A DNA stretch of 64,000 nt, from NCBI RefSeq assembly GCF_002105755.1, contig NZ_CP020821.1:2790001-2854000 (forward strand). The letters are read 5' to 3'. The DNA comes from Mycobacterium colombiense CECT 3035 (GTDB lineage: Bacteria > Actinomycetota > Actinomycetes > Mycobacteriales > Mycobacteriaceae). Numbering within the stretch: the first letter of the stretch is position 1; each line of letters starts with the position of its first letter. Made by a program: the position numbers and the translations under genes. Positions 1 to 64,000 of this stretch are shown piece after piece. Under the pieces are notes generated by a model. It searched no databases. It was not told where the DNA came from and saw only the letters and a program-made list of their open reading frames with translations.

Positions 1-391
1 CGGGGTGTTCTGGATCAGGGAGATGCTGCCCATTGGGGAGCTACGCGAAATCCTTTCGGCGGCAGCAGTTTTCGTATGTCCGTCGGTATACGAGCCGTTG
101 GGCATCGTGAATTTGGAGGCGATGGCCTGCTCGACGGCGGTGGTGGCTTCCGACGTCGGCGGCATCCCGGAGGTGGTGGCCGACGGGATGACCGGAACGC
201 TGGTGCATTACGACCCGGACGACGCGCAGGGCTATCAGACCGGATTGGCCGAAGCGGTCAACGAGTTGATCGCCGACCGCGGTAAAGCGCAGCGCTATGG
301 CACGGCGGGGCGCCGGCGCTGCGTCGAAGAGTTCTCCTGGGCCCACGTCGCCGAGCAGACCCTGGAGATCTATCGGAAGGTGTGTGCGTAG
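1..391 (+). CDS. glgA: Glycogen/maltose-1-phosphate synthase GlgA (GlgM), C-terminal part
   Basis: The window opens inside this gene, and about 129 C-terminal residues are present. They form the nucleotide-sugar half of a GT-B glycosyltransferase. The E-x7-E signature reads EPLGIVNLE and is followed by AMACSTAVVASDVGGIPEVV, both typical of GT4/GT5 enzymes. The mycobacterial orthologue (Rv1212c) transfers glucose from ADP-glucose and is reported to make maltose-1-phosphate for the GlgE alpha-glucan route. Its place before a DUF3117 gene, tagA and gpgS matches the Rv1212c neighbourhood. No frame problem is visible in the part present. The identification as this exact family member rests on synteny plus motif. 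Confidence 0.88.
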   Translation, partial: GVFWIREMLPIGELREILSAAAVFVCPSVYEPLGIVNLEAMACSTAVVASDVGGIPEVVADGMTGTLVHYDPDDAQGYQTGLAEAVNELIADRGKAQRYGTAGRRRCVEEFSWAHVAEQTLEIYRKVCA

Positions 392-420
392 CGCCGCCGA
401 CATCCGTTCGGCGGCAAGCC

Positions 421-594
421 CTAGCTGGAGCTCGTGACGCCCTTGAGTTCGTCACCAAGGGCAGCCGCCTCGTCGGGCGTCAGCTCGACGACCAGTCGAC
501 CGCCTCCCTCAAGTGGTACCCGCATCACGATGCCGCGCCCCTCCTTTGTTGCTTCCAGAGGACCGTCTCCGGTCCGGGGCTTCATCGCCGCCAT
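421..594 (-). CDS. DUF3117 small conserved protein (Rv1211-like)
   Basis: A 57-residue actinobacterial protein of unknown function beginning MAAMKPRTGDGPLEATKEGR and ending in an acidic Leu/Ala-rich stretch. The core motif GIVMRVPLEGGGRLVVELTP predicts a small beta-rich fold. I chose the ATG at 594 because an AGGGAG sequence lies about 8 nt upstream. The longer in-frame start at 654 would give 77 residues, close to the 75-residue length I recall for the H37Rv protein. It is convergent with glgA and lies downstream of tagA on the same strand. No catalytic residues can be pointed to. Confidence 0.82.
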   Translation of the reverse strand: MAAMKPRTGDGPLEATKEGRGIVMRVPLEGGGRLVVELTPDEAAALGDELKGVTSSS

Positions 595-760
595 CGAGTG
601 CTCCCTCCAGGTTCGAGCTGGCCCGCCCGTGCGGACCTGGTCGGCACCGAGCATGCCCCGCCAGCGAACTTCAAGCCATGCCCGGCATCGAACTGCCTTG
701 TCACCCCCCCATTGTTCCCTATCCAGGTCATCACTTGTACAAAGACCCACAACTGTGTGC

Positions 761-1342
761 TCAGCGGGCAGCGGCGGGCACCCAGCAACCGCGGATATGG
801 TCATCGACCATGCCGGTCGCCTGCATCAGCGCATAGGCGGTGGTCGGGCCGACGAACCGGAAGCCGCGCCGCTTGAGTTCACGGGCCATGGCCTTCGATT
901 CGTCGGTGGCCGAGGGGATTTCGGACGGGTCGGCCGGCCGGGACCGCGGCGACGGCGCAAACGACCACAGCAGATCCGCCAGGTCCGCCGGAGTTCCCAG
1001 TTCGGCGGCCGCCCGGGCGTTGGCGATCGTCGACTCAATCTTGGCGCGGTTGCGCACGATTCCCTGATCCGCCATCAGCCGCTGCACGTCGGCGTCGGTG
1101 TACTCGGCGACGGCGGCGATGTCGAACCCGGCGAACGCACGCCGGAAATTCTCCCGTTTCCGCAGGATGATCAGCCATGACAGGCCACTTTGAAAGGCTT
1201 CCAGACTCATCCGCTCGAACAACGCGACCCCGTCGCGCACCGGTTGACCCCATTCGCGGTCGTGGTAGTCGCGGTACAGCTCGAAATCGGGTCCCGGTCG
1301 CACGGTCGCCCAGCTGCAGCGAACCAGCTCGTCTTCACTCAC
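761..1342 (-). CDS. tagA: 3-methyladenine DNA glycosylase I (TagA)
   Basis: A 193-residue Tag-family base-excision enzyme that removes 3-methyladenine from alkylated DNA. The zinc ligands of the E. coli enzyme are all present: Cys9 in RCSWA, His27 in YHDREWG, and His182 and Cys186 in the C-terminal HIRGC. Glu48 in LEAFQSGLSW corresponds to the base-recognition glutamate of the family. The length is slightly shorter than typical because the C-terminal tail is short. The start overlaps the stop of the upstream DivIVA-like gene by 4 nt (ATGA), so the two are probably translationally coupled. Equivalent to Rv1210. Confidence 0.93.
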   Translation of the reverse strand: MSEDELVRCSWATVRPGPDFELYRDYHDREWGQPVRDGVALFERMSLEAFQSGLSWLIILRKRENFRRAFAGFDIAAVAEYTDADVQRLMADQGIVRNRAKIESTIANARAAAELGTPADLADLLWSFAPSPRSRPADPSEIPSATDESKAMARELKRRGFRFVGPTTAYALMQATGMVDDHIRGCWVPAAAR

Positions 1343-1686
1343 ACTGAGTCCTGACGATCCTCACCGTCGTCCGGTTCCCCGGGCTCGCCCTCGGCCTCCT
1401 GCCCGGCGTGCACCGCGGCCAGCTGGCCGCGCAGCGCCTCCAGCTCGCGCGCGAGCCGATCCAGCACCCAGTCCACCTCACTGGTCTTGTAACCGCGCAG
1501 GACCTGGGTGAACTTGACGGCGTCGACGTCGGAGCCGGTCACCCCGAACGCGGGCAGCACGGTGGCCGTCGTCCCCCGGGGCAGGGGCGGCAGCTGCTCG
1601 CCGCGACCGAACAACAGGCTGGCCGCGCCGAACAGGACGATCGCCACCAGCACCAGGACCACCAGGTACAGCAACACCAACGCCAC
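1339..1686 (-). CDS. DivIVA-domain membrane protein (Rv1209-like)
   Basis: A 115-residue protein with one N-terminal transmembrane helix (about residues 2-25, Leu/Val-rich). A short linker follows, then a DivIVA-type motif around DAVKFTQVLRGYKTSEVD and a helical, probably coiled-coil segment. The tail is rich in Glu and Asp. DivIVA-type segments bind curved membrane or envelope assemblies in actinobacteria, but the specific role of this protein is not known to me. It lies between gpgS and tagA on the same strand and overlaps tagA by 4 nt, as in H37Rv. Confidence 0.82.
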   Translation of the reverse strand: MALVLLYLVVLVLVAIVLFGAASLLFGRGEQLPPLPRGTTATVLPAFGVTGSDVDAVKFTQVLRGYKTSEVDWVLDRLARELEALRGQLAAVHAGQEAEGEPGEPDDGEDRQDSV

Positions 1687-1745
1687 GTGATCGATACTGC
1701 CCTATGCCACCGACACGGTGACGTTCAGCGTGAGCGCGCCGGGGC

Positions 1746-2762
1746 CTACCGCGGCCTGAGCACCTGCATCGGCGGCCGGTCCTCCAGCGACACCGGCGAG
1801 ATGCGCTGGGTGTAGCCCTGAAAGTCGGAGCCCTCGGGGCCGTCGGCGACGAATTGAGTCAGCCCGACGCCGGAGTCCGGGATGCCGCAGCGCGACAGCA
1901 GGGTCGCGATGACTTGGCGGCTCATCACGCCCAGCTCGGCCAGCGGGCGATTGCGGTGTGCGCGCACCCCCAGGTTGACCTGGGCGATCGCGTCCAGGCC
2001 CAGCCGGTCGAAGGTATCGACCAGCAGGCCGATCTCCACGCCGTAGCCCGGCGCGAACGGCAGCGAGGTCAGCAGCTCCCTGCTGGCCGCGTATTCACCG
2101 CCCAGCGGCTGCACCACGCAGCCCAGCTCCGGACGCAGCGCCGCAAGCAACGGCCGGGCCACCAGCTCGGTGACCCGCCCGCCACCGGTGGCACTGACGT
2201 CGCCCCCGACGTCGCCGACGTCGCTGAGCTCGCTGCCCCGCAACGGCCGGCGGTAGAAGCTTTTGACCAGGTGAATGCCGTCACCGGTGAGCATCGGGCC
2301 GACCAGCCACGGCACGAACATCGGGTGCGGGTCGATCAGGTCGGAGTCGACGAACACCACGATGTCGCCGGTGGTGGCCGCCAGCGAGCGCCACAACGCC
2401 TCGCCCTTGCCGGGCCGGATCGGCACCTCGGGCAGGGCCTGCTCCCGGCTGACGACGCGCGCGCCCGCCGCGACCGCGCGGATCTCGGTGTCGTCGGTGG
2501 AGCCCGAATCCAGCACGATCAGCTCGTCGACCAGCCCATCGACCAGCGGTGCGATGCTCTCGATCACCGACTCGACGGTCTCTTCCTCGTTGAGGGCCGG
2601 CAGCACCACCGAGATGGTCCGCCCGGCCTTCGCGGCCTCCAGTTCGGCGATCGTCCAGGCGGGACGGTTGCGCCGTTCGTTGGCCAGCCACACGTCCCCG
2701 GGCCGCGCGGCGAGCACCCTGTCGTTCGCGAGATCACCGGCGAACAGGTCCGATGCGGTCAT
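1746..2762 (-). CDS. gpgS: Glucosyl-3-phosphoglycerate synthase GpgS
   Basis: A 338-residue GT-A glycosyltransferase of family GT81. It joins glucose from UDP-glucose to 3-phosphoglycerate, the first committed step toward methylglucose lipopolysaccharide. The metal-binding DxD is D139-S140-D141 in VVFVDSDLID. The sugar-nucleotide region is SVVLPALNEEETVESVI near residue 51, with LIVLDSGSTDDT at 81-92. The ATG at 2762 overlaps the folP2 stop by 4 nt, which supports this start over the longer open frame and implies coupled translation with folP2. The M. tuberculosis enzyme is about 14 residues shorter. Confidence 0.93.
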   Translation of the reverse strand: MTASDLFAGDLANDRVLAARPGDVWLANERRNRPAWTIAELEAAKAGRTISVVLPALNEEETVESVIESIAPLVDGLVDELIVLDSGSTDDTEIRAVAAGARVVSREQALPEVPIRPGKGEALWRSLAATTGDIVVFVDSDLIDPHPMFVPWLVGPMLTGDGIHLVKSFYRRPLRGSELSDVGDVGGDVSATGGGRVTELVARPLLAALRPELGCVVQPLGGEYAASRELLTSLPFAPGYGVEIGLLVDTFDRLGLDAIAQVNLGVRAHRNRPLAELGVMSRQVIATLLSRCGIPDSGVGLTQFVADGPEGSDFQGYTQRISPVSLEDRPPMQVLRPR

Positions 2763-3715
2763 GCCAGCCCCCTCACCGTGCGCGCCGGCGGGCGGGTTCC
2801 CTGGATCGAGGCCACCATTTCCAGCACCCGGCGGGTGGCGGCGACCTGGTGCACGCGAAACATGCGCGCACCCGCGGCGGCCGCCAGCGCGGTGGCGGCC
2901 AGCGTTCCCTCGAGCCGCTCGGTCAATTCCACACCCAGAGTCTCCCCGACGAAGTCCTTGTTGCTCAAAGCCATGAGCACGGGCCACCCGGTGTTAACAA
3001 GATCGCCCACGTGGCGCAACAACAGCAGCCCGTGGAAGGTGTTCTTGCCGAAGTCGTGGGTGGGGTCGATCAGCACCCGGTCGCGAGCCACCCCGCAGGC
3101 CACCGCCCGCTCGGCGGCCGTGGTGACCTGGGCGATGACGTCGTCGACCACGCCGCGGGTGGTGGTTCCGTAGTTCACCCGGAACGGGCGCGTGCGCGGC
3201 AGCGCGTTGCCGGTGTGCGAACACACCAGGCCCGCCCCGAACTCGGCGGCCACCTCCGGGAGCGCCGGGTCGATGCCGCCCCAGGTGTCGTTGATCAGGT
3301 CCGCGCCGGCCGCGCAGGCCACCTTGGCGACCTCGCAGCGCCAGGTATCGGCGCTGATCAGCTGGTCGGGGTAGGCGTCGCGGAGCCATTCGATGAACGG
3401 CACCAGCCGGGCGATCTCGGTGTCGGCATCGACCTCCTGACCGGGGCCGGCCTTGACGCCGCCGACGTCGATGACGTCGGCGCCGTCGGCGACGGCCTGA
3501 TGCACCGCGGCGCGGGCGGCCTCGTCGCCGAAGGTCGCACCCTTGTCGTAGAACGAGTCCGGGGTGCGGTTGATGATCGCCATGATCAGCGCACGATCGC
3601 CGGCGACCGGGCGGCCGCACAGCATCGATCGGCCGGCGCTTGCCGGCGGTGTCGATTGGCCGGCCGAGGCCGGCGGTGTCGATTGGCCGGCCGAGGCCGG
3701 CGGTGTCGAATGCAC
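2759..3715 (-). CDS. folP2: Dihydropteroate synthase homologue FolP2
   Basis: A 318-residue TIM-barrel protein of the pterin-binding family. LIMAIINRTPDSFYDKG near residue 44 and DVIDVGGVKAGPG match DHPS substrate loops. The mycobacterial FolP2 paralogue is reported to lack measurable dihydropteroate synthase activity, and its coupling to gpgS suggests another role. The first 30 residues are three near-perfect 9-residue repeats (STPPASAGQ) encoded by a 27-nt tandem repeat. The GTG at 3715 gives the length known from H37Rv. An in-frame ATG at 3625 would instead leave the repeats in the leader. Neither start has a convincing Shine-Dalgarno, so the N-terminus is uncertain. Confidence 0.88.
   Translation of the reverse strand: MHSTPPASAGQSTPPASAGQSTPPASAGRSMLCGRPVAGDRALIMAIINRTPDSFYDKGATFGDEAARAAVHQAVADGADVIDVGGVKAGPGQEVDADTEIARLVPFIEWLRDAYPDQLISADTWRCEVAKVACAAGADLINDTWGGIDPALPEVAAEFGAGLVCSHTGNALPRTRPFRVNYGTTTRGVVDDVIAQVTTAAERAVACGVARDRVLIDPTHDFGKNTFHGLLLLRHVGDLVNTGWPVLMALSNKDFVGETLGVELTERLEGTLAATALAAAAGARMFRVHQVAATRRVLEMVASIQGTRPPARTVRGLA
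3625..3705. repeat. Three tandem 27-bp repeats at the folP2 5' end
   Basis: Three consecutive 27-bp units lie at 3625-3651, 3652-3678 and 3679-3705. Units 2 and 3 are identical, and unit 1 differs at a few positions. Each unit holds an internal GGCCGGCC-type palindrome. Translated on the minus strand they give three copies of a Pro/Ala/Ser nonapeptide. There are no unique spacers, so this is not a CRISPR array. Confidence 0.9.
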
Positions 3716-3790
3716 ACGTACATGGTGCCCGGTCGCCGCCGCGCGTGCGGCCCGGGGACCGCAGAGGGCGGGCTGCGCACGCCGCCCGAG

Positions 3791-3845
3791 TGTGCGGCGA
3801 GCCGCACAGCGGGCGCCGAGTGTGCGGCCTGCCGCGCACTCGGCG
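3791..3845. repeat. Pair of adjacent hairpins between fadD6 and folP2
   Basis: Hairpin 1 has 8-bp perfect arms (3791-3798 and 3801-3808) around a 2-nt loop. Hairpin 2 has 15-nt arms (3814-3828 and 3831-3845) with one mismatch (A-to-G, a G-U wobble in RNA) and a 2-nt loop. Both arms carry GTGTGCGGC-like cores. They sit in the 171-bp gap after the fadD6 stop side and before the folP2 start. They could act as a transcription barrier or be members of a dispersed mycobacterial intergenic repeat. No U-tract follows. Confidence 0.7.
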
Positions 3846-3886
3846 TAAGGGAGAACGGGTGAGCGTCAGCCCAGGGGTTGCGCTCC

Positions 3887-5665
3887 CTAGGGGCGTTTGC
3901 CCTCGGCCACCTCGTCGGGGTACTCGTCATAGAAGGGCACGTAGCCCTCGTCGCGCCCGACCAGCACGTACAGCGGGTCCTCCACGTCCGAGCCGTAGGC
4001 CTGCTCGCGCAGCTCCACCTTGCGGCTCTTGAAGGTCGTCGTCTGCTCGATGGAGTCCACCACCCGCACAAACAACGGCAGCGCATAGCCGGGCAACTGG
4101 TCGTACACGGAGCGGGCCAGCGACTGCCCGTCGAACTCGGCGCCGCCGCGCAGCTTGACCGCGGCCATCCCGGCGCGGCCGCCGGTGCGCGGCACCTCGA
4201 CCCCGAACACCGTGCAGTCCTCGACGGAGTCGTCGGACGCCAGCGCCGCCTCGACCTGCGTGGTGGCCACGTTCTCGCCCTTCCACCGGAAGGTGTCCCC
4301 GAGCCGGTCGACGAACGCGGCATGTCCCATGCCCTGCGGGCTCATCACGTCGCCGGTGTTGAACCAGCAGTCGCCCTCGCGAAAGGCGTTGCGCACCAAC
4401 TTCTTTTCGCTCGACTCCTTGTCGGTGTAGCCGTCGAACGGCTGCAGCCGGTTGACCGGGCTGAGCAACAGACCGGGCTCGCCCGCCGGTACCCGGCGGA
4501 CCCGTCCGTTGTCGTCACGCAGCGGGGCGCCGGTGTCGGGGTCGTACTCGACGTAGGCCAGCGGCATCGGGAAGACGCCGGTGGAGCGCGGCACGTTGAA
4601 GACATTGATGAACGCGGCGTTGCCCTCACTGGACGCGTAGAACTCGCAGACGCGGGCGATGCCGAATCGCTTGGTGAACTCGTCCCAGATCTCCGGGCGC
4701 AGCCCGTTGCCGGCGATCAGCCGCACCTTGTGCGCGCGGTCGGTCGGCTTGGCCGGCTGGTTGAGCAGGTAGCGGCACACCTCGCCGATATAGATGAACG
4801 CGGTGGCATCGTTGGCGATCACCTCGTCCCAGAACTTCGACGCCGAGAACGACTTGCCCAGCGCCAGCGTCGCCCCGGAGTTGATCACCGACGACAGCGC
4901 CACCGTCAGCGCGTTGTTGTGGTACAGCGGCAGGCAACAGTAGAGCGTGTCAGAGCTTTTGAGCCGCAACCCGATCCCGCCGAACGCCGCGAGCGCCTTG
5001 AGCCACCGCAGGTGCGTCATGACGCTGGCCTTCGGGAAGCCCGTTGTGCCCGAGGTGAAGATGTAGAACGCGGTGTCCCTGGCGTGGACCGCCGACGCGG
5101 AGGCGGGGTTGGTGGCCGGCGCGCTCACCGCGAACCGCTCCAGGTCCTCGACGGTCAGCGTCTCGGTGCTGCCCGATCCGCCGCACTCGGCCACGGCACT
5201 GACCAGATCGGTTTCGGCGATGAGCACCTTGGCGTCCAGCAGGCCGAGGCTGTGCGCCAGCACCTCGCCGCGCTGGTGGTAGTTGAGCATGCCGGCGACC
5301 GCACCGCACTTGACCGCGGCCAGCATGGCCAGCACGGTGTTGGGCGAGTTGCGCAGCATGATGGCGACGACGTCGCCCTGGCCGACGCCGCGCGCGGCCA
5401 ACACGGCGGCGTACCGGTTCGCGGCGGCATTGGCGTCGCGGTAGGTCAGTTGCTGATCGCCCATGCGCAGGAAGACCCGGTCGCCGTAGCGGGCGGCCCG
5501 CTCCTGGAAGACCGTGCCGATGGATTTCTTGGAGCCCGGCTGGGCCAGCAGCCCGGTCATCGCGCCGCGCACGATCACCGGCAGGTCGGCCAGCACGGCC
5601 GGCGCCCGAAATGCGATGTCGGTCAGTTTGACCGCCGTGCGCGCTCCCCCGTCACGATCGGACAC
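3887..5665 (-). CDS. fadD6: Fatty-acid-CoA ligase FadD6 (very-long-chain/FATP type)
   Basis: A 592-residue member of the ANL adenylating superfamily that activates long-chain fatty acids to acyl-CoA, probably at the inner membrane face. The AMP-binding P-loop is TSGTTGFPK at residues 204-212. The later motifs WFNTGDVM and DRLGDTFRWKGENVATTQVE mark the hinge and C-terminal lid, and the FRWKGENV form is typical of the FATP/bubblegum-like branch. The GTG at 5665 is preceded by GAGGGG at good spacing and gives nearly the Rv1206 length (597). The gene is monocistronic here, separated from folP2 by a hairpin-rich gap. Confidence 0.92.
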   Translation of the reverse strand: MSDRDGGARTAVKLTDIAFRAPAVLADLPVIVRGAMTGLLAQPGSKKSIGTVFQERAARYGDRVFLRMGDQQLTYRDANAAANRYAAVLAARGVGQGDVVAIMLRNSPNTVLAMLAAVKCGAVAGMLNYHQRGEVLAHSLGLLDAKVLIAETDLVSAVAECGGSGSTETLTVEDLERFAVSAPATNPASASAVHARDTAFYIFTSGTTGFPKASVMTHLRWLKALAAFGGIGLRLKSSDTLYCCLPLYHNNALTVALSSVINSGATLALGKSFSASKFWDEVIANDATAFIYIGEVCRYLLNQPAKPTDRAHKVRLIAGNGLRPEIWDEFTKRFGIARVCEFYASSEGNAAFINVFNVPRSTGVFPMPLAYVEYDPDTGAPLRDDNGRVRRVPAGEPGLLLSPVNRLQPFDGYTDKESSEKKLVRNAFREGDCWFNTGDVMSPQGMGHAAFVDRLGDTFRWKGENVATTQVEAALASDDSVEDCTVFGVEVPRTGGRAGMAAVKLRGGAEFDGQSLARSVYDQLPGYALPLFVRVVDSIEQTTTFKSRKVELREQAYGSDVEDPLYVLVGRDEGYVPFYDEYPDEVAEGKRP

Positions 5666-5739
5666 GTGATCCCCTCGATTCGTTTCCAATGTCAAGCTCG
5701 GCGGACAGCCTAGTAGGGGTGGCAAACCCGTCGGCGGGC

Positions 5740-6303
5740 TCAGGCGGGTGCGCACGCCTCCAGGGCCGCGCTCACCTTGTCGACCAGCACCAACCGGTCC
5801 ATCGCCACCTGGGAGACGTAACCGCTGTCCAGCAATCCGCACAACCAGGTCCACAGCCCTTCGTAGTGACCGAAGGGGTCCAGCAACACGATTGGTTTGT
5901 CGTGCAGACCGAGAAAGGCCGTCGTCCATGCGTCAAGCAACTCGTCGAGGGTGCCGAGGCCACCCGGCAGCACGACGAACGCGTCGGCCCGGTCTTCCAT
6001 GAGCTGCTTGCGCTCGTGCATGGTGTCGCTGACGATCAGCTCGTCGGCGTCCGCGTCGGCGATCTCGCGGCGCATCAGGATCTTCGGGATGACGCCGACG
6101 GTCCGCCCACCGCGGGCGCGCGCCGCGCTCGCCACCGCCCCCATCGCCGACACCCGGCCGCCACCCCACACCAGCGTCCAGCCCCGCTCGGCGATCGCCT
6201 CGCCGAGTTCCGCAGCGACTCCGAGCAATTCGGGATGCTCCGGGCCGGATGCGCAATACACACACACCGACCACCCGCTGGACGAATCGCGTCGGTCGGG
6301 CAT
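5740..6303 (-). CDS. LOG-family cytokinin riboside 5'-monophosphate phosphoribohydrolase
   Basis: A 187-residue Rossmann-fold protein of the Lonely Guy family (Rv1205-like). It releases free cytokinin-type adenines from their nucleoside monophosphates. The nucleotide site shows the family signature PGGLGTLDE at residues 113-121, and MHERK at 95-99 carries the conserved arginine-lysine pair. The M. tuberculosis protein is known to be a Pup-proteasome substrate whose build-up raises aldehydes toxic under nitric oxide. The ATG at 6303 has no Shine-Dalgarno but is preceded by a TANNNT box 8 nt away, consistent with a leaderless message. It is divergent from the ATPase gene. Confidence 0.92.
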   Translation of the reverse strand: MPDRRDSSSGWSVCVYCASGPEHPELLGVAAELGEAIAERGWTLVWGGGRVSAMGAVASAARARGGRTVGVIPKILMRREIADADADELIVSDTMHERKQLMEDRADAFVVLPGGLGTLDELLDAWTTAFLGLHDKPIVLLDPFGHYEGLWTWLCGLLDSGYVSQVAMDRLVLVDKVSAALEACAPA

Positions 6304-6311
6304 ATCCGCCA

Positions 6312-6317
6312 AAGGTA
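6312..6317 (-). promoter_or_regulatory. Putative -10 box, leaderless LOG gene
   Basis: TACCTT on the minus strand, 8 nt before the ATG at 6303. This spacing puts the expected transcription start at or beside the A of the start codon. No clear -35 is visible. Confidence 0.45.
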
Positions 6318-6379
6318 GACCAACCGCATACGGCCCGTCATATCTGGGGCTTTCGCCCTGCCGCCCCGCCCACGCACCA

Positions 6380-6385
6380 TAAAAT
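6380..6385 (+). promoter_or_regulatory. Putative -10 box, leaderless ATPase gene
   Basis: TAAAAT ending 6 nt before the GTG at 6392, in a locally AT-rich spot. The predicted transcription start falls on the G of the start codon. There is no Shine-Dalgarno. Confidence 0.5.
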
Positions 6386-6391
6386 TCGGCA

Positions 6392-8518
6392 GTGCCGATT
6401 CGATGGAACGTCCCCCACCATGCGACGGCCTCAGAGCGGTTGGATGCGGCGTTGGCCGACGGCGCGCGGGGGGCGGTGGTGCTGGGACCCGACGGCGTCG
6501 GCAAATCCACCCTGGCCCGGACGGCCGCCGAGCGGTTCGCCGGCCGGCACCCGGACACGCTCGTCCGCTGGGTTACCGGCACCCCGACCGAACGCGCCGT
6601 CCCGTTCGGGGCGTTCAGCCATCTGGTGGAGATCGCCGACCTCGGCAAGCCGGCCGCGCTGCTGCGGGCCGCCCGGGCGTCGCTGGGCGGCGACGACCTG
6701 CTGCTGATCGTCGACGATGCCCAACACCTGGACGTGCTGTCGGCCACGCTGGTCTACCAGCTGGCGCGGGACGGCGCGGGCCGGCTCATCGTCACCGCGC
6801 AAGCCGACCGCTGCCCCGAGGCGATCGCGGCGCTGTGGAGCGACGGGCTGCTCACCCGGATCGACATCGAGCCGCCCGGCGAGGCGACCGCACCGGCGGA
6901 GATCAACACGTTCCTCACCGAGCTCCCGGCGGCGGCGCGATCGGTGCTGGAGTATCTCGCCGTCGCGGAGCCGCTCTCGGTCGCCGATCTGACCGCGCTC
7001 GCCGGCGATGGCGCGGTGACCGACGCGGTGAGGTGGGGTGCCGCCGAGACCCGGACGCGCGGCGGGTCGTCGGACGACCCGGTGGTCTATAGCGCCCATC
7101 CGTTGTTCGCCGAGCGGACGCGGGCCGCGCTGGACCCCGAAGACGCCCGGCAACGACGCACCGACCTGGTCACGCTGTTGTCGCAGCGGCCGTCCGAGCA
7201 CCTCAGTGACCGGTTGCGGATAGTGTCGCTGGCGCTGGACAGCGACACTCCCCCGCGGGTCCCCGACGTCGTCGCCGCCGCGCAGCAGGCGCTGCGGCTC
7301 GGCGACCTGGCGCTGGGCGAACGGCTGGCCCGCTCGGCGCTGCAGCGGTCCGGCGGGTTGGCGGCCCGGCTCGCGCTGGCGCACGCCCTGGCCTGGCAGG
7401 GCCGCGGCCGGGAGGCCGATTCGGTGTTGGCCGACGTCGACCCCAGCGCGTTGACCGAAGCGGCGTTGATGGACTGGGCACTGCTGCGGGCGGCCAACCA
7501 GTTCTGGATGCTCAGCGAACCCGAGCGCGCCACCGCCTTCCTGCGGACCGTGCGCAACCGGGTCGCCGATACCGGGCCGCGGACCACCCTGGACGCGCTC
7601 AGCGCGACCTTCGCGATGAACGCGGGCAACGTCGGGCACGCCGTGAAGGTCACCGCCGACGTCCTCGCGTCGCCGGCGGCCGACGACCAGGCGGTGGCCT
7701 GGGCGGCCAGTGCCGGGGCCTTGTGCGCGGCGCGCGAGGGCCGATTCGAGGACGTCGAGCCGCTGGCGCAGCGCGCCCTGGCCGCCGAACATCCCGGGCT
7801 GCTGCGCTTCACCATCGGGCTGGGTCAGACCACCGCGCGGTTGATGACCGGCCACCCCGACGAAGCGCGGCGGCTCGCTCAGCAGTTCACCGACTTCGCC
7901 GAACTGCAGCAGCCGGGCCGCGCCATCGGCGAGGTGCTGCTGGCGCACGTGCTGATTTCGAAGGGTGAATTCGCTTCTGCAGCAGAACTATTGGGTCCGG
8001 CCGCCGCCACCCTGGAGCGCACCGGTTACTCCTGGGGGCCGCTGTCGCTGACGCTGCTGGCCACCGCCCAGGCCCAGCAGGGCGACACCGCCGCCGCGGC
8101 AAAGGCGTTGAGCAGGGCCGAATCCCGGCACGGCACCAAGTCGGCGCTGTTCGCGCCCGAGCTCGGCGTGGCGCGGGCGTGGCGGCTGGCCTTGGTGCGC
8201 GACACGCACGGCGCGGTGGCCGCCGCGCGCGACGCCGCCCGGATGGCCGAACGCGGCGGCCAGCGGGGCGTGGCGGTGCGCGTCTGGCACGAGTCCGTGC
8301 GGCTCGGTGACACCCGGGCCGCCGATCCGCTGGCCCGGCTTTGCGACGAGATCGACTGCGTCGCGGGAAGAATCGCGCTCGCCCACGCCCGCGCGCTGGC
8401 CGCCGGCGATGACGCGGGCCTGCGGGCGGTGTCGGACGAGCTCACCTCGATCGGCATGCACGCCGCCGCCGCGGATGCCGCCGCGCAGGCGCAGCGCTGT
8501 GGGGCCGGGACGGCTTAG
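6392..8518 (+). CDS. Large P-loop ATPase with helical repeats (Rv1204c-like)
   Basis: A 708-residue protein with an N-terminal AAA/STAND-type ATPase module. Walker A is GPDGVGKST at residues 32-40 and Walker B is LLLIVDDAQ near residues 103-111. The remaining 450 or so residues are Ala/Leu-rich helical hairpins resembling TPR/MalT-type repeats. Unlike LuxR/LAL regulators of similar layout, the C-terminus ends in an Ala-rich helix and shows no helix-turn-helix, so DNA binding is not supported. It may be a signalling ATPase that acts through protein partners. The TAG stop overlaps the dapE TAA by 3 nt in convergent orientation. The H37Rv counterpart is shorter as I recall it. Confidence 0.78.
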
Positions 8519-9579
8519 CCACCCAGGTAACCGCGCAGCACGTCCACCGCGGCGGTGATCTTGGCGACCTCGACCTTCTCGTCGCGCTTGTGCGCCAGAT
8601 TCGGATCGCCGGGCCCGAAGTTGACCGCCGGGATGCCCAGCGCGGCAAACCGCGCCACGTCGGTCCAGCCGTACTTGGCCCGGACGTTGCCGCCGGCCGC
8701 CTCGACCAGCGCCTTGGCGGCGGGTTGGGACAGCCCGGGCAGCGCGCCGGCCGCCGCGTCGGTCTGCTCGATGTGCACGTCGAGCCCCGCGAGCACGTCG
8801 TGCACGTGTTGCAGCGCCTCGGGCAGCGACCTGTCTGGTGCGAAACGGAAGTTGACCGTCACCGCGGCCGCGTCGGGAATGACGTTGCCCGCCACGCCGC
8901 CGTCGATGCGCACGGCCGACAGGCCCTCACGGTAGACGCAGCCGTCGATGTCGACGCTGCGCGCCTGGTAAGCCGCCAGGCGCTGCAGCACGGCGCCGAG
9001 CTTGTGAATCGCGTTGTCGCCCAACCAGGATCGCGCCGAATGCGCACGGATCCCGGTGGCGCTGACCACCACGCGCAGGGTGCCCTGGCAGCCGGCCTCG
9101 ATGTAGCCGCCGGTGGGCTCCCCCAGCACGGCCACGTCGGCCGCCAGCCAGTCCGGCAGCTCGCGTTCGATGCGGCCCAATCCGTTTGCCGCGGCGTCGA
9201 TTTCCTCGCAGTCGTACATCACCAGCGTGAGATCGTGCACGGGTTCGGCCACGGTGGCGGCGAGATGCAGAAAGACCGCGTCCCCGGATTTCATGTCCGC
9301 AGTGCCGCAGCCGTACAGGTGGTCGCCCTCGCGGCGGCTGGGCAGGTTTCCGGCCACCGGCACGGTGTCCAGGTGCCCGGCGAGCAGGACTCGCGACGGC
9401 CGGCCGCGGTTGGTGCGCGCCAGCACGGCGTTGCCGTTGCGAATGATCTCGAACCCGGCGGCCTGGGCCCGCAACGCGGCCTCGACCTCGTCGGCCAGCC
9501 GCGCTTCGTCCCTCGATTCGCTGGGGATGTCGACCAGCGCGGCGGTCAGCGCGATCGGATCTCCGCGTAAGTCCAGCAC
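8515..9579 (-). CDS. dapE: Succinyl-diaminopimelate desuccinylase DapE
   Basis: A 354-residue zinc metallopeptidase-family enzyme (M20). It hydrolyses N-succinyl-LL-diaminopimelate to LL-diaminopimelate for lysine and peptidoglycan synthesis. Metal ligands and catalytic residues are visible: His69 and Asp71 in AGHLDTVP, Asp95 in [10 protein letters not shown], the Glu125-Glu126 pair in YDCEEID, GEPTGG, and a C-terminal His in NLAHKRDEK. The GTG at 9579 gives the same length as the H37Rv enzyme and has TATCGT (9586-9591) 6 nt upstream, fitting a leaderless start. An in-frame ATG at 9600 is less likely. dapD, two genes away, performs an earlier step. Confidence 0.94.
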
Positions 9580-9585
9580 GGTCCC

Positions 9586-9591
9586 ACGATA
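9586..9591 (-). promoter_or_regulatory. Putative -10 box, leaderless dapE
   Basis: TATCGT on the minus strand with 6 nt to the GTG at 9579. It lies inside the alternative longer reading frame, which argues for the shorter dapE start. Confidence 0.42.
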
Positions 9592-9632
9592 GCGAGTCAT
9601 CGAGCTTGCCGAGCCGCGGAACGTTCCGCGTG

Positions 9633-10793
9633 CTAGACGAGCAATCGCGTCGGCATCACCTTGGGTTTGACGCCGTAGCGCGGCCCCATGCCATAGCCGC
9701 CCCGCCCCGCCGAGGCGACAGCCGGCATGCCCGACGCCCACGTGGTGTGCGCCTCTTCGGTGGGTGCGGTCCATCCCGTGCCCGCGACGGTCGCGGCGGG
9801 AACCCGGGGGGTGGCCGCCGACCACGCGGCGGGCGTCGACAATCCGCCGACCGGGGACGCTGAGCCCACGCTCGCCAGCACGGGAGCGGCGCCCACATTC
9901 GCGGCGGCGGCCGGGGCCGCGGCGCCCACCAACGCGCCGCCGCCGATCCCGCCCGTCACATCGCCGGCCACGCCGGCGGCGGCCGCAGTGTCCAGGGTGT
10001 GGTTGTACAGGATGTTGGACACGATGGTATTGAACACATTCCAGGAGACGGCGTCGAAACCGGCGTTGCCGATATTGGACACCAGCGGGTCGCCGAGCAC
10101 GCTGTCCAGTGCGCTGGCCGCCGTGGTCGCGGCCGGCGCTGCCGCGGGTGCCGCGGCCGGCGCGGCGAACGACTGGACGGCGTTGGGCACGCTGGAGACG
10201 ACGCCGCGGAGCCCACTCGTCTGCGCGGCCGTGGCGGCCGTCTGGACGCCCAATCCACCCGGGCCGTTGGTGGGCGCCGGATCGGTCAGCGGGCTCAGCC
10301 GGGCCGCGGCGGCGGATGCCGCGGCGTAGCCGTACATCGCGGCGGCGTCCTGTGCCCACATCTCGCCGTACTGCGCTTCGGTGGCCGCGATGGCCGCGGT
10401 GTTCTGGCCCAGCACGTTCGTCGCGACCAGTGACGCCAGCTGGGCCCGGTTGGCCGCGACCAATGGCGGCGGCACGGTCATCGCGAACGCCGCCTCGTAG
10501 GCGGCCGCCGACGCCATGGCCTGCGAGGCCGCCTGTTGCAGCTGGGCCGCGGTGGTGTGCATCCACGTCACGTACGGCTGCGCGGCGGTGGCCATGGCGA
10601 CCGAGGACGGACCCATCCACTCCTCGCCGGTCAGATTCGCGATCGCCGACTGGCTGGCCGCGGCGGTCGTGCTCAGCTCGTCGGCCAGGGCGCTGAACGC
10701 CGCCGCGGCGGCCATCATCGGTCCGGCACCGGCGCCGGTGTACATGCGCAGGGAGTTGACCTCTGGGGGCAGCGCTCCGAAGTCGAAAGTCAT
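9633..10793 (-). CDS. PPE-family protein, SVP-like subgroup
   Basis: A 386-residue PPE protein, expected to be exported by an ESX (type VII) system together with a PE partner. The N-terminal domain holds Pro9-Pro10-Glu11 and the W59-x-G turn (EEWMGPSS). The conserved helices run through [20 protein letters not shown] near residue 150. The C-terminal third is Ala-rich and carries GGLSTPAAW, a variant of the GxxSVPxxW motif that defines PPE-SVP proteins, then ends [19 protein letters not shown]. That tail is nearly the same as the tail of the adjacent PE gene. The two genes are probably co-transcribed, PE first, with a 33-nt gap. The H37Rv equivalent at this spot is probably PPE18-like. Confidence 0.9.
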
Positions 10794-10826
10794 TGGGGGA
10801 CTCCTGTTCTCAGTTTTAGGGCGGGG

Positions 10827-11633
10827 TTAGACGGTCGGTGTGGGCATCACGACGGGCTTGACGCCGTAGCGGGGCGCGCCAAGGCCGTAGCCCCCGCGCC
10901 CGGTGGTGGCCATCGAGGGCAGGCCACCCGGGATGGTGGTCACCGACGCGCTGTGGGGCGCGGCGGCGGTGAAGCCCGCGCCCGTCAGGGTCGCGGCGGT
11001 GGGCGTCGCCGCGGGCACACCGCCGGCCGCCCAGCTGGGCGGCACCGACAGCGCACCGATCGAGGGACCCTGACCGACGCTCGCCAGCACCGGCGCGGCG
11101 GGTGTCGGCGCGCTCGCAGGCGCCGCCGAGGTGAGACCCGCGGCGAGATCGGGGTTGAAATTGGGGATTCCGGACGCGCCGGGGACGGGGGCGAATTGCC
11201 CCTCGCCCAAGGTGATGAAGTCCGACGCGGCGGAGCCGACGTTCTGCCCCCATTCGATCTCGGTGCCCAGGGCGGCGTCTCCCGGAGGTGGGTCGGCGGC
11301 CGCGGCGGCCGGTGCAACTTGCTGCAGCGCCGCGGCGCTGGTGGTGACCTTGTTCGCGGTTTCGGTCTCGCCGTATGAACCGGCATTGCTGTTCAGGTTG
11401 GCCACCATGGTTTGGTGAACCGCCTTGGCTTGGGCGCTGACCTGCTGGTACCAGGCACCGTAGGCGGAAAACTGCGCGGCCTGCAGGGCGGAGACCTCGT
11501 CAGCGGCCGCGGGAGCGATGCTCGTGGTGGGCGCCGCGGCGGCCGCGTTCTGGGCGTCCATCGACGAGCCGAGCGCTTGGAGCATGCTCGCGGTAGCCAG
11601 CAGCGCCTCGGGCCGGGTGGTTACAAAGGACAT
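10827..11633 (-). CDS. PE-family protein with a PPE-SVP-like C-terminal tail
   Basis: A 268-residue protein. Residues 1-95 or so are a canonical PE domain (MSFVTTRPEALLATASMLQA, with YGAWYQQVSAQAKAVHQTMV carrying the YxxxD/E-type export region). The C-terminal half is unusual for a PE: GALSVPPSW matches the PPE-SVP motif, and the end RGGYGLGAPRYGVKPVVMPT repeats the tail of the neighbouring PPE. Both partners of the presumed heterodimer therefore carry a related C-terminal module. The ATG at 11633 has AAGGAG at ideal spacing. The spacer upstream to dapD is 293 bp. Confidence 0.9.
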   Translation of the reverse strand: MSFVTTRPEALLATASMLQALGSSMDAQNAAAAAPTTSIAPAAADEVSALQAAQFSAYGAWYQQVSAQAKAVHQTMVANLNSNAGSYGETETANKVTTSAAALQQVAPAAAAADPPPGDAALGTEIEWGQNVGSAASDFITLGEGQFAPVPGASGIPNFNPDLAAGLTSAAPASAPTPAAPVLASVGQGPSIGALSVPPSWAAGGVPAATPTAATLTGAGFTAAAPHSASVTTIPGGLPSMATTGRGGYGLGAPRYGVKPVVMPTPTV

Positions 11634-11926
11634 AATTTTTCTCCTTCGGCGATCAAGCGGCCTCTATGGACCGCGACTCAGGGGCCTGCGACAAGGTCAG
11701 AAAGCGAACCCCCCGACCCCCGGAAGCTGCGTACCCGAAACGGCGAAATTCACGCCTTGACCTGCTAGGACCGTCATGGCCGCCCAACCGCGAATGCGCA
11801 CAACGCGCCCTATAGCGTCGAATTTCCTTGCCCGAGTGGATCTTTGAGCATTAGACCGCCCCCCGAGGACCGTTCGGCAGCGGGGCGGGCGGGCGGGAGC
11901 GCGGCCCGGGAAGTAACCTGACCGCC
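11634..11926. other. Divergent intergenic region, PE gene / dapD
   Basis: This 293-bp region separates the minus-strand PE gene from plus-strand dapD. It holds the PE Shine-Dalgarno (AAGGAG just upstream of 11633) and the dapD -10 candidate near its right end. A CTATAG sequence near 11810 could serve the PE promoter, but no -35 is evident. I see no conserved small ORF or repeat. Confidence 0.5.
11914..11919 (+). promoter_or_regulatory. Putative -10 box, leaderless dapD
   Basis: TAACCT with 7 nt to the GTG at 11927. No Shine-Dalgarno lies at proper distance, so a leaderless transcript is the simpler reading. Confidence 0.45.
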
Positions 11927-12880
11927 GTGACAAGAGCAGCAGGTGCCGCAGGGATAGGCCTGGCAACGCTGGCCGCCGACGGATCGATCCTCGACACGTG
12001 GTTTCCCGCACCGGAACTGACCGAATCGGGCACCAGCGCGACATCGCGGCTGGCGCTGTCCGACGTTCCCCCGGAGTTGACCGCGCTGCTCGGCCGCGAC
12101 GACGACCGTGGCACCGAGACCGTCGCCGTGCGCACGGTCATCGGCTCGCTGGACGACGTGGCCGCCGACGCCTACGACGCCTACCTGCGATTGCATCTGC
12201 TCTCGCACCGGCTGGTGGCGCCGCATGGGCTGAACGCCGGCGGCTTATTCGGGGTATTGACCAATGTCGTCTGGACTAACCGGGGACCGTGCGCCGTCGA
12301 GGGATTCGAAGCGGTCCGGGCCCGGCTGCGGCGCCATGGACCGGTGACGGTCTACGGCGTCGACAAGTTCCCCCGCATGGTGGACTACGTCCTGCCGACC
12401 GGGGTGCGCATCGCCGACGCCGACCGGGTGCGACTGGGCGCCCACCTGGCCCCGGGCACGACGGTGATGCACGAGGGCTTCGTCAACTACAACGCCGGCA
12501 CCCTGGGGGCGTCGATGGTGGAGGGGCGCATCTCCGCCGGCGTGGTGGTGGGCGACGGCTCCGATGTCGGCGGTGGCGCCTCGATCATGGGCACGCTGTC
12601 CGGCGGTGGCACCGAGGTGATTTCGATCGGCAAGCGCTGCCTGCTCGGCGCCAACGCGGGCCTGGGCATCTCCCTGGGTGACGACTGCGTCGTCGAGGCG
12701 GGCCTGTATGTCACCGCGGGCACCAAAGTCATTACGCCGGAAGGTAAAACGCTCAAGGCCCTGGAGCTGTCCGGCGGCAACAACCTGTTGTTCCGCCGCA
12801 ATTCGGTCAGCGGGGCGGTGGAAGTGGTGGCCCGCGGCGGGCACGGCATCGCCCTCAACGAGGACCTGCACGCCAACTGA
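11927..12880 (+). CDS. dapD: Tetrahydrodipicolinate N-succinyltransferase DapD
   Basis: A 317-residue enzyme that transfers succinyl from succinyl-CoA to tetrahydrodipicolinate in the diaminopimelate pathway. The middle and C-terminal parts are a left-handed beta-helix built of hexapeptide repeats, visible around [20 protein letters not shown] and [20 protein letters not shown]. The N-terminal globular domain is of the actinobacterial type, and the length equals that of the Rv1201c product. dapE lies beyond the PE/PPE pair on the opposite strand, so two lysine-pathway genes flank the PE/PPE insertion. The transporter downstream is convergent, 8 nt away. Confidence 0.94.
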
Positions 12881-12888
12881 CGGGGCGC

Positions 12889-14229
12889 CTATAGGTCGGC
12901 GGGAACCCGCTCGTCGACCGCGACGGTCCGCAGCGCGGACCCCCTGGTTTCGGGCAGCAGCGAGACGGACACGAAACTGGCCCCGACGAGGGTCGCCATC
13001 ATGAGCCCGATCGCCCAGCTGCCGTAGGTCGCCAGCAGGGTGCCCGCCAACAGCGGCGGCACGGCGGCGCCGAGAATGCCGGCAAGGTTCATGGCCACCG
13101 CCGCGCCGCTGTAGCGGTAGCGGGTGGCGAACAGCTCGGGAACGAAGGCCCCGGTGGGGCCGTTGGTGAACGCCGCGGCGGCGAACATGCAGAGGACCGC
13201 GACCACGTACAACGCCGGGTTGCCGGTGTCCATCAGCGGGATGACCACGAACGAACACGGCAGACACGCCGCCAGCCCCCACAGCATCACCCGGCGTCGC
13301 CCGACTCGATCCGACATCCACGCCCCGAACGAGACGAACGCGATGCTGGTCAGCCCGGCCAGGGCGCCGACGCCCCAGATGAAGCTGCGCGAGTAGCCCA
13401 GGTGGGAGTGCGCGTACATGACCAGGAAGGTGTTGCCCAGGTACACGAAGCCCATGCCGCCCAGGAAACAGCCCGCGACCAGCACGATCTCGCGCCGCTG
13501 CAACCGCACCAGCTCCGTCAGCGGCGCTTTGGGTACCAGGTTGCGGGCCTTCTCCTCCACGAACAGCGGGGTCTCGTCGATGTTGAGCCGCACATAGAGC
13601 GCGATAACGATCAGCCCCGCGCTGATCAGGAAGGGAATCCGCCATCCCCATTCCATGAACGCGGTGCTCTGTTCGCCCATGGTGAGGCTGACGGCGAGAA
13701 AGGTCAGGCTGGCGAGGATGCCCGCCGTGCCACCGCCCAGCGAGGTGAACATGCCATACCAGCCGCGTTGGCCCGACGGCGCGTATTCGGCGCTCAGCAG
13801 GACGGACCCGGCCCATTCGCCGCCGACGGCGAACCCCTGCAACAACCGCAAAACGATGAGAATCAGCGGTGCCGCGACGCCGATCGATGCGGTGCTGGGG
13901 ACCAGGCCCACGCTCACTGTCGACGCGCCCATGATCAGCAGCGTGGCGACGAGCGTCTTCTTCCGGCCCAGCCGGTCCCCGAAATACCCGAACACGGCCG
14001 CGCCCAACGGGCGGGACAGAAACGCCGTCGCGAACGTCGCCATCGAGGCGATGGTGGCCACGGTGGAGCCGAGGCCCGGGAAGAAAACCATGGGAAACAC
14101 CAGCGCGGCCGCGGTCCCGTAAATCAGGAAGTCGTAGAACTCGATCGCCGAGCCCACCAGGCAGGCCATCGCGATCCGCCGCATGGGGGTGGGCGCGGCG
14201 GTGCCCACGGGTCGAGCGGGCTCACCCAT
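12889..14229 (-). CDS. MHS-family MFS transporter (Rv1200-like)
   Basis: A 446-residue major facilitator protein with about twelve predicted membrane helices. The first begins near MRRIAMACLVGSAIEFYDF, the characteristic opening of the metabolite:H+ symporter group. The loop 2-3 signature GYFGDRLGRKKTL and its second-half counterpart SDRVGRRRVML are both present. The family carries dicarboxylates, alpha-ketoglutarate, proline/betaine or shikimate, and the substrate here cannot be read from sequence. It is convergent with dapD. The region between it and fadD36 (160 bp) contains two copies of GATGCACGGT and no gene. Confidence 0.85.
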   Translation of the reverse strand: MGEPARPVGTAAPTPMRRIAMACLVGSAIEFYDFLIYGTAAALVFPMVFFPGLGSTVATIASMATFATAFLSRPLGAAVFGYFGDRLGRKKTLVATLLIMGASTVSVGLVPSTASIGVAAPLILIVLRLLQGFAVGGEWAGSVLLSAEYAPSGQRGWYGMFTSLGGGTAGILASLTFLAVSLTMGEQSTAFMEWGWRIPFLISAGLIVIALYVRLNIDETPLFVEEKARNLVPKAPLTELVRLQRREIVLVAGCFLGGMGFVYLGNTFLVMYAHSHLGYSRSFIWGVGALAGLTSIAFVSFGAWMSDRVGRRRVMLWGLAACLPCSFVVIPLMDTGNPALYVVAVLCMFAAAAFTNGPTGAFVPELFATRYRYSGAAVAMNLAGILGAAVPPLLAGTLLATYGSWAIGLMMATLVGASFVSVSLLPETRGSALRTVAVDERVPADL

Positions 14230-14389
14230 GGCGGCCGTTCGCGGTCCGGTCAGCGCGATGCACGGTGACGAGGGGATGCACGGTTACGACGGTAGGTGAA
14301 GCTTCGCGGCCACGCTCGGCGCCGAACCTGGCAAATTGCTGCGTGTCTCGGCGCCCGGCTGACGAGGCGCGACCCGGTTGAGCGGCCGC

Positions 14390-15805
14390 TCAGCCGTCGG
14401 TCAGCAGCCGCTTTTTGAGCACCTTGCCCATGGCGTTGCGCGGCAGCGCGTCCACGATGCGCACCTCACGCGGCCGCTTGTGCACCGAAAGCTCCTGGGC
14501 GACATAGTCGATCAGCGCGTCACCGTCGGCCGATCCGACGATGAATGCGACGATGCGCTGACCCAGGTCCGCATCGGGCATACCGACCACCGCCGCTTCT
14601 TGCACGCCCGGATGCCCGAGCAGCACCGTCTCGATCTCGCCGGCGCCGATGCGGTAACCGCCGGACTTGATCAGGTCGACCGATTCGCGCCCGACGATGC
14701 GGTGCATCCCGTCGCCGTCGATCACCGCGACGTCGCCGGTGCGGTACCAGCCGTCGGTGTCGAACGCCTCGGCGGTGGCGTCCGGCCGGTTCAGGTAGCC
14801 GTCGAACATCATCGGGCCGCGCACGTGCAGCTTCCCGACGGTCTCGCCGTCGTGCGGCACCAGCCCGCCGTCGTCGTCGAGCACGCGGGTCTGCACGCCG
14901 GTCAGCGGCAGGCCCACCCAGCCGGGGCGCCGCTCGCCGTCGGCGCGGGTGGACAGCGTGATCAACGATTCGGACGCGCCGTAGCGTTCGATGGGCTGGT
15001 GTCCCGTGAGCCCGGCCAGCCGGTCGAACACCGGAACAGGCAGCGCCGCGCTGCCGGAGACCAGCAGCCGCGCCGGGCGCAGCGCCCGGGCGGCCGCCTC
15101 GTCGCCCACCACCCGCGACCACACGGTGGGCACCCCGAAGAACAGCGTGCCGCCGTGGTCGGTCGCGGCCTGCGCGTAGCCCGCGGGCGTCGGCTTGCCG
15201 GTGTGGATGAAGCGATTCCCGATCCGCAGCGAGCCGAGCAGACCCAGCACCAGGCCGTGCACGTGAAAGAGCGGCAGGCCGTGCACCAGGACGTCGTCGG
15301 CCGTCCACTGCCAGGCTTCCGCGAGGGCGTCCAGGTCGGCGGCGATCGCCCGCCGGCTCAGCACCACGCCTTTGGGCAGCCCGGTGGTCCCCGACGTGTA
15401 GATGATCATCGCGGTGGCGTCGGGCGACGGCTCGGCGTAGCGGTGCCAGGACCGGGCGTGCAACCGCACCGGGATGTGCGGCAGCCCCTCCGCCTCGTCA
15501 GGCGCCGGCCCGAGCCAGGCCTTCACTCCGGAGTCGGTGAGCATGTGCCGGCGTTCGGCCGCGCCGACGTCGGCGGGCACCGGGACGAAGGGCACCCCGG
15601 CGATCAGGCACCCGGTGACGGCCAGCACCGTCGCGGCGGTCGGGGCGGCCAGGATGGCGACGCGGCCCGCGCCGCCCACCCGTTCGGCCACCGACGTCGC
15701 GGCGCCGGGCAGGTCGCTGCGGCTGAACACGGTGCCGTCGATGCGCACCGCGTCGGCGACATCGGTGGTGGTGAGGACCGAAGGATCAAGCGACGCCAGC
15801 AGCAC
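14390..15805 (-). CDS. fadD36: Acyl-CoA synthetase FadD36
   Basis: A 471-residue ANL-superfamily ligase activating a fatty acid or a related acid such as malonate to its CoA thioester. The P-loop is YTSGTTGLPKGVVLS near residue 135. WYRTGDVAVIDGDG and VDLIKSGGYRIGAGEIE mark the hinge and lid, and the catalytic lysine lies in the terminal segment RNAMGKVLKKRL. The length matches Rv1193 (473). The gene is followed on the same strand by no close partner and lies 29 nt downstream of the alpha/beta hydrolase. The start is GTG with a leaderless-type -10. Confidence 0.9.
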   Translation of the reverse strand: MLLASLDPSVLTTTDVADAVRIDGTVFSRSDLPGAATSVAERVGGAGRVAILAAPTAATVLAVTGCLIAGVPFVPVPADVGAAERRHMLTDSGVKAWLGPAPDEAEGLPHIPVRLHARSWHRYAEPSPDATAMIIYTSGTTGLPKGVVLSRRAIAADLDALAEAWQWTADDVLVHGLPLFHVHGLVLGLLGSLRIGNRFIHTGKPTPAGYAQAATDHGGTLFFGVPTVWSRVVGDEAAARALRPARLLVSGSAALPVPVFDRLAGLTGHQPIERYGASESLITLSTRADGERRPGWVGLPLTGVQTRVLDDDGGLVPHDGETVGKLHVRGPMMFDGYLNRPDATAEAFDTDGWYRTGDVAVIDGDGMHRIVGRESVDLIKSGGYRIGAGEIETVLLGHPGVQEAAVVGMPDADLGQRIVAFIVGSADGDALIDYVAQELSVHKRPREVRIVDALPRNAMGKVLKKRLLTDG

Positions 15806-15811
15806 GTCAGC

Positions 15812-15817
15812 AGGCTA
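15812..15817 (-). promoter_or_regulatory. Putative -10 box, leaderless fadD36
   Basis: TAGCCT on the minus strand, 6 nt before the GTG at 15805, inside the short gap after the hydrolase stop region. It suggests fadD36 can be transcribed independently of the upstream hydrolase. Confidence 0.4.
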
Positions 15818-15834
15818 CCCGGCGCCGGCGAAGG

Positions 15835-16743
15835 TCAGCCTTTCTCGTCCCAGATCTTCATCAGGGTGGACAGGATCTCCTCGCCGCGGCCCAGCCCGGC
15901 GAGGTGGCTTTCGCCGGGCAGCACGAACAGTTCGCAGTCGGGCAGCAACGAAACCACGTGCTGGCCGTGGGCGAACGGCACGATGTGGTCGCTGTCGCCG
16001 TGCCACCAGCGCACCGGGACCTTGACCTCGTCGAGCCGGAATCCCCAGTCGCGGGTGAACAGAATGATGTCGTTGAAGGGGGCGGCCAGCTGCTTGCGGC
16101 TGCCGTTGAGCAGGTCGTCGAGGAACATCGCGCCGAACTCGGGCCGGGTGAGCAGGCGCCGGTCCCCCTCGGGCGATATGGCCGCATATAAATACAGCGC
16201 GGTGTTGGCGACCGGGCGGACGGCCCGGACCATCAGGCTCGCGCCGATCCGCAGCGGGTCACCGCCCAGCTGCAGCAGCGGCGCCACCCGTTTGCCCAGG
16301 TTCATCAGGCCGCTGGTGATGCCTTCATCACCGAGGAACGGCGCGACGCCGCCGAGCACGCCGCAGGCGACCACCCGATCACCGAGCACCGCGGCCGACG
16401 CGAGCGCGTACGGCCCGCCGCCGGACAGGCCGATGACGGCCATCTTGTCGATGCCGAGCGTGTCCGCGATCGTGCGCAGGTCGTCGGCGAAGGCCCGGAT
16501 GTTCTCGTAGCGGTGGGGTGTGGACGAGCCGATCCCGGGGCGGTCCAGCCCGATGAGCCGGATCTTGTGGTTCTCGGCGTAGAGGCGGGCCTCAACCGGA
16601 ATCTGGCGGCGGGCGCCGGGGGTGCCGTGCAGCCAGAAGACGGCCCGGCCCTGCGGATCGCCGAACTCGGCGAAGCCGATCTGGCGGTCCTCGCCGACGG
16701 CGACGTTTCCTTCGAGCTTGGGGCGGGCGATCTCGATGACCAT
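15835..16743 (-). CDS. Alpha/beta hydrolase (Rv1191-like)
   Basis: A 302-residue alpha/beta-hydrolase. The oxyanion-hole HG motif is LHGTPGARRQ, the nucleophile elbow is GLSGGGPYA (Ser), the acid is Asp in WWHGDSDHIVP, and the catalytic His is in PGESHLAG. The triad is complete, so it should be an active esterase, peptidase or lipid hydrolase, but the substrate is unknown. The position next to fadD36 agrees with Rv1191. It begins near a 139-bp gap after the aldehyde dehydrogenase stop, in which I see no gene. Confidence 0.85.
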   Translation of the reverse strand: MVIEIARPKLEGNVAVGEDRQIGFAEFGDPQGRAVFWLHGTPGARRQIPVEARLYAENHKIRLIGLDRPGIGSSTPHRYENIRAFADDLRTIADTLGIDKMAVIGLSGGGPYALASAAVLGDRVVACGVLGGVAPFLGDEGITSGLMNLGKRVAPLLQLGGDPLRIGASLMVRAVRPVANTALYLYAAISPEGDRRLLTRPEFGAMFLDDLLNGSRKQLAAPFNDIILFTRDWGFRLDEVKVPVRWWHGDSDHIVPFAHGQHVVSLLPDCELFVLPGESHLAGLGRGEEILSTLMKIWDEKG

Positions 16744-16882
16744 GCCGAGCAGCTTGGCATGTCAGGCGCGGTTCACCAAAGGGCGGCCGGGCGGTGCCGG
16801 CGGCTGTGCGTTGAGCACCCGCTTGCCGATCTAGGTGACGGATCTAAAACGAAAGCGATTCCGAGTACGCAGGGTGGTCGCC

Positions 16883-18343
16883 TTACGCGGGAACACCGAT
16901 GGCCATCGGCTCCATGTATTGATGGAGTCCACCGATGCCACCGCCCTCCCGGCCCAGCCCGCTGAGTTTGAAGCCGCCGAACGGTGCGCCGCCCGCGCCG
17001 CAGCCGTTGACGGCCACCTGGCCGGTCCGGATCCGGCGCGCGACACTCACGGCGCGGTCTACATCGCCGCCCCACACCGCGCCGGAGAGGCCGTACCGCG
17101 AGTTGTTCGCGATCGCGATCGCGTCGTCCACATCGCGGTAGCGCAGCACCGCCAACACGGGACCGAACACTTCTTCTTGCGCGATAGTCGAATTCGCTTC
17201 GACGTCGCAGAGAATCGTCGGTTCGACGTAGAAGCCCACGTCCAAGCCGGCCGGACGACCGCCGCCGGTCACCAGCTTGGCTCCCTCCCGGAGCGCGCGG
17301 GCGACGTGCTCCTCGACCCGGCCCCGCTGCCCCGCGCTGATCAGCGGGCCCATCTGCACGTCGGGGTCCGTCGGATCGCCCACCTTTATGCCGCGGGCCA
17401 GCGCCGCCAGCCGGTCGACGACGTCGTCGTGCAGGGAATCGGGGAGCAGCAGCCTACTGTGCAGGATGCAGGCCTGCCCGGCATGCAGCGAACAGCCGTC
17501 GAACAGCATCTGCTGCAGCATCTCGTCGGTGATCTCGGTGTCGTCGAGGACGATGCTCGCCGACTTGCCACCCAATTCGAGGAGGATCCTCTTCATCGTG
17601 TCGCCGGCCGCGGACATCACCTGTCGGCCGACGAGGGAGCTGCCGGTGAAGCTCACCATGTCGATCCGTGGATCGGTGGTCAGCAGCTTGGCCGCGTCCA
17701 CGCTGGAAGGCGTGACGACGTTGACCACACCGGGCGGGATGTCGGTGTGCTCGTCGATGATCCGCGCGAGAGCCAGCCCGGCCAGCGGGGTAAGCGGAGA
17801 GGGCTTGAGCACGACGGTATTTCCCGCCGCCAGAGCGTGGTTCAGCTTCATCACGTTGAGACAGTGCGGGAAGTTCCACGGCGTCAGCACCGACACCACA
17901 CCCAGCGGCGCGTGCCGCAACAAGGTTGTTCCGGCGCCCATCCCGGTGACCTCTTGATCGGCCAGCTGGGTGGCGAGCTGGGCGGCGTGCATGGACATGA
18001 ACCCGGCGCCGTCGATCTGCATGATGCGCTCGTTGGCAGTGCAGCCCCACTCCGCCTGGGACAGCGCGAAGAAGTCGTCGGCGTGCTTCGTCAGCGCCTC
18101 GCCGAGCTGGTTCAGGCACCCGGCGCGCTGATCGGTGCTCATCGTGCCCCACGGCCCGCTGTCGAAGGCGCGGCGCGCGGCATCGATCGCGTCACCGACC
18201 TGGGCGACGCTGGCATCGGGTGCGGTGGCGATCACGGCTTCGGTGGACGGGGAGATGTCGTCATAGCGGCCGCCCTGCGGCTCGACCCAGTGGCCGTCGA
18301 TGTAGAGCTGATAGGTCTGGACAAGAGCGGGTGAATCGGCCAT
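16883..18343 (-). CDS. NAD(P)-dependent aldehyde dehydrogenase
   Basis: A 486-residue ALDH-superfamily enzyme oxidising an aldehyde to the acid. The catalytic residues are Cys292 (HAGQACILHSR), the general base Glu256 (LLELGGKS) and Asn157 (TPWNFP). SFTGSSLVGR at 231-240 is the coenzyme-binding turn. The ATG at 18343 has a GGAGGA Shine-Dalgarno. It is divergent from the MaoC-DUF35-MaoC-thiolase genes and shares a control region with a candidate operator, so it may handle an aldehyde released by that pathway, for example by retro-aldol cleavage. This block is not in H37Rv at this position as far as I recall. Confidence 0.9.
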   Translation of the reverse strand: MADSPALVQTYQLYIDGHWVEPQGGRYDDISPSTEAVIATAPDASVAQVGDAIDAARRAFDSGPWGTMSTDQRAGCLNQLGEALTKHADDFFALSQAEWGCTANERIMQIDGAGFMSMHAAQLATQLADQEVTGMGAGTTLLRHAPLGVVSVLTPWNFPHCLNVMKLNHALAAGNTVVLKPSPLTPLAGLALARIIDEHTDIPPGVVNVVTPSSVDAAKLLTTDPRIDMVSFTGSSLVGRQVMSAAGDTMKRILLELGGKSASIVLDDTEITDEMLQQMLFDGCSLHAGQACILHSRLLLPDSLHDDVVDRLAALARGIKVGDPTDPDVQMGPLISAGQRGRVEEHVARALREGAKLVTGGGRPAGLDVGFYVEPTILCDVEANSTIAQEEVFGPVLAVLRYRDVDDAIAIANNSRYGLSGAVWGGDVDRAVSVARRIRTGQVAVNGCGAGGAPFGGFKLSGLGREGGGIGGLHQYMEPMAIGVPA

Positions 18344-18446
18344 GTGCGTCCTCCGGTCATCTGATCACTTGGTGTACCCGCCCCGGCGGCCGCCGTCAAT
18401 CAGCATTTGCGCGAATTCCCCGCTATGGCCCTGCTTTGCTGTCGTA

Positions 18447-18476
18447 TTGACAGCGCGCGACGGCGCAGAGTACACA
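18447..18476 (+). promoter_or_regulatory. Candidate sigma-A-type promoter of the MaoC operon
   Basis: A consensus TTGACA at 18447-18452 is followed after 18 bp by TACACA at 18471-18476. The -10 is imperfect because its last base is A rather than T. The predicted start would fall next to the inverted repeat at 18487. Confidence 0.35.
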
Positions 18477-18486
18477 CATTTCGCAT

Positions 18487-18507
18487 GACAGATCGCACCA
18501 ATCTGTC
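18487..18507. promoter_or_regulatory. Candidate TetR-type operator (inverted repeat)
   Basis: A perfect 7-bp inverted repeat, GACAGAT-N7-ATCTGTC, lies in the 197-bp divergent gap between the aldehyde dehydrogenase gene and the MaoC gene. It is just downstream of the candidate promoter, where a bound repressor would block transcription. The likely ligand-responsive regulator is the TetR protein encoded at 21193, at the end of the same operon. This link is inference from position and symmetry. Confidence 0.5.
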
Positions 18508-18540
18508 CGATACGGTGTCCTGCGAGAGGGGCTTTGCTAC

Positions 18541-19086
18541 GTGACCGACTCAGAATCCGTCAGCGCCAAGGTGCGTGCCCTCGTCGGACAGCCGACCGGT
18601 GGCACCGGGAAGCCGTCGCTGGCACCGGACCCGGTGAACCAGCCCATGATCCGGCACTGGGCGTACGCGATGGCCGACATGAACCCGGTCTACATCGACC
18701 CCGAGTTCGCCGCCTCGTCACGATTCGGCGGCATCGTGTCGCCACCGGTGATGCTGCAGACCTGGACCATGCCGTCACCTAAGCTCGAGGGCATCGGCGA
18801 GCGGGGCGGCGCGCCCGTCGAGATCCAAAGCAACCCAACGGCATTCCTCGATGAGGCCGGCTACACCAGCACGGTGGCGACCAACTCGGAGTTCGAGATC
18901 GAGCGCTACCCACGGTTGGGTGACGAGATCAGTGCGACGACGGTCTACGAATCGGTCTCCGGCGAGAAGAAGACAGCGCTGGGCACCGGCTTCTTTCTGA
19001 CCTGGCTGACGACCTACACCGACCAGAACGGTGACGTGTTGGGACGGCAGCGATTCCGGGTGCTGCGATTCAGGCCGGCAAACTGA
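18541..19086 (+). CDS. MaoC-like (FAS1-type) dehydratase domain protein
   Basis: A 181-residue hot-dog-fold protein resembling the N-terminal FAS1-like dehydratase of ChsH2-type enoyl-CoA hydratases. Visible landmarks are MIRHWAYAMADMNPVYIDPE, GGIVSPPVMLQTWTMPS and the C-terminal RQRFRVLRFRPAN. Such proteins pair with a second MaoC subunit to hydrate acyl-CoA substrates in sterol side-chain degradation. The next gene starts one base into its stop (TGATG), so the two are coupled. In ChsH2 the MaoC and DUF35 domains are one chain, while here they are separate genes. The GTG start has GAGAGGGG upstream. Confidence 0.84.
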   Translation: MTDSESVSAKVRALVGQPTGGTGKPSLAPDPVNQPMIRHWAYAMADMNPVYIDPEFAASSRFGGIVSPPVMLQTWTMPSPKLEGIGERGGAPVEIQSNPTAFLDEAGYTSTVATNSEFEIERYPRLGDEISATTVYESVSGEKKTALGTGFFLTWLTTYTDQNGDVLGRQRFRVLRFRPAN

Positions 19087-19484
19087 TGGCGAGCCGCATC
19101 GCGCCGGCGATCACCGCCGACACAGAGTTCTTCTGGAATGGGTTGCGGGAGAACAAACTCCTGATCCAGCGCTGCGGCGGCTGCGGGCAACTGCGCCACC
19201 CGCCCCGCCCGATGTGCCCGCGCTGCCGTTCGCTGCAGTGGGACGCGATCGAGTCGTCGGGGCGTGGCACGGTCTACAGCTACGTGATGCCGCACGAACC
19301 CCGGTTTCCCTTCTTCGAATACCCCTACGTGGTCGTGCTGGTGGAACTCGAAGAGGGGGTCCGTTTGGTGTCCAACCTCACCGGAGTCGATCCGTCCGCG
19401 GTGACGCCGGGACTGGCCGTTCAGGTCTACTACCAGACGTTCGACGACGGCTTGGTGTTGCACCAATTTCGGCCCAGCGGTTAG
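19086..19484 (+). CDS. DUF35 OB-fold protein with rubredoxin-like zinc ribbon
   Basis: A 132-residue protein of the DUF35 family. The four zinc ligands are Cys30, Cys33, Cys44 and Cys47 (RCGGCGQ and MCPRCRS), followed by an OB-fold with GRGTVYSYV and a beta-rich end. DUF35 proteins bind thiolase-like partners, as in Ltp2/ChsH2 and archaeal HMG-CoA synthase complexes, and channel acyl-CoA between sites. Here it would be the bridge between the MaoC subunits and the thiolase encoded downstream. It overlaps the upstream gene by one base. Confidence 0.86.
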   Translation: MASRIAPAITADTEFFWNGLRENKLLIQRCGGCGQLRHPPRPMCPRCRSLQWDAIESSGRGTVYSYVMPHEPRFPFFEYPYVVVLVELEEGVRLVSNLTGVDPSAVTPGLAVQVYYQTFDDGLVLHQFRPSG

Positions 19485-19492
19485 GCGCGGTA

Positions 19493-19573
19493 ATGGATTT
19501 CGACTTGACGCTCGACACCGCTTCGGCGCCGCTGACCGGGCTTGGCGCAACCTATTCGGAAGGACCCGCATGA
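19493..19573 (+). other. Possible 26-codon ORF coupled to the second MaoC gene
   Basis: The frame begins with ATG at 19493 and ends in a TGA that overlaps the next gene's ATG (ATGA). Its start MDFDLTLD resembles the first residues of acyl-CoA dehydrogenases, which often accompany such MaoC/thiolase sets. It could be a remnant of an internally deleted dehydrogenase or chance. No strong Shine-Dalgarno precedes it. Confidence 0.3.
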
Positions 19574-20019
19574 CGACGACCGCCAACCGCACTTTGCAAT
19601 GGCGAGACATTTCGGTCGGCGACGAGGTCACCGCGCTCGAAATCCCGATTACCACAACGATGATCGTCGCCGGCGCGATCGCCACCCGGGACTTCATGCC
19701 GGTGCACCACGACCGCGACTACGCCAAGCAGCAGGGCTCGCCCAACTTGTTCATGAACATCCTGACCACCAACGGCTACTGCGTGCGCTTCCTCACCGAT
19801 TGGGCCGGGCCCGAGGCGATGGTGAAGAACCTGTCGATCCGCCTTGGCGTGCCCTGCTTTCCGGACGATCCGCTGCGGTTCACCGGCAGCGTCACCGGCA
19901 AGACGCAAGGACCGGACGGTGAAAACTTTGTCGAGGTGGCGTTCAAGGGCACCAACAGCCTGGGCGATCACGTCTCCGGAACCGCGGTGCTCAGCCTGCT
20001 CGACGGGGTGGGCGCGTGA
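19570..20019 (+). CDS. MaoC-like enoyl-CoA hydratase subunit (ChsH1-like)
   Basis: A 149-residue hot-dog-fold protein. The hydratase-2 catalytic motif is seen as ATRDFMPVHHDRDYAKQQGS near residues 38-57, with Asp and His in the usual D-x(4)-H spacing, which suggests this is the catalytic subunit of a MaoC heterodimer with the 18541 gene. The C-terminal part GNSLGDH-type segment (NSLGDHVSGTAVLSLL) completes the fold. GGAAGGA lies 5 nt before the ATG. The stop region overlaps the thiolase start by 4 nt, so translation is coupled. Confidence 0.86.
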   Translation: MTTTANRTLQWRDISVGDEVTALEIPITTTMIVAGAIATRDFMPVHHDRDYAKQQGSPNLFMNILTTNGYCVRFLTDWAGPEAMVKNLSIRLGVPCFPDDPLRFTGSVTGKTQGPDGENFVEVAFKGTNSLGDHVSGTAVLSLLDGVGA

Positions 20020-21184
20020 GCCGGGCGCTGCCGGGTGCGGCGGCCATCGTCGGGATCGGCCAGACGGAGTTCTCGAAGGAATCCGGGCGCAGCGAGCTGC
20101 AATTGGCGTGCGAGGCGGTCAGCGCCGCGCTGGACGACGCAGGCCTGTCGCCCGATGAGGTCGACGGCATGGTCACGTTCACCATGGATTCCAGCGACGA
20201 GATCGACATCGCGCGCAACGTTGGCATCGGCGACCTGAGCTTCTTCTCCCGCGTGCACCACGGCGGGGGCGCGGCCGCCGGCACTGTCGTGCACGCGGCG
20301 ATGGCCGTCGCCACCGGCGTCGCCGACGTGGTGGTGTGCTGGCGTGCGTTCAACGAACGCTCCGGCTTCCGATTCGGCGGAAGCGGCCGCAGCATGGCCG
20401 AAACTCCCTTGTTCATGGCGCATTACGCACCGTTCGGACTGCTCACCCCGGCGGCGTGGGTCGCGATGCACGCGCAGCGCTACATGTCGACGTACGGCGT
20501 CACCAACTCCGACTTCGGCCGGATCGCGGTCGTCGACCGCAAGCATGCGGCGACCAATCCCGACGCCTGGTTCTACCAGCGTCCGATCACCCTCGAAGAC
20601 CACCAGAACTCGCGGTGGATCGTCGAACCCGTGCTGCGCCTGCTCGACTGCTGCCAGGAGAGCGACGGCGGTGTCGCGCTCGTCGTCACCAGCGCCGAGC
20701 GCGCCCGCGACCTGCGGCAGCCGCCGGCCATCATCACCGCGGCGGCCCAGGGCGCGGCCGCGACGGCGAGATGATGACGAGTTACTACCGCGACGAGATC
20801 ACCGGCCTGCCCGAGATGGGCGTGGTGGGCCGGCGGCTGTGGCGCGACTCGGGCCTCAAGCCGCAAGACATCCAAACCGCGTTCATCTACGACCATTTCA
20901 CGCCCTTCGTCTTCGCCCAGCTCGAGGAGCTCGGTTTCTGCGGTCGCGGGGAGGCCAAGGACTTCGCCACCGTCGAGCGGCTGTCGCTGGGTGGGGAGTT
21001 CCCGATCAACACCAACGGTGGGCTGCTCGGTGAGGCCTACATCCACGGCATGAACGGCATCACCGAGGGCGTGCGCCAAGTGCGGGGCACCTCGTACAAC
21101 CAGGTCGACAACGTCGAACACGTGCTCGTCACGTCCGGAACCGGCGTGCCGACCAGCGGCCTGATCCTCGCACCGGCCGGCTGA
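20016..21184 (+). pseudogene. Thiolase/lipid-transfer protein (Ltp2-like), frame-broken
   Basis: Two abutting frames encode one thiolase-superfamily protein of about 390 residues. The first frame (20016-20774) runs from GAAAIVGIGQTEFSKESGR through WRAFNERSGFRFGGSGRSM and stops at TGA 20772-20774. The second frame continues with GEMMTSYYRDEITGLPEMGV and ends GTGVPTSGLILAPAG at 21184. Adding one base in the G/C run near 20755-20757 joins them as AQGAGRDGEMMTSYY. Ltp2-type proteins carry out retro-aldol cleavage in sterol side-chain degradation together with DUF35 partners, and the operon contains such a partner. Either a true pseudogene or a sequencing undercall. No slippery heptamer for programmed frameshifting is visible. 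Confidence 0.85.
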
Positions 21185-21192
21185 GGGGGACC

Positions 21193-21807
21193 GTGACTCA
21201 GCCGTCCGCGAACATCCAGTCGCCCGACACCCGCGAGCTCATCGTGGAGTCCGCGTTCGCCTGCTTCGGCAGGCAGGGGTTGCAGAAGGCGACGATCGTC
21301 GACATCGCCAAGCACGCCGGCGTGTCCCGCAGCACGATCTACGAATACTTTTCCGACAAGGCCTCGATCGTCGAGGCGTGCGCCGAACACGCGTCGCAGC
21401 GGTTCTACCTCGAGATGACCAAGGCCATGGACGCCAGCAGCACCCTTGAGGACAAGCTCTGCGCCGCAGCGGTATTCGTCACTCAGGCGCGACGGGTCAT
21501 CGCCTCGGAGAAGTATTTCGACGAGGACGCCATCAGCCTGCTGCTGACCAAGGACGCCGCCGTGCTGCTGCGCGAGTGCGTCGAATTCTTCGCCCCGTAC
21601 CTGTCCGCCGCCCGGCTCACGGGCGAGGTGCGCAAGGACCTCGACATCGAGGCCGCCGGCGAATGGTTCGCACGCATCCTGTTCTCGCTGTTCAGCACGC
21701 CGTCCTCGACGCTGGACATGGACGATCCGGAGGTGACGGCGGAATTCGTTCGGGCCCATGTCGTTCGCGGCTTCGCCAGCGAGCGTCCGCGCCCGCGGCG
21801 CGGCTAG
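21193..21807 (+). CDS. TetR-family transcriptional regulator
   Basis: A 204-residue regulator. The N-terminal helix-turn-helix spans about residues 17-63 (TRELIVESAFACFGRQGLQK, then TIVDIAKHAGVSRSTIYEYF). The C-terminal half is the usual helical ligand-binding dimer domain with no recognisable ligand motif. The GTG start has GAGGGGGA upstream, 8 nt after the thiolase stop, so it belongs to the MaoC-DUF35-MaoC-thiolase operon. It probably controls that operon through the inverted repeat at 18487-18507, perhaps in response to an acyl-CoA intermediate. Confidence 0.88.
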   Translation: MTQPSANIQSPDTRELIVESAFACFGRQGLQKATIVDIAKHAGVSRSTIYEYFSDKASIVEACAEHASQRFYLEMTKAMDASSTLEDKLCAAAVFVTQARRVIASEKYFDEDAISLLLTKDAAVLLRECVEFFAPYLSAARLTGEVRKDLDIEAAGEWFARILFSLFSTPSSTLDMDDPEVTAEFVRAHVVRGFASERPRPRRG

Positions 21808-21840
21808 TGTCAGCGGGCGTGAGCTAAGTCTCGCCGCGGG

Positions 21841-22803
21841 TTATCGGCGTGTCGTCAACGCCCGCAGGAAGAACGCCAGATTGGCCGGGCGTTCGGCCAG
21901 CCGCCGCATGAAGTAGCCGTACCACTGGGTGCCGAACGGGACGTACACCCGCACCGGGTTGCCCGCCGCGGCGAGACGTCGCTGTTCGTCGTCGCGGATG
22001 CCGTAGAGCATCTGGTATTCGAATTCGCGTCCGCGACGGCCCGATTCGCGTGACATCTCGGGCACCGCGGCGATGATCTCCGGGTCGTGGGTGGCCACCA
22101 TCGGGTAGCCCGACCCCGCCATCAGCACCCGAAGGCAGGCCAGGTACGAGTCGGTGACCTCGGTCGGCTCGCGGTAGGCCAGCGAGGCCGGTTCGTCGTA
22201 GGCGCCCTTGCACAGCCGAACCCGCGCGCCCGAGGCGGCGAATTCCTCGCAGTCGTCCAGGGTGCGCCGCAGATACGCCTGCAAAACCAGGCCCAGCCAG
22301 GGGAATTCGGTGCGCAGGTCGCGCACGATGCGCAGCGTCGAATCCGTGGTGGTGTGGTTCTCGGCGTCCACCGTCACCCACACGCCGGCACGCCGGGCGG
22401 CGTCGCAGATCGACCACGCGTTGTCCCGCGCGATCTTGTGCCCGTCGCGCTCCAGCGACTGCCCCAGCGCCGACAATTTCACCGAAACCTCGAAAGGCGC
22501 AGCGACGTCGAAATCGCCGGGCCCGCCGAGCTTCTCAATCAGGTCCAGGTAGGTCCGCACCGCCGCGTCGGCGTCGTCGGCGTCGGCGACGTCCTCGCCC
22601 AGATAGTCGACGCTGACGAGTCGGCCCGAATCACGCAGCGCCGCCACGCTGTTCAGCACGGATTCGATGGTCTCGCCGGGCACGAACCGGTGCACCACCT
22701 TGCGGGTGAGCGTCAGCCGTTCGGCGGTGCGACGCACGCCGTCGCGGCGGCCCGCGGCCAGGATCGCCGGGCGCAGTGTGCTGGCGAACAGTCCGGCCAT
22801 CAC
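21841..22803 (-). CDS. pruB: Proline dehydrogenase PruB
   Basis: A 320-residue monofunctional FAD-dependent proline dehydrogenase (Rv1188-like). It oxidises proline to delta-1-pyrroline-5-carboxylate and passes electrons to the respiratory chain. Landmarks are HRFVPGETIESVL, VKLSALGQ, RVRLCKGAYDEP and the conserved C-terminal VPFGTQWYGYFMRRLAERP, whose arginine pair binds the substrate carboxylate. Its ATG overlaps the rocA stop by 4 nt (ATGA), so the two enzymes of proline breakdown are co-translated. No frame anomaly. Confidence 0.93.
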   Translation of the reverse strand: MMAGLFASTLRPAILAAGRRDGVRRTAERLTLTRKVVHRFVPGETIESVLNSVAALRDSGRLVSVDYLGEDVADADDADAAVRTYLDLIEKLGGPGDFDVAAPFEVSVKLSALGQSLERDGHKIARDNAWSICDAARRAGVWVTVDAENHTTTDSTLRIVRDLRTEFPWLGLVLQAYLRRTLDDCEEFAASGARVRLCKGAYDEPASLAYREPTEVTDSYLACLRVLMAGSGYPMVATHDPEIIAAVPEMSRESGRRGREFEYQMLYGIRDDEQRRLAAAGNPVRVYVPFGTQWYGYFMRRLAERPANLAFFLRALTTRR

Positions 22804-24431
22804 TCGGCGCCCATGTGCGGATAGGTGTGGTCGCTTGCCGGGATGAAGGTCTCCTTGATGGTGCGAGCCGACGTCCAGCGCAACATGTTCAGCATCGATC
22901 CGGCCTTGTCGTTGGTGCCCGAGCCACGCGATCCCCCGAACGGCTGACGCCCGACGACCGCGCCCGTCGGCTTGTCGTTGACGTAGAAGTTCCCGGCGGC
23001 GAACCGCAACCGGTCCTGTGCCGTCAGCACGGCTTCGCGGTCGTCGGCGATGACGGCACCGGTCAGCGCGTACCGCGACCCCGTGTCGACGACGTCGAGG
23101 ATGCGCTCGTAATCGTCGTCGGGATACACGTGGACCGACAGCAGCGGGCCGAAGTATTCCGTCGCGAACGACTCGTCGCCAGGGTCATCGGACAGCAACA
23201 CCGTGGGCCGCACGAAATAGCCCTCGCGGTCGTCGTATTCGCCGCCGACGGCGATGGTGACGTGGGGCGCGCCCTTGGCGCGCTCGATGGCGTCGACGTT
23301 CTTGATGAAGGCGCGCCGGTCGATCAGCGCTCCCCCGTAGTTGGTCAGATCGGTCACGTCGCCGTAGCGCAGCGCGGCGGTCTTCCCCAGGAAGTCGTCA
23401 CCCATGCGGCGCCACACCGACTGCGCGACGAACGCGCGCGATGCGGCCGAGCATTTCTGCCCCTGGTAGTCGAACGCGCCGCGAATCAGGGCGGTGCACA
23501 ACACCTCCGGGCGTGCCGAGGCGTGCGCGACGACGAAGTCTTTGCCGCCGGTCTCGCCGACCAGCCGCGGATAGCTGTGGTAGCGGCCGATATTGGCGCC
23601 CACCTGCTGCCACAAATGCTGGAAGGTTGCCGTCGACCCGGTGAAGTGGATGCCCGCCAGCCTCGGATCGGACAGTGCTACATCGGAAACGGCGAGGCCG
23701 TCGCCGGTGACCAGGTTGATCACGCCGGGAGGCAGCCCAGCGGCCTCGAGCAGCCGCATGGTCAGATACGCCGACAGCGTCTGGGTGATCGACGGCTTCC
23801 ACACCACCGTGTTGCCCATCAGCGCCGGCGCCGTCGGCAGGTTGCCCGCTATCGAGGTGAAGTTGAACGGCGTGATCGCGTAGACGAAGCCGTCCAGCGG
23901 GCGGTACTCGCTGCGATTCCACTCCCCCGCCCCGCTGATCGGCTGCTGCGCCAGGATCTGTCGCGCGAACGCGACGTTGAACCGCCAGAAGTCGATCTGC
24001 TCGCACGGCGAGTCGATCTCGGCCTGATAGACGGACTTGGACTGGCCGAGCATCGTCGCGGCGGCGATCTTCTCCCGCCACGGGCCGGCCAGCAGGTCGG
24101 CGGCGCGCAGGAACACCGCCGCCCGCTCGTCGAAGGGCAGTCCGGCCCATGCGCGTTTCGCGGCCATCGCGGCCTCGATCGCCGCCGTCGCGTCGGCGTG
24201 CCCGGCGTTGGTCAGGGTGCCCAGCGTGGCGGAGTGCCGGTGCGGTTGGACGACGTCGATGCGCTCACCGTCGCCCATCCGGTGGGTGCCGCCGATGACG
24301 TGCGGCAGGTCGATCGGGCCATCGGCCAGCGCGGCCAGTTCGGTGGCCAGCCGGGCGCGTTCCGGCGAATGTGGGGCGTAGTCGTGGACCGGCTCGTTGG
24401 CCGGCATCGGGACCTGTGTTATCGCGTCCAT
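22800..24431 (-). CDS. rocA: Delta-1-pyrroline-5-carboxylate dehydrogenase RocA (PruA)
   Basis: A 543-residue ALDH-superfamily enzyme converting glutamate semialdehyde to glutamate with NAD+. The catalytic Cys is in YQGQKCSAASR and the general base Glu in RLVGETGGKD. ITPFNFTSIAGN and FTGSTATFQ form the substrate/coenzyme face. The length equals Rv1187. The ATG at 24431 was chosen over a longer frame for that reason, and a GGATCC/AAGG-like sequence precedes it. It heads the rocA-pruB operon and is divergent from a PucR-type regulator across 83 bp. Confidence 0.94.
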   Translation of the reverse strand: MDAITQVPMPANEPVHDYAPHSPERARLATELAALADGPIDLPHVIGGTHRMGDGERIDVVQPHRHSATLGTLTNAGHADATAAIEAAMAAKRAWAGLPFDERAAVFLRAADLLAGPWREKIAAATMLGQSKSVYQAEIDSPCEQIDFWRFNVAFARQILAQQPISGAGEWNRSEYRPLDGFVYAITPFNFTSIAGNLPTAPALMGNTVVWKPSITQTLSAYLTMRLLEAAGLPPGVINLVTGDGLAVSDVALSDPRLAGIHFTGSTATFQHLWQQVGANIGRYHSYPRLVGETGGKDFVVAHASARPEVLCTALIRGAFDYQGQKCSAASRAFVAQSVWRRMGDDFLGKTAALRYGDVTDLTNYGGALIDRRAFIKNVDAIERAKGAPHVTIAVGGEYDDREGYFVRPTVLLSDDPGDESFATEYFGPLLSVHVYPDDDYERILDVVDTGSRYALTGAVIADDREAVLTAQDRLRFAAGNFYVNDKPTGAVVGRQPFGGSRGSGTNDKAGSMLNMLRWTSARTIKETFIPASDHTYPHMGAE

Positions 24432-24500
24432 GCTGCAAGGATCCTCGCGGCGACCGCGCAACGAGTTAGCCGATCGAACAATACCGATGGGCAATCGTAG

Positions 24501-24506
24501 TAAAAT
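24501..24506 (+). promoter_or_regulatory. Putative -10 box, leaderless PucR-type regulator
   Basis: TAAAAT in the context TAGTAAAAT, 8 nt before the ATG at 24515. The gap between rocA and this gene is notably AT-rich for the genome. The region must also hold the rocA promoter and probably the regulator's binding site. Confidence 0.45.
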
Positions 24507-24514
24507 CGGACAAC

Positions 24515-26110
24515 ATGGCCGGTGTGGGGCTGGGACAGCTGCTACTCGCGCTGGACGCGACCCTGGTGAGCCTGGTCGACGCGCCCCGCGGCCTGGACCT
24601 GCCGGTGGCGTCGGCCGCACTGATCGACTCCGACGACGTGCGGCTCGGCCTGGCCGCCGCGGCGGGTTCCGCGGATGTCTTCTTTTTGCTCGGCGTCGCC
24701 GACGACGAGGCGCTGCGCTGGGTGGACAAGCAGGCGCGCGAGCGCGTGCCGGTGGCCATATTCGTCAAAGAGCCGTCGAATGCCTTGGTGGCCAGGGCCG
24801 TTGCGGCCGGCTCGGCCGTGGTGGCCGCCGACCCGCGGGCCCGCTGGGAGCGGCTCTACCAGTTGGTCAACCACGTCCTGGAGCACCACGGGGACCGCGC
24901 GGACGCGACGGACGACTCGGGCACCGACCTGTTCGGGTTGGCGCAGTCGCTCGCCGACCGCATCCACGGCATGGTCAGCATCGAGAACGCCCAGTCGCAC
25001 GTCCTGGCGTACTCCGCGTCCAACGACGAAGCCGACGAGCTGCGCCGCCTCTCCATCCTGGGCAGGGCCGGCCCGCCCGACCATCTCGAGTGGATCGGCC
25101 AATGGGGCATCTTCGACGCGTTGCGGTCGGGCGGCGACGTGGTGCGCGTCGCCGAGCGTCCCGAGCTGGGGCTGCGCCCGCGACTGGCCGTCGGCATCTA
25201 CCGGCCCGCACCGGATGCGCGGCGGCCGCCGGTGTTCGCCGGAACCATCTGGGTGCAGCAGGGCTCGCAACCGCTGGCCGACGACGCCGAGGAGATGTTG
25301 CGGGGCGCCGCCGTGCTGGCCGGCCGCATCATGTCGCGGCTGGCGGCCCGGCCGTCGACGCATGCCCGGCGGGTGCAGCAGCTGCTGGGCCTCGCCGACG
25401 CGGAAACCCCTGCGGGGGTCGACGTTGCCGCGATCGCCGCCGAACTCGGCCTGGCCGCCGACGGCGACGCGGCGCTGATCGGTTGGGACGCGGCGGACGG
25501 TTCACCCGGACACGGCCGGCTCGCCGATGTTATCGCGCTGAGCGCCAGCGCCTTTCGCGCTGACTCCCAGGTCGCGTCGAACGGCGCGCGCACGTACGTG
25601 CTTGTCCCCCAGACGCGCAACCGTTCGGTCGCCTCGTGGGTGCGCGGCACCATCGGCGCCATGCGCGACGAACTCGGGGTGCAGCTACGCGCGGCCATCG
25701 CCGCACCGGTCGCCGGCCTGGCCGGGGTTGCCGCGGCGCGCACCGAGGTGGACCGCGTGCTGGACAGCGCTGAGCGGCACCCGATTTCGTTCGGGCAGGT
25801 GACATCGCTGGCCGAGGCGCGTACCACTGTTCTGCTAGATGAGATCGTGACCCTGGTCGGCGGCGACGAGCGGTTGATCGATCCGCGGATCGTGGCGCTG
25901 CGCGACGACGATCCGGTGCTGGCCGAGACGTTGCGGGTCTATCTGGACGCCTTCGGCGACATCGCGGCGGCCGCGCAATCGTTGCGGGTGCATCCGAATA
26001 CGGTTCGCTACCGGGTTAGGCGGATCGAGAAGTTGTTGTCGACGTCGCTGACCGATCCCGAGGTGCGGCTGCTGTTTTCGCTCGGATTGCGCGTGCTGGA
26101 AAGCCGTTGA
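24515..26110 (+). CDS. PucR/CdaR-type regulator of proline catabolism (Rv1186c-like)
   Basis: A 531-residue regulator. The C-terminus (about residues 470-525) carries the PucR helix-turn-helix: VYLDAFGDIAAAAQSLRVHP followed by NTVRYRVRRIEKLL. Upstream are a GGDEF-like/GAF-like central region and an N-terminal domain rich in Ala. Members of this family next to put/pru genes in actinobacteria activate them when proline is available, so control of the divergent rocA-pruB operon is the expected role. It is an inference from context. It ends 67 bp before fadD21 on the same strand. Confidence 0.86.
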   Translation: MAGVGLGQLLLALDATLVSLVDAPRGLDLPVASAALIDSDDVRLGLAAAAGSADVFFLLGVADDEALRWVDKQARERVPVAIFVKEPSNALVARAVAAGSAVVAADPRARWERLYQLVNHVLEHHGDRADATDDSGTDLFGLAQSLADRIHGMVSIENAQSHVLAYSASNDEADELRRLSILGRAGPPDHLEWIGQWGIFDALRSGGDVVRVAERPELGLRPRLAVGIYRPAPDARRPPVFAGTIWVQQGSQPLADDAEEMLRGAAVLAGRIMSRLAARPSTHARRVQQLLGLADAETPAGVDVAAIAAELGLAADGDAALIGWDAADGSPGHGRLADVIALSASAFRADSQVASNGARTYVLVPQTRNRSVASWVRGTIGAMRDELGVQLRAAIAAPVAGLAGVAAARTEVDRVLDSAERHPISFGQVTSLAEARTTVLLDEIVTLVGGDERLIDPRIVALRDDDPVLAETLRVYLDAFGDIAAAAQSLRVHPNTVRYRVRRIEKLLSTSLTDPEVRLLFSLGLRVLESR

Positions 26111-26163
26111 CCCGCTCGCCTTCCCGGGCATGGCGGCCGACATGCGCGAAAATCCAGAAGCGG

Positions 26164-26169
26164 TACCCT
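26164..26169 (+). promoter_or_regulatory. Putative -10 box, leaderless fadD21
   Basis: TACCCT with 7 nt to the ATG at 26177. No Shine-Dalgarno is present. Confidence 0.42.
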
Positions 26170-26176
26170 AGCCCGC

Positions 26177-27913
26177 ATGCAGTCTTCGTCGGTCGTCTCC
26201 CTGTTGCGGGAACGCGCCGGCCTGCAACCCGACGACGTGGCGTTTCGGTACACCGATTACGAGCAGGACTGGGCCGGTGTCACCGAAAGCCTGACGTGGG
26301 CCCAGCTGTATCAGCGCACCCTGAACGTCGCGCACGAGGTCAAGCGGCACGGCACCGCCGGGGACCGCGCCGTCATCCTCGCCCCCCAGGGCGTCGGCTA
26401 CATCGTGGCGTTCCTGGGAGCGATCCAGGCCGGGCTGATCGCGGTCCCGCTCTCGGTGCCGCAGCCGGGCTCACACGACGAGCGCGTCGCCGCCGTCCTG
26501 GCCGACACCGCACCCTCCGTCGTCCTGACCACGTCCGCGGCCGCCGCGACCGTGAACGACTACCTGCACCACCCGGCGGCCGCCGGGCCCGCCGTCATCG
26601 CGATCGACGCGCTGGATCTGGACGAGCCGAATTCGTCGAGCATCCGGATCAGCGGCGCCCCGAGCATCGCCTACCTGCAGTACACGTCGGGCTCCACCCG
26701 CCTTCCGGCCGGCGTCATGGTTTCGCACCGCAACCTGCACGCGAACTTCCGGCAACTGATGGCCGCGTACTTTCCCGATTTCAACGGCGTGGCCCCGCGC
26801 GACACCGTCTGCGTGTCGTGGCTGCCCTTCTACCACGACATGGGGTTGATGCAGGGCGTCATCGCACCGATCCTGGGCGGCTACCGGGGCGATGTGACGA
26901 GCCCGATCGCGTTCCTGCAGCGCCCGGCGCGCTGGATTCACGCGATGTCCCAAACCAACCCGGTGTTCTCCGCCGCGCCGAACTTCGCCTTCGAGCTCGC
27001 GGTCCGCAAGACCACCGACGACGAGCTGGCCGGAGTCGACCTGGGCAACGTCATCAGCATCGTCAGCGGCGCCGAACGGATCCATCCCGCCACGCTCGAC
27101 CGGTTCTGTAAACGGTTCGCACCGTACGGCTTTCGCGAGCACATGATGCAGCCCTCCTACGGGCTGGCCGAGGCCACCGTCTACGTGGCCAGCCGCGCCG
27201 AGGGCGGCCCCCCGCGCGTCGTCCACTTCGAACCGGAGCGGATGTCGGAGGGCAGCGCGCAGCGGTGCCCGGCCGAAACCGGCTCACCGCTGCTGAGTTA
27301 CGGCACACCGACGTCGCCGATGGTGCGGATCGTCGACCCCGATACCCGCACTGGATGCCCGGCCGGGACGGTCGGTGAGATCTGGGTCAGCGGCGACAAC
27401 GTCGCCGACGGCTACTGGGAGAAGCCCGAGGACACCCGGCGCACCTTCGGCGGCGTCTTGGCCGGCGCGTCCTGCGGCACCCCCGAGGGCCCGTGGCTGC
27501 GCACCGGCGACCTCGGCTTCATCTGCGACGACGAGATGTTCATCGTGGGCCGGATGAAGGATCTGCTGATCGTCTACGGCCGCAACCACTATCCCGAAGA
27601 CATCGAGTCGACGGTGCAGCGGATCACCGGCGGCCGCGTCGCGGCGATCTCGGTTCCCGTCGACGAGACCGAAAAGTTGGTCACCATCATCGAATTGAAA
27701 AAGCGCGGTGATTCCGACGAAGACGCGAAGCGCACCCTCGACACCGTCAAGAACGACGTCACCGCGGCGATATCGAACTCGCACGGGCTCAACGTCGCCG
27801 ATCTGGTGCTGGTGGCGCCGGGATCGATTCCCACCACGACCAGCGGCAAGATCCGGCGGGCCGCGTGCGTCGAGCAGTACCGCCGCCGGCGGTTCACCCG
27901 GCTGGACGCCTAG
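26177..27913 (+). CDS. fadD21: Fatty-acyl-AMP ligase FadD21
   Basis: A 578-residue long-chain fatty acyl-AMP ligase (FAAL), which activates a fatty acid as the adenylate and hands it to a polyketide synthase instead of CoA. The A3 motif [16 protein letters not shown] and [10 protein letters not shown] are typical of mycobacterial FAALs, and [10 protein letters not shown] plus the final [19 protein letters not shown] close the fold. The length equals Rv1185c. Its natural partner in this window is the PKS at 30615-36947. The stop lies 2 nt from the stop of the convergent 109-residue gene. The chp2/papA3/mmpL10 genes I recall beside it in H37Rv are missing. Confidence 0.92.
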
Positions 27914-27915
27914 CC

Positions 27916-28245
27916 CTACTGGCTGTTCGCCGTCTGGGCTTCCTCGAGGAAGCGACCCACCACGTCGGGACCGGTGGAGTGCATCTTGATGGACAACTCG
28001 AGCAGCCTGTCCTTGACCCGCTTCGGGAGCAGCTCGATCGAGCGGGTGGTGGCCGAGTCGTACTTTGCACCGGGAAAGCGCTGCAGCAGAACGTCTTTCT
28101 GCTCGTCGGTGGTGTAGATCTCGAGCAGCTTCATGCCGGCGAACGCGTCGATCGCCCGGTCCGCCATTCCGGCATTCGCGAGCGCTTCCAGCCGTTCCTC
28201 GTTGATCCAGACGTTGACCTTGATCTTCTTCTCCGCAGTACTCAT
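27916..28245 (-). CDS. Unrecognised 109-residue protein coupled to sat
   Basis: A small acidic/basic helical protein beginning MSTAEKKIKVNVWINEERLE. It has no Cys, no signal peptide and no membrane helix. The middle reads AIDAFAGMKLLEIYTTDEQK and the end RLLELSIKMHSTGPDVVGRF, suggesting an alpha/beta fold with an amphipathic C-terminal helix. The ATG at 28245 overlaps the sat stop by 4 nt, so it is made together with ATP sulfurylase and may be its partner or regulator. I do not recognise the family. GC content and codon use look like those of its neighbours. The coupled arrangement makes it very likely a real gene. Confidence 0.85.
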   Translation of the reverse strand: MSTAEKKIKVNVWINEERLEALANAGMADRAIDAFAGMKLLEIYTTDEQKDVLLQRFPGAKYDSATTRSIELLPKRVKDRLLELSIKMHSTGPDVVGRFLEEAQTANSQ

Positions 28246-29501
28246 GAGTTCTCCAATTGGTTCAGCGTGAAGACCGGCAACCTGTCCTTCAGGTACTCCT
28301 CGGTGACGAACGGCGAGCCCTGGCCGTACTTGGCGGCGCTGTCCATCACCACCTCGAACACCTCGTGGCGCATCACCTGTTGGGTCGGCTTGACCTCGTC
28401 GGTCAGGATGCTGCGAATCAGGCTGCCGCTGAAGCTTTGTGATTGGTCGTCGTGGCCGCACAGCGCCGAGTTGGTGACCTCCTGGCACACCGGGCAGTAC
28501 CAGTTCTCCCGCAGGAACACCGGCTTGATCCCCAGCTCGCTGCGGTATTGCTTGAGGATGTTCTGCGAGTCGTAGGGGTGGTAGAAATCGCCGACCCCGG
28601 CGTGGTCCCGGCCGAACATGTGATGCGTGCAGCCGAGGTTCGTCCGCAGGATCGCGTGGAAGATGGCCTCGCGGGGCCCGGCGTAGCGCATGTCCCACAG
28701 CGTGAACGACACCAGGTGGACGTCCTCGCGGAAATACCCGCTCGTCCGTAACTCGTTCTGCGCCAGGAGGATCGCCTCGTCGATGTAGTCGCCGACGCGC
28801 TTCTGGCCGATGATGGCGTTGACCAGCACGCCGGTGTTCAGGTGGTCGACGGGCTGGTCCTCGTTCGCTGCCAGCCACGCTTGCTTCATCAACGCCTCGT
28901 GACCGGTGTGCGGAACGTTGCGGGTCTGATGGGCGACGGCACGCTTCCAGTTCTTCTTCGCCAGCGCGTCCTGGTGCTGCCGCGGCGTGAGCCAGAAGCT
29001 CTTGAAGGGTTCGTTGAACACCGGCTCGTTGATGAGCGTGATGTCGCCGCCGATGAAACGATTCGCGTAAGCCAGCGTCTTCTTGACACCCGGGTGCCGG
29101 GTATCCGCGGTGCCGTAGGTCTTTTCGGCCAAGCGCGCCAGGTCGTACTCGTAGATCTCGGAGACCTCCAAGATCGCCATCGGGGCGTCGAGATACTCGA
29201 GGACGACGCTGTGGCCCTCTTTCACCCCGTACTTGTCGACGTCGTCGGCGGACAGGTCGAAGACGATCGGGATGCTCCACAGCGTGCCGTCCGGCAGCTG
29301 GAAGTTGTCCAGCGTGCCATCCACCTCGCGGCGGCCCATGAAACCCGCCAGGGGGGTGAAGAAACCGTAGGACAGGCTGATCACCTCGTGCGCGGTGGCT
29401 TTGGAGATCGGGATGCGCGGCAACCCGTCAATCCGGCTCGCCGCATTCTCGGTGGACACTCGTTCCACGATCGGCTTCCCGTTATGGCCTTGGTAGCTCA
29501 T
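28242..29501 (-). CDS. sat: Sulfate adenylyltransferase (ATP sulfurylase, Sat type)
   Basis: A 419-residue single-chain ATP sulfurylase making adenylyl sulfate (APS) from ATP and sulfate. Active-site motifs are QTRNVPHTGH (192-201, including His198 and His201), VNAIIGQKRVGDY, and GPREAIFHAILRTNLGCTHH with GRDHAGVGDF (297-306). Cys336, Cys339, Cys348 and His350 resemble the zinc site of dissimilatory-type Sat enzymes. It is unrelated to the CysD/CysN pair that mycobacteria normally use. GAGGT lies 7 nt before the ATG at 29501, which decides the start over a longer frame. It sits in an operon with cysC and the 109-residue gene. Confidence 0.93.
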   Translation of the reverse strand: MSYQGHNGKPIVERVSTENAASRIDGLPRIPISKATAHEVISLSYGFFTPLAGFMGRREVDGTLDNFQLPDGTLWSIPIVFDLSADDVDKYGVKEGHSVVLEYLDAPMAILEVSEIYEYDLARLAEKTYGTADTRHPGVKKTLAYANRFIGGDITLINEPVFNEPFKSFWLTPRQHQDALAKKNWKRAVAHQTRNVPHTGHEALMKQAWLAANEDQPVDHLNTGVLVNAIIGQKRVGDYIDEAILLAQNELRTSGYFREDVHLVSFTLWDMRYAGPREAIFHAILRTNLGCTHHMFGRDHAGVGDFYHPYDSQNILKQYRSELGIKPVFLRENWYCPVCQEVTNSALCGHDDQSQSFSGSLIRSILTDEVKPTQQVMRHEVFEVVMDSAAKYGQGSPFVTEEYLKDRLPVFTLNQLENS

Positions 29502-29576
29502 GTAACTGACCTCGATTCGGTAATCAGCGGGTTGCGGTGGGACGGCTCCCGACGCCGTCACCGCCGTACCCGTCCG

Positions 29577-30245
29577 CTAAGCGTCCGGCCGTGCCGGGCC
29601 CGAGATGACGCCCGCGCGCTCGAGATGGGCGATCACTTCCTCGGCCAGCGTGTCCGCGTCCTTGGTGCCGCCGTCGAGCCGCAGCTCGGGCCGCGTCGGG
29701 GCCTCGTAGGGGTCGTCGATTCCGGTGAACCCTTTGATCTCGCCCGCGCGGGCTTTCTTGTACAGGCCTTTGGGATCACGCTGCTCGCAAATCTCAATCG
29801 GGGTGTCGATGAAGATCTCCTGGAAATCGCCGTCGTCCAGGGTGGCCCGAATCGCGTCACGATCGCGGACGTAGGGGCTGATGAAGGCCGTCAGCGCGAT
29901 GGCGCCGGACTCACAGAACAGCTTCGCGACCGCGCCGATGCGGCGGATGTTCTCCTCGCGATCCTGGGCCGAAAACCCGAGACCGAACCGCTTGGCGAAC
30001 TCGGGTCCGTGCCGCTCCTCGAGCAGTTCCGGACCGGCGTTGAGCCCATAACGGACGTTGTCCCCGTCCAGCAGAAAGCTGCGAATGCCCCGCTCGTAGA
30101 GCTTCTGCTCGACGACGTTGGCCACCGTGCTCTTGCCGCTGCCGCTCAGCCCGGTGAACCAGATGACGCAGCCCTTGTGGCCGTTGAGTCTTTCGCGTTC
30201 GGCGCGGCTTATCTGGTGTTCGTGCCAGGTGATGTTGTTCGACAT
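29577..30245 (-). CDS. cysC: Adenylylsulfate kinase CysC
   Basis: A 222-residue APS kinase phosphorylating APS to PAPS, the sulfate donor for sulfotransferases. The P-loop is GLSGSGKST (32-40), and the family markers FLLDGDNVRYGLN and LTAFISPYVRDRD follow. It is a free-standing enzyme, whereas the usual mycobacterial form is fused to CysN. AGGAG lies 6 nt before the ATG at 30245. Sat begins 75 nt downstream on the same strand. Together the pair makes PAPS from sulfate and ATP. I see no sulfotransferase gene in the window. Confidence 0.93.
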   Translation of the reverse strand: MSNNITWHEHQISRAERERLNGHKGCVIWFTGLSGSGKSTVANVVEQKLYERGIRSFLLDGDNVRYGLNAGPELLEERHGPEFAKRFGLGFSAQDREENIRRIGAVAKLFCESGAIALTAFISPYVRDRDAIRATLDDGDFQEIFIDTPIEICEQRDPKGLYKKARAGEIKGFTGIDDPYEAPTRPELRLDGGTKDADTLAEEVIAHLERAGVISGPARPDA

Positions 30246-30614
30246 TGCCAGCTCCTGTTCACCACGTCTCGACCGACACCGACGAAACCCGCACGGCCAC
30301 TTGCCATCCTCCGCATCACCGGTCGCCGCGATTGGTGGCCGACTTCGGCGCAGCAACCTCGTCGCATCGAGCCCGGTCACACACCTTCACCATATTGTTT
30401 ATCAATCAATCCGGATAAGAACCAGTCCACAAGTAAAGATGGTCAACTTACGGGAGTTTGCGTCGCCTCGCGGCGGCCGGCCGCGCAGTCGTGCGCCGGG
30501 CCCGGTAGCGGACCCGCCAGCAAATGAAATCGCGGCCGGTTGGGTCGGGCCGATCGGCACCACGCCCCGCCCCGCATACGACGGATCGCCGCGCGATGTG
30601 TGCCGAGGACCGGG
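30246..30614. other. Intergenic region between PKS and cysC, with an AT-rich patch
   Basis: This 369-bp gap lies downstream of the PKS stop and upstream of cysC. The stretch 30390-30450 is strikingly AT-rich (ATATTGTTTATCAATCAAT and nearby) in an otherwise very GC-rich region. On the minus strand it offers TTGACC near 30451-30456 and several weak -10 candidates. It probably contains the cysC-sat promoter and may be a transfer junction. No gene is seen. Confidence 0.5.
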
Positions 30615-33600
30615 TCAGGACGCTGACGGCGCGGCTTCCAGGCCGGCCAGCTCGTCGCACAGATGGTCGGCCAAATCCCGAACGGTGGTGATCTTGGTGG
30701 GGCTGACGCGCACCCCCGTCTCGGTTTCGATGCGGGTCCGCAGCTCCAGGTTCCCCAGCGAATCCAGACCGTAGTCGGACAGCGGCCGATCCGGATCGAT
30801 CGTCCGCCGGAGCAACAAGCTGATCTGACCGGAAACCAACCGGCGGATGGCCGACGGCCATTCCTCGCGCGGCAGCGCGCGCAGCTCGGCGAGGAACTTG
30901 CCGGTGTCCGGTTTGCCCTGGCCCAACGAGGCGAACGCTTCGGCAAAGCGGCTGCGTTGCGCGAAGGATGTCAGCCATGGCGTCCCCATGATCGGCGCGT
31001 AGCCGGAGTACGGGCGGTCGTAGCGCAGCAGCGTTTCGAAGGCGCGGAAACCCTCGGCGGGCGTGATCGCGATGCCGGCGTCCTCGGCCAGGGCCGTGGC
31101 CCGGCCGACCTCGGACCACGCTCCCCACGCGATGGAGGTGGCCGGAAGACCTTGGGCGCGGCGCCAATACGCGAACGCGTCCAGCCAGCTGTTGGCCGCG
31201 GCGTAGGCGCCCTGCCCCGGCGAACCCACCAGCGCCGCGGCCGACGAGAAGCAGCAGAACCAGTCGAGGGGCTGCTGCGCGGTGGCCTGATGCAGGTTCC
31301 ACGCGCCGTAAACCTTTGGCGCCCAGCACCGGTCGATCAGGTCGTCGGTGACGTTCGCCAGCGTGGCGTCCTGTACGACCGCGGCGGCGTGCAGCACGCC
31401 GCGCACCGGCAGCCCGGTGGCCGTGGCGCACGCCACCAGCCGCTCGGCCGTCTGCGGCTCGGCGATGTCACCGCACTCCACCGCGATGTCGGCCCCCGCG
31501 TCCCACAGCCGCTGGATGGCGTCGCGCGCCCGCTCGTCGGGCTGCGAGCGCGAGTTGAGGACGATCCGCCCGCAGCGCTCCGCGCCGTCGCGAGAGGCCA
31601 TCTGGCCGGCCAGAAACAAGCCCAGGCCGCCGATGCCGCCGGTGACGATGTAGGCGCCGTCGGCGCGGAACGGTCGCACCTGGTCCGGCGGCACCGCGGC
31701 CACGCTGCTTCCCGCGCGCGGCACCTGCAGCACCACCTTGCCGGTGTGGCCCGCGCCCGCGACCAGACGCACCGCTGCGGCCGCGTCATGGATCGGATAG
31801 TGCGTGGTGCGCGGCAACGGCAGTTCACCGGCCGCGGTGCGCTGGTACACGGTGGTCAACAAGCGCCGAACCGTATCCGGGTGGCTGAAAGTCAGCAGCG
31901 CGAGGTCGACGGCGAACAGCGAGAGGTTGCGCCGGAACGGGAACAGGCCCAGGTGGGTGTCGCCGTAGATGTCCCGCTTGCCCAGCTCGACGAAGCGTCC
32001 ACCGAGGGCCAGCAAGTCGATTCCCGCGCGCTGCGCGGCGCCGGGCAGCGAGTTGAGCACCACGTCGACGCCATACCCGCCGGTGTCGCGGCGGATCTGG
32101 CCGGCGAATTCCGTGCTGCGCGAGTCGTACACGTGCTCAATGCCCATGTCGTGCAGCAGTTGCCGGCGCTGCGGGCTGCCCGCGGTCGCGAAGATCTCAC
32201 AGCCCACGGCACGGGCTATCGCGATGGCCGCCTGGCCGACTCCACCGGTACCGGAATGGATGAGCACCTTGTCGGTCGGTGCGATGCGCGCCAGGTCGTG
32301 CAGGCCGTACCACGCGGTCGCGGCCGCGGTCGGCACCGCGGCCGCTGCGTCCAGCGGCACCTCGGGAGGCAGCGTGACCGCGTGCCGGGCATCGGCGATG
32401 ACGAAGGTGCCCCAGCATCCGTTGCGGGATATCCCGCCGACCCGGTCGCCGACCCGGTGCTCGGTGGCGTCGGGGCCGACGGCGGTCACCACGCCGGCGA
32501 AGTCGCCGCCCAACTGCTGCTGGTAGCCCTCGAAGGTCGGGTAGCGGCCAAAGGCGAGAAGAACATCCGCGAAGTTGACGGTCGACGAGGTCACCGCTAC
32601 CTCGATCTCCCCCGGCCCGGGCGGCACCCGGTCGAACGCGGCGAACTCCAGCGATTCGAGGTCACCGGGCGTGCGGATCTGCAGGCGCATGCCGCCGCGC
32701 TCGTGATCGACGACGGTGGTGCGCCGCTCGGACGGGCGAAGCGGACCCGGCCGCAGGCGCGCGGCGTACCACTGGCCGCCGCGCCAGGCGGTCTCGTCCT
32801 CTTCCGATCCGCTTTTCAGTTGCAGCGCAACGTGTTCGGGATCGGTCGCGTCGTCAACGTCGATCTGGGTGGCACTCAGATGCGGGTGCTCGGAGTCGAT
32901 CACCCGCATCAGTCCGCGCAGCCCGGCCTGCGCCAGGTTCGCCACGTCACCCGCGATCACGCTCGCCGCGTTGCGGGTGACCAGGTACAGCCGCGGCGAC
33001 TCCCCCGGCAGCTCCGAGAGCTCGCGGGCGACGGCCGCCAGGTGCGACACGTAATCCCGCCCGCGCCGCTGCGCGCGCGGCTCGTCCACGCCGCCATCGG
33101 GCGCCGCCACCAGCACAACGCCGGTCAGCCCCTTCAGCGGCCCGTGGCCGTTGGAGGCGGTCGCGCCGCCGGACAGCAGCGTCCGCAACTGTGGGGTATC
33201 CATGGTCCCAAGGGGAAAGGCCAGCGTGGTGCATTGCGCGCCATCGCAATTCAGCACCTCGGCAAGCCGCACCGGCAACGGGTCGTGATCGTCGGACGCG
33301 TTGAGCAGCACCCACGAACCGGGCTCGCCGTGCGCGGCCTCGGACGGCTCCCGCGGCTCCCAGTCGATGGTCAACAACCGCTCGTTGAGCAGCCGGTGGG
33401 CGTGTTCGTGTTCGGACGTGCCGCCGGACAACCGCAATCCCTCGACGGTCAACAGCACCGTTCCGGACTGGTCCAGCACGTCGAGGTCCGCCTCGCATTC
33501 GCCGGGTCGCGAGGACGTGACCCGGGTGAGGCAGTATTGCGCGTTACGCGTCGAGTGAAAGTTGCGCAGCCGGCGCACGCCGACCGGCAACAGCAGGCCG

Positions 33601-36600
33601 CCGGCTCCGGCCGCCTGCATCTGGGGTGAGACGACGACCGACTGGAAGCAGGCGTCGAGCAGAGCCGGGTGCGCGGCGTAGGCCGACTGCTGCGAGCGAA
33701 TGGCGCCGGGCAGTGCCACTTCGGCAAGCACCGTGGTGATCTCCCGGTCGGCAATCAGCACCGCGGTCAGGCCCGAAAACGCCGGACCATAGTGGATTCC
33801 GATGGCCTCGAACGCCTTTCGCAATTCCGCACCGTCCATGCGGGACGGGTGGTCGGCGATCAGCGTGGCCAGGTCGTGCGCGGGCGGCTGCTGCGGCTCG
33901 GCCGGGTCCGCGTCGGCATGCAGGACGGCGCTCGCCCGGCGGATGCGTTCGCCGTCCTCGTGGGTGTCCACAGCGAAGTCGAGAACGCCGGGCGCGGTGA
34001 CCGTCGCGACCGACGACGCCGGCGTCTCGTCGGCCAGCAACAGCGTCCGCTCGAACGCGACGTCGCGGACCTCTGCGCGTTCACCGAGTGCCGCGCGGGC
34101 GGCCGCGAGCGCCATCTCGCAATAAGCGGCACCGGGAAATGCTGCGACAGAGTGGATTTGGTGGTCTGCAAGCCAGGGGTGGTTCTCGGTGCCGATCTCG
34201 CCCTGCCAGACGTGGCGCTCGGGTTCCTCCCGCAGGTGCACGTGCGCGCCGAGCAGGGGGTGCACGGCGCGAACGGAGGCGCCGTGTGCCTGCTCGGTTG
34301 CCTCGCGGGTGAGCATCAGCCGGCGGTGGGTCCACGTCGGCAGCGGTGCGTCCACGAGTCGGCCGGTCGGATACTGGACGGCGAAGTCGACCTGGGCGCC
34401 GGCGCTGTGCACGTCGGCGACGAAGCCGCGCAGGCCGACCGGCAGCTCCTGCTCACGGCGCATGGCCGCCAGGGCGGCGATGGGCATGTCCAGGCTGGCG
34501 GCGTTCTGCTCGACGGCGTGCGTCAGCAGCGGATGCGGCGCCAGCTCGCCGAAGACGCGGAACCCATCCTTGAGTGCCGCCTGCACCGCGGCCGCGAATC
34601 GCACTGTGTAGCGGAGGTTTTCCGCCCAGTAGTCGCCGGTGAATGACGGCCGTTCGCGCGGATTCCACAGTGTCGACGAATAGTACGGAACCTCGGGGGC
34701 GGTCGGTTGCAGATCGGCGAGGGCGTCGACCAGCTCGTCGAGTATCGGCTCCACCTGCGGTGAATGCGAGGCGACGTCCACCGCCACCTCGCGCGCCAGC
34801 ACGTCCTGCTCCTGCCACGCCGCGACCAGATCGCGGATGGCCTGGGTGTCGCCGCCGACGACGGTCGATGTCGGCGACGCGACCACGGAGAGCACCACGT
34901 CGGAGATCCCGCGAATCGAAAGTTCGGACAGCACTTGCTGTCCCGGCAGTTCCACCGATGCCATCGCGCCGCTGCCCGCGATCCGCGCCATCAGCTTCGA
35001 GCGGCGGCAGATGACGCGCACACCGTCGGCGACCGACAACCCGCCGGCGACGACTGCCGCTGCGGATTCGCCGAGCGAATGCCCGATGACGGCGCCGGGG
35101 CGCACCCCGTAGGACTTCATCGTCTCGGCGAGAGCGACCTGCATCGCGAAGAGCGTCGGCTGCACCTTGTCGATGCCGGTCACCGTCTCCGGCGCCGTCA
35201 ACGCATCGGTTACCGAAAAGCCGGATTCCGCGGCGATCAACGGCTCGATGGACGCGATGGTCGCGGCGAACACCGGCTCCCCGGCCAGCAGTTCGGCGCC
35301 CATCTCCGGCCATTGCGAACCCTGGCCGGAGAACACCCACACCGGTCCGCGGTCGCCCTGTCCCACCGCGGGCTGGTATGGGATGTCGCTGTCGGCGACC
35401 GCGCGCAGCGCGGTGCGCAGTTCGCCGGAACTGTTCGCCGAGACCACGGTTCGCACCGGCCGGTGCGCGCGCCGCCGCGACAGCGTATAGCCCAGATCCC
35501 TTAGGCCCGCGGCACTCTCGCCGTCGAGGGCATCGCCCTCGTCCAGCCAGTCCGCCAGCCGGGCCGCCGTGACTCGCAGCTGCTCGGCGGAGGTGGCCGA
35601 CAGAGGAAACAGCAGCGGCCCCGCCGGTTCATCGGGTGCGTGCGCCGGTGCCTGCTCGGGGGCCTGCTCCAGGATGGCGTGCACGTTGGTGCCCGACATC
35701 CCGTATGACGACACCGCGGCGCGTCGCGGGTATTGGCCGTTGCGGGGCCACGGTGTATTGCTCTGCGGCACAAAGAGATTCGTCTTGATCCGGGCCATCT
35801 CGTCGGGAAGCCGGGTGAAGTGCAGGTTCTGGGGGACCACGGCGTGCTGCAGCGCGAGGATCGCCTTCATCAGTCCCAGCGGCCCGGACGTCGACTGCAT
35901 GTGGCCGAAGTTCGTCTTCACCGATCCCAGGGCGCAGGGTCCGCCCGTGCCGTATACGGCGGCCAGGCTGGCGAATTCGATCGGATCGCCGACGGGGGTG
36001 CCGGTGCCGTGCGCCTCCACCAGGCCGATCGTGGCGGCGTCGACGTCCGCGATCTGCAGGGCCTTCTGGTAGACCGCGACCTGGGCCGTTTCCGAGGGCG
36101 CCGCAATGTTCACGGTGCGGCCGTCCTGATTCGCCGCGGTGCCGCGCAGCACCGCCAGGATGCGATCGCCGTCGCGCCGCGCGTCGTCGAGCCGCTTGAG
36201 CAGCAGCATGACGCAGCCCTCGCCGGACACGAAGCCGTCGGCGCGCACGTCGAAGGCGTGACAGCGGCCGGTCGGGGACAGCATGCCCTGCAGCGAGCCC
36301 GACACGGACTTGCGTGGTTCCAGGGTCACCACGACTCCACCGGCCAGGGTGAGGTCGGATTCGCCGCTGCCGAGGCTGCCGCACGCCTGGTGGACGGCCA
36401 TCAGCCCCGACGAGCACGCCGTGTCCACCGTGACCGCCGGGCCGTGCAGGCCGAGGGTGTAGGCGACCCGCCCGGACGCGAAGCTGTTGCTGGTGCCGGT
36501 GAATCCGTACGGGCCTTCGGCCGCGCCGCAATCAGCGGACAGCAGTTCGTAGTCGCCGTGCGTCAGGCCGACGAACACCCCGGTCTGCGAATGCATCAGG

Positions 36601-36947
36601 GCGCCCGGGTCCAGGCCGGCGTGCTCGACGGCGTCCCAGGACGTCTCCAGCAGCAGGCGGTGCTGCGGATCGATCGCGGTGGCCTCGCGTTCGGTCATTC
36701 CGAAGAAGTCGCAGTCGAAGCCGCCCACGTCGTCGAGGAACGCACCCCAGCGGGTTACCGACCGTCCGGGCACCCCGGGCTCGGGGTCGTAGAACAGATC
36801 CGCATCCCACCGGTCGGCGGGAATTTCGCCGACCAGGTCGTCACCGCGCAGCAGCGCCTCCCACAGGCGTTGCGGGGAGTCGATCCCGCCGGGGAGTCGG
36901 CAGGCCATCCCGATGACGGCAACGGGTGTGGCGTTTGCAGCACGCAA
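30615..36947 (-). CDS. Fully reducing type I polyketide synthase (mycocerosic-acid-synthase type)
   Basis: A 2110-residue iterative-type PKS in the order KS-AT-DH-ER-KR-ACP. KS: Cys178 (VDTACSSGL), His313 (EAHGTGT), His349. AT: Ser624 in GHSLGES and VASHS at 725-729, the form seen in methylmalonyl-using MAS-like enzymes. [19 protein letters not shown] around 920 plus the acid in [37 protein letters not shown] with the catalytic Tyr in [21 protein letters not shown] near 2055. The expected product is a saturated, probably methyl-branched fatty acid. The start is TTG with AGGGGA upstream. FadD21 is the likely loader, and cysC-sat lie downstream on the same strand. Confidence 0.92.
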
Positions 36948-37369
36948 AGTGCAAGTCCCCTATCCTCGCCCGGTCACCTCGGGCAGTCGATAGCCGCGCG
37001 CGTGCGCGGGCAGCCCGTGAGCATCGGCGCGCACCATCCTTCTCACCTGTTTCAGGCGTAATTATGCAGGTGTCAGTTTACATTCAAACGCCGTCAGCTT
37101 AGCGGGAGTAAGGAATTTCGGCCCGGCGTATCGCGAACCCGCCGGGAAGTCCCGAACGCCACGAAACCCACGCCGTGACTACGCAATTCCCCATCCCGAT
37201 CCCACCGCTGGGCCGCGCCGCCCGGCCTTCGCCCATACCGCAGGTGGGCATCCGGTCCCGCCGGCCACCGCAAAACCCCATCGCGATGCGACGTCATCGA
37301 TCGGCGCGCCAACCCTCAACGGCGCCGAAATCTCCTATTCCCCACCCCAATTCGCGCCGGGGCGCGAGG
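36948..37369. other. Intergenic region upstream of the PKS
   Basis: A 422-bp gap between the PKS start and the permease stop. It contains the PKS leader and a candidate promoter at 37061-37087. The short open frames here have no homology I can recognise and are Arg/Gly-rich shadows. No repeat or RNA gene is apparent. Confidence 0.5.
37061..37087 (-). promoter_or_regulatory. Candidate promoter of the PKS gene
   Basis: Read on the minus strand, TTGAAT (37082-37087) and CATAAT (37061-37066) are separated by 15 bp. The start would lie about 105 nt before the PKS TTG. The spacer is short for sigma-A, so this is tentative. Confidence 0.3.
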
Positions 37370-39733
37370 CTACGAATCGCCGGTTTGGTCGGAATCCTCG
37401 GATTCGGCGTCCTTCGCGGGGTCCTCGATAACCTGATATGCCGGATCGAGCATGGAGATGGCCCGCGTGCCGGACTGGCGCGCCTTCCCGGTGATCCGCA
37501 GCACCTGACCGGGCTGGATGTCCGCACCGCCGTTGCCCGGGCGGAACGTGACGGTCATTTCGCCGGTGCTGTCTCCGATGACGATCTGCCGGTGGGTCCG
37601 GCCGCGGGTCGTGACGTCTTCAACCTCGGTGACCCGCCCCTCGACGCTGGCGCGCTGCCCGGAGATCAGGCCCGCCACCATGATCACCGACCGGGGCCGA
37701 TCTGGATGTTCGTACGCGTCCACCTTCCGGTCCTCGTCCTGGGACACCCACGCCTCGATCTTGTCGATGCCCTCCCCGATCTTTTGCTCGAAGGTATCGG
37801 GGTAGGCCTCCCTGATCCTCGATTCGACGTCGTAGGGCACGATCGTCGCCGCGGCGTCGGGGATGAGGCTGACCGCCCGCGAGATCTTGTCGGCGGTGCG
37901 GTCGTGCAGCAGCCGGCCCAACAGCCGGGCGAAGGTCCGGCGCGGCAGCAGCACCGTCACGTTGGTGCGCGCGTTCTCCTCGCGCGCCTTGGCCACCAGC
38001 AGTTGCGCGGCCCGGCTGATCCGGCGGTCGGGGCAGTCCACGATCCGCAGCGGAGTGTCGAGTTCGAAATGGTCCCAACGCTTTCGCAGCAGCGCCGCGT
38101 GGGCCGGGTCGACCATGAAGTGCACCGCGATCAGCTCGTCGGCCCGCAATCCCCGGCCGTAGCGCAACGCCTCGATCACCGCCAGGTCGACGGAGTCGAC
38201 GAACACGAACACCCGGTGCCGCGAGTACTTCACCAACTCCGGGCGGTCGGTGCGGAACATCTCGAGAATCGCCGCCTCGGCGCGGTATTCGCGGTTGAGG
38301 CGGGTCAGCATGAACACCAGCAGGGGGAAGACGACGACCACCAGCCAGGCGCCCTCGGTGAACTTCGCCACCGCGAAGATCCCCACCACGATCGTCGACA
38401 GGACCGCGGCGGACAGGTTGATCGCCAGCCGGCGGCGCCAGCCCGGTTCCCGGTGCGTCAAATGGTGTTTGGTCATCCCGTAGCCGGCCATCGAGAAGCC
38501 GGTGAACACGCCGATCGCATAGAACGGCACCAGCGCGTTCACGGACCCGCCGGTGGCCACCAGCAACGCGACCGAGAGCGCCGTCAGCGTGATGATCCCA
38601 TTCGAAAACACCAGCCGATGCCCACGTTTGGTGAGCTGCCGGGGCAGGAAGCGATCCTCGGCGACGAAACTGGCCAGGGCTGGAAAGCCGTTGAAGCTGG
38701 TGTTCGCGCCGGTGAACAAGATCGCGGCCGTGGCCGCCTGGACCAGGACGTAGAAGACGTCGCCGACGGCGCCGCTGCCGAAGACGGCGCGGCCGATCTG
38801 CGACAGCACCGAGGGGTACTCCGTCAGATAGGGCGTCGCGTGGGTGACGTGGGCCAGGTAGGCGACACCGGCCAGTAGCAGGCCGAGGACGGTGGCCATC
38901 GCGGTCAGCACTCGACGCGCGTTGCGGCCCTGCGGCTTTCGGAAGTAGTCGACCGTGTTGGAGATGGCCTCGACCCCGGTCAGCGACGAACCGCCGTTGG
39001 CGAACGCCCGCAGCAGCACCAAGATCGTGGCGCCCAGCACCAGCCCGTTGCCCTGGTGCACCGGCACCGTCCCGGCCATGTGGGCGGGATCGTAGATCGG
39101 CAGGTTGCCGATGGCCGCGCGGACGACCCCGATCACGATGGTCAGCCCGACCATGACGATGAAGGAATAGGTCGCCACCGCGAACGGCAATCCCGCTTCC
39201 TTGAGGCCCCGCAGGTTGGCGTAGCAGATGATCAGCACCACGGCGACGGTCAGTTCGAGGCTGTACGGCCCCAGCGGCGGAATCGCCGAAACCACCGCGA
39301 CGGTGCCGGCGGCCGACTGCACCGCGACCGTCACCACATAGTCGATCAACAGGGCCGCGGCGGCGATCTGCGCGACCCGCGGCCCGAAATTGTCGCGCGC
39401 GACGATGTAGGAACCGCCGGCCCGGGTGTAGGCCATCACCACCTGCCGGTACGACGCGGCCACCAGCACCAGGATCAGCAGGATGACTCCGGTGATGGGC
39501 AGCAGCAGCAGGAACGCGGCCAGGCCGGCGTGGGGCAACAGTTCGATCAGGATCTGCTCGGGACCGTACGCGACCGAGGACACGGCGTCAGGCGAAAGTG
39601 CACCCAGCGCAACGGAATTCGACAGCTTCTCGGAAGCGATGTCCTCGGTGATCAGCGGCTTACCGAGAAACACCCGCTTGGCGATGTCCCCTAGCGACAG
39701 CGGGATCCGCAGCTTGCCTGTCGAACCGGTCAC
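37370..39733 (-). CDS. APC-family amino-acid permease with C-terminal OB-fold
   Basis: A 787-residue protein. Residues 1-490 or so are an amino acid-polyamine-organocation transporter with about twelve membrane helices. GALSPDAVSSVAYGPEQIL and the Gly-rich TRAGGSYIVARDNFG helix are typical. A cytosolic alpha/beta domain follows (RHRVFVFVDSVDLAVIEALR onward). The last 100 residues form an OB-fold-like segment (ASVEGRVTEVEDVTTRGR to TGKARQSG). In H37Rv a similar permease (Rv2690c) and a separate OB-fold gene (Rv2694c) lie near ceoBC, as I recall. The GTG at 39733 was chosen because AAGGA lies 8 nt upstream. An upstream GTG at 39784 is possible. Substrate unknown. Confidence 0.85.
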   Translation of the reverse strand: MTGSTGKLRIPLSLGDIAKRVFLGKPLITEDIASEKLSNSVALGALSPDAVSSVAYGPEQILIELLPHAGLAAFLLLLPITGVILLILVLVAASYRQVVMAYTRAGGSYIVARDNFGPRVAQIAAAALLIDYVVTVAVQSAAGTVAVVSAIPPLGPYSLELTVAVVLIICYANLRGLKEAGLPFAVATYSFIVMVGLTIVIGVVRAAIGNLPIYDPAHMAGTVPVHQGNGLVLGATILVLLRAFANGGSSLTGVEAISNTVDYFRKPQGRNARRVLTAMATVLGLLLAGVAYLAHVTHATPYLTEYPSVLSQIGRAVFGSGAVGDVFYVLVQAATAAILFTGANTSFNGFPALASFVAEDRFLPRQLTKRGHRLVFSNGIITLTALSVALLVATGGSVNALVPFYAIGVFTGFSMAGYGMTKHHLTHREPGWRRRLAINLSAAVLSTIVVGIFAVAKFTEGAWLVVVVFPLLVFMLTRLNREYRAEAAILEMFRTDRPELVKYSRHRVFVFVDSVDLAVIEALRYGRGLRADELIAVHFMVDPAHAALLRKRWDHFELDTPLRIVDCPDRRISRAAQLLVAKAREENARTNVTVLLPRRTFARLLGRLLHDRTADKISRAVSLIPDAAATIVPYDVESRIREAYPDTFEQKIGEGIDKIEAWVSQDEDRKVDAYEHPDRPRSVIMVAGLISGQRASVEGRVTEVEDVTTRGRTHRQIVIGDSTGEMTVTFRPGNGGADIQPGQVLRITGKARQSGTRAISMLDPAYQVIEDPAKDAESEDSDQTGDS

Positions 39734-39816
39734 GAGCACCGTCCTTCCCCGGAGAACGTGAGACTCCTTCGATGCATTGTGCACGCTCGCCCGCCCCGGG
39801 CGCCCGCGCGGCGCGG

Positions 39817-40902
39817 CTAACTCAGCCGCTGCACGGCGGCGGCGATCCGCTCGTCGCTGGCGGTCAGCGCAACCCGCACGTGCTGCGCGCCGCGCGGCCC
39901 GTAGAAATCACCCGGCGCCACCAGGATGCCGCGCTGCGCCAGCCAGGCGACGCTGTCGTGGCACGGTTCGCCGCGGGTGGCCCACAGATAGAGGCCGGCT
40001 TCGGAGTAGTCGATGGTGAATCCGGCAGAACGCAACGCGGGCAGCAGCGCCGCGCGGCGCCGTTCGTAGCGCTCCCGCTGCGCCAGCTCGTGGGCGTCGT
40101 CGTCCAGGGCGGCCACCATCGCCGCCTGCACCGGCGTCGGCACCATCATCCCGGCGTGCTTGCGCACGGCGAGCAGTTCGGCCACCAGCTCGGGGTCCCC
40201 GGCGACGAAACCGGCCCGGTACCCGGCCAGCGAGGAGCTCTTCGACAGGGAGTGGATCGCGAGCAGGCCGGCATGATCGCCGTCGCACACCGAGGGATGC
40301 AGGATCGACAGCGGCTGCTCGTCCCAGCCCAGCCCCAGATAGCACTCGTCGGAGGCCACCAGGCAGCCCCTGTCGCGCGCCCAGCCGACCACCTTGCGCA
40401 GGTGATCGACGCCCAGGACGCGTCCGGTCGGATTGCTCGGCGAGTTCAGGTAGTACAGCGACGGCGATTGCGGGCCCAGCTGGGTCAGCGAATCCGCGCG
40501 CGACACCCGCGCCCCCGCCAGCCGGGCCCCGACGTCGTAGGTCGGATACGCCAGCTCGGGCACCACGACGAGGTCCGCGGGGCCCAGGCCCAGCAGCGTG
40601 GGCAGCCAGGCGATCAGCTCCTTGCTGCCGATGACCGGGAGCACGGCCGCCTCGGTCAGCCCGGTGATGCCGAACCGGCGATTCAGCGCCGCGACCGCCG
40701 ATTCGCGCAATTGGGCGGTGCCCACGGTGGCGGGATAGCCCGACGCCGACGCGGCCGCGGCCAGCGCGTCGGAGATCACCGGGGCGACCGGGTCCACCGG
40801 GGTGCCGACGGAGAGGTCGACGATCCCGTCCCGATGAGCGCCGGCCTGCGCTTTCGCGTCGGCCAGGGTGTCCCAGGGGAACTCCGGCAGGGACTCCGAC
40901 AC
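39817..40902 (-). CDS. dapC: N-succinyldiaminopimelate aminotransferase DapC
   Basis: A 361-residue class I/II PLP-dependent aminotransferase, nearly the length of Rv1178. The Schiff-base lysine is in IHSLSKSSSLAGYRAGF. Cofactor-contacting residues are in YYLNSPSNPTGRVL and VASDECYLGLGWDE, and the carboxylate-binding Arg is near HVRVALT. It uses glutamate to aminate N-succinyl-2-amino-6-ketopimelate in the lysine/peptidoglycan pathway. The GTG at 40902 lies 41 nt downstream of the fdxC stop on the same strand, so the two form a unit, as in other mycobacteria. Confidence 0.9.
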   Translation of the reverse strand: MSESLPEFPWDTLADAKAQAGAHRDGIVDLSVGTPVDPVAPVISDALAAAASASGYPATVGTAQLRESAVAALNRRFGITGLTEAAVLPVIGSKELIAWLPTLLGLGPADLVVVPELAYPTYDVGARLAGARVSRADSLTQLGPQSPSLYYLNSPSNPTGRVLGVDHLRKVVGWARDRGCLVASDECYLGLGWDEQPLSILHPSVCDGDHAGLLAIHSLSKSSSLAGYRAGFVAGDPELVAELLAVRKHAGMMVPTPVQAAMVAALDDDAHELAQRERYERRRAALLPALRSAGFTIDYSEAGLYLWATRGEPCHDSVAWLAQRGILVAPGDFYGPRGAQHVRVALTASDERIAAAVQRLS

Positions 40903-40943
40903 CGCCGGCCGGCGCTTTTTGAGCTGGTGTGGCACCGGGCCGC

Positions 40944-41270
40944 TCAGTCGCCTTCGCCCTGCGGCGGCAGATCCTTGACCACTTGCGGGTCGTTCTCGGT
41001 CATGCCGACCTTGGCCGCACCGCCGGGCGATCCCAGCTCGGCGAAGAAGTCGGCGTTGATCTGCGTGTACTGGCTCCACTGGTCCGGCACGTCGTCTTCG
41101 TAGTAGATCGCTTCGACGGGGCAGACCGGCTCGCACGCGCCGCAGTCGACGCATTCGTCGGGGTGGATGTAGAGCATCCGAGCGCCCTCATAGATGCAGT
41201 CGACCGGGCACTCCTCGATACACGCCTTGTCCTTGATGTCGACACAGGGTTCGGCGATCGTGTACGTCAC
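40944..41270 (-). CDS. fdxC: 7Fe ferredoxin FdxC
   Basis: A 108-residue ferredoxin with one 3Fe-4S and one 4Fe-4S cluster. The N-terminal set is CVDIKDKACIEECPVDCIYE, and the second is CVDCGACEPVCPVEAIYYED. The acidic C-terminal extension (QWSQYTQINADFFAEL) is characteristic of actinobacterial FdxC. It carries electrons to cytochromes P450 or other oxidoreductases. The GTG at 41270 has GGAGGA 7 nt upstream. Head gene of fdxC-dapC. Confidence 0.93.
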   Translation of the reverse strand: MTYTIAEPCVDIKDKACIEECPVDCIYEGARMLYIHPDECVDCGACEPVCPVEAIYYEDDVPDQWSQYTQINADFFAELGSPGGAAKVGMTENDPQVVKDLPPQGEGD

Positions 41271-41656
41271 AGACGTCTCCTCCATGTACTAGTCCGTGTA
41301 CCAGGCTGAAATGTTGGGCTGTTCAGCTCGCACCGGCGCGTCCGACCGCTTCCGATGAAGCTTTCGGTTACTGATACTAGACGTTGCAGATACAGGTCAA
41401 CCATTCGGCGCGCCTGTCCGTATACAGATTTAAGACCGACAGTCTCGGAGGCCGCGACCGGGTCCCGTTTCGCCGAGGGCGAACGCCGCCAACATGCCGC
41501 TGACCTGCGAAGAGTAACGCCGCGGCTGCGGCGTTCGATAGCTCTTGCGTTGCGAGTACGCTCGCGGGGCCTGGTAATCTCAACCGGAGGACGGCAACCG
41601 CTGGGCAGATGTTCTCGCCGTAATAGCGGTGCATTAATTGGGGAAGGTGTCCACAC
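41271..41656. other. Divergent intergenic region, fdxC / TB8.4-like gene
   Basis: A 386-bp region with AT-rich patches around 41365-41440 in a GC-rich setting. It holds the candidate fdxC promoter and the GGAAGG Shine-Dalgarno of the gene at 41657. A TAATCT near 41574 could be the -10 for that gene. In H37Rv I recall fadH (Rv1175c) and Rv1176c in this interval. No trace of them is visible. Confidence 0.5.
41374..41400 (-). promoter_or_regulatory. Candidate fdxC promoter
   Basis: Minus-strand TTGACC (41395-41400) and TAGTAT (41374-41379) with a 15-bp spacer, about 100 nt upstream of the fdxC GTG. Both hexamers are near sigma-A consensus, though the spacer is short. Confidence 0.35.
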
Positions 41657-41989
41657 ATGAGGCTGTCGTTGAGCAAATTGGGCGTTGCGGTTGGCAGCGC
41701 GGCGGTGGCGTTGACCGCCGCGGCCGGGGTCGCTTCGGCCGACCCGTCGGACGCGATCATCAACACCACCTGCAACTACGGGCAGGTCATCGCGGCACTG
41801 AACGCGACCGACCCGGCTGCTGCCCAGCAGCTGAACTCGTCGCCGGTGGCGCAGTCCTACATCCGCAACTTCCTGGCGGCGCCGCCGCCGAAGCGCCAGC
41901 AGATGGCGCAGCAGATTCAGGCCATGCCGTCGGCGCAGAAGTACTACGACGACATCAACCAGGTCGCGGTCACCTGTAACAACTACTGA
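41657..41989 (+). CDS. Secreted TB8.4-like / haemophore-related protein (Rv1174c-like)
   Basis: A 110-residue secreted protein with a signal peptide (residues 1-28) ending VASADP. The mature part has two cysteines, in NTTCNYGQVIAALNATDP and in the terminal VTCNNY, which probably form a disulfide. AQSYIRNFLAAPPPKRQQM is the conserved core. The H37Rv counterpart is the low-molecular-weight T-cell antigen TB8.4 and has the same length. The family resembles mycobacterial haem-binding haemophores, but haem binding by this one is not shown. GGAAGG precedes the ATG by 9 nt. Confidence 0.9.
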   Translation: MRLSLSKLGVAVGSAAVALTAAAGVASADPSDAIINTTCNYGQVIAALNATDPAAAQQLNSSPVAQSYIRNFLAAPPPKRQQMAQQIQAMPSAQKYYDDINQVAVTCNNY

Positions 41990-42013
41990 GCCGATCGCTC
42001 CGCACGAAGCGGT

Positions 42014-42778
42014 TCAGTAACCGCCGAGCAGGCGGCGCACCCGGCCCAGGGTTTCCGGCCCGACGCGGCTGCGAATGCGTGATGGATCTGCGGGTCTACG
42101 TCCCCAGAGCAGCAGCACGCGCGCGGCCGCGTCGGTTTCCAGGGTGGCCGGGCCGTCCGGTTCGGCAAATCCGATGGTGACCTGATCCGGATCGGCGGCC
42201 ACGACGACGTCGTCGGTGCCGTCGGCTCGCAGGCGGGCCTCGATGCGCTCACCCGGCTTCAGCTGCTTGGCCCCTTTCGCGAGCAGCGGCCTGCCGACCG
42301 CGAGGACGCTGTGCGTGGTCATCCACGGCTCGGCCAACCGGGCCCGGGCGGCCGGTTCGTCGCCGGTGATGTCCCAGCTGTGCAGGACGAGCTCCTCGCG
42401 CATGTGCTCGGCGAACCACGGCACCTTCATGGTGCGGCCGGTCCACGCGACATCGGTGTCGGCGGACACCCCTTCGGCGGCCGCCGCAACGTCGTTCAGT
42501 GTGGCCATCCGCTCGGTCAAGGCGTCCCACAGGTCCGCGTCGTTCAGGGCGCGCAACGGAGCCTCACGTTCCTCGAAGTCGCGGGTGGCGACGGGCTCAC
42601 CCGCCAGATGGCCGCCGAGCACCCTGGCGAGTTCTTCGGCGTTTCCGGCCTGATGCACGACGATGTCGCGCACCGTCCAGGCTTCACACCAGGTGCCGGC
42701 GTCTGGTCCGTGTCTGCGGACCGCATCCACGAACGGAGCCCACTCGGGAAATCGGTCGTCGTCGATTCGTCGCTTCAC
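42014..42778 (-). CDS. Maleylpyruvate isomerase-family (DinB-like) mycothiol-dependent enzyme
   Basis: A 254-residue protein with an N-terminal DinB/MDMPI four-helix domain. The metal-binding His is in WTVRDIVVHQAGNAEELA, with further His residues in FAEHMREELVLHSWDITGD. The C-terminal region is an SCP2-like segment. The family uses mycothiol as a cofactor in some members. The substrate is unknown. The GTG at 42778 was chosen by eye. A TTG at 42808 in the same frame is possible, and neither has a good Shine-Dalgarno. A CGGGTATACCCG palindrome lies just upstream of the GTG. It ends 24 nt from the TB8.4-like gene, convergent. Confidence 0.8.
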   Translation of the reverse strand: MKRRIDDDRFPEWAPFVDAVRRHGPDAGTWCEAWTVRDIVVHQAGNAEELARVLGGHLAGEPVATRDFEEREAPLRALNDADLWDALTERMATLNDVAAAAEGVSADTDVAWTGRTMKVPWFAEHMREELVLHSWDITGDEPAARARLAEPWMTTHSVLAVGRPLLAKGAKQLKPGERIEARLRADGTDDVVVAADPDQVTIGFAEPDGPATLETDAAARVLLLWGRRPADPSRIRSRVGPETLGRVRRLLGGY

Positions 42779-42817
42779 GGCTCCGGGTATACCCGCCGCC
42801 TGTGACAAGCAAGCGAA

Positions 42818-45400
42818 CTACGCGGCCAGGGTCGTGTAATCGGTGGTGCGTTGCCGCCCCGGGCGGCCGATGCCCTCGGCGATCGCGATCAGCTCGGCCA
42901 CCGTCTTGGCCGAACCGTATTCCGAACCGGCCATCCGCGAGATGGTCTCCTCCATCAACGTGCCGCCCAGGTCGTTGGCGCCGCCGTTGAGCATCACCTG
43001 CGTGCGCTCGACACCGAGCTTGACCCAGCTGGTCTGAATCTGGGAAATGCGGCCGTGCAACATGATTCGAGCCAGCGCGTGCACCGCCCGGTTGTCGCGA
43101 TGGGTGGGGCCGGGACGCGACGCGCCGGCCAGGTACAGCGGCGAGCTCTGGTGCACGAACGGCAACGGCACGAATTCGGTGAAACCGCCGGTGCGGTCCT
43201 GGATGTCGCGCAGCACGTTGAGGTGGCCCACCCAGTGCCGCGGGCTGTCGACGTGCCCGTACATCATCGTCGACGACGAGCGCAGCCCCACCTCGTGTGC
43301 GGTGCTGACGATTTCGATCCACAGCGACGTCGGCAGCTTGCCCTTGGTCAGCACCCAGCGCACTTCGTCGTCCAGGATCTCGGCGGCGGTGCCGGGGATG
43401 GTGTCCAGGCCCGCCTCGCGCAGGCTGATCAGCCACTCACGAATGCTCAACCCGCTCTTGGTCACACCGTTGGCGATCTCCATCGGGGAAAACGCGTGCA
43501 CGTGCATCGACGGCACCCGCGCTTTGACCGCCCGGACCAGGTCGGCGTAGCCGGTGACCGGCAGCTCGGGGTCGATGCCGCCCTGCATGCACACCTCGGT
43601 GGCGCCTTCGACGTGCGCCTCCCAGGCACGGTCGGCGACTTCGTCGGTGGACAGCGAGTACGCGTCGGCGTCGCCCTTGCGCTGCGCGAACGCACAGAAC
43701 CGGCACCCGGTGTAGCAGATGTTGGTGAAGTTGATGTTGCGGTTCACCACGAAGGTCACGTCGTCGCCGACGGTCTCGCGGCGCAGGGTATCCGCAAGGG
43801 CGGCAACGGCTTCCAGCGCCGGACCGTCGGCGGTCGCCAGCGACAGGTATTCGCTGTCGGAGCAGCCGGCGGGGTCGCGTTCGGCGGAGCGCAGCGCCGC
43901 GAGCACGTCGGTGTCGATGCGTTCGGGGGCGCGCGCAGCCAGTTCGTGCACGTGGGCGCGGATCGATTCCCAGTCACCGAAGGCGCTGTCGATGTCGCTG
44001 CGGGTTTCGGTGTTGCGGCCTTCGCTGTCGATCGCCGCGTTGAGGTCGACCCGGCCCGAGGAGCCGACGTCGTCGGGCTCCTGCCAGGGCAGCCCCACCG
44101 GGTTGACGTCGCGAGCCAGGCCGGTCGCCGGATCGGCCAGCGCCGTCACGTGTGCGGCCACCCGCGGGTCGATCCAGGCCGAGCCCGCCTGCACGTATTT
44201 GGGCTGCGCGGTCAGCCGCTGAACCAGCTCGTAGCCGGCCTCGGCGGTCACGGCGGCCAGATCGTCCAGGGCCGGCCACGGCCGCTCCGGGTTGACGTGG
44301 TCGGGCGTCAGCGGTGAAACCCCGCCCCAGTCATCGACTCCGGCGCCGATCAGCGCCAGGCACTCGTCGCGCGACACCAGGTTGGGGGGCGCCTGAATGC
44401 GCATCCCGGGTCCGAGCACCAACCGCGCGACCGCCACCGTCGCCAGGTAATCCTCGATGCCGGCGTCGGGGACGGCGGCCATCGCGGTGTGTTCCTTGGC
44501 CCGGAAGTTCTGCACGATCACTTCCTGCACGTGACCGAACTCCTTGTGCGACTTGCGAATCGCGTGCAAGGTGTCGGCGCGCTCGGTGAGGGTCTCGCCG
44601 ATGCCGACCAGCAGGCCGGTGGTGAACGGAATCGACAACCGGCCCGCGTCGGTCAGGGCGCGCAGGCGAACGGCCGGGTCTTTGTCCGGGCTGCCGTAGT
44701 GCGCAAGCCCTTTCGTCTCGAACAGCCGGCGCGACGTGGTCTCGAGCATCATGCCCATCGACGGCGCCACCGGCTTGAGCCGCGCCATCTCCGACCAGCT
44801 CATCACGCCGGGGTTCAGGTGCGGCAGCAGGCCGGTTTCCTCCAGCACCCGGATCGCCATCGCCCGCACGTAGGACAGCGTCGAGTCGTAGCCACGCGCC
44901 TCCAGCCACTCGCGCGCCTCCGGCCAGCGGTCCTCTGGCCGATCGCCGAGGGTGAATAGCGCTTCCTTGCAACCGAGTTCGGCGCCGCGACGGGCGATGT
45001 CGAGGATCTCGTCGGGCTCCAGGTACATGCCGGCGCCCTGGGCGCGCAGCTTGCCGGGCACGGTGACGAACGTGCAGTAATGGCAGCTGTCCCGGCACAG
45101 GTGGGTGACCGGTATGAAAACCTTGCGCGAGTACGTGATCGGCAGGCCACCACCCGGTCCGCGCCGTCCCGCCGACTCCAGACCCGCGTCGCGCACCCGC
45201 GCCGCGCTGGCGCACAGATCCGCGAGATCCGCGCCGCGCGCGGTCATCGCGACCGCCGCCTCGTCGATGTTCAGCGCCACACCATCTCGAGCCCGCCGCA
45301 GAACCCGTCGCAGCGCCGACGCACTGACCTCGGTGGAGGCCTTGGCCGGAACCACAGGGTCAGGCAGAGCGGTAGGCTCCTCGCCCGGAGTCAACAGCAC
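42818..45400 (-). CDS. fbiC: F420 biosynthesis protein FbiC (FO synthase)
   Basis: An 860-residue double radical-SAM enzyme that makes FO (7,8-didemethyl-8-hydroxy-5-deazariboflavin), the chromophore precursor of coenzyme F420. The N-terminal CofG half has [10 protein letters not shown], and the C-terminal CofH half has [10 protein letters not shown], each a CxxxCxxC cluster site. The length is close to Rv1173 (856). The GTG at 45400 was chosen on that basis, with GGGAAG 10 nt upstream. An in-frame ATG at 45448 is an alternative. The frame is intact along the whole length. Confidence 0.94.
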
Positions 45401-45543
45401 CTTTGTGTAACTTCCCGACGATCGAATTTCATCCGCGCGTCCCAACATGTGAAATCGTGGCACCCGTTGCGGGTCCCGTCTGGGCAACAGTCAACAGTAG
45501 CGGCACACCCGCGCGGGCAAGCGGGCGACATCCCCGCCGAGCG

Positions 45544-45959
45544 TCAGGCGCCCCGGCCGCGCCGCCACAGCACCCACACGGGCGGCGCCACCCCCAGGAC
45601 CAGCAGCAATAAGGCGCCGTAGGCCATCAGGCCGCGGCCCCCAGGATCACGTCGTCGGCCGGGCCGCCCATGCTGATCACCGCGACCGTCAGCAGCCAGG
45701 TCCACAGCGGCAGGGCCGCGAGCCGCGGCGAGCGGGTCCAGCGACCGGCGGCCCACACCAGCGCCGCGTTCACCAGTCCGGAAACGAGTCCACTGATGGG
45801 GAACGGGACCGTCCCGATGTAGAGAGGCAGCAGCAGAGCCCCGGCAAGTGCGGAGAGCACCCCGTCGACCGCCAAGAGGGCCAACACGACGAAACGGATC
45901 GCGGGGTCGGTTGCGCCGCCGTCGTCCAGGGACGCGACGCGTGGCTTGGTTTCGGTCAG
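45544..45959 (-). pseudogene. Rv1171-like small membrane protein, frame-broken
   Basis: Two frames together encode a membrane protein of about 138 residues. The first reads TETKPRVASLDDGGATDPAI, then three hydrophobic helices (LALLAVDGVLSALAGALLLP, SGLVSGLVNAALVWAAGRW, LWTWLLTVAVISMGGP), and stops at 45627. The second supplies a fourth helix, LMAYGALLLLVLGVAPPVWV, and ends RRGRGA at 45544. One extra base in the five-C run at 45638-45642 fuses them as ILGGRGLMAYG. The first codon is uncertain: CTG at 45959 abuts the stop of the 35-codon ORF upstream, and an in-frame GTG at 46004 is the nearest standard start. Confidence 0.72.
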
Positions 45960-46063
45960 GTCGGGACGCTGTCGATGTTGGACATGATGGAGCCGATAAC
46001 CCACTGCAGGCTGTCCAGCCGGTCCTGCCAGTGCTGCTGATTAGGGTCCAGGTCGGGGTCCAT
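45956..46063 (-). CDS. Small 35-residue protein downstream of mshB
   Basis: A short reading frame beginning MDPDLDPNQQHWQDRLDSLQ and ending IMSNIDSVPT. The ATG at 46063 has a strong Shine-Dalgarno (GGAAGGA, 7 nt spacing) and lies 33 nt after the mshB stop on the same strand. The TGA at 45956-45958 overlaps the apparent beginning of the Rv1171-like frame, suggesting coupled translation. The peptide looks amphipathic and acidic with two tryptophans. I do not recognise it. The ribosome site and placement argue that it is translated. Confidence 0.6.
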   Translation of the reverse strand: MDPDLDPNQQHWQDRLDSLQWVIGSIMSNIDSVPT

Positions 46064-46096
46064 GCGAATTCCTTCCGTGGCTGCCTGATTGGCAGC

Positions 46097-47008
46097 CTAC
46101 CGCGTCGGGGCGGCGGGGAAACCAAGCCCTGCGAGCAGGTCCGTCTCCCAGCCGCGCCCGTCGCGCTCCCCCGCGGCGCCGGCGGCCAGGACGTAATGCT
46201 CGTCGCCCAGTATCGGTATCGCCGCGTTGTTGGACAGCGCGCAGGCGCGGCCGGTCGGTCCGACCATCACCTGGGTGGCGTGCGCGGCGAGCGCCGCCCG
46301 CTTGGCGTCGGAGGCCTCCGGGGCGGTCTCGACGACGGCGTCGATGTCGGCGTCGGCGTAGCCGAAGGTGAACTCTTCCTTGGGCGGGATCGACCACTCG
46401 GGCCGCAGATCCTCGGGCGTCAGGGCGTCCATGGCCGCCTCGAACGTGCGCGTCGCGAACACCGACCAGTACAACTTCGGCACGGCCCAGGGCTCGCCGG
46501 GGAAGTCGGCGCCGGCCCCGGGCCCGGCCGCCGCCACGGCGGCCACCGTCACCCGGTGCGCGTGCACGTGATCGGGATGGCCGTAGCCGCCGCCCGGGTC
46601 GTAGGTCACGACGACGTGCGGGCGCTGCTCGCGGATGACGGCCACCAGCGCGCCGACGGTCTCGCGCTCGTCGGCGTCGATGAATCGCTGCCGATGCCGC
46701 CGGGGCGTGCCGCGCATGCCGGAATCGCGCCAGCGGCCGGCCCCGCCGAGGTAGTGGGGCTCGCCGATGCCCAGCGCCCGCAGCGCGGCGGTCAATTCGC
46801 CGATCCGGTAGCCGCCGAGCTGGTCCGCGCGATCGACGGCGAGTCCGGCCCAGCGATCGCCGATCACCTCGCCCTCTTCGCCGAGCGTGCAGGTGACGAC
46901 CCGGACGTCGGCCCCGCGGGCGGCATAGTGGGCGATGGTGGCGCCGGTGCCGAGGCTTTCGTCGTCGGGATGCGCGTGGACGAACAGCAGCCGCGGCGTC
47001 TCAGGCAT
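46097..47008 (-). CDS. mshB: GlcNAc-Ins deacetylase MshB (mycothiol biosynthesis)
   Basis: A 303-residue zinc-dependent deacetylase of the LmbE family. It removes acetyl from N-acetylglucosaminyl-inositol, the second committed step to mycothiol. Zinc and catalytic residues are in HAHPDDES (residues 11-18) and in [11 protein letters not shown] near residue 140. The length equals Rv1170. The start ATG at 47008 has a TAGGGT box 7 nt upstream and no Shine-Dalgarno, so it is probably leaderless. It is followed by the small 35-codon gene and the Rv1171-like gene on the same strand. Confidence 0.94.
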
Positions 47009-47015
47009 GGACGGC

Positions 47016-47021
47016 ACCCTA
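47016..47021 (-). promoter_or_regulatory. Putative -10 box, leaderless mshB
   Basis: TAGGGT on the minus strand with 7 nt to the mshB ATG. Confidence 0.45.
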
Positions 47022-47092
47022 CCGTCACCGGCGCCGATTTCGGCAGCCCGGCGGCTACCCACCGGTAAGCGACAGATAGGAACGCGCACGGC

Positions 47093-47098
47093 TACTAT
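47093..47098 (+). promoter_or_regulatory. Putative -10 box, leaderless TetR gene
   Basis: TACTAT with 6 nt to the GTG at 47105. The two -10 boxes of mshB and this gene face away from each other across a gap of about 70 bp. Confidence 0.45.
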
Positions 47099-47104
47099 CA
47101 AGGG

Positions 47105-47716
47105 GTGCCTCAGCTCACGGACGCGGACCACACCGGCAGCCGAAGCCGTAGGCGAGGTGAGGTTCTCGAGCGTGCCCTCTACGAGGCGACCCTGGCCGAG
47201 CTGACCGAGGTCGGTTACGGCGGCCTGACCATGGAGGGGATCGCGGCCCGGGCCCACACCGGCAAAGCGGCGCTCTACCGGCGCTGGGACACCAAGTGCG
47301 AGCTGGTGCACGCCGCTTTGGTTTTCGCGCTGCCGCCGCTGCCCGAGCTGCGTTCCGGCCGCTCGGCCCGAGAGAACCTGCTGGCGATGTTCACCGCCCA
47401 GCGTGACCTGCTGGCCGGAAAGACCGGCTTCCCGGGCCTGGACGTCGTCCATCAGCTGTTGCACGAACCCGAGATGCGGGCCATCTTCGCCGACGCGGTG
47501 GTGCGGCCAAGGATGGCCATCGTGGAATCGATCCTGCAGGCCGCCATCGCGGACGGCGACCTCGACCCGAAGGTCGTCACGCCGCTCACCGCCCGCATTG
47601 GCTCGGCCCTGATCAACCAGCATTTCGTGCTGAACGGGTCGCCGCCGAACCGGCGCGACCTGGCGCTGATCGTCGACACCGTGATCCCGCCGCGGGCGGC
47701 GCGGGCCGCCGACTGA
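47105..47716 (+). CDS. TetR-family transcriptional regulator (Rv1167c-like)
   Basis: A 203-residue regulator. The helix-turn-helix covers about residues 18-62 ([20 protein letters not shown], with [20 protein letters not shown]). The C-terminal domain is a TetR_C-type helical bundle ([19 protein letters not shown] onward). It is divergent from mshB across 96 bp and convergent with lpqW. The position matches Rv1167c, except that the PE11/PPE17 genes I recall between it and mshB in H37Rv are absent. Targets are unknown. Confidence 0.87.
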
Positions 47717-47725
47717 CGGCGCGCG

Positions 47726-49623
47726 TTACGGCCCGGTCTTGACCCACTGGCCGGCGTCGCCGACGATGCCCACCGGAACCGCGCCGGACAAGCTGACGTT
47801 CTGCACGCTCGGGCCGGCGGCGACGATCGTGGTGTCCTGCAGGATCGGCAGCACGGTGGACATGTTCCACAGCCGCGGCTCGACCGCGGTGATCACGTCG
47901 TTGATGTTCTTGGTGCCGTTGAGGGCCGCGTCGATGTTCGACTGGATGCTGCGATCGCAGATCCCGGTCAGGTTCGACGGCGCCTGCACCAGGGCGTTGG
48001 GATCGGCGGGGCGGCTGGGCGGTGGCGTCGTGGTCGGAGTCGTCGACGTGGCGGCCGGGCTGGTGGACGGCGTCGGACCGGCGGAGGTGGTGGGCGCCGG
48101 CGCCGGCGCGTTGGAGATCGGCACCTGGGTCGATTCCAGTGCGCGACAGCCGTATCGGGACGCGAGCCGGGCCGCCAGGTTTCCGCCGGCCTGATGCCAG
48201 CCGACGATCGCGTCCACCCGGTTGTCGTTCAGCGCGTCGTGGTACAGGGTGACCGGGTCCAACGCCAGCACGGTCGCCGCGATGCCGACGTTGCGCAACC
48301 GGTCGGCGGCGGTGTTGGCGACCGCTACCGAGGTCGGGTCGTTCGCCGCCACCCCGATCACCAGCGAAAGTTGTTGGCCGTCCTTGCTGATCCGGCCGCG
48401 GATCACCTCGGGCGGCCCGGTGTTCGGCGGGGTCGGCGCCGGCGGGGCCCCCGAGGGCGAAGCGTTGGGTTCGACCTTGTATCCGGCGCCCTCCAGCAAC
48501 GCCAGCGCGGCCGGCGTCGTCATCGCCGGGGCGCGGTCGGCTCGTATCCGGGGTCGCTCGGCGCGCGGATCTGGGCCTGGTCCAGGGTGACGGTGTTGTC
48601 GCTGCCCGCGCCCACGGCGGCGAGCAGGTCGACGTCGAGCAGCCCCAGGATCGCCTTCCGCACCTGCGTGTCAGCCAGTTTGGCCTCGTTGGCCCGCAGC
48701 GTGAGCTGCATGACCCGCGGCGTCACGATCCGGGCCGTCCGGACGTCGGGGATGGCGGACAGCTGCGCGAAGGCCGCCGAGCCGCCATGCACCTGGGCCA
48801 CCTGGGTGTCGCCGTTGCGCACGGAATCGGCCAGCGCGGCCGGCGCACCGGCGCGCCGGAAGAGAATGAGCGCGGGTTTGGCGGGCGACCCCCAGTAGCG
48901 GTCATTGCGCGCCACCAGGATCTCGTCGCGCTGCGGGTCGATGCTCTCCACGCGGAACTGCCCGCCGGTGACCGGCATCGCCCGGGCCAGGCCGGCCGCG
49001 AAGCCTCCGGGCACGTCCTTGACGATGTGCGCCGGAAGGATGTTGCTGAACAACTCTTTCCACGACGGATACGGTTCGGCGAAGGTGACCACCGCCTGCT
49101 TGCCGCCCTCCAGGGACTGCACGCCGGTGATGAGGTCATACCCGGCCGGGTCGACGACCCCGGGCTGGCTGACCATCTGGTGCCACAGGTACCAGAAGTC
49201 GTCGGCGGCGATCGGCGCGTTGTCCGTCCACTGCGCCTCGGGCCGGATCTTGTAGGTCACCGTGAACGGGTTCTGGCTGGTCACCTCGGCCGACACCAAC
49301 AGGGTGGGGTCCATCTCCCAGCGTGAGCCGGTCGGCGCGTTGGGGTCGGGCACCGGCCGGAAGGCGCTGGGCAGCACCAGCGCGCTGATCGCGGCGTTCA
49401 CCGGCGACAGGTCGGACAGCAGGTGCGGGTTGAAGCCGGCGCCGATCGAGTCGATGCCCATGATGATCTCGCTGACCCGGGGCGGCGGCGGCACCGAGTT
49501 GTGCGGCGTATCGGTGCTCTGCGGCGCCGGCGGCGGGTTGACCGTGCAGGCCGACAGGACGAATCCGACCGACGAGACCAGGCCGGCGAGCACCATGAAC
49601 AAGCGGCGGACGCGTCTCGGCAC
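47726..49623 (-). pseudogene. lpqW: Lipoprotein LpqW, frame-broken
   Basis: LpqW resembles peptide-binding (SBP_bac_5) lipoproteins and directs the branch point between polar PIMs and lipomannan/LAM. Here two frames cover it. The first (48520-49623) has a signal peptide ending LSACTV, whose Cys26 is the lipidation site, and [20 protein letters not shown]. The second (47726-48523) runs from [20 protein letters not shown] to [14 protein letters not shown]. Joined they give about 632 residues, close to the 635 I recall for Rv1166. One missing base in the four-G run at 48528-48531 (plus strand) would restore TAPPAMTTP. The halves overlap as ATGA, so re-initiation is conceivable. The longer upstream GTG at 49668 is an alternative start. 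Confidence 0.85.
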
Positions 49624-49674
49624 GCTGATCAGGGTATCGAGCAGCTGCACAGCAGCCCGTCCGACCACCCGGTG

Positions 49675-51564
49675 CTAACCCCGGGCCTTGGCGCGCGACC
49701 GGCTGCGGGCCCGGGAGGTGGCGTCCAACTCGACCTTGCGCACCCGGACGATCTCCGGGGTCACCTCGACGCATTCGTCTTGCGCGCAGAATTCCATGGC
49801 CTGCTCGAGATCGAGCTCGAGCGGCCTGGCCAGCGTCTCGATGACGTCGGCGGTCGACGACCGCATGTTGGTCAGCTTCTTCTCGCGCGTGACGTTGATG
49901 TCGAGATCCTCTGCGCGCGGGTTGATTCCGACGACCATGCCCTCGTAGGTGTCCTGGCCGGGTTCGACGAAGAACTGACCCCGGTCGGCGAGCTGGATCA
50001 TGGCGAACGGCGTGATGGTGCCGGCGCGGTCGGACACCAGCGACCCGGTGTGGCGGGCCCGGATCTCCCCCGCCCACGGCCGGTAGCCGTCGAACACGGC
50101 GTTGGCGATGCCGGTGCCGCGGGTCAGGGTGAGGAAGTCGGTGCGGAAGCCGATCAGGCCGCGGCTGGGCACGATGAAGTCCATCCGGACCCAGCCCGCC
50201 GCGTGGTTGGTCATCTCTTCCATCCGGCCCTTGCGGGCGGCCATCAGCTGGGTGATCGCGCCGACGAACTCCTCGGGGCAGTCGATGGTCATCGCCTCGA
50301 AGGGCTCGTGCAGCTTGCCGTCGATCGTCTGCGTGACCACCTGCGGCTTGCCGACCGTGAGTTCGAAACCCTCGCGGCGCATCTGCTCGACGAGCACCGC
50401 CAGCGCGAGTTCGCCGCGGCCCTGCACCTCCCAGGCGTCGGGCCGGTCGATGTCGACGACCTTGATGGAGACGTTGCCGACGAGTTCGGCGTCGAGCCGC
50501 GACTTCACCATGCGCGCGGTCAACTTGTGGCCCTTCACCTTGCCCGCCAGCGGCGAGGTGTTCGTGCCGATGGTCACCGAGATGGCGGGCTCGTCGACGG
50601 TGATGCGCGGCAGCGCGTGCGCGTGGTCCGGGTCGGCCAGCGTGTCGCCGATCATGATCTCCGGAATGCCCGCGACGGCGACGATGTCGCCGGCGATCGC
50701 CTCGTCGGTGGGCGTGCGTTCCACGCCCTCGGTGACCAGCAGTTCGGTGATCTTCGCGTTTGTGATGACGGGATGCCCGTCCACCTCGCGCATCCAGGCG
50801 ACCTGCTGGCCCTTGCGGATCCGGCCCTTGTAGATGCGGATCAGCGCAAGCCGTCCCAGGAAGGCCGACGCGTCGAGGTTGGTGACCAGCGCCTGCAGCG
50901 GCGCCTCGGGATCGCCCTGCGGCGGCGGGATGTGCTCGAGCAGCACATCGAACAGCGGATCGAGGTTGTCGCCCGCGGGATTCTCGCCGTTGGCCGGTTC
51001 CGTCGTGCTGGCGATGCCCGCCCGCCCCGAGGCGTACAGCGTCGGCAGGTCGAGGGCGGCCTCGGCAGCCTTCTGCGCTTCCTCGTCGAGGTCCGATGCG
51101 ACGTCGAGCAGCAGGTCGTGGCTCTCCGAGACCACCTCGGAGATCCGCGCGTCCGGCCGGTCGGTCTTGTTGACCACCAGAATCACCGGAAGGTGGGCGG
51201 CCAGCGCCTTGCGCAGCACGAAACGGGTCTGCGGCAGCGGGCCCTCGGAGGCGTCGACCAGCAGCAGCACCCCGTCGACCATGGACAGGCCGCGCTCCAC
51301 CTCGCCGCCGAAGTCGGCGTGGCCCGGGGTGTCGATGACATTGATGACGGTCGTCGTTCCGTCCGCATTCTTGCGATGCACGGCCGTGTTCTTGGCCAGG
51401 ATCGTGATGCCCTTTTCCTTCTCCAGGTCCCCGGAGTCCATCAGGCGCTCGACCGCGTCGTCACCGCGGTGGTGCAGCGCGCCCGACTGCCGCAGCATCG
51501 CGTCAACCAGGGTGGTTTTTCCGTGGTCGACGTGGGCGACGATGGCGACGTTACGAAATAGCAC
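49675..51564 (-). CDS. typA: Ribosome-associated GTPase TypA/BipA
   Basis: A 629-residue translational GTPase. G1 is AHVDHGKTTL near residue 10, G3 is DTPGHADFGG, and G4 is NKTD. The EF-G-like domains and the BipA-specific C-terminal domain follow (GYRPWAGEIRARHTGSLVSD, VDPGQDTYEGM-like VEPGQDTYEG). It acts in 50S assembly and in stress or cold adaptation. The C-terminal tail is basic (RARSRSRAKARG). The length matches Rv1165. It starts with GTG at 51564, downstream of narI on the same strand across an 82-bp gap that can form alternative hairpins. Confidence 0.93.
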   Translation of the reverse strand: MLFRNVAIVAHVDHGKTTLVDAMLRQSGALHHRGDDAVERLMDSGDLEKEKGITILAKNTAVHRKNADGTTTVINVIDTPGHADFGGEVERGLSMVDGVLLLVDASEGPLPQTRFVLRKALAAHLPVILVVNKTDRPDARISEVVSESHDLLLDVASDLDEEAQKAAEAALDLPTLYASGRAGIASTTEPANGENPAGDNLDPLFDVLLEHIPPPQGDPEAPLQALVTNLDASAFLGRLALIRIYKGRIRKGQQVAWMREVDGHPVITNAKITELLVTEGVERTPTDEAIAGDIVAVAGIPEIMIGDTLADPDHAHALPRITVDEPAISVTIGTNTSPLAGKVKGHKLTARMVKSRLDAELVGNVSIKVVDIDRPDAWEVQGRGELALAVLVEQMRREGFELTVGKPQVVTQTIDGKLHEPFEAMTIDCPEEFVGAITQLMAARKGRMEEMTNHAAGWVRMDFIVPSRGLIGFRTDFLTLTRGTGIANAVFDGYRPWAGEIRARHTGSLVSDRAGTITPFAMIQLADRGQFFVEPGQDTYEGMVVGINPRAEDLDINVTREKKLTNMRSSTADVIETLARPLELDLEQAMEFCAQDECVEVTPEIVRVRKVELDATSRARSRSRAKARG

Positions 51565-51603
51565 GTCGGTGATTGTGGCAGCGGGGGCCTGTCAAAGCGA
51601 ACT

Positions 51604-51653
51604 GGCTACCGAACCGGCTGGTAGCCGCGCGCCCCGCGCCCGTCGGCTACCAG
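51604..51653 (-). promoter_or_regulatory. Mutually exclusive hairpins between narI and typA
   Basis: In the minus-strand RNA three arms follow each other: CTGGTAGCC (51653-51645), GGCTACCAG (51626-51618) and GGTAGCC (51610-51604). The middle arm can pair with either the first (9 bp, 18-nt GC-rich loop) or the third (7 bp, 9-nt loop). The first arm includes the narI stop codon. This could be a terminator, an attenuator for read-through into typA, or an RNA processing site. A TTGACA lies just downstream (51588-51593, minus strand), with no good -10. Confidence 0.5.
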
Positions 51654-52378
51654 CCCCGCCGGCGCGGCGCCGTCCCGACCAGTTGGCCCTTACCGGCCGC
51701 CTCGCGGCTGCGGTAGACGATGTAGGGCCTGAACAGGTAGACAACCGGTGCGCTGAACACGTGCACCAGCCGGGTGAAGGGCCACAGCGTGAACAACACC
51801 ATGCCGATCAGGGCGTGCAGCTGGTAGTCCAGCGGTGCGTTGATCATCACCTCGCCGTGCGGCTGGAATATCCAGATCCGGCGGAACCACAGGCCCACCG
51901 TGTAGCGGTAGTGGAACTCGCCGCCGTGCGGGCCGGTGCCGATCAGGTCGCAATACAGGCCCACCACGATCGCCAGCAGCAGCACCACGTACATCACCTT
52001 GTCGCTGCGGCTGGTGGCGATGTTCACCGCCGGGCGGGTGAACCGCCGGTAGATCAGCAACCCGATGCCGATCAGCGTCGCGATGCCGGCCGCCGACCCC
52101 GCGATGACCGCCTGCAGGTGGTAGACGTGGTCGCTCATCTTCAGCATGTGGGTCACCCGGGGCGGGACGAACAGCCCCATCACGTGTCCGGCGAACACCG
52201 CCAGGATGCCGAAATGGAAGATGGGGCTGGCGATGCTCAGCAGTCGCGACTCGTAGATCTGCGACGAGCGTGAGGTCCAGCCGAACTTGTCGTAGCGGTA
52301 GCGCCACCAGGTGCCCACGATCAGCACCGACAGCGTGACGTAGGGCGCGATGTCCCAGAACAGGACGTTGCTAAACAC
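51647..52378 (-). CDS. narI: Respiratory nitrate reductase gamma subunit NarI
   Basis: A 243-residue membrane cytochrome b with five predicted helices. It takes electrons from menaquinol and passes them to NarH. Haem-ligand histidines are in GHVMGLFVPP, in VYHLQAVIAGSAAG and in the C-terminal half (DYQLHALIGMVLFTLWPFTR, with HVF). It starts at GTG 52378, overlapping the narJ stop by 8 nt. The last gene of narGHJI. Confidence 0.92.
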   Translation of the reverse strand: MFSNVLFWDIAPYVTLSVLIVGTWWRYRYDKFGWTSRSSQIYESRLLSIASPIFHFGILAVFAGHVMGLFVPPRVTHMLKMSDHVYHLQAVIAGSAAGIATLIGIGLLIYRRFTRPAVNIATSRSDKVMYVVLLLAIVVGLYCDLIGTGPHGGEFHYRYTVGLWFRRIWIFQPHGEVMINAPLDYQLHALIGMVLFTLWPFTRLVHVFSAPVVYLFRPYIVYRSREAAGKGQLVGTAPRRRGW

Positions 52379-53039
52379 TTGGCGTTCCTTTCCGGGGTGG
52401 CACGGTCAGGGTAAACGGTTGCAGCCCAACGGCTTCCGCCGGCGGCCCGGCTTCCGCCAGCCGCTCGGCGCGGCGGACTTCCTGATCGGTTGCGGCGGGC
52501 AGGGTCTCGCAGACCGCCGCGACCGTCGGCTCATACGGCGACTTTGCCTCGGCCAGGGCGCCGCGCAGCACGTCGATGGGCACGCGGTGCCGCTCGAGCA
52601 GTCGCCGACCGACCTCGGGATCGACGGTGGCGGCGAACTCGAGCACCACCGTCAGGTGGTCGGGCGCCTCGCCGCCGGGCGGCGTTACACCCGCCTCCCG
52701 GTACGCGGTGGCGAACGCCAGCATCTCGCGGCCGCGGTTGCGGGTGTCCCCCGCTGTCCAGTAGGTCAGGTACATCGTGGCGCGCCGGCGCATGTCGAAC
52801 GTGGCGACGTAATCCATCGCCGCGGCCATCGGCTCGCGGGCGCGCAGCGCCGCGACCGTCTGCTGCAGCAGCGCCGCCGGCGGACCGCTGATGTGGGCGA
52901 GCAGCTCGTCGACCGCGTCCAGTCGCGCGGCCAACCCGTCGTCGGGGTAGGACAGCAACAGCGACGCCGCCTGCCACACCAGGCGGTCCTGCATCGCCCG
53001 GTTGGTGGAGCGCTCCCGCAGGGCCGAAAGCAGTTTCAT
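52371..53039 (-). CDS. narJ: Nitrate reductase assembly chaperone NarJ
   Basis: A 222-residue helical chaperone of the NarJ/TorD family. It binds apo-NarG and helps insert the molybdenum cofactor and the first Fe-S cluster. The helical core is recognisable at LVWQAASLLLSYPDDGLAAR and YVATFDMRRRATMYLTYWT. The C-terminus is Pro-rich. It overlaps narH by 4 nt (ATGA) and narI by 8 nt, so the stoichiometry of these subunits is set by coupled translation. Slightly longer than the H37Rv protein. Confidence 0.92.
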   Translation of the reverse strand: MKLLSALRERSTNRAMQDRLVWQAASLLLSYPDDGLAARLDAVDELLAHISGPPAALLQQTVAALRAREPMAAAMDYVATFDMRRRATMYLTYWTAGDTRNRGREMLAFATAYREAGVTPPGGEAPDHLTVVLEFAATVDPEVGRRLLERHRVPIDVLRGALAEAKSPYEPTVAAVCETLPAATDQEVRRAERLAEAGPPAEAVGLQPFTLTVPPRKGTPSV

Positions 53040-54649
53040 CGCTGCCGCCCCTCGGGAAACATCCCGGCGGGCGCCTGGCCGCCCTCCCAGTTGAGCAGGT
53101 TCACCCGACCGGACGGCCGCAGGTTGCCGGGATCGTCGCCGCGCTGTTGCAGGGTGTGGAAGGTCTCCACCGAGACCACCGGGTCCGACTCGTACATGCC
53201 GGGTCCGCCGTCACCCGTCAGCGAGCAGCCCATCTCCTCGAGATCGCGGGCCTGCGGAGCGAAGGCGGTCGGAATGACGTAGCGCTCTTCGTATTTCGCG
53301 ATCGCGAGCAGCCGGTACATCTCGTAGATCTCTTCTTCGGTCAGGCCCACCGAATGCGGGATGTGCGGCTGGGTCTCGCGGCCGAGGTTGATGTCGCGCA
53401 TGTAGGAACGCATCGCCGCCAGCCGCCGCAGCACGCCCTCGACCACGGCGGTGTCGCCGGCGGTGAACAGTTCGGCCAGATACTGCATCGGGATGCGCAG
53501 CGCGTCCAGCGCGCCGAACAGGTTGCCGAGGTCTTCCCCGTCGTGCCCGTCGCGGCTGACCGCGTCGACCACCGGCGACAGCGGCGGGATGTACCAAACC
53601 ATCGGCATGGTGCGGTATTCCGGGTGCAACGGCAGCGCCACCTTGTAGGTGTGGATCAGTGCGTACACCGGTGAACGCTGTGCGGCCTCGATCCACTCGT
53701 CCGGAATGCCCTCCGCCCGCGCACCGGCGATGACCTCTGGATCGTTGGGGTCCAGCAGGATCTCGCACTGCGCGGGATAGAGATCGGTCTCCTTCTCCAC
53801 CGACGCCGCCTCAAGCACCCGGTCGACGTCGTAGAACACCACACCCAGGTAGCGCAGCCGCCCCACGCAGGTCTCCGAGCAGATGGTCGGCAGGCCGACC
53901 TCCATCCGCGGATAGCACAGCGTGCACTTCTCGGCCTTGCCGGTCTTGTGGTTGAAATAGACCTTCTTGTAAGGACATCCGGACACACACATCCGCCAGC
54001 CGCGGCAGCGGTCCTGATCGACCAGCACGATGCCGTCCTCGCTGCGCTTGTACATCGCGCCGGACGGGCACGACGCCACGCAGGACGGGTTGAGGCAGTG
54101 CTCGCAGATGCGGGGCAGGTAGAACATGAAGGTTTCTTCGAGCGAGAGCTTGACCTCTTCGCTGACCTTCTTCAGGATCGGGTCCTCGGCCAGGATCTCC
54201 GGCGACCCGGCCAGGTTGTCGTCCCAGTTCGGCCCCCACGAAATCTTCATGGGCTCACCGGTTATCGCGCTCTTGGGCGCGGCCGTCGGGAAGGTGTCAC
54301 CCGCGGGTGCCGTGGTCAGGTTTTCGTAGTCGTAGGTCCAGGGCTCGTAGTAGTCGCCGATGAGCGGCAGCTTCGGATTGGCGAAGATCCGCAGCAGTTT
54401 GTGCAGGCGGCCGCCGTCGCGCAGCCGCAGCCGGCCCTTCTTGTCCCGGATCCAGCCGCCGCGCCACCGCTCCTGATCCTCGTAGGTGCGCGGATAGCCT
54501 TGCCCGGGACGGGTTTCGACGTTGTTGAACCAGACGTATTCGGTGCCGGGCCGATTGGTCCACGCTTGCTTGCAGGTCACCGAACAGGTGTGACAACCGA
54601 TGCATTTGTCGAGGTTCATCACCATCGCCAACTGCGCCATGACCTTCAT
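53036..54649 (-). CDS. narH: Respiratory nitrate reductase beta subunit NarH
   Basis: A 537-residue iron-sulfur protein. Four cluster motifs occur: CIGCHTCSVTC near residue 17, CEHCLNPSCVASCPSGAMYK, CRGWRMCVSGCPYKK (Trp replaces one Cys, as in the 3Fe-4S site of NarH), and CTLCYPRMEVG with the later CVGRLRY. It relays electrons from NarI haem to NarG. The ATG at 54649 has a GGGGG Shine-Dalgarno, 34 nt after the narG stop. The frame is intact and the length is near the family norm. Confidence 0.94.
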   Translation of the reverse strand: MKVMAQLAMVMNLDKCIGCHTCSVTCKQAWTNRPGTEYVWFNNVETRPGQGYPRTYEDQERWRGGWIRDKKGRLRLRDGGRLHKLLRIFANPKLPLIGDYYEPWTYDYENLTTAPAGDTFPTAAPKSAITGEPMKISWGPNWDDNLAGSPEILAEDPILKKVSEEVKLSLEETFMFYLPRICEHCLNPSCVASCPSGAMYKRSEDGIVLVDQDRCRGWRMCVSGCPYKKVYFNHKTGKAEKCTLCYPRMEVGLPTICSETCVGRLRYLGVVFYDVDRVLEAASVEKETDLYPAQCEILLDPNDPEVIAGARAEGIPDEWIEAAQRSPVYALIHTYKVALPLHPEYRTMPMVWYIPPLSPVVDAVSRDGHDGEDLGNLFGALDALRIPMQYLAELFTAGDTAVVEGVLRRLAAMRSYMRDINLGRETQPHIPHSVGLTEEEIYEMYRLLAIAKYEERYVIPTAFAPQARDLEEMGCSLTGDGGPGMYESDPVVSVETFHTLQQRGDDPGNLRPSGRVNLLNWEGGQAPAGMFPEGRQR

Positions 54650-54683
54650 CGCGGTCCCCCCTTTCGCGCCGTGTCGGTGCGCA

Positions 54684-57600
54684 TCAGTACTGCACCTCCT
54701 GGCTGCGACGACGCACGACGGTCACCTCGTCGCGCTGGTTACCGGTCGGCCCCAGATAGTTGAACGCGAACGCGTGCTGGCCGTAGCCGCCGGCCAGGTG
54801 GCTGGGCTTGATGCGCACCCGGGTCAGCGCGTTGTGGTTACCACCGCGCTTGTTGTTGGTTTCGGAGCGCGGCGTGTCCACGGTGCGCTCCTGGACGTGG
54901 TAGACGAAGACCACGCCGTCGGGCATCCGGTGGCTGACGATCGCCCGGCACACGTAGATGCCGTTGACGTTCACCGCCTCGACCCAATCATTATCGCGCA
55001 CTTGAATTTTCGCCGCATCACCCGGACTCATCCACATCGTCGGTCCACCGCGGGACAGCGAGAGCATGTACAGGTTGTCCTGGTAGGTGGAGTGGAACGA
55101 CCACTTCGAGTGCGGCGTCAGGTAGCGGACGGTCAGCCCGATCCCACCGTTACCGTCCGGGGTCGGGCCCAGCTGTGGCTGGCCGAACAGGCGCGCCATG
55201 TCCAGCGGCGGCCGGAACACCGGCAGGTGCTCGCCGAGCTCCTCGACCCAGTCGTGTGCGAGATAGAAGTGCATGCGCCCGGTGAGGGTGTGGAACGGCT
55301 TGAGGTTCTCGATGTTGATGGTGAACGGCGCGTAGCGCCGGCCGCCCGTTTCGCTGCCCGACCATTCGGGGCTGGTGACGACGGGGACGGGCCGCGCCTG
55401 GGTGTCGGCGTAGCTGATGCGCTTGTCCTCGCTGCCCTCGGCCAGATGCACCAGCCGCTGACCGGTGCGCTTCTCCAGTTCGTGGAAGCCCTCGACGGCC
55501 AACCGCCCGTTGGTGGTGCCGGACAGCAGCAGCAGCACGTCGGCCATTCGAGACGCGGTGGTGATGGCCGGGCGACCCGCTGCCACACCGGATTTCAGCA
55601 CCCCGAACTTGGCGGCGAGCTCCTCGACCTCCCGGAAGGGGTGCACCGTGATGCCTTTGGTAGTCAGGCCGAATTTGTCGACCAGCGGACCCAGCGTCAG
55701 CCACTTGTCGTAGACGGCGGTGTAGTCGCGCTCCACCACGGTGAGCTTGCCCATCGTCCGCCCCGGCACCGGAGTCCCTCCCGAATGCAACCAATCCTGT
55801 TCGGTGCCATCGGGATAGGCCATCGCGTCCGGGGTGTCGTGCTGCAGCGCGGTGAGCACCACGTCGGTGCGGGTGCCCAGGTGATCCTTGGCCATGGCGC
55901 TGAAGGCGCGGGCGACGGCACCGAAAGCGTCGAAGTCCGAACGGGTTTCCCACGGCGGATCGGTCGCGGCGCTGAAGGCATGCACGTACGGGTGCATGTC
56001 GGTGCTGGAGATGTCGGCCTTCTCGTACCAGGTCGCGGCCGGCAGCACGATGTCGGACACCAGCGTCGTCGAGGTCATCCGGAAGTCGATCGACATCATC
56101 AAGTCGAGCTTGCCCTCGGGGATGTCCCCCTCGCAGGTCACGTCGGTGGGCCGGACCCCGTCCTCCGGCGGCAGCGCCGAAGCGTTGGAATCGGTGCCCA
56201 GCAGATGGCGCAGGAAGTACTCGCCGCCCTTGCCCGACGAGCCGATCAGGTTGGCGCGCCACACGGTAAGCACCCGTGGCCAATTCACCGGATTGTCGGG
56301 ATCGGTCACGGCGAGCTTCAGCTTGCGCTGGCCGAGCTGTTCGGCCACGTACTCGGCGACGTCGCGGTCCGCGGCGCGCGCCTCGTCGGCGACGTCCAGG
56401 CTGGACCGGTCGAACTGGGGGTAATACGGGCTCCACCCCATGGCCACCGAGGACGCCAGCAGGTCCATGGTGTGCTTGCCCGCGAACCGGCCCCGGCCGA
56501 TCGGGCTGGCCAGCTTGTCCGCGCCGTACCCGTCGTAGCGCCATTGGTCGGTGTGGGCGTACCAGTACGAGGCACCGGGCACCTGCCGCGGTGGACGCAC
56601 CCAGTCGGTTGCCATCGACATCGTCTGGAACCCGGTGAGCGGGCGCACCTTTTCCTGGCCGACGTAGTGGGCCCAGCCGCCGCCGTTGCGGCCCATCGAT
56701 CCGGTGAGCATCAGCAGCGCGAGCACCGCGCGGTAGATCGCGTCGCTGTGGAACCAGTGGCAGATCCCGCCACCCATGATGATCATGGAGCGGCCACCGG
56801 ATTCCTCGGCGCTGCGCGCGAATTCCTTTGCCACCCGGATGGCCTGGGCGGCCGACACCCCGGTGATCGGCTCCTGCCACGCCGGGGTGTTCTGCTGGGT
56901 GGCGTCGTCGTAGCCGGTGGGCCACTGGCCGGGCAGGCCGGGCCGCGCCACGCCGTATTGGGCGAGCATAAGGTCGAAGACGGTGCACACCAGGTGCTTA
57001 CCGATGCGGCGGACCGGGACACCGCGCGCCACGGTGGTGCCCTCGCCGTCGACGGTGTCGAAGCTGGGCAGGTGGACCAGCGCGCTGGTGTCATCGCCGT
57101 CGCGGCGCACGCTGAGCGCCGGCGTCAGGTCACCGAGATCGAGATTCCATTTCCCGACGCCCGACTCGCCATACCGGAATCCCAGCGAACCGTGCGGCAC
57201 CGCAACCGAATCGGTGTTCTCGTCGAGCACCGCGGGCTTGAGCGCCGCGTTCTCCGAGCTCTTGAAGGCCTCCCCCAGGTCCGCCGCCGTGAGGTTCTTT
57301 CCCGGCACCAGCATGCCGCCGCGCTCTTCGAGCTTGATCAGGAACGGCAGGTCGGTATAGCGGCGCGCATAGTCGGTGAAGAACGGAACCTGCTTGCGCA
57401 CATAGCATTCCGAGAGGATGACGTGGCCCATCGCCATGGCCAGCGCCCCGTCGGTGCCTGCCGCGCAGGGCATCCATTCGTCGGCGAACTTGGTGTTGTC
57501 TGCGTAGTCAGGACTGACGGTCACCACCTTGGTGCCGCGGTAGCGCGCCTCGGCCATCCAGTGCGCGTCGGGGGTGCGGGTGATCGGGACGTTGGAGCCC

Positions 57601-58388
57601 CACATCATCAGATACGCCGCGTCCCACCAGTCCCCGGATTCGGGCACATCGGTCTGGTCACCGAACACCTGCGGGGAGGCGACCGGCAGGTCGGCATACC
57701 AGTCGTAGAACGACGTCATCGGGGCGCCGATCAGCTCGAAGAACCGCGAGCCGGCGGTGTAGGACACCATCGACATCGCGGGGATCGGAGAGAACCCTGC
57801 GACCCGATCCGGTCCGTAGGTCTTGATGGTGTGTACGTGGGCGGCGGCGATCAGCTCGGTGGCCTCGGCCCAGGTGACCCGGACCAGTCCGCCCTTCCCG
57901 CGCGCCTGCTGATAGCGGCGGCGACGATCCGGATCGGACTGGATGTCCGCCCAGGCCAGCACCGGGTCGCCGAGCCGCGCCTTGGCCTCCCGGTACATCT
58001 CGATCAGCACGCCGCGGGCATACGGGTAGCGCACCCGGGTCGGCGAGTAGCTGTACCACGAAAACGACGCACCTCGGGGGCAGCCCCGCGGCTCGTACTC
58101 GGGCCGGTCCGGGCCCACCGACGGGTAGTCGGTCTGCTGGGTCTCCCAGGTGATGATCCCGTCTTTGACGTAGATCTTCCACGAGCACGAGCCGGTGCAA
58201 TTCACCCCGTGCGTGGAGCGGACCACCTTGTCATGGCTCCAGCGGTCGCGGTAGAACACGTCGGCTTCGCGACCGCCCTCCCGCGTCACCGTGCGCAGGT
58301 CGGCCGAGATCTCGCCCGGCGTGAAAAACCGCCCGCTGCGCTCCAGGAGCTCCTCGAGCACTCCGCCAATGTGAGGTGTGACAGTCAA
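54684..58388 (-). CDS. narG: Respiratory nitrate reductase alpha subunit NarG
   Basis: A 1234-residue molybdopterin-guanine-dinucleotide enzyme reducing nitrate to nitrite at the cytoplasmic face of the membrane. The N-terminal FS0 4Fe-4S site is in VRSTHGVNCTGSCSW (His plus Cys ligands), followed by CPRGASFSWYSYSPTRVRYP. Cofactor contacts are in MWGSNVPITRTPDAHWMAEA and RSMIIMGGGICHWFHSD. The start is TTG at 58388, chosen because GGAGGA lies 7 nt upstream and because the resulting N-terminus TVTPHIGG matches the H37Rv protein. It is the first gene of narGHJI, an alternative terminal reductase for hypoxia that also supplies nitrite for signalling. Confidence 0.94.
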   Translation of the reverse strand: MTVTPHIGGVLEELLERSGRFFTPGEISADLRTVTREGGREADVFYRDRWSHDKVVRSTHGVNCTGSCSWKIYVKDGIITWETQQTDYPSVGPDRPEYEPRGCPRGASFSWYSYSPTRVRYPYARGVLIEMYREAKARLGDPVLAWADIQSDPDRRRRYQQARGKGGLVRVTWAEATELIAAAHVHTIKTYGPDRVAGFSPIPAMSMVSYTAGSRFFELIGAPMTSFYDWYADLPVASPQVFGDQTDVPESGDWWDAAYLMMWGSNVPITRTPDAHWMAEARYRGTKVVTVSPDYADNTKFADEWMPCAAGTDGALAMAMGHVILSECYVRKQVPFFTDYARRYTDLPFLIKLEERGGMLVPGKNLTAADLGEAFKSSENAALKPAVLDENTDSVAVPHGSLGFRYGESGVGKWNLDLGDLTPALSVRRDGDDTSALVHLPSFDTVDGEGTTVARGVPVRRIGKHLVCTVFDLMLAQYGVARPGLPGQWPTGYDDATQQNTPAWQEPITGVSAAQAIRVAKEFARSAEESGGRSMIIMGGGICHWFHSDAIYRAVLALLMLTGSMGRNGGGWAHYVGQEKVRPLTGFQTMSMATDWVRPPRQVPGASYWYAHTDQWRYDGYGADKLASPIGRGRFAGKHTMDLLASSVAMGWSPYYPQFDRSSLDVADEARAADRDVAEYVAEQLGQRKLKLAVTDPDNPVNWPRVLTVWRANLIGSSGKGGEYFLRHLLGTDSNASALPPEDGVRPTDVTCEGDIPEGKLDLMMSIDFRMTSTTLVSDIVLPAATWYEKADISSTDMHPYVHAFSAATDPPWETRSDFDAFGAVARAFSAMAKDHLGTRTDVVLTALQHDTPDAMAYPDGTEQDWLHSGGTPVPGRTMGKLTVVERDYTAVYDKWLTLGPLVDKFGLTTKGITVHPFREVEELAAKFGVLKSGVAAGRPAITTASRMADVLLLLSGTTNGRLAVEGFHELEKRTGQRLVHLAEGSEDKRISYADTQARPVPVVTSPEWSGSETGGRRYAPFTINIENLKPFHTLTGRMHFYLAHDWVEELGEHLPVFRPPLDMARLFGQPQLGPTPDGNGGIGLTVRYLTPHSKWSFHSTYQDNLYMLSLSRGGPTMWMSPGDAAKIQVRDNDWVEAVNVNGIYVCRAIVSHRMPDGVVFVYHVQERTVDTPRSETNNKRGGNHNALTRVRIKPSHLAGGYGQHAFAFNYLGPTGNQRDEVTVVRRRSQEVQY

Positions 58389-58848
58389 GAAGTAGTCCTC
58401 CGATTCGGTAGCGTCGCGCCTCGTCGCCAAGTCGTTCGTTCGACCCCGTGTGCGTTGTTTTCGGCCATCAGCCCGTCGATCCGCCCGCCCGCACCAGCTC
58501 GGATCGGCTCAATGCTCGGCATGTCAGGCCCGCGGGCCGGGGGGCGATACACGACCAGCATAGGTCTGGGCCGAGGGCGTGATCAGGTTTGCCGCGCGTG
58601 GGCGAATTACGGAAAAAGTGGTCATGAGCATCGGTTTTTGCGCACCCTTCAGCGTCCCTGTCCGGCGCCGAGGCCGTGACGGGACGATCTGAACAAGCAT
58701 TCGGCTCGATATCGGCACGCACATCCAGGGCAGCTTCGTGTCGCGTCGTTATTACAAGTCATATTGTTCTATTCAGTTCACTGCGAAGACCTGCAACGCG
58801 GCTGTACATAAGCTGCCGGAAGTCTGTGGACTTGTTATGAGGCACCCG
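58389..58848. other. Intergenic region upstream of narG
   Basis: A 460-bp gap between the mutT2 stop and narG, both on the minus strand. The part 58740-58790 is AT-rich (TTATTACAAGTCATATTG and nearby), and read on the minus strand it offers TGAACT and TAATAA as weak -35/-10 candidates. It probably holds the narGHJI promoter. I see no DosR-type palindrome of GGGACT/AGTCCC form and no gene. The short frames here encode no recognisable protein. Confidence 0.5.
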
Positions 58849-59241
58849 TCAAAGGGCCCGCGCCAGGTCCCCTAACCAGCCACGATCGGCCGGCACCCAG
58901 TCGAGATCGTGCAGCTCAGCCGCCGTGATCCAGCGCAACGCGCGGTGATCGCGGGCGTCGGGCTCGCCGCGGAGCAACCGTACGCGGTAGGCCCGCAGCG
59001 TGAACCGGCCGTCCACCGCGACGTCGGCGCCCAGCCGATCGCCCACCACGACATCGCCGACCGCCAGGCCCAGCTCCTCGGCCAGCTCGCGGGCCAGCGC
59101 GTCACGCTCGGTTTCACCGGGCGCGACCTTGCCACCGGGCAGCTCCCAGCGGCCGGCCAGCTCCGGGGGACGGCCGCGTTGCGCCACCAAGACCTTGGAG
59201 TCGCAGATCAGGGCGCCCGCGACGACGATCTGGGTGGGCAT
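58849..59241 (-). CDS. mutT2: Nudix hydrolase MutT2
   Basis: A 130-residue Nudix protein that sanitises the nucleotide pool. The mycobacterial enzyme acts on dCTP and methyl-dCTP and weakly on oxidised dGTP. The Nudix box is exact: G-x5-E-x7-REL-x-EE-LGL within GGKVAPGETERDALARELAE and the following ELGL. The start MPTQIVVAGALI at ATG 59241 was chosen because the longer frame upstream reads through unrelated sequence. TACCGT lies 8 nt upstream, within a 14-bp palindrome. Its stop is 460 bp from narG. Confidence 0.92.
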   Translation of the reverse strand: MPTQIVVAGALICDSKVLVAQRGRPPELAGRWELPGGKVAPGETERDALARELAEELGLAVGDVVVGDRLGADVAVDGRFTLRAYRVRLLRGEPDARDHRALRWITAAELHDLDWVPADRGWLGDLARAL

Positions 59242-59248
59242 GGCCAGT

Positions 59249-59262
59249 GACGGTATACCGTC
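59249..59262. promoter_or_regulatory. Shared 14-bp palindrome at the mutT2 promoter
   Basis: GACGGTATACCGTC, perfectly self-complementary, begins 8 nt before the mutT2 ATG and includes the presumed -10 hexamer (TACCGT on the minus strand). The identical 14-mer occurs at 60297-60310 before the pterin dehydratase gene. See the separate finding. Confidence 0.6.
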
Positions 59263-59457
59263 GGGGCCCGCGCGGGGCACGACGGCCTGGGCCGGGAGAA
59301 AGATCAAATTCCACCGGAACGGCCTTAAATTCTCGCGTCGCGTGTCGAAATGCTTTGTGGCACAACGGTTCTCTTCCGGTTTGACCGCCAGCGTGGGATA
59401 CTGTGGCCCTGGCCGGTCACTATCTCTAGCAGGCACTTCCAGGAATGGGGGTTGGCA

Positions 59458-60231
59458 ATGACCACCGAACCCGCACCGACGTTCACCCGCACATTCAGGG
59501 GCTATGACAGGGCCGCGGTCGATACCTACATCCAGGTGTTGCTCACCAAATACAAGTCCCTGAGCGACGAAGTCCACAACCTCAGGGCCCAGCGAAACGA
59601 ATCCAACGATGAGGCGGTCGCGCTGCGGATCGAAGTCGCCTGCCTCAAGGACGAGATCGCCGTCCTCTCGGACACCTCGCCCTCGCCCTACGCCATGCAA
59701 CATCGGATGGCGAAGTTGCTGAGGCGCGCGATCGATGAGATTTCCCAGATGCAGGACGAGTCGCGCGCTGAGGTAGAAGCGCTGATCGCCCAGGCTGAGG
59801 CCGAGGCCGACGCTGCCCAACGAGAGCACCGGGAGTTGCTGGCAGACATCGCCGCGCAGCGCAAGGCGGTCGAGGCGGAATGCGCGGCAAGCAGGAAAGA
59901 ATTCGACGCCGAACTCGCCAGACTGCGCGCCGAAGCCCAGTCGGCGATCGACGCGGCGTGGCAGGAAGCCCAGCGTGAGCGCGACCAGCTCCTCACCGAC
60001 GCAAAGGAGCGAGCTCGCCATTCCGACGAGCAGGCGCGCAGGGCGCTGGCCGAAGCGAATCAGCGACGAATCATGATCCTGGAAGAACTGATGGGCGTGG
60101 CCCACGACCTGCAAAGGGTTCCGGCGATCCTCGAGTCGGCATACCAGGAACGCAGCAACCCGCCGGAGGAAAGCGTCGTGGTGCAGCTGGATCAGAAAAG
60201 TCAGGCGCCGGGTCCCGCTGTTGCCTCCTAG
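59458..60231 (+). CDS. DivIVA-domain coiled-coil protein
   Basis: A 257-residue cytosolic protein. Near the N-terminus is a DivIVA-type motif, FTRTFRGYDRAAVDTYIQVL (residues 10-29). The next 200 residues are a long coiled coil rich in Ala, Glu, Arg and Gln (EVEALIAQAEAEADAAQREH and onward). The tail is disordered. Such proteins scaffold polar or septal growth assemblies, and the pattern resembles a divergent Wag31/SepIVA-like member, but it is not the canonical Wag31. I know of no equivalent at this position in H37Rv, between mutT2 and the pterin dehydratase. The ATG at 59458 follows GGGGGT. Confidence 0.83.
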   Translation: MTTEPAPTFTRTFRGYDRAAVDTYIQVLLTKYKSLSDEVHNLRAQRNESNDEAVALRIEVACLKDEIAVLSDTSPSPYAMQHRMAKLLRRAIDEISQMQDESRAEVEALIAQAEAEADAAQREHRELLADIAAQRKAVEAECAASRKEFDAELARLRAEAQSAIDAAWQEAQRERDQLLTDAKERARHSDEQARRALAEANQRRIMILEELMGVAHDLQRVPAILESAYQERSNPPEESVVVQLDQKSQAPGPAVAS

Positions 60232-60294
60232 TTGACCTCGTCGTCGACAAGCCCGTCGGAAAGTGTCGCGAATTCCTCCCCCGCGGCGTGGCCG

Positions 60295-60312
60295 CCGACG
60301 GTATACCGTCGG
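60295..60312. promoter_or_regulatory. 18-bp palindrome at the pterin dehydratase promoter
   Basis: CCGACGGTATACCGTCGG is a perfect palindrome ending 3 nt before the ATG at 60316. TACCGT within it (60304-60309) has the -10 position for a leaderless start. The central 14 bp are identical to the palindrome before mutT2. Confidence 0.6.
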
Positions 60313-60315
60313 GAC

Positions 60316-60600
60316 ATGGCTGTGTTAACGGATGAGCAAGTAGACGCCGCACTGCCCGATCTCAACGGATGGGAGCGCGCCGACGGCGCCCTGCGCCGCT
60401 CGATCAAATTTCCGAGTTTTCTCGCCGGCATCGATGCCGTACGCCGGGTGGGCGAGCACGCGGAGAGCAAAGACCACCACCCGGACATCGATATTCGTTG
60501 GCGGACAGTGACTTTCGCCCTCGTCACGCATTCCGAGGGCGGCATCACCAATAACGACATCGACATGGCGCGCGACATCGACGGCATCGTCGACAACTAG
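60316..60600 (+). CDS. Pterin-4a-carbinolamine dehydratase (PhhB/DCoH-like)
   Basis: A 94-residue protein with the family signature [20 protein letters not shown], where the His pair and the Pro-Asp form the active site. It dehydrates 4a-hydroxytetrahydropterins to recycle the cofactor. In bacteria without aromatic hydroxylase, the same fold can serve molybdopterin-related steps. The start ATG at 60316 is within a leaderless-type promoter containing an 18-bp palindrome. The stop TAG overlaps the pimE stop by 4 nt, convergent. The length equals that of Rv1159A. Confidence 0.9.
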
Positions 60601-61907
60601 TTTTTCGCACCCTCGCCGCGGTCGGTGGTCACGCTCGGCGCGAACCCCGCCTTCCGTCCGCTGGCGGCGATCCAGATCAACGTCGCCACCGCCGCCACGA
60701 TGTAGATCAGCCCGGCCCACGCCAGGTACCAAGGCCGGCTCACCTGCCAGATGGTCGGTTGGGCGAAGCTCAGCAACCACGGCACGCCGATCACGGTGAG
60801 CGCCAGCCAACCCCAGCCCACGATGCGCGCTCCGCGCAGCTCGCGCACCGGGCCGTGGATCGCCCAGATCATCAGCGGCACCAGCCACACCCAGTGGTGC
60901 GTCCACGAAATCGGTGAGAGCAGCAGCCCGAACAGCTCCACCACCAGGAGCCTGCCCAGCCGATCGGTGGAGCCCAGGGCGCGCCAGGCCAGCACCGCCA
61001 GCACCGCGGTGACGGCGACGGCGGTCACCACCAGCGGGCCGAATCCCACGTCGTGGCCCAGGATCCGCGAAATGCCGCCGCGCCAGGACTGATTGAACGA
61101 GGTGGCGATGGGGCCCACCCGATGGGCATCGCCCAGCAGGTCGGTGAAGTAGTAGCGCGTCTGATCGCCGACGACCAAGACCGAAATCCCAATGGTGGCA
61201 ACGAAAATGACAGCCGAGAACACCGCGGCGCCCCACCGGCGCGCGCCGACCAGATAGACACCGGAGATCGCGGGGGTCAACTTGATGCCGGCCGCCACGC
61301 CCACCAGTAGCCCCGAGAGCCACCACCGGGTGGTGTAGACCGCCCACAGCACCGCGGTCATCAGCAACACGTTGACCTGTCCGTAGTCGAATGTGCTGCG
61401 CAGCGGCTCGATCCAGATTGCGACGGCGGTCCAGAGCATCGCCACCCGCCGGCCGGCGGCACCGGTGGCCACGCCCATCAGGCGCTGGCTGAGCCGGACC
61501 GCGCCGTACAGCGCGGCCATGGTGGCGACCTGCCAGAGGAACGCGACGAGGCCGAACGGCAACAGGTGCAGGGGGTAGAAGACGACGGCCGCGAACGGCG
61601 GGTAGGTGAACGGCAGCGGGAAGTCGGGCGTCTGGTCGGCGTAGACGTAGCTGTACAGGGTGCCGGGGTGGTCGATCGCGGCCGCCCCGCCGAGGTACAC
61701 GTGCAGGTCGACGAAGTTCGCGCCGTTGGGAGCCAGATACGTCCACGCCAGCCGCGCGGCGATGCTCGCGATGAGCAGCATCGGCGCGGCCGCCTGACAA
61801 AGACTCGCCAACCGCTGGGGCTTGGGTGCCGCCGGAGCGGCCGAGGTGGTGTCTATCCGCCCGACTTTAGCGAGCGGGGTCCGCGCGGCGGGGCCGTCGG
61901 TCCCCAT
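60597..61907 (-). CDS. pimE: Polyprenol-phosphate-mannose-dependent alpha-1,2-mannosyltransferase PimE
   Basis: A 436-residue GT-C (GT87) membrane glycosyltransferase with about ten helices. It adds the fifth mannose to PIM, giving polar PIM5/PIM6. The catalytic Asp is in [14 protein letters not shown], in the first extracytoplasmic loop, the position shown essential in M. smegmatis. [16 protein letters not shown] and [13 protein letters not shown] are the other family motifs. Its length is slightly above that of Rv1159. With lpqW in the same window, two genes of the PIM/LAM branch lie about 13 kb apart. Confidence 0.93.
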
Positions 61908-62058
61908 TCAGCTTCGTGGAGGGCTCTTTTCGCCCGTTCGGTCACCCTTCTCACTCGTATCAGTAACGAGTTCATAAATGCCACACGTGTCACTTGAGTC
62001 CCATCTGCATCAAAGTAACTTCAGCGCCGGACCTGTAATCGATCAATCAGGGAGAGTC

Positions 62059-62817
62059 ATGCCAACCATCTGGACTTACATGCGAGCAGCCGCCGTCGTG
62101 GTCGGTTCGTCCGCAGCGCTATTGACGGGCGGTATCGCCCACGCCGACCCCGTGCCGGCCCCGGCCGTGCCGAACATTCCGCAGCAGCTGATCAGTTCGG
62201 CGGCCAACGCACCGCAAATCCTGCAGAACCTCGCGACCGCACTCGGCGCCACCCCGCCGGCGGCTCCGGCCTCCCCGGGCATCAGCTTCCCGGGTGTTCC
62301 GGCGGCCACCTCGCCGGCAACCGCGGCGGCTCCGGCGGCGGGCCTTCCGTCGATTCCCGGACTGACCGCGCCGACCAGCCCCGCCGGCCAGGTGCCTTCC
62401 ACGGCGGCCAACCCCTTCCTTCCGGGGCTGGCGCAGTCGGCGACCCCCGCCGCGCCGTCGACGGCGACCGGCGGTATCCCGGGGATGATCCAGGGCTTGA
62501 CGGGTGCGCAGCCGGCGGCTGCGGGTCCCGCCGCCCCGTCCGCTCCGTCGATCCCGGGCCTGCCCGCGATCCCGGGGCTGTCCTCTCCGGCGGCACCGGC
62601 CACTCCGCCGGCTCCGCAGATTCCGCAGGCGCAGGTCAACATGCCGGCGATGCCCGCCGGCCTGCCGGTCAGTGTGCCTCCGAAAGTCACGCTCCCGCAG
62701 GACCTGCCGGCGCTCGCTTCGGGTCAGGCTCCGGCCGCACCCGCGCCAGCCGGGGCACCCGCGCCGGCGGCCAGCCCCGCCGGTCCGGCAGCGCCGCTGC
62801 TGGCCGCCCTGCCCTGA
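62059..62817 (+). CDS. Ala/Pro-rich secreted protein (Rv1158c-like)
   Basis: A 252-residue exported protein. A signal peptide (about residues 1-29, MPTIWTYMRAAAVVVGSSAA to GGIAHADP) is followed by a low-complexity body of Pro, Ala, Gly and Ser, with short IPG and LPG motifs (GLPSIPGLTAPTSPAG, GLPAIPGLSSPAAP). There are no cysteines or catalytic motifs. It is probably a cell-wall-associated or secreted structural protein. The ATG at 62059 follows GGGAGAG closely. An ATG at 62080 would give a shorter signal. It is paired with the next, similar gene 50 nt downstream. Confidence 0.82.
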   Translation: MPTIWTYMRAAAVVVGSSAALLTGGIAHADPVPAPAVPNIPQQLISSAANAPQILQNLATALGATPPAAPASPGISFPGVPAATSPATAAAPAAGLPSIPGLTAPTSPAGQVPSTAANPFLPGLAQSATPAAPSTATGGIPGMIQGLTGAQPAAAGPAAPSAPSIPGLPAIPGLSSPAAPATPPAPQIPQAQVNMPAMPAGLPVSVPPKVTLPQDLPALASGQAPAAPAPAGAPAPAASPAGPAAPLLAALP

Positions 62818-62867
62818 TCTGTTTCGTAAACGGCTAAACCACCACTGAGAACCGGAGGACACACACC

Positions 62868-64000
62868 GTGGCAACCACTTGGAATCTGTCCAAAGGTTTG
62901 GCCGCTGTCGTCACGGCATCGGCTGTCGCGTTCGGGCTCTGCCCGAGCGCGGCAGCCGACCCGGCGGCGCCGCAGCCGACACCGCAGCCGAATGCGGCCC
63001 CAGGATTGCCGGGCCTGCCTGCCCTGTCGCAGCTGAGCCCGCTCATCCAGCAAGCGGCCGCCGACCCGCAGCAAGCGACACAGCTGCTGATGGCGGCAGC
63101 GCAAGCCTTCGCGCACAACCCGAGCACGCCCAGCGAGTCGAAAAACGTTGCGGCCGCGGTCAATCAGTTCGTCGCCGAGCCCGGCGCGCCGGCGCAACAC
63201 GTGCCCGCGGCCGGGGTAGAGCCCGGTTTGCAGGCCCACCTGCCCGCCGGCATCGACCCGGCCCACGCGGCCGGCCCGGCACCCATGGCGGCTCCCGCCG
63301 CTCCAGCTCCAGCGGCAGCCCCGGCCCCCGCGGCGGTACCGGCGCCCGCACCCGCAGCGGCTCCCGCGCCCGCAGCCGCCCCGGCGCCCGAGGCGCACCT
63401 GCCGGCCGGCATCGACCCGGCGCACGCGGCCGGTCCCGCACCCGCCGCGGCACCCGTCGCACCGGGACCCGCCCAACCGGCCAACGTGCCCGTCGCGGCG
63501 CCGGCCCCGGCGCCACCGGCCCCGGCCGCGGCACCGCCGGCGGCCCCGCCCGCACCGGAGGCCGCACCGGCCCCGCGCCCGCACCCGCGCCCGCACCGGC
63601 GCCCGACGCCGCCCCGCCGCGGCGAACCCGGGGTTCGGCCCTGACACGCCGCCCACGCAGGACTTCATGTACCCGTCGATCGGCTCCAACTGCCTCGCGG
63701 ACGGCACCAGCGCCATCGCCACCGCGCTGTCGGTGGCGGGGCCGGCCAAGATTCCCGCGCCGGGTCCGGGGCCCGGCCAGACCGCCTACGTGTTCACCGC
63801 GGTCGGCACGCCCGGCCCCGCCGACGTGCAGAAGTTGCCGCTGAACGTCACCTGGGTGAACCTGACCACCGGAAAGTCGGGAACCGTCGCCCTGCAGCCG
63901 CGTCCGGACATCAACCCGGAGGGGCCGACGACGTTGAGCGCGATCGTCGACACCGGCTCGGGCAGCATCATGTCGACGATCTTCGGGCAGGTCACCACGA
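62868..64000 (+). pseudogene. Ala/Pro-rich secreted protein (Rv1157c-like), frame-broken and cut by the window end
   Basis: GTG start with GGAGG upstream. A signal peptide ends CPSAAADP, then comes a helical part (LIQQAAADPQQATQLLMAAA) and a Pro/Ala-rich region. The unit AHLPAGIDPAHAAGPAP occurs twice in it, about 60 residues apart. The frame stops at 63642-63644, yet the clear continuation PPTQDFMYPSIGSNCLADGT and QTAYVFTAVGTPGPADVQKL lies in another frame from about 63620 to the window end. Adding one C to each of the C4 runs at 63571-63574 and 63612-63615 gives an unbroken APAPAPDAAPAAANPGFGP. Two undercalls are therefore the simplest explanation. Confidence 0.78.

Follow-up and report, generated by a model that had tools for sequence, protein, structure and literature searches.

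The window, a stretch of 64,000 nucleotides from the Mycobacterium colombiense CECT 3035 genome, contains a set of sulfate-activation genes between a polyketide synthase (PKS) gene and a fatty-acyl-AMP ligase (FAAL) gene, in the overall order RocA-PucR-FadD21-DUF6955-Sat-CysC-PKS-APC. The PKS gene (30615..36947, minus strand) encodes a Mas/Pks2-type iterative reducing enzyme of 2110 aa with the Pfam domains KS-AT-DH-ER-KR-ACP. It is followed on the same strand, after a gap of 369 bp, by cysC (29577..30245), which encodes a stand-alone APS kinase of 222 aa (APS_kinase, PF01583, 213.9 bits), and after another 75 bp by sat (28242..29501), which encodes a single-gene ATP sulfurylase of 419 aa (NF003166, 486 bits). 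The sat gene overlaps by 4 bp with the gene of a small, 109-aa DUF6955 protein (27916..28245, minus strand; PF22271, 109.1 bits at a cut-off of 27). On the plus strand, fadD21 (26177..27913; NF038337, 1230 bits at a cut-off of 1100) encodes the fatty-acyl-AMP ligase and converges with the DUF6955 gene, their ends being 2 bp apart. The slot is flanked on one side by a PucR-type regulator (24515..26110, plus strand) and, outside it, by a gene (22800..24431, minus strand) whose product we take to be a RocA-like dehydrogenase on the basis of its sequence and locus comparison; on the opposite side lies an APC-family permease (37370..39784, minus strand), assigned, as was PucR, by Pfam and locus comparison.

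All five genes from the PKS to the convergent fadD21 are found as the preliminary description had placed them. It had also seen no sulfotransferase in the window, which agrees with tblastn searches using Stf0 and ST1 queries (E ≤ 1e-8, at least 60 bits), and tblastn gave no match to PapA, MmpL, Chp or Sap inside the window either. The PKS and FAAL pair of a DAT/PAT- or SL-1-type locus is present. An Rfam search of the locus returned no match, and a promoter and terminator scan of it gave no signal exceeding that of shuffles.

The Sat protein contains both the PF01747 and PF14306 domains, has the length of its nearest relatives, and carries QTRNVPHTGH and GRDHAG; the underlying patterns, QxRNxxHxxH and GRD, are presumably the motifs of Sat-type ATP sulfurylases. 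CysC, read from the ATG at 30245 (the start at 30380 given by the ORF finder makes it too long), has a P-loop, DGDNVR, DREENIRR, ISPY, and KGLYKKA, the P-loop and APS-binding motifs that we assume to mark an APS kinase, and differs from plant APS kinase by an insertion of ~17 aa after DGDNVRYGLNA. Judged from the genes, both proteins would be active enzymes with a predicted flux toward PAPS. The PKS scores 3537 bits on the NCBIfam model NF041183 Pks2_ls1 (cut-off 2400), and the PKS of a relative at a pks-papA-mmpL locus scores 3565 bits on the same model. This label therefore cannot tell Pks2 from Pks3/4, and it was rejected as proof of a sulfolipid PKS.

Conservation of the cysC-sat-DUF6955 cassette

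In a survey of 198 Mycobacterium genomes, an even draw from the larger genus, Sat and DUF6955 were detected in the same 20 genomes, and DUF6955 is a near-constant neighbour of this Sat lineage. Of 45 Sat loci, 5 are archaeal; gene order was tallied in the other 40, which are named mycobacterial loci. The order cysC-sat-DUF6955 recurs in most of these loci, with a complete CysC in 36 and DUF6955 in 37 of them, indicating that it is not due to chance. Four loci (L053, L054, L061, and L064) have no CysC near Sat, of which L061 ends at a contig end, and genome G083 has none within its 20-kb stretch around Sat.

A slot was regarded as fully visible when the fetched stretch contained complete matches to APC and to either PucR or RocA. 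The cassette is kept in all 17 such loci, and a complete PKS is missing from 9 and a complete FadD21 from 6 of them. Since nine fully visible slots keep the cassette without a complete PKS, the PKS is dispensable for it. A FadD21 match exceeding the curated cut-off was obtained for 14 Sat genomes out of 20 and for 3 of the 178 others. In three Sat genomes (G083, G103, and G129), none of FadD21, ST1, and an MmpL10-like gene was found at the thresholds used. Elsewhere, the cassette is joined to lipid-assembly genes: L045 brings together PKS, cysC, sat, DUF6955, sap, fadD21, and stf0, and in L037/L163 the cassette lies inside PKS-mmpL-...-chp-sap-fadD21. A complete sulfotransferase gene falls within the fetched stretch in 9 of the 40 named loci, Stf0 in 4 (L045, L047, L049, and L065) and ST1 in 8.

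Association with Stf0 and exclusion of CysD2

The data support well a dedicated PAPS supply whose constant partner is Stf0, the trehalose 2-sulfotransferase, and not the PKS. Stf0, which performs the first step of the SL-1 sulfolipid pathway, occurs in 20/20 Sat genomes and in 127/178 others, a difference to be read against its general abundance (147/198 genomes at E ≤ 0.001, 146 of them over the family cut-off) and against P-values that ignore phylogeny. The co-occurrence of Sat with an Stf-type sulfotransferase, among those that the preliminary description had proposed to look for, is seen in every Sat genome. In a tree of 67 Stf0 rows, two of them flagged as long-branched (L182 and L183), 6 changes are required for the Sat label, supported branches forcing no fewer than 4 of them, and the label is still clustered. 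The Stf0 of the window genome scores 452 bits on NF047724, the trehalose 2-sulfotransferase equivalog (cut-off 400); its gene is not adjacent to the cassette, lying ~785 kb away; after it comes YeiH, and CysD2 is absent there. Among the 20 Sat genomes, 9 have no YeiH in this position behind stf0.

Many mycobacteria carry a second CysD, CysD2, called here at E ≤ 1e-155 (at least 86% identity). It was found in at least 79 of the 198 genomes, all of which are Stf0-positive, and in 75 of these 79, among the Stf0 matches listed, it immediately follows stf0 in the same orientation, with a median gap of 62 bp. No Sat genome (0 of 20) has it, the window genome (G000) giving no match at E ≤ 1e-155, against 79 of the 178 others. 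Another 48 Stf0-positive genomes have neither the Sat nor the CysD2 module at the thresholds used; because the sample of these genomes included L211 (G168), with CysD2 in two pieces, and L216 (G105), with a 40-residue piece, the count of 79 is a lower bound. The stf0 neighbourhoods compared came from every Sat genome (20), from 20 of the 79 with CysD2, and from 20 of the 48 with neither module; the latter two samples were hand-picked, mostly well assembled, and covered only ~2-4 kb upstream of stf0.

The slot is shared in part of the relatives. In L143/L153, it reads RocA-PucR-Stf0-CysD2-CysNC2-YeiH-FadD21-Sap-Chp-MmpL-PapA-PKS-APC, the mmpL match containing one in-frame TAG. The pucR/rocA genes that flank the window's cassette also lie beside stf0-cysD2-cysNC2 in G195 and in 9 of the 20 CysD2 genomes sampled; G023 does not have them there. 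In both G195 and G023, PKS-PapA-MmpL-Chp-FadD21 occur together with CysD2-CysNC2-Stf0. The exclusion of CysD2 and the shared slot suggest that Sat-CysC is a non-orthologous replacement of the PAPS module of Stf0. A similar module is the CysD2-CysN2C of Rhodococcus qingshengii IGTS8, which is also a second PAPS module apart from the housekeeping CysDN and tied to Stf0; for the Rhodococcus cysN2C-cysD2-stf0 cluster, the authors of its description proposed PAPS supply to Stf0 (PMC8557817). The mycobacterial CysD2-CysNC2 is, in part of the relatives, flanked by pucR/rocA as the window cassette is. In contrast, the window uses an unrelated Sat, which is not a GTPase-coupled CysD/CysN, together with a free-standing CysC and DUF6955, and its stf0 is located elsewhere.

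Archaeal relatives of Sat and DUF6955

In a midpoint-rooted tree of 43 hand-chosen Sat rows, of which the archaeal ones are metagenome bins, all named mycobacterial rows fall into one clade of 24 rows (100/99; two rows unlabelled), which is nested inside the Thermoplasmata rows. In three inspected Thermoplasmata loci (of five), sat-DUF6955 adjoins AprA/AprB-like, that is, APS-reductase-like, genes; the Pfam matches in Thermoplasmata loci include AprA/AprB in L058 and TauE in L060. The Sat family is common to the window and to dissimilatory Sat-AprBA systems, represented by these loci and by sat-aprMBA of Allochromatium (PMC3779200). The Thermoplasmata loci also share the DUF6955 partner, whereas the window Sat goes with an APS kinase and not with an APS reductase. 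DUF6955 may be a small accessory subunit of Sat. Neither Foldseek nor VIA-align returned a usable match to its fold, and its candidacy as a PPR homologue was rejected, as the matches to designed PPR proteins reached a best E of 4.8e-9 and no single stretch passes alone in the top matches.

Proposed role of the cassette and alternatives

We propose, with a probability of roughly 70%, that cysC-sat-DUF6955 is a dedicated PAPS factory for the sulfation branch that replaced the Stf0-linked CysD2-CysNC2, and that Sat-DUF6955 came from a Thermoplasmata-like archaeon. The basis is gene content, motifs, co-occurrence, mutual exclusion, the slot shared in part of the relatives, and tree placement. Sat would convert sulfate and ATP to APS, and CysC would phosphorylate the APS to give PAPS and so draw the unfavourable Sat step onward; PAPS would then be used by sulfotransferases, above all by Stf0, which sulfates trehalose. 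The cassette would thus stand in for the CysD2-CysNC2 found after stf0 in many mycobacteria, sometimes in the same slot, and its Sat-DUF6955 part, acquired from an archaeon in which it lay beside APS reductase, would have been joined to a cysC. In this strain, Stf0 may use the PAPS, and the trehalose sulfate may be further acylated with a PKS/FadD21 product; the activated sulfate from the cassette probably goes into the predicted products, sulfated trehalose or sulfolipids. We give about even odds to a fuller account, in which an archaeal dissimilatory-type Sat with DUF6955 was captured, wired to a free-standing CysC, and replaced CysD2-CysNC2 in place at the Stf0 trehalose-sulfation locus, DUF6955 being a new obligate subunit or regulator, and in which colombiense, scrofulaceum, interjectum, and related groups make sulfated trehalose, acylated in some lineages to sulfolipids outside the tuberculosis complex.

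Under this proposal, mycobacteria would commonly activate sulfate for sulfation apart from the route to cysteine, using one or the other of two unrelated sets of enzymes, which in some species occupy the same position on the chromosome. A group of non-tuberculous species would then be expected to make sulfated trehalose or sulfolipids, a prediction open to lipidomics, and DUF6955 emerges as an ATP sulfurylase partner. The literature searched, largely without subscription papers, contained no report of such compounds in these species or of a Sat/CysC cassette in mycobacteria, and the term DUF6955 was absent from it.

The cassette could instead serve the neighbouring PKS/FAAL pair, supplying PAPS for an SL-1-like acylated trehalose sulfate with the product of the PKS as its acyl chain. 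This is possible but doubtful. The enrichment of FadD21 in Sat genomes speaks for it, though fadD21 is itself locus-linked, as do the joined loci L045 and L037/L163 and the PKS-PapA-MmpL-Chp-FadD21 sets of G195 and G023; but the cassette outlives PKS loss in the fully visible slots, so that a strict PKS partnership was rejected as the main cause, the Sat genomes G083, G103, and G129 lack FadD21, ST1, and MmpL at the thresholds used, and the window gave no match to PapA, MmpL, Chp, Sap, or Stf0, although a separate locus of the window genome, at about 2.11-2.13 Mb, holds Sap, large PKS genes, PapA, Chp, and MmpL. The preliminary description had read the locus as a dedicated PAPS supply for a sulfated lipid: the second PAPS route is supported, with CysD/CysNC elsewhere in the genome, conserved motifs, the constant Stf0, and the CysD2 exclusion, and so is the lipid part for relatives (L045; L143/L153), but a special bond with this PKS/FAAL pair is not supported. 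It is rather unlikely that the cassette belongs to the product of the Sulfotransfer_1-type ST1, travelling as MFS-cysC-sat-DUF6955-ST1-cation antiporter with the pks/fadD21 position being mere geography. The first gene recognised beyond DUF6955 is ST1 in 6 of the 40 loci (L036, L042, L047, L048, L049, and L065); ST1 also lies nearby in L052 and L062 and occurs in 6/20 Sat genomes against 3/178 others, but at E ≤ 1e-60 it is missing from 14 of the 20, including the window's, where the cassette is still present, while Stf0 is found in all 20.

Ordinary assimilatory sulfate reduction, with Sat backing up or replacing CysDN, is an explanation that we consider improbable. Sat-DUF6955 stands beside a nitrite/sulfite-reductase-like gene and CysH in L064, and in G165, where Sat matches twice, no CysD passes the cut-off (best 1.7e-10), from which it follows that this Sat lineage can also serve assimilation; the best CysD match of G103, a 600-contig assembly, is also weak (3.1e-75). 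However, CysD was detected at E ≤ 5.0e-142 in 18 of the 20 Sat genomes, among them that of the window, no CysH was seen at the window's locus, and the cassette includes an APS kinase, which assimilation via APS reductase does not need (for the branchpoint in M. tuberculosis, see PMC3141025). The window genome itself has a housekeeping CysD and a CysNC-like gene at about 2.70-2.71 Mb, and the idea, raised beforehand, that Sat simply replaces a missing CysDN in this organism was rejected. Hardly credible is a Sat running in reverse with APS reductase, oxidizing sulfite and yielding ATP as presumably in its archaeal source. The AprA/AprB-like neighbours in the Thermoplasmata loci would suit it, but the cassette has CysC in place of AprBA, and no AprB-type match was found in the 20 Sat genomes or in 2 others, a weak point as the control genomes were silent too.

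The SL-1 pathway includes Pks2, FadD23, PapA1, and MmpL8 (PMC9989471). The window genome resembles it in having Stf0 and a PKS that scores on the Pks2 model, and related loci contain the Sap (sulfolipid-1-addressing) family; the window differs in FadD21 instead of FadD23 and in the lack of a local PapA or MmpL. FadD21 and a Pks2/3/4-type PKS are shared with the DAT/PAT locus of M. tuberculosis (pks3/4, papA3, mmpL10, chp2, and fadD21; PMC4183827), from which the window's locus differs in having sulfate-activation genes and no detected papA, mmpL, or chp. The layout given for H37Rv in the preliminary description (pks3/pks4, papA3, mmpL10, and chp2) fits both that source and the Sat-negative loci L145-L147, which show the DAT/PAT arrangement.

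Gene arrangement and sulfate activation in the M. colombiense locus

The gene layout given in the preliminary description was confirmed by coordinates and family scans: a Mas/Pks2-type PKS gene (30615-36947, minus strand) lies upstream of cysC (29577-30245), sat (28242-29501) and a DUF6955 gene (27916-28245), all on the minus strand, and the convergent fadD21 (26177-27913, plus strand) terminates 2 bp away from the stop codon of the DUF6955 gene. The PKS gene ends 369 bp from cysC, which is separated from sat by 75 bp, and sat overlaps the DUF6955 gene by 4 bp. The locus is bordered by an APC permease at one end and by a PucR-type regulator and a gene that we call RocA-like at the other. Sequence inspection indicates that motifs are retained in both Sat and CysC. 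CysC carries an insertion of ~17 residues shortly after its DGDNVR motif, which is absent from a plant APS kinase. The third-position GC of the three cassette genes (0.86-0.91) is similar to that of the flanks, and their total GC (0.61-0.65) is slightly below it (0.67-0.72). Family scans between 3887 and 60114 also identified fadD6, dapE, dapC, cofGH (F420), mshB and narH, which have no bearing on sulfation.

It had been considered that Sat might simply replace a missing CysDN. This does not hold for M. colombiense, since both a housekeeping CysD (483 bits) and a CysNC-type gene (L121; 48% identity to the family-scanned CysNC of genome G195) are found at about 2.70-2.71 Mb. CysD was detected at E 5.0e-142 or better in 18 of the 20 Sat genomes, the exceptions being G103 (3.1e-75) and G165. 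In G165, with two Sat, three CysC and three Sulfotransfer_1-type (ST1) matches (L138-L140), no CysD exceeds the cut-off (best 1.7e-10), and Sat may have taken over assimilation.

Stf0 and two probable sources of PAPS

Sat is present in 20 of 198 Mycobacterium genomes, and DUF6955 in the identical 20. All of them encode an Stf0-family sulfotransferase (147/198 overall), and seven of seven Stf0 proteins scanned from Sat-positive genomes, M. colombiense included, score above the trehalose 2-sulfotransferase equivalog cut-off. A second CysD, CysD2, called at E<=1e-155, occurs in at least 79 of the 198 genomes, with 86-100% identity to the G195 copy and 66% to the housekeeping CysD of M. colombiense. 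Stf0 is found in all 79, and at least 75 have CysD2 immediately after stf0 in the same orientation (median gap 62 bp, maximum 358). A cysN2C-cysD2-stf0 cluster is known from Rhodococcus, for which its authors propose that it provides PAPS for Stf0 (PMC8557817). CysD2 is absent from all 20 Sat genomes; the chance of zero overlap, kinship being ignored, is 1.9e-5 for the full set of 198 and 3.5e-8 if only the 147 Stf0 genomes are counted. On an Stf0 tree of 67 rows the Sat label is clustered, but it requires six changes, at least four of them forced by supported branches, and therefore the pattern is not a single split of two clades.

In part of the relatives the two systems also share a chromosomal site. 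PucR and/or RocA stand immediately upstream of stf0 in 9 of 20 hand-picked CysD2 neighbourhoods, each covering only ~2-4 kb on the upstream side of stf0, and in these nine the slot of stf0-CysD2 is that of the Sat cassette in the window. YeiH follows CysNC2 in 9 of the 20, once with an intervening PPE-like match. The slot of G195 reads APC-PKS-PapA-MmpL-(antiporter remnant)-Chp-Sap-FadD21-YeiH-CysNC2-CysD2-Stf0-PucR-RocA, its mmpL match containing one in-frame TAG. In a locus of a Sat-negative genome (L143, 16718-16891), a 58-residue CPA2-type antiporter match beside mmpL hints at a former presence of the cassette's ST1/antiporter part there. G023 likewise groups PKS-PapA-MmpL-Chp-FadD21-CysNC2-CysD2-Stf0, with no PucR or RocA in the stretch seen around CysD2-Stf0. 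The stf0-yeiH pair of M. colombiense is in frame, intact and about 785 kb from sat, and no CysD2 lies between stf0 and yeiH, at the point where G195 has cysD2-cysNC2. Of the 20 Sat genomes, 11 have YeiH immediately after a stf0 copy and nine do not.

Lipid genes and the possible product

The preliminary description had suggested that the Sat-type route beside a PKS/FAAL pair is a dedicated PAPS supply. The dedicated supply, for a putative sulfated product, is well supported by the distributions of Stf0 (20/20) and CysD2 (0/20); the PKS as a constant partner is not. In 17 loci with both flanks visible, CysC, Sat and DUF6955 are kept in all, compared with a complete PKS in eight, so the pattern does not depend on the PKS. 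FadD21 is complete in 11 of the 17; PKS fragments occur in L034 and L038, and FadD21 fragments in L024. The constant partner of the cassette is Stf0 rather than the PKS. FadD21 above its curated cut-off was found in 14/20 Sat genomes versus 3/178 others, and ST1 in 6/20 versus 3/178. ST1 is the next recognised gene past DUF6955 in six named loci, and none was detected in M. colombiense at E<=1e-60.

Several relatives combine these elements. One locus (L045) holds PKS, CysC, Sat, DUF6955, Sap, FadD21, Stf0, PucR and RocA; in M. interjectum (L049, L065) and M. bohemicum (L047), ST1, Sap and Stf0 accompany the cassette; and in L037/L163 it is flanked on one side by an MmpL10-like gene, beyond which lie a PapA fragment and the PKS, and on the other by chp-sap-fadD21. 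A different, large PKS gene precedes CysC-Sat-DUF6955 in Mycobacterium sp. E1214 (L063, 2-8794). The Sat-negative G058 (C116, L135) shows Stf0-YeiH-Sap-antiporter-ST1-MFS between PucR and APC, an interjectum-type island without cysC-sat-DUF6955. A NarK-like MFS transporter repeatedly adjoins stf0 or the cassette (L219, L221, L036, L042, L047, L048, L049, L052, L065), which suggests an anion, perhaps sulfate, transporter for the pathway.

In G083, G103 and G129, no FadD21, ST1 or MmpL was found at the thresholds used, and the product may therefore be trehalose sulfate without a PKS lipid, or another sulfated metabolite. Stf0-YeiH is kept in G103 and G129; G083 has Stf0 without YeiH, and its 20-kb stretch shows no CysC. 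A second M. colombiense locus (2111278-2129012; L161, L162) contains Sap, large PKS genes, PapA, Chp and MmpL, with no FadD21-like match shown, and resembles in gene content the trehalose polyphleate set, pks-papA3-mmpL10-fadD23-pE (PMC10465359). Its MmpL is 74% identical to that of the G023 locus, versus 61-66% for the best matches in 13 other Sat genomes.

Origin of Sat and the role of DUF6955

In a midpoint-rooted tree of 43 hand-chosen Sat rows, all named mycobacterial proteins and two unlabelled ones form a 24-row clade (100/99), placed next to a Thermoplasmataceae protein (98/95) within other Thermoplasmatota rows, the archaeal rows being metagenome bins; sulfate-reducing Firmicutes fall outside. 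Three of five Thermoplasmata loci were inspected (L057, L058, L060), and they pair sat-DUF6955 with AprA-like genes and also hold AprB or TauE-type genes (Pfam: AprA/AprB in L058, TauE in L060). Ca. M. methanotrophicum (record title: Sulfur Cave), with no DUF6955 seen adjoining its Sat, and strain SM1 diverge close to the base of the mycobacterial clade. Of the two copies in M. icosiumassiliensis, one adjoins CysH and a nitrite/sulfite-reductase-like gene (L064) and the other is accompanied by ST1, MFS and CysC (L052). These observations suggest that Sat may first have arrived for assimilation or oxidation and been recruited for sulfation later.

The predicted DUF6955 model is confident (mean pLDDT 89.1) and has no convincing match among solved folds; an alignment of 21 homologues contains 26 invariant columns. 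Because DUF6955 is paired near-constantly with Sat in archaea and mycobacteria, a putative role as a Sat accessory would be the simplest reading.
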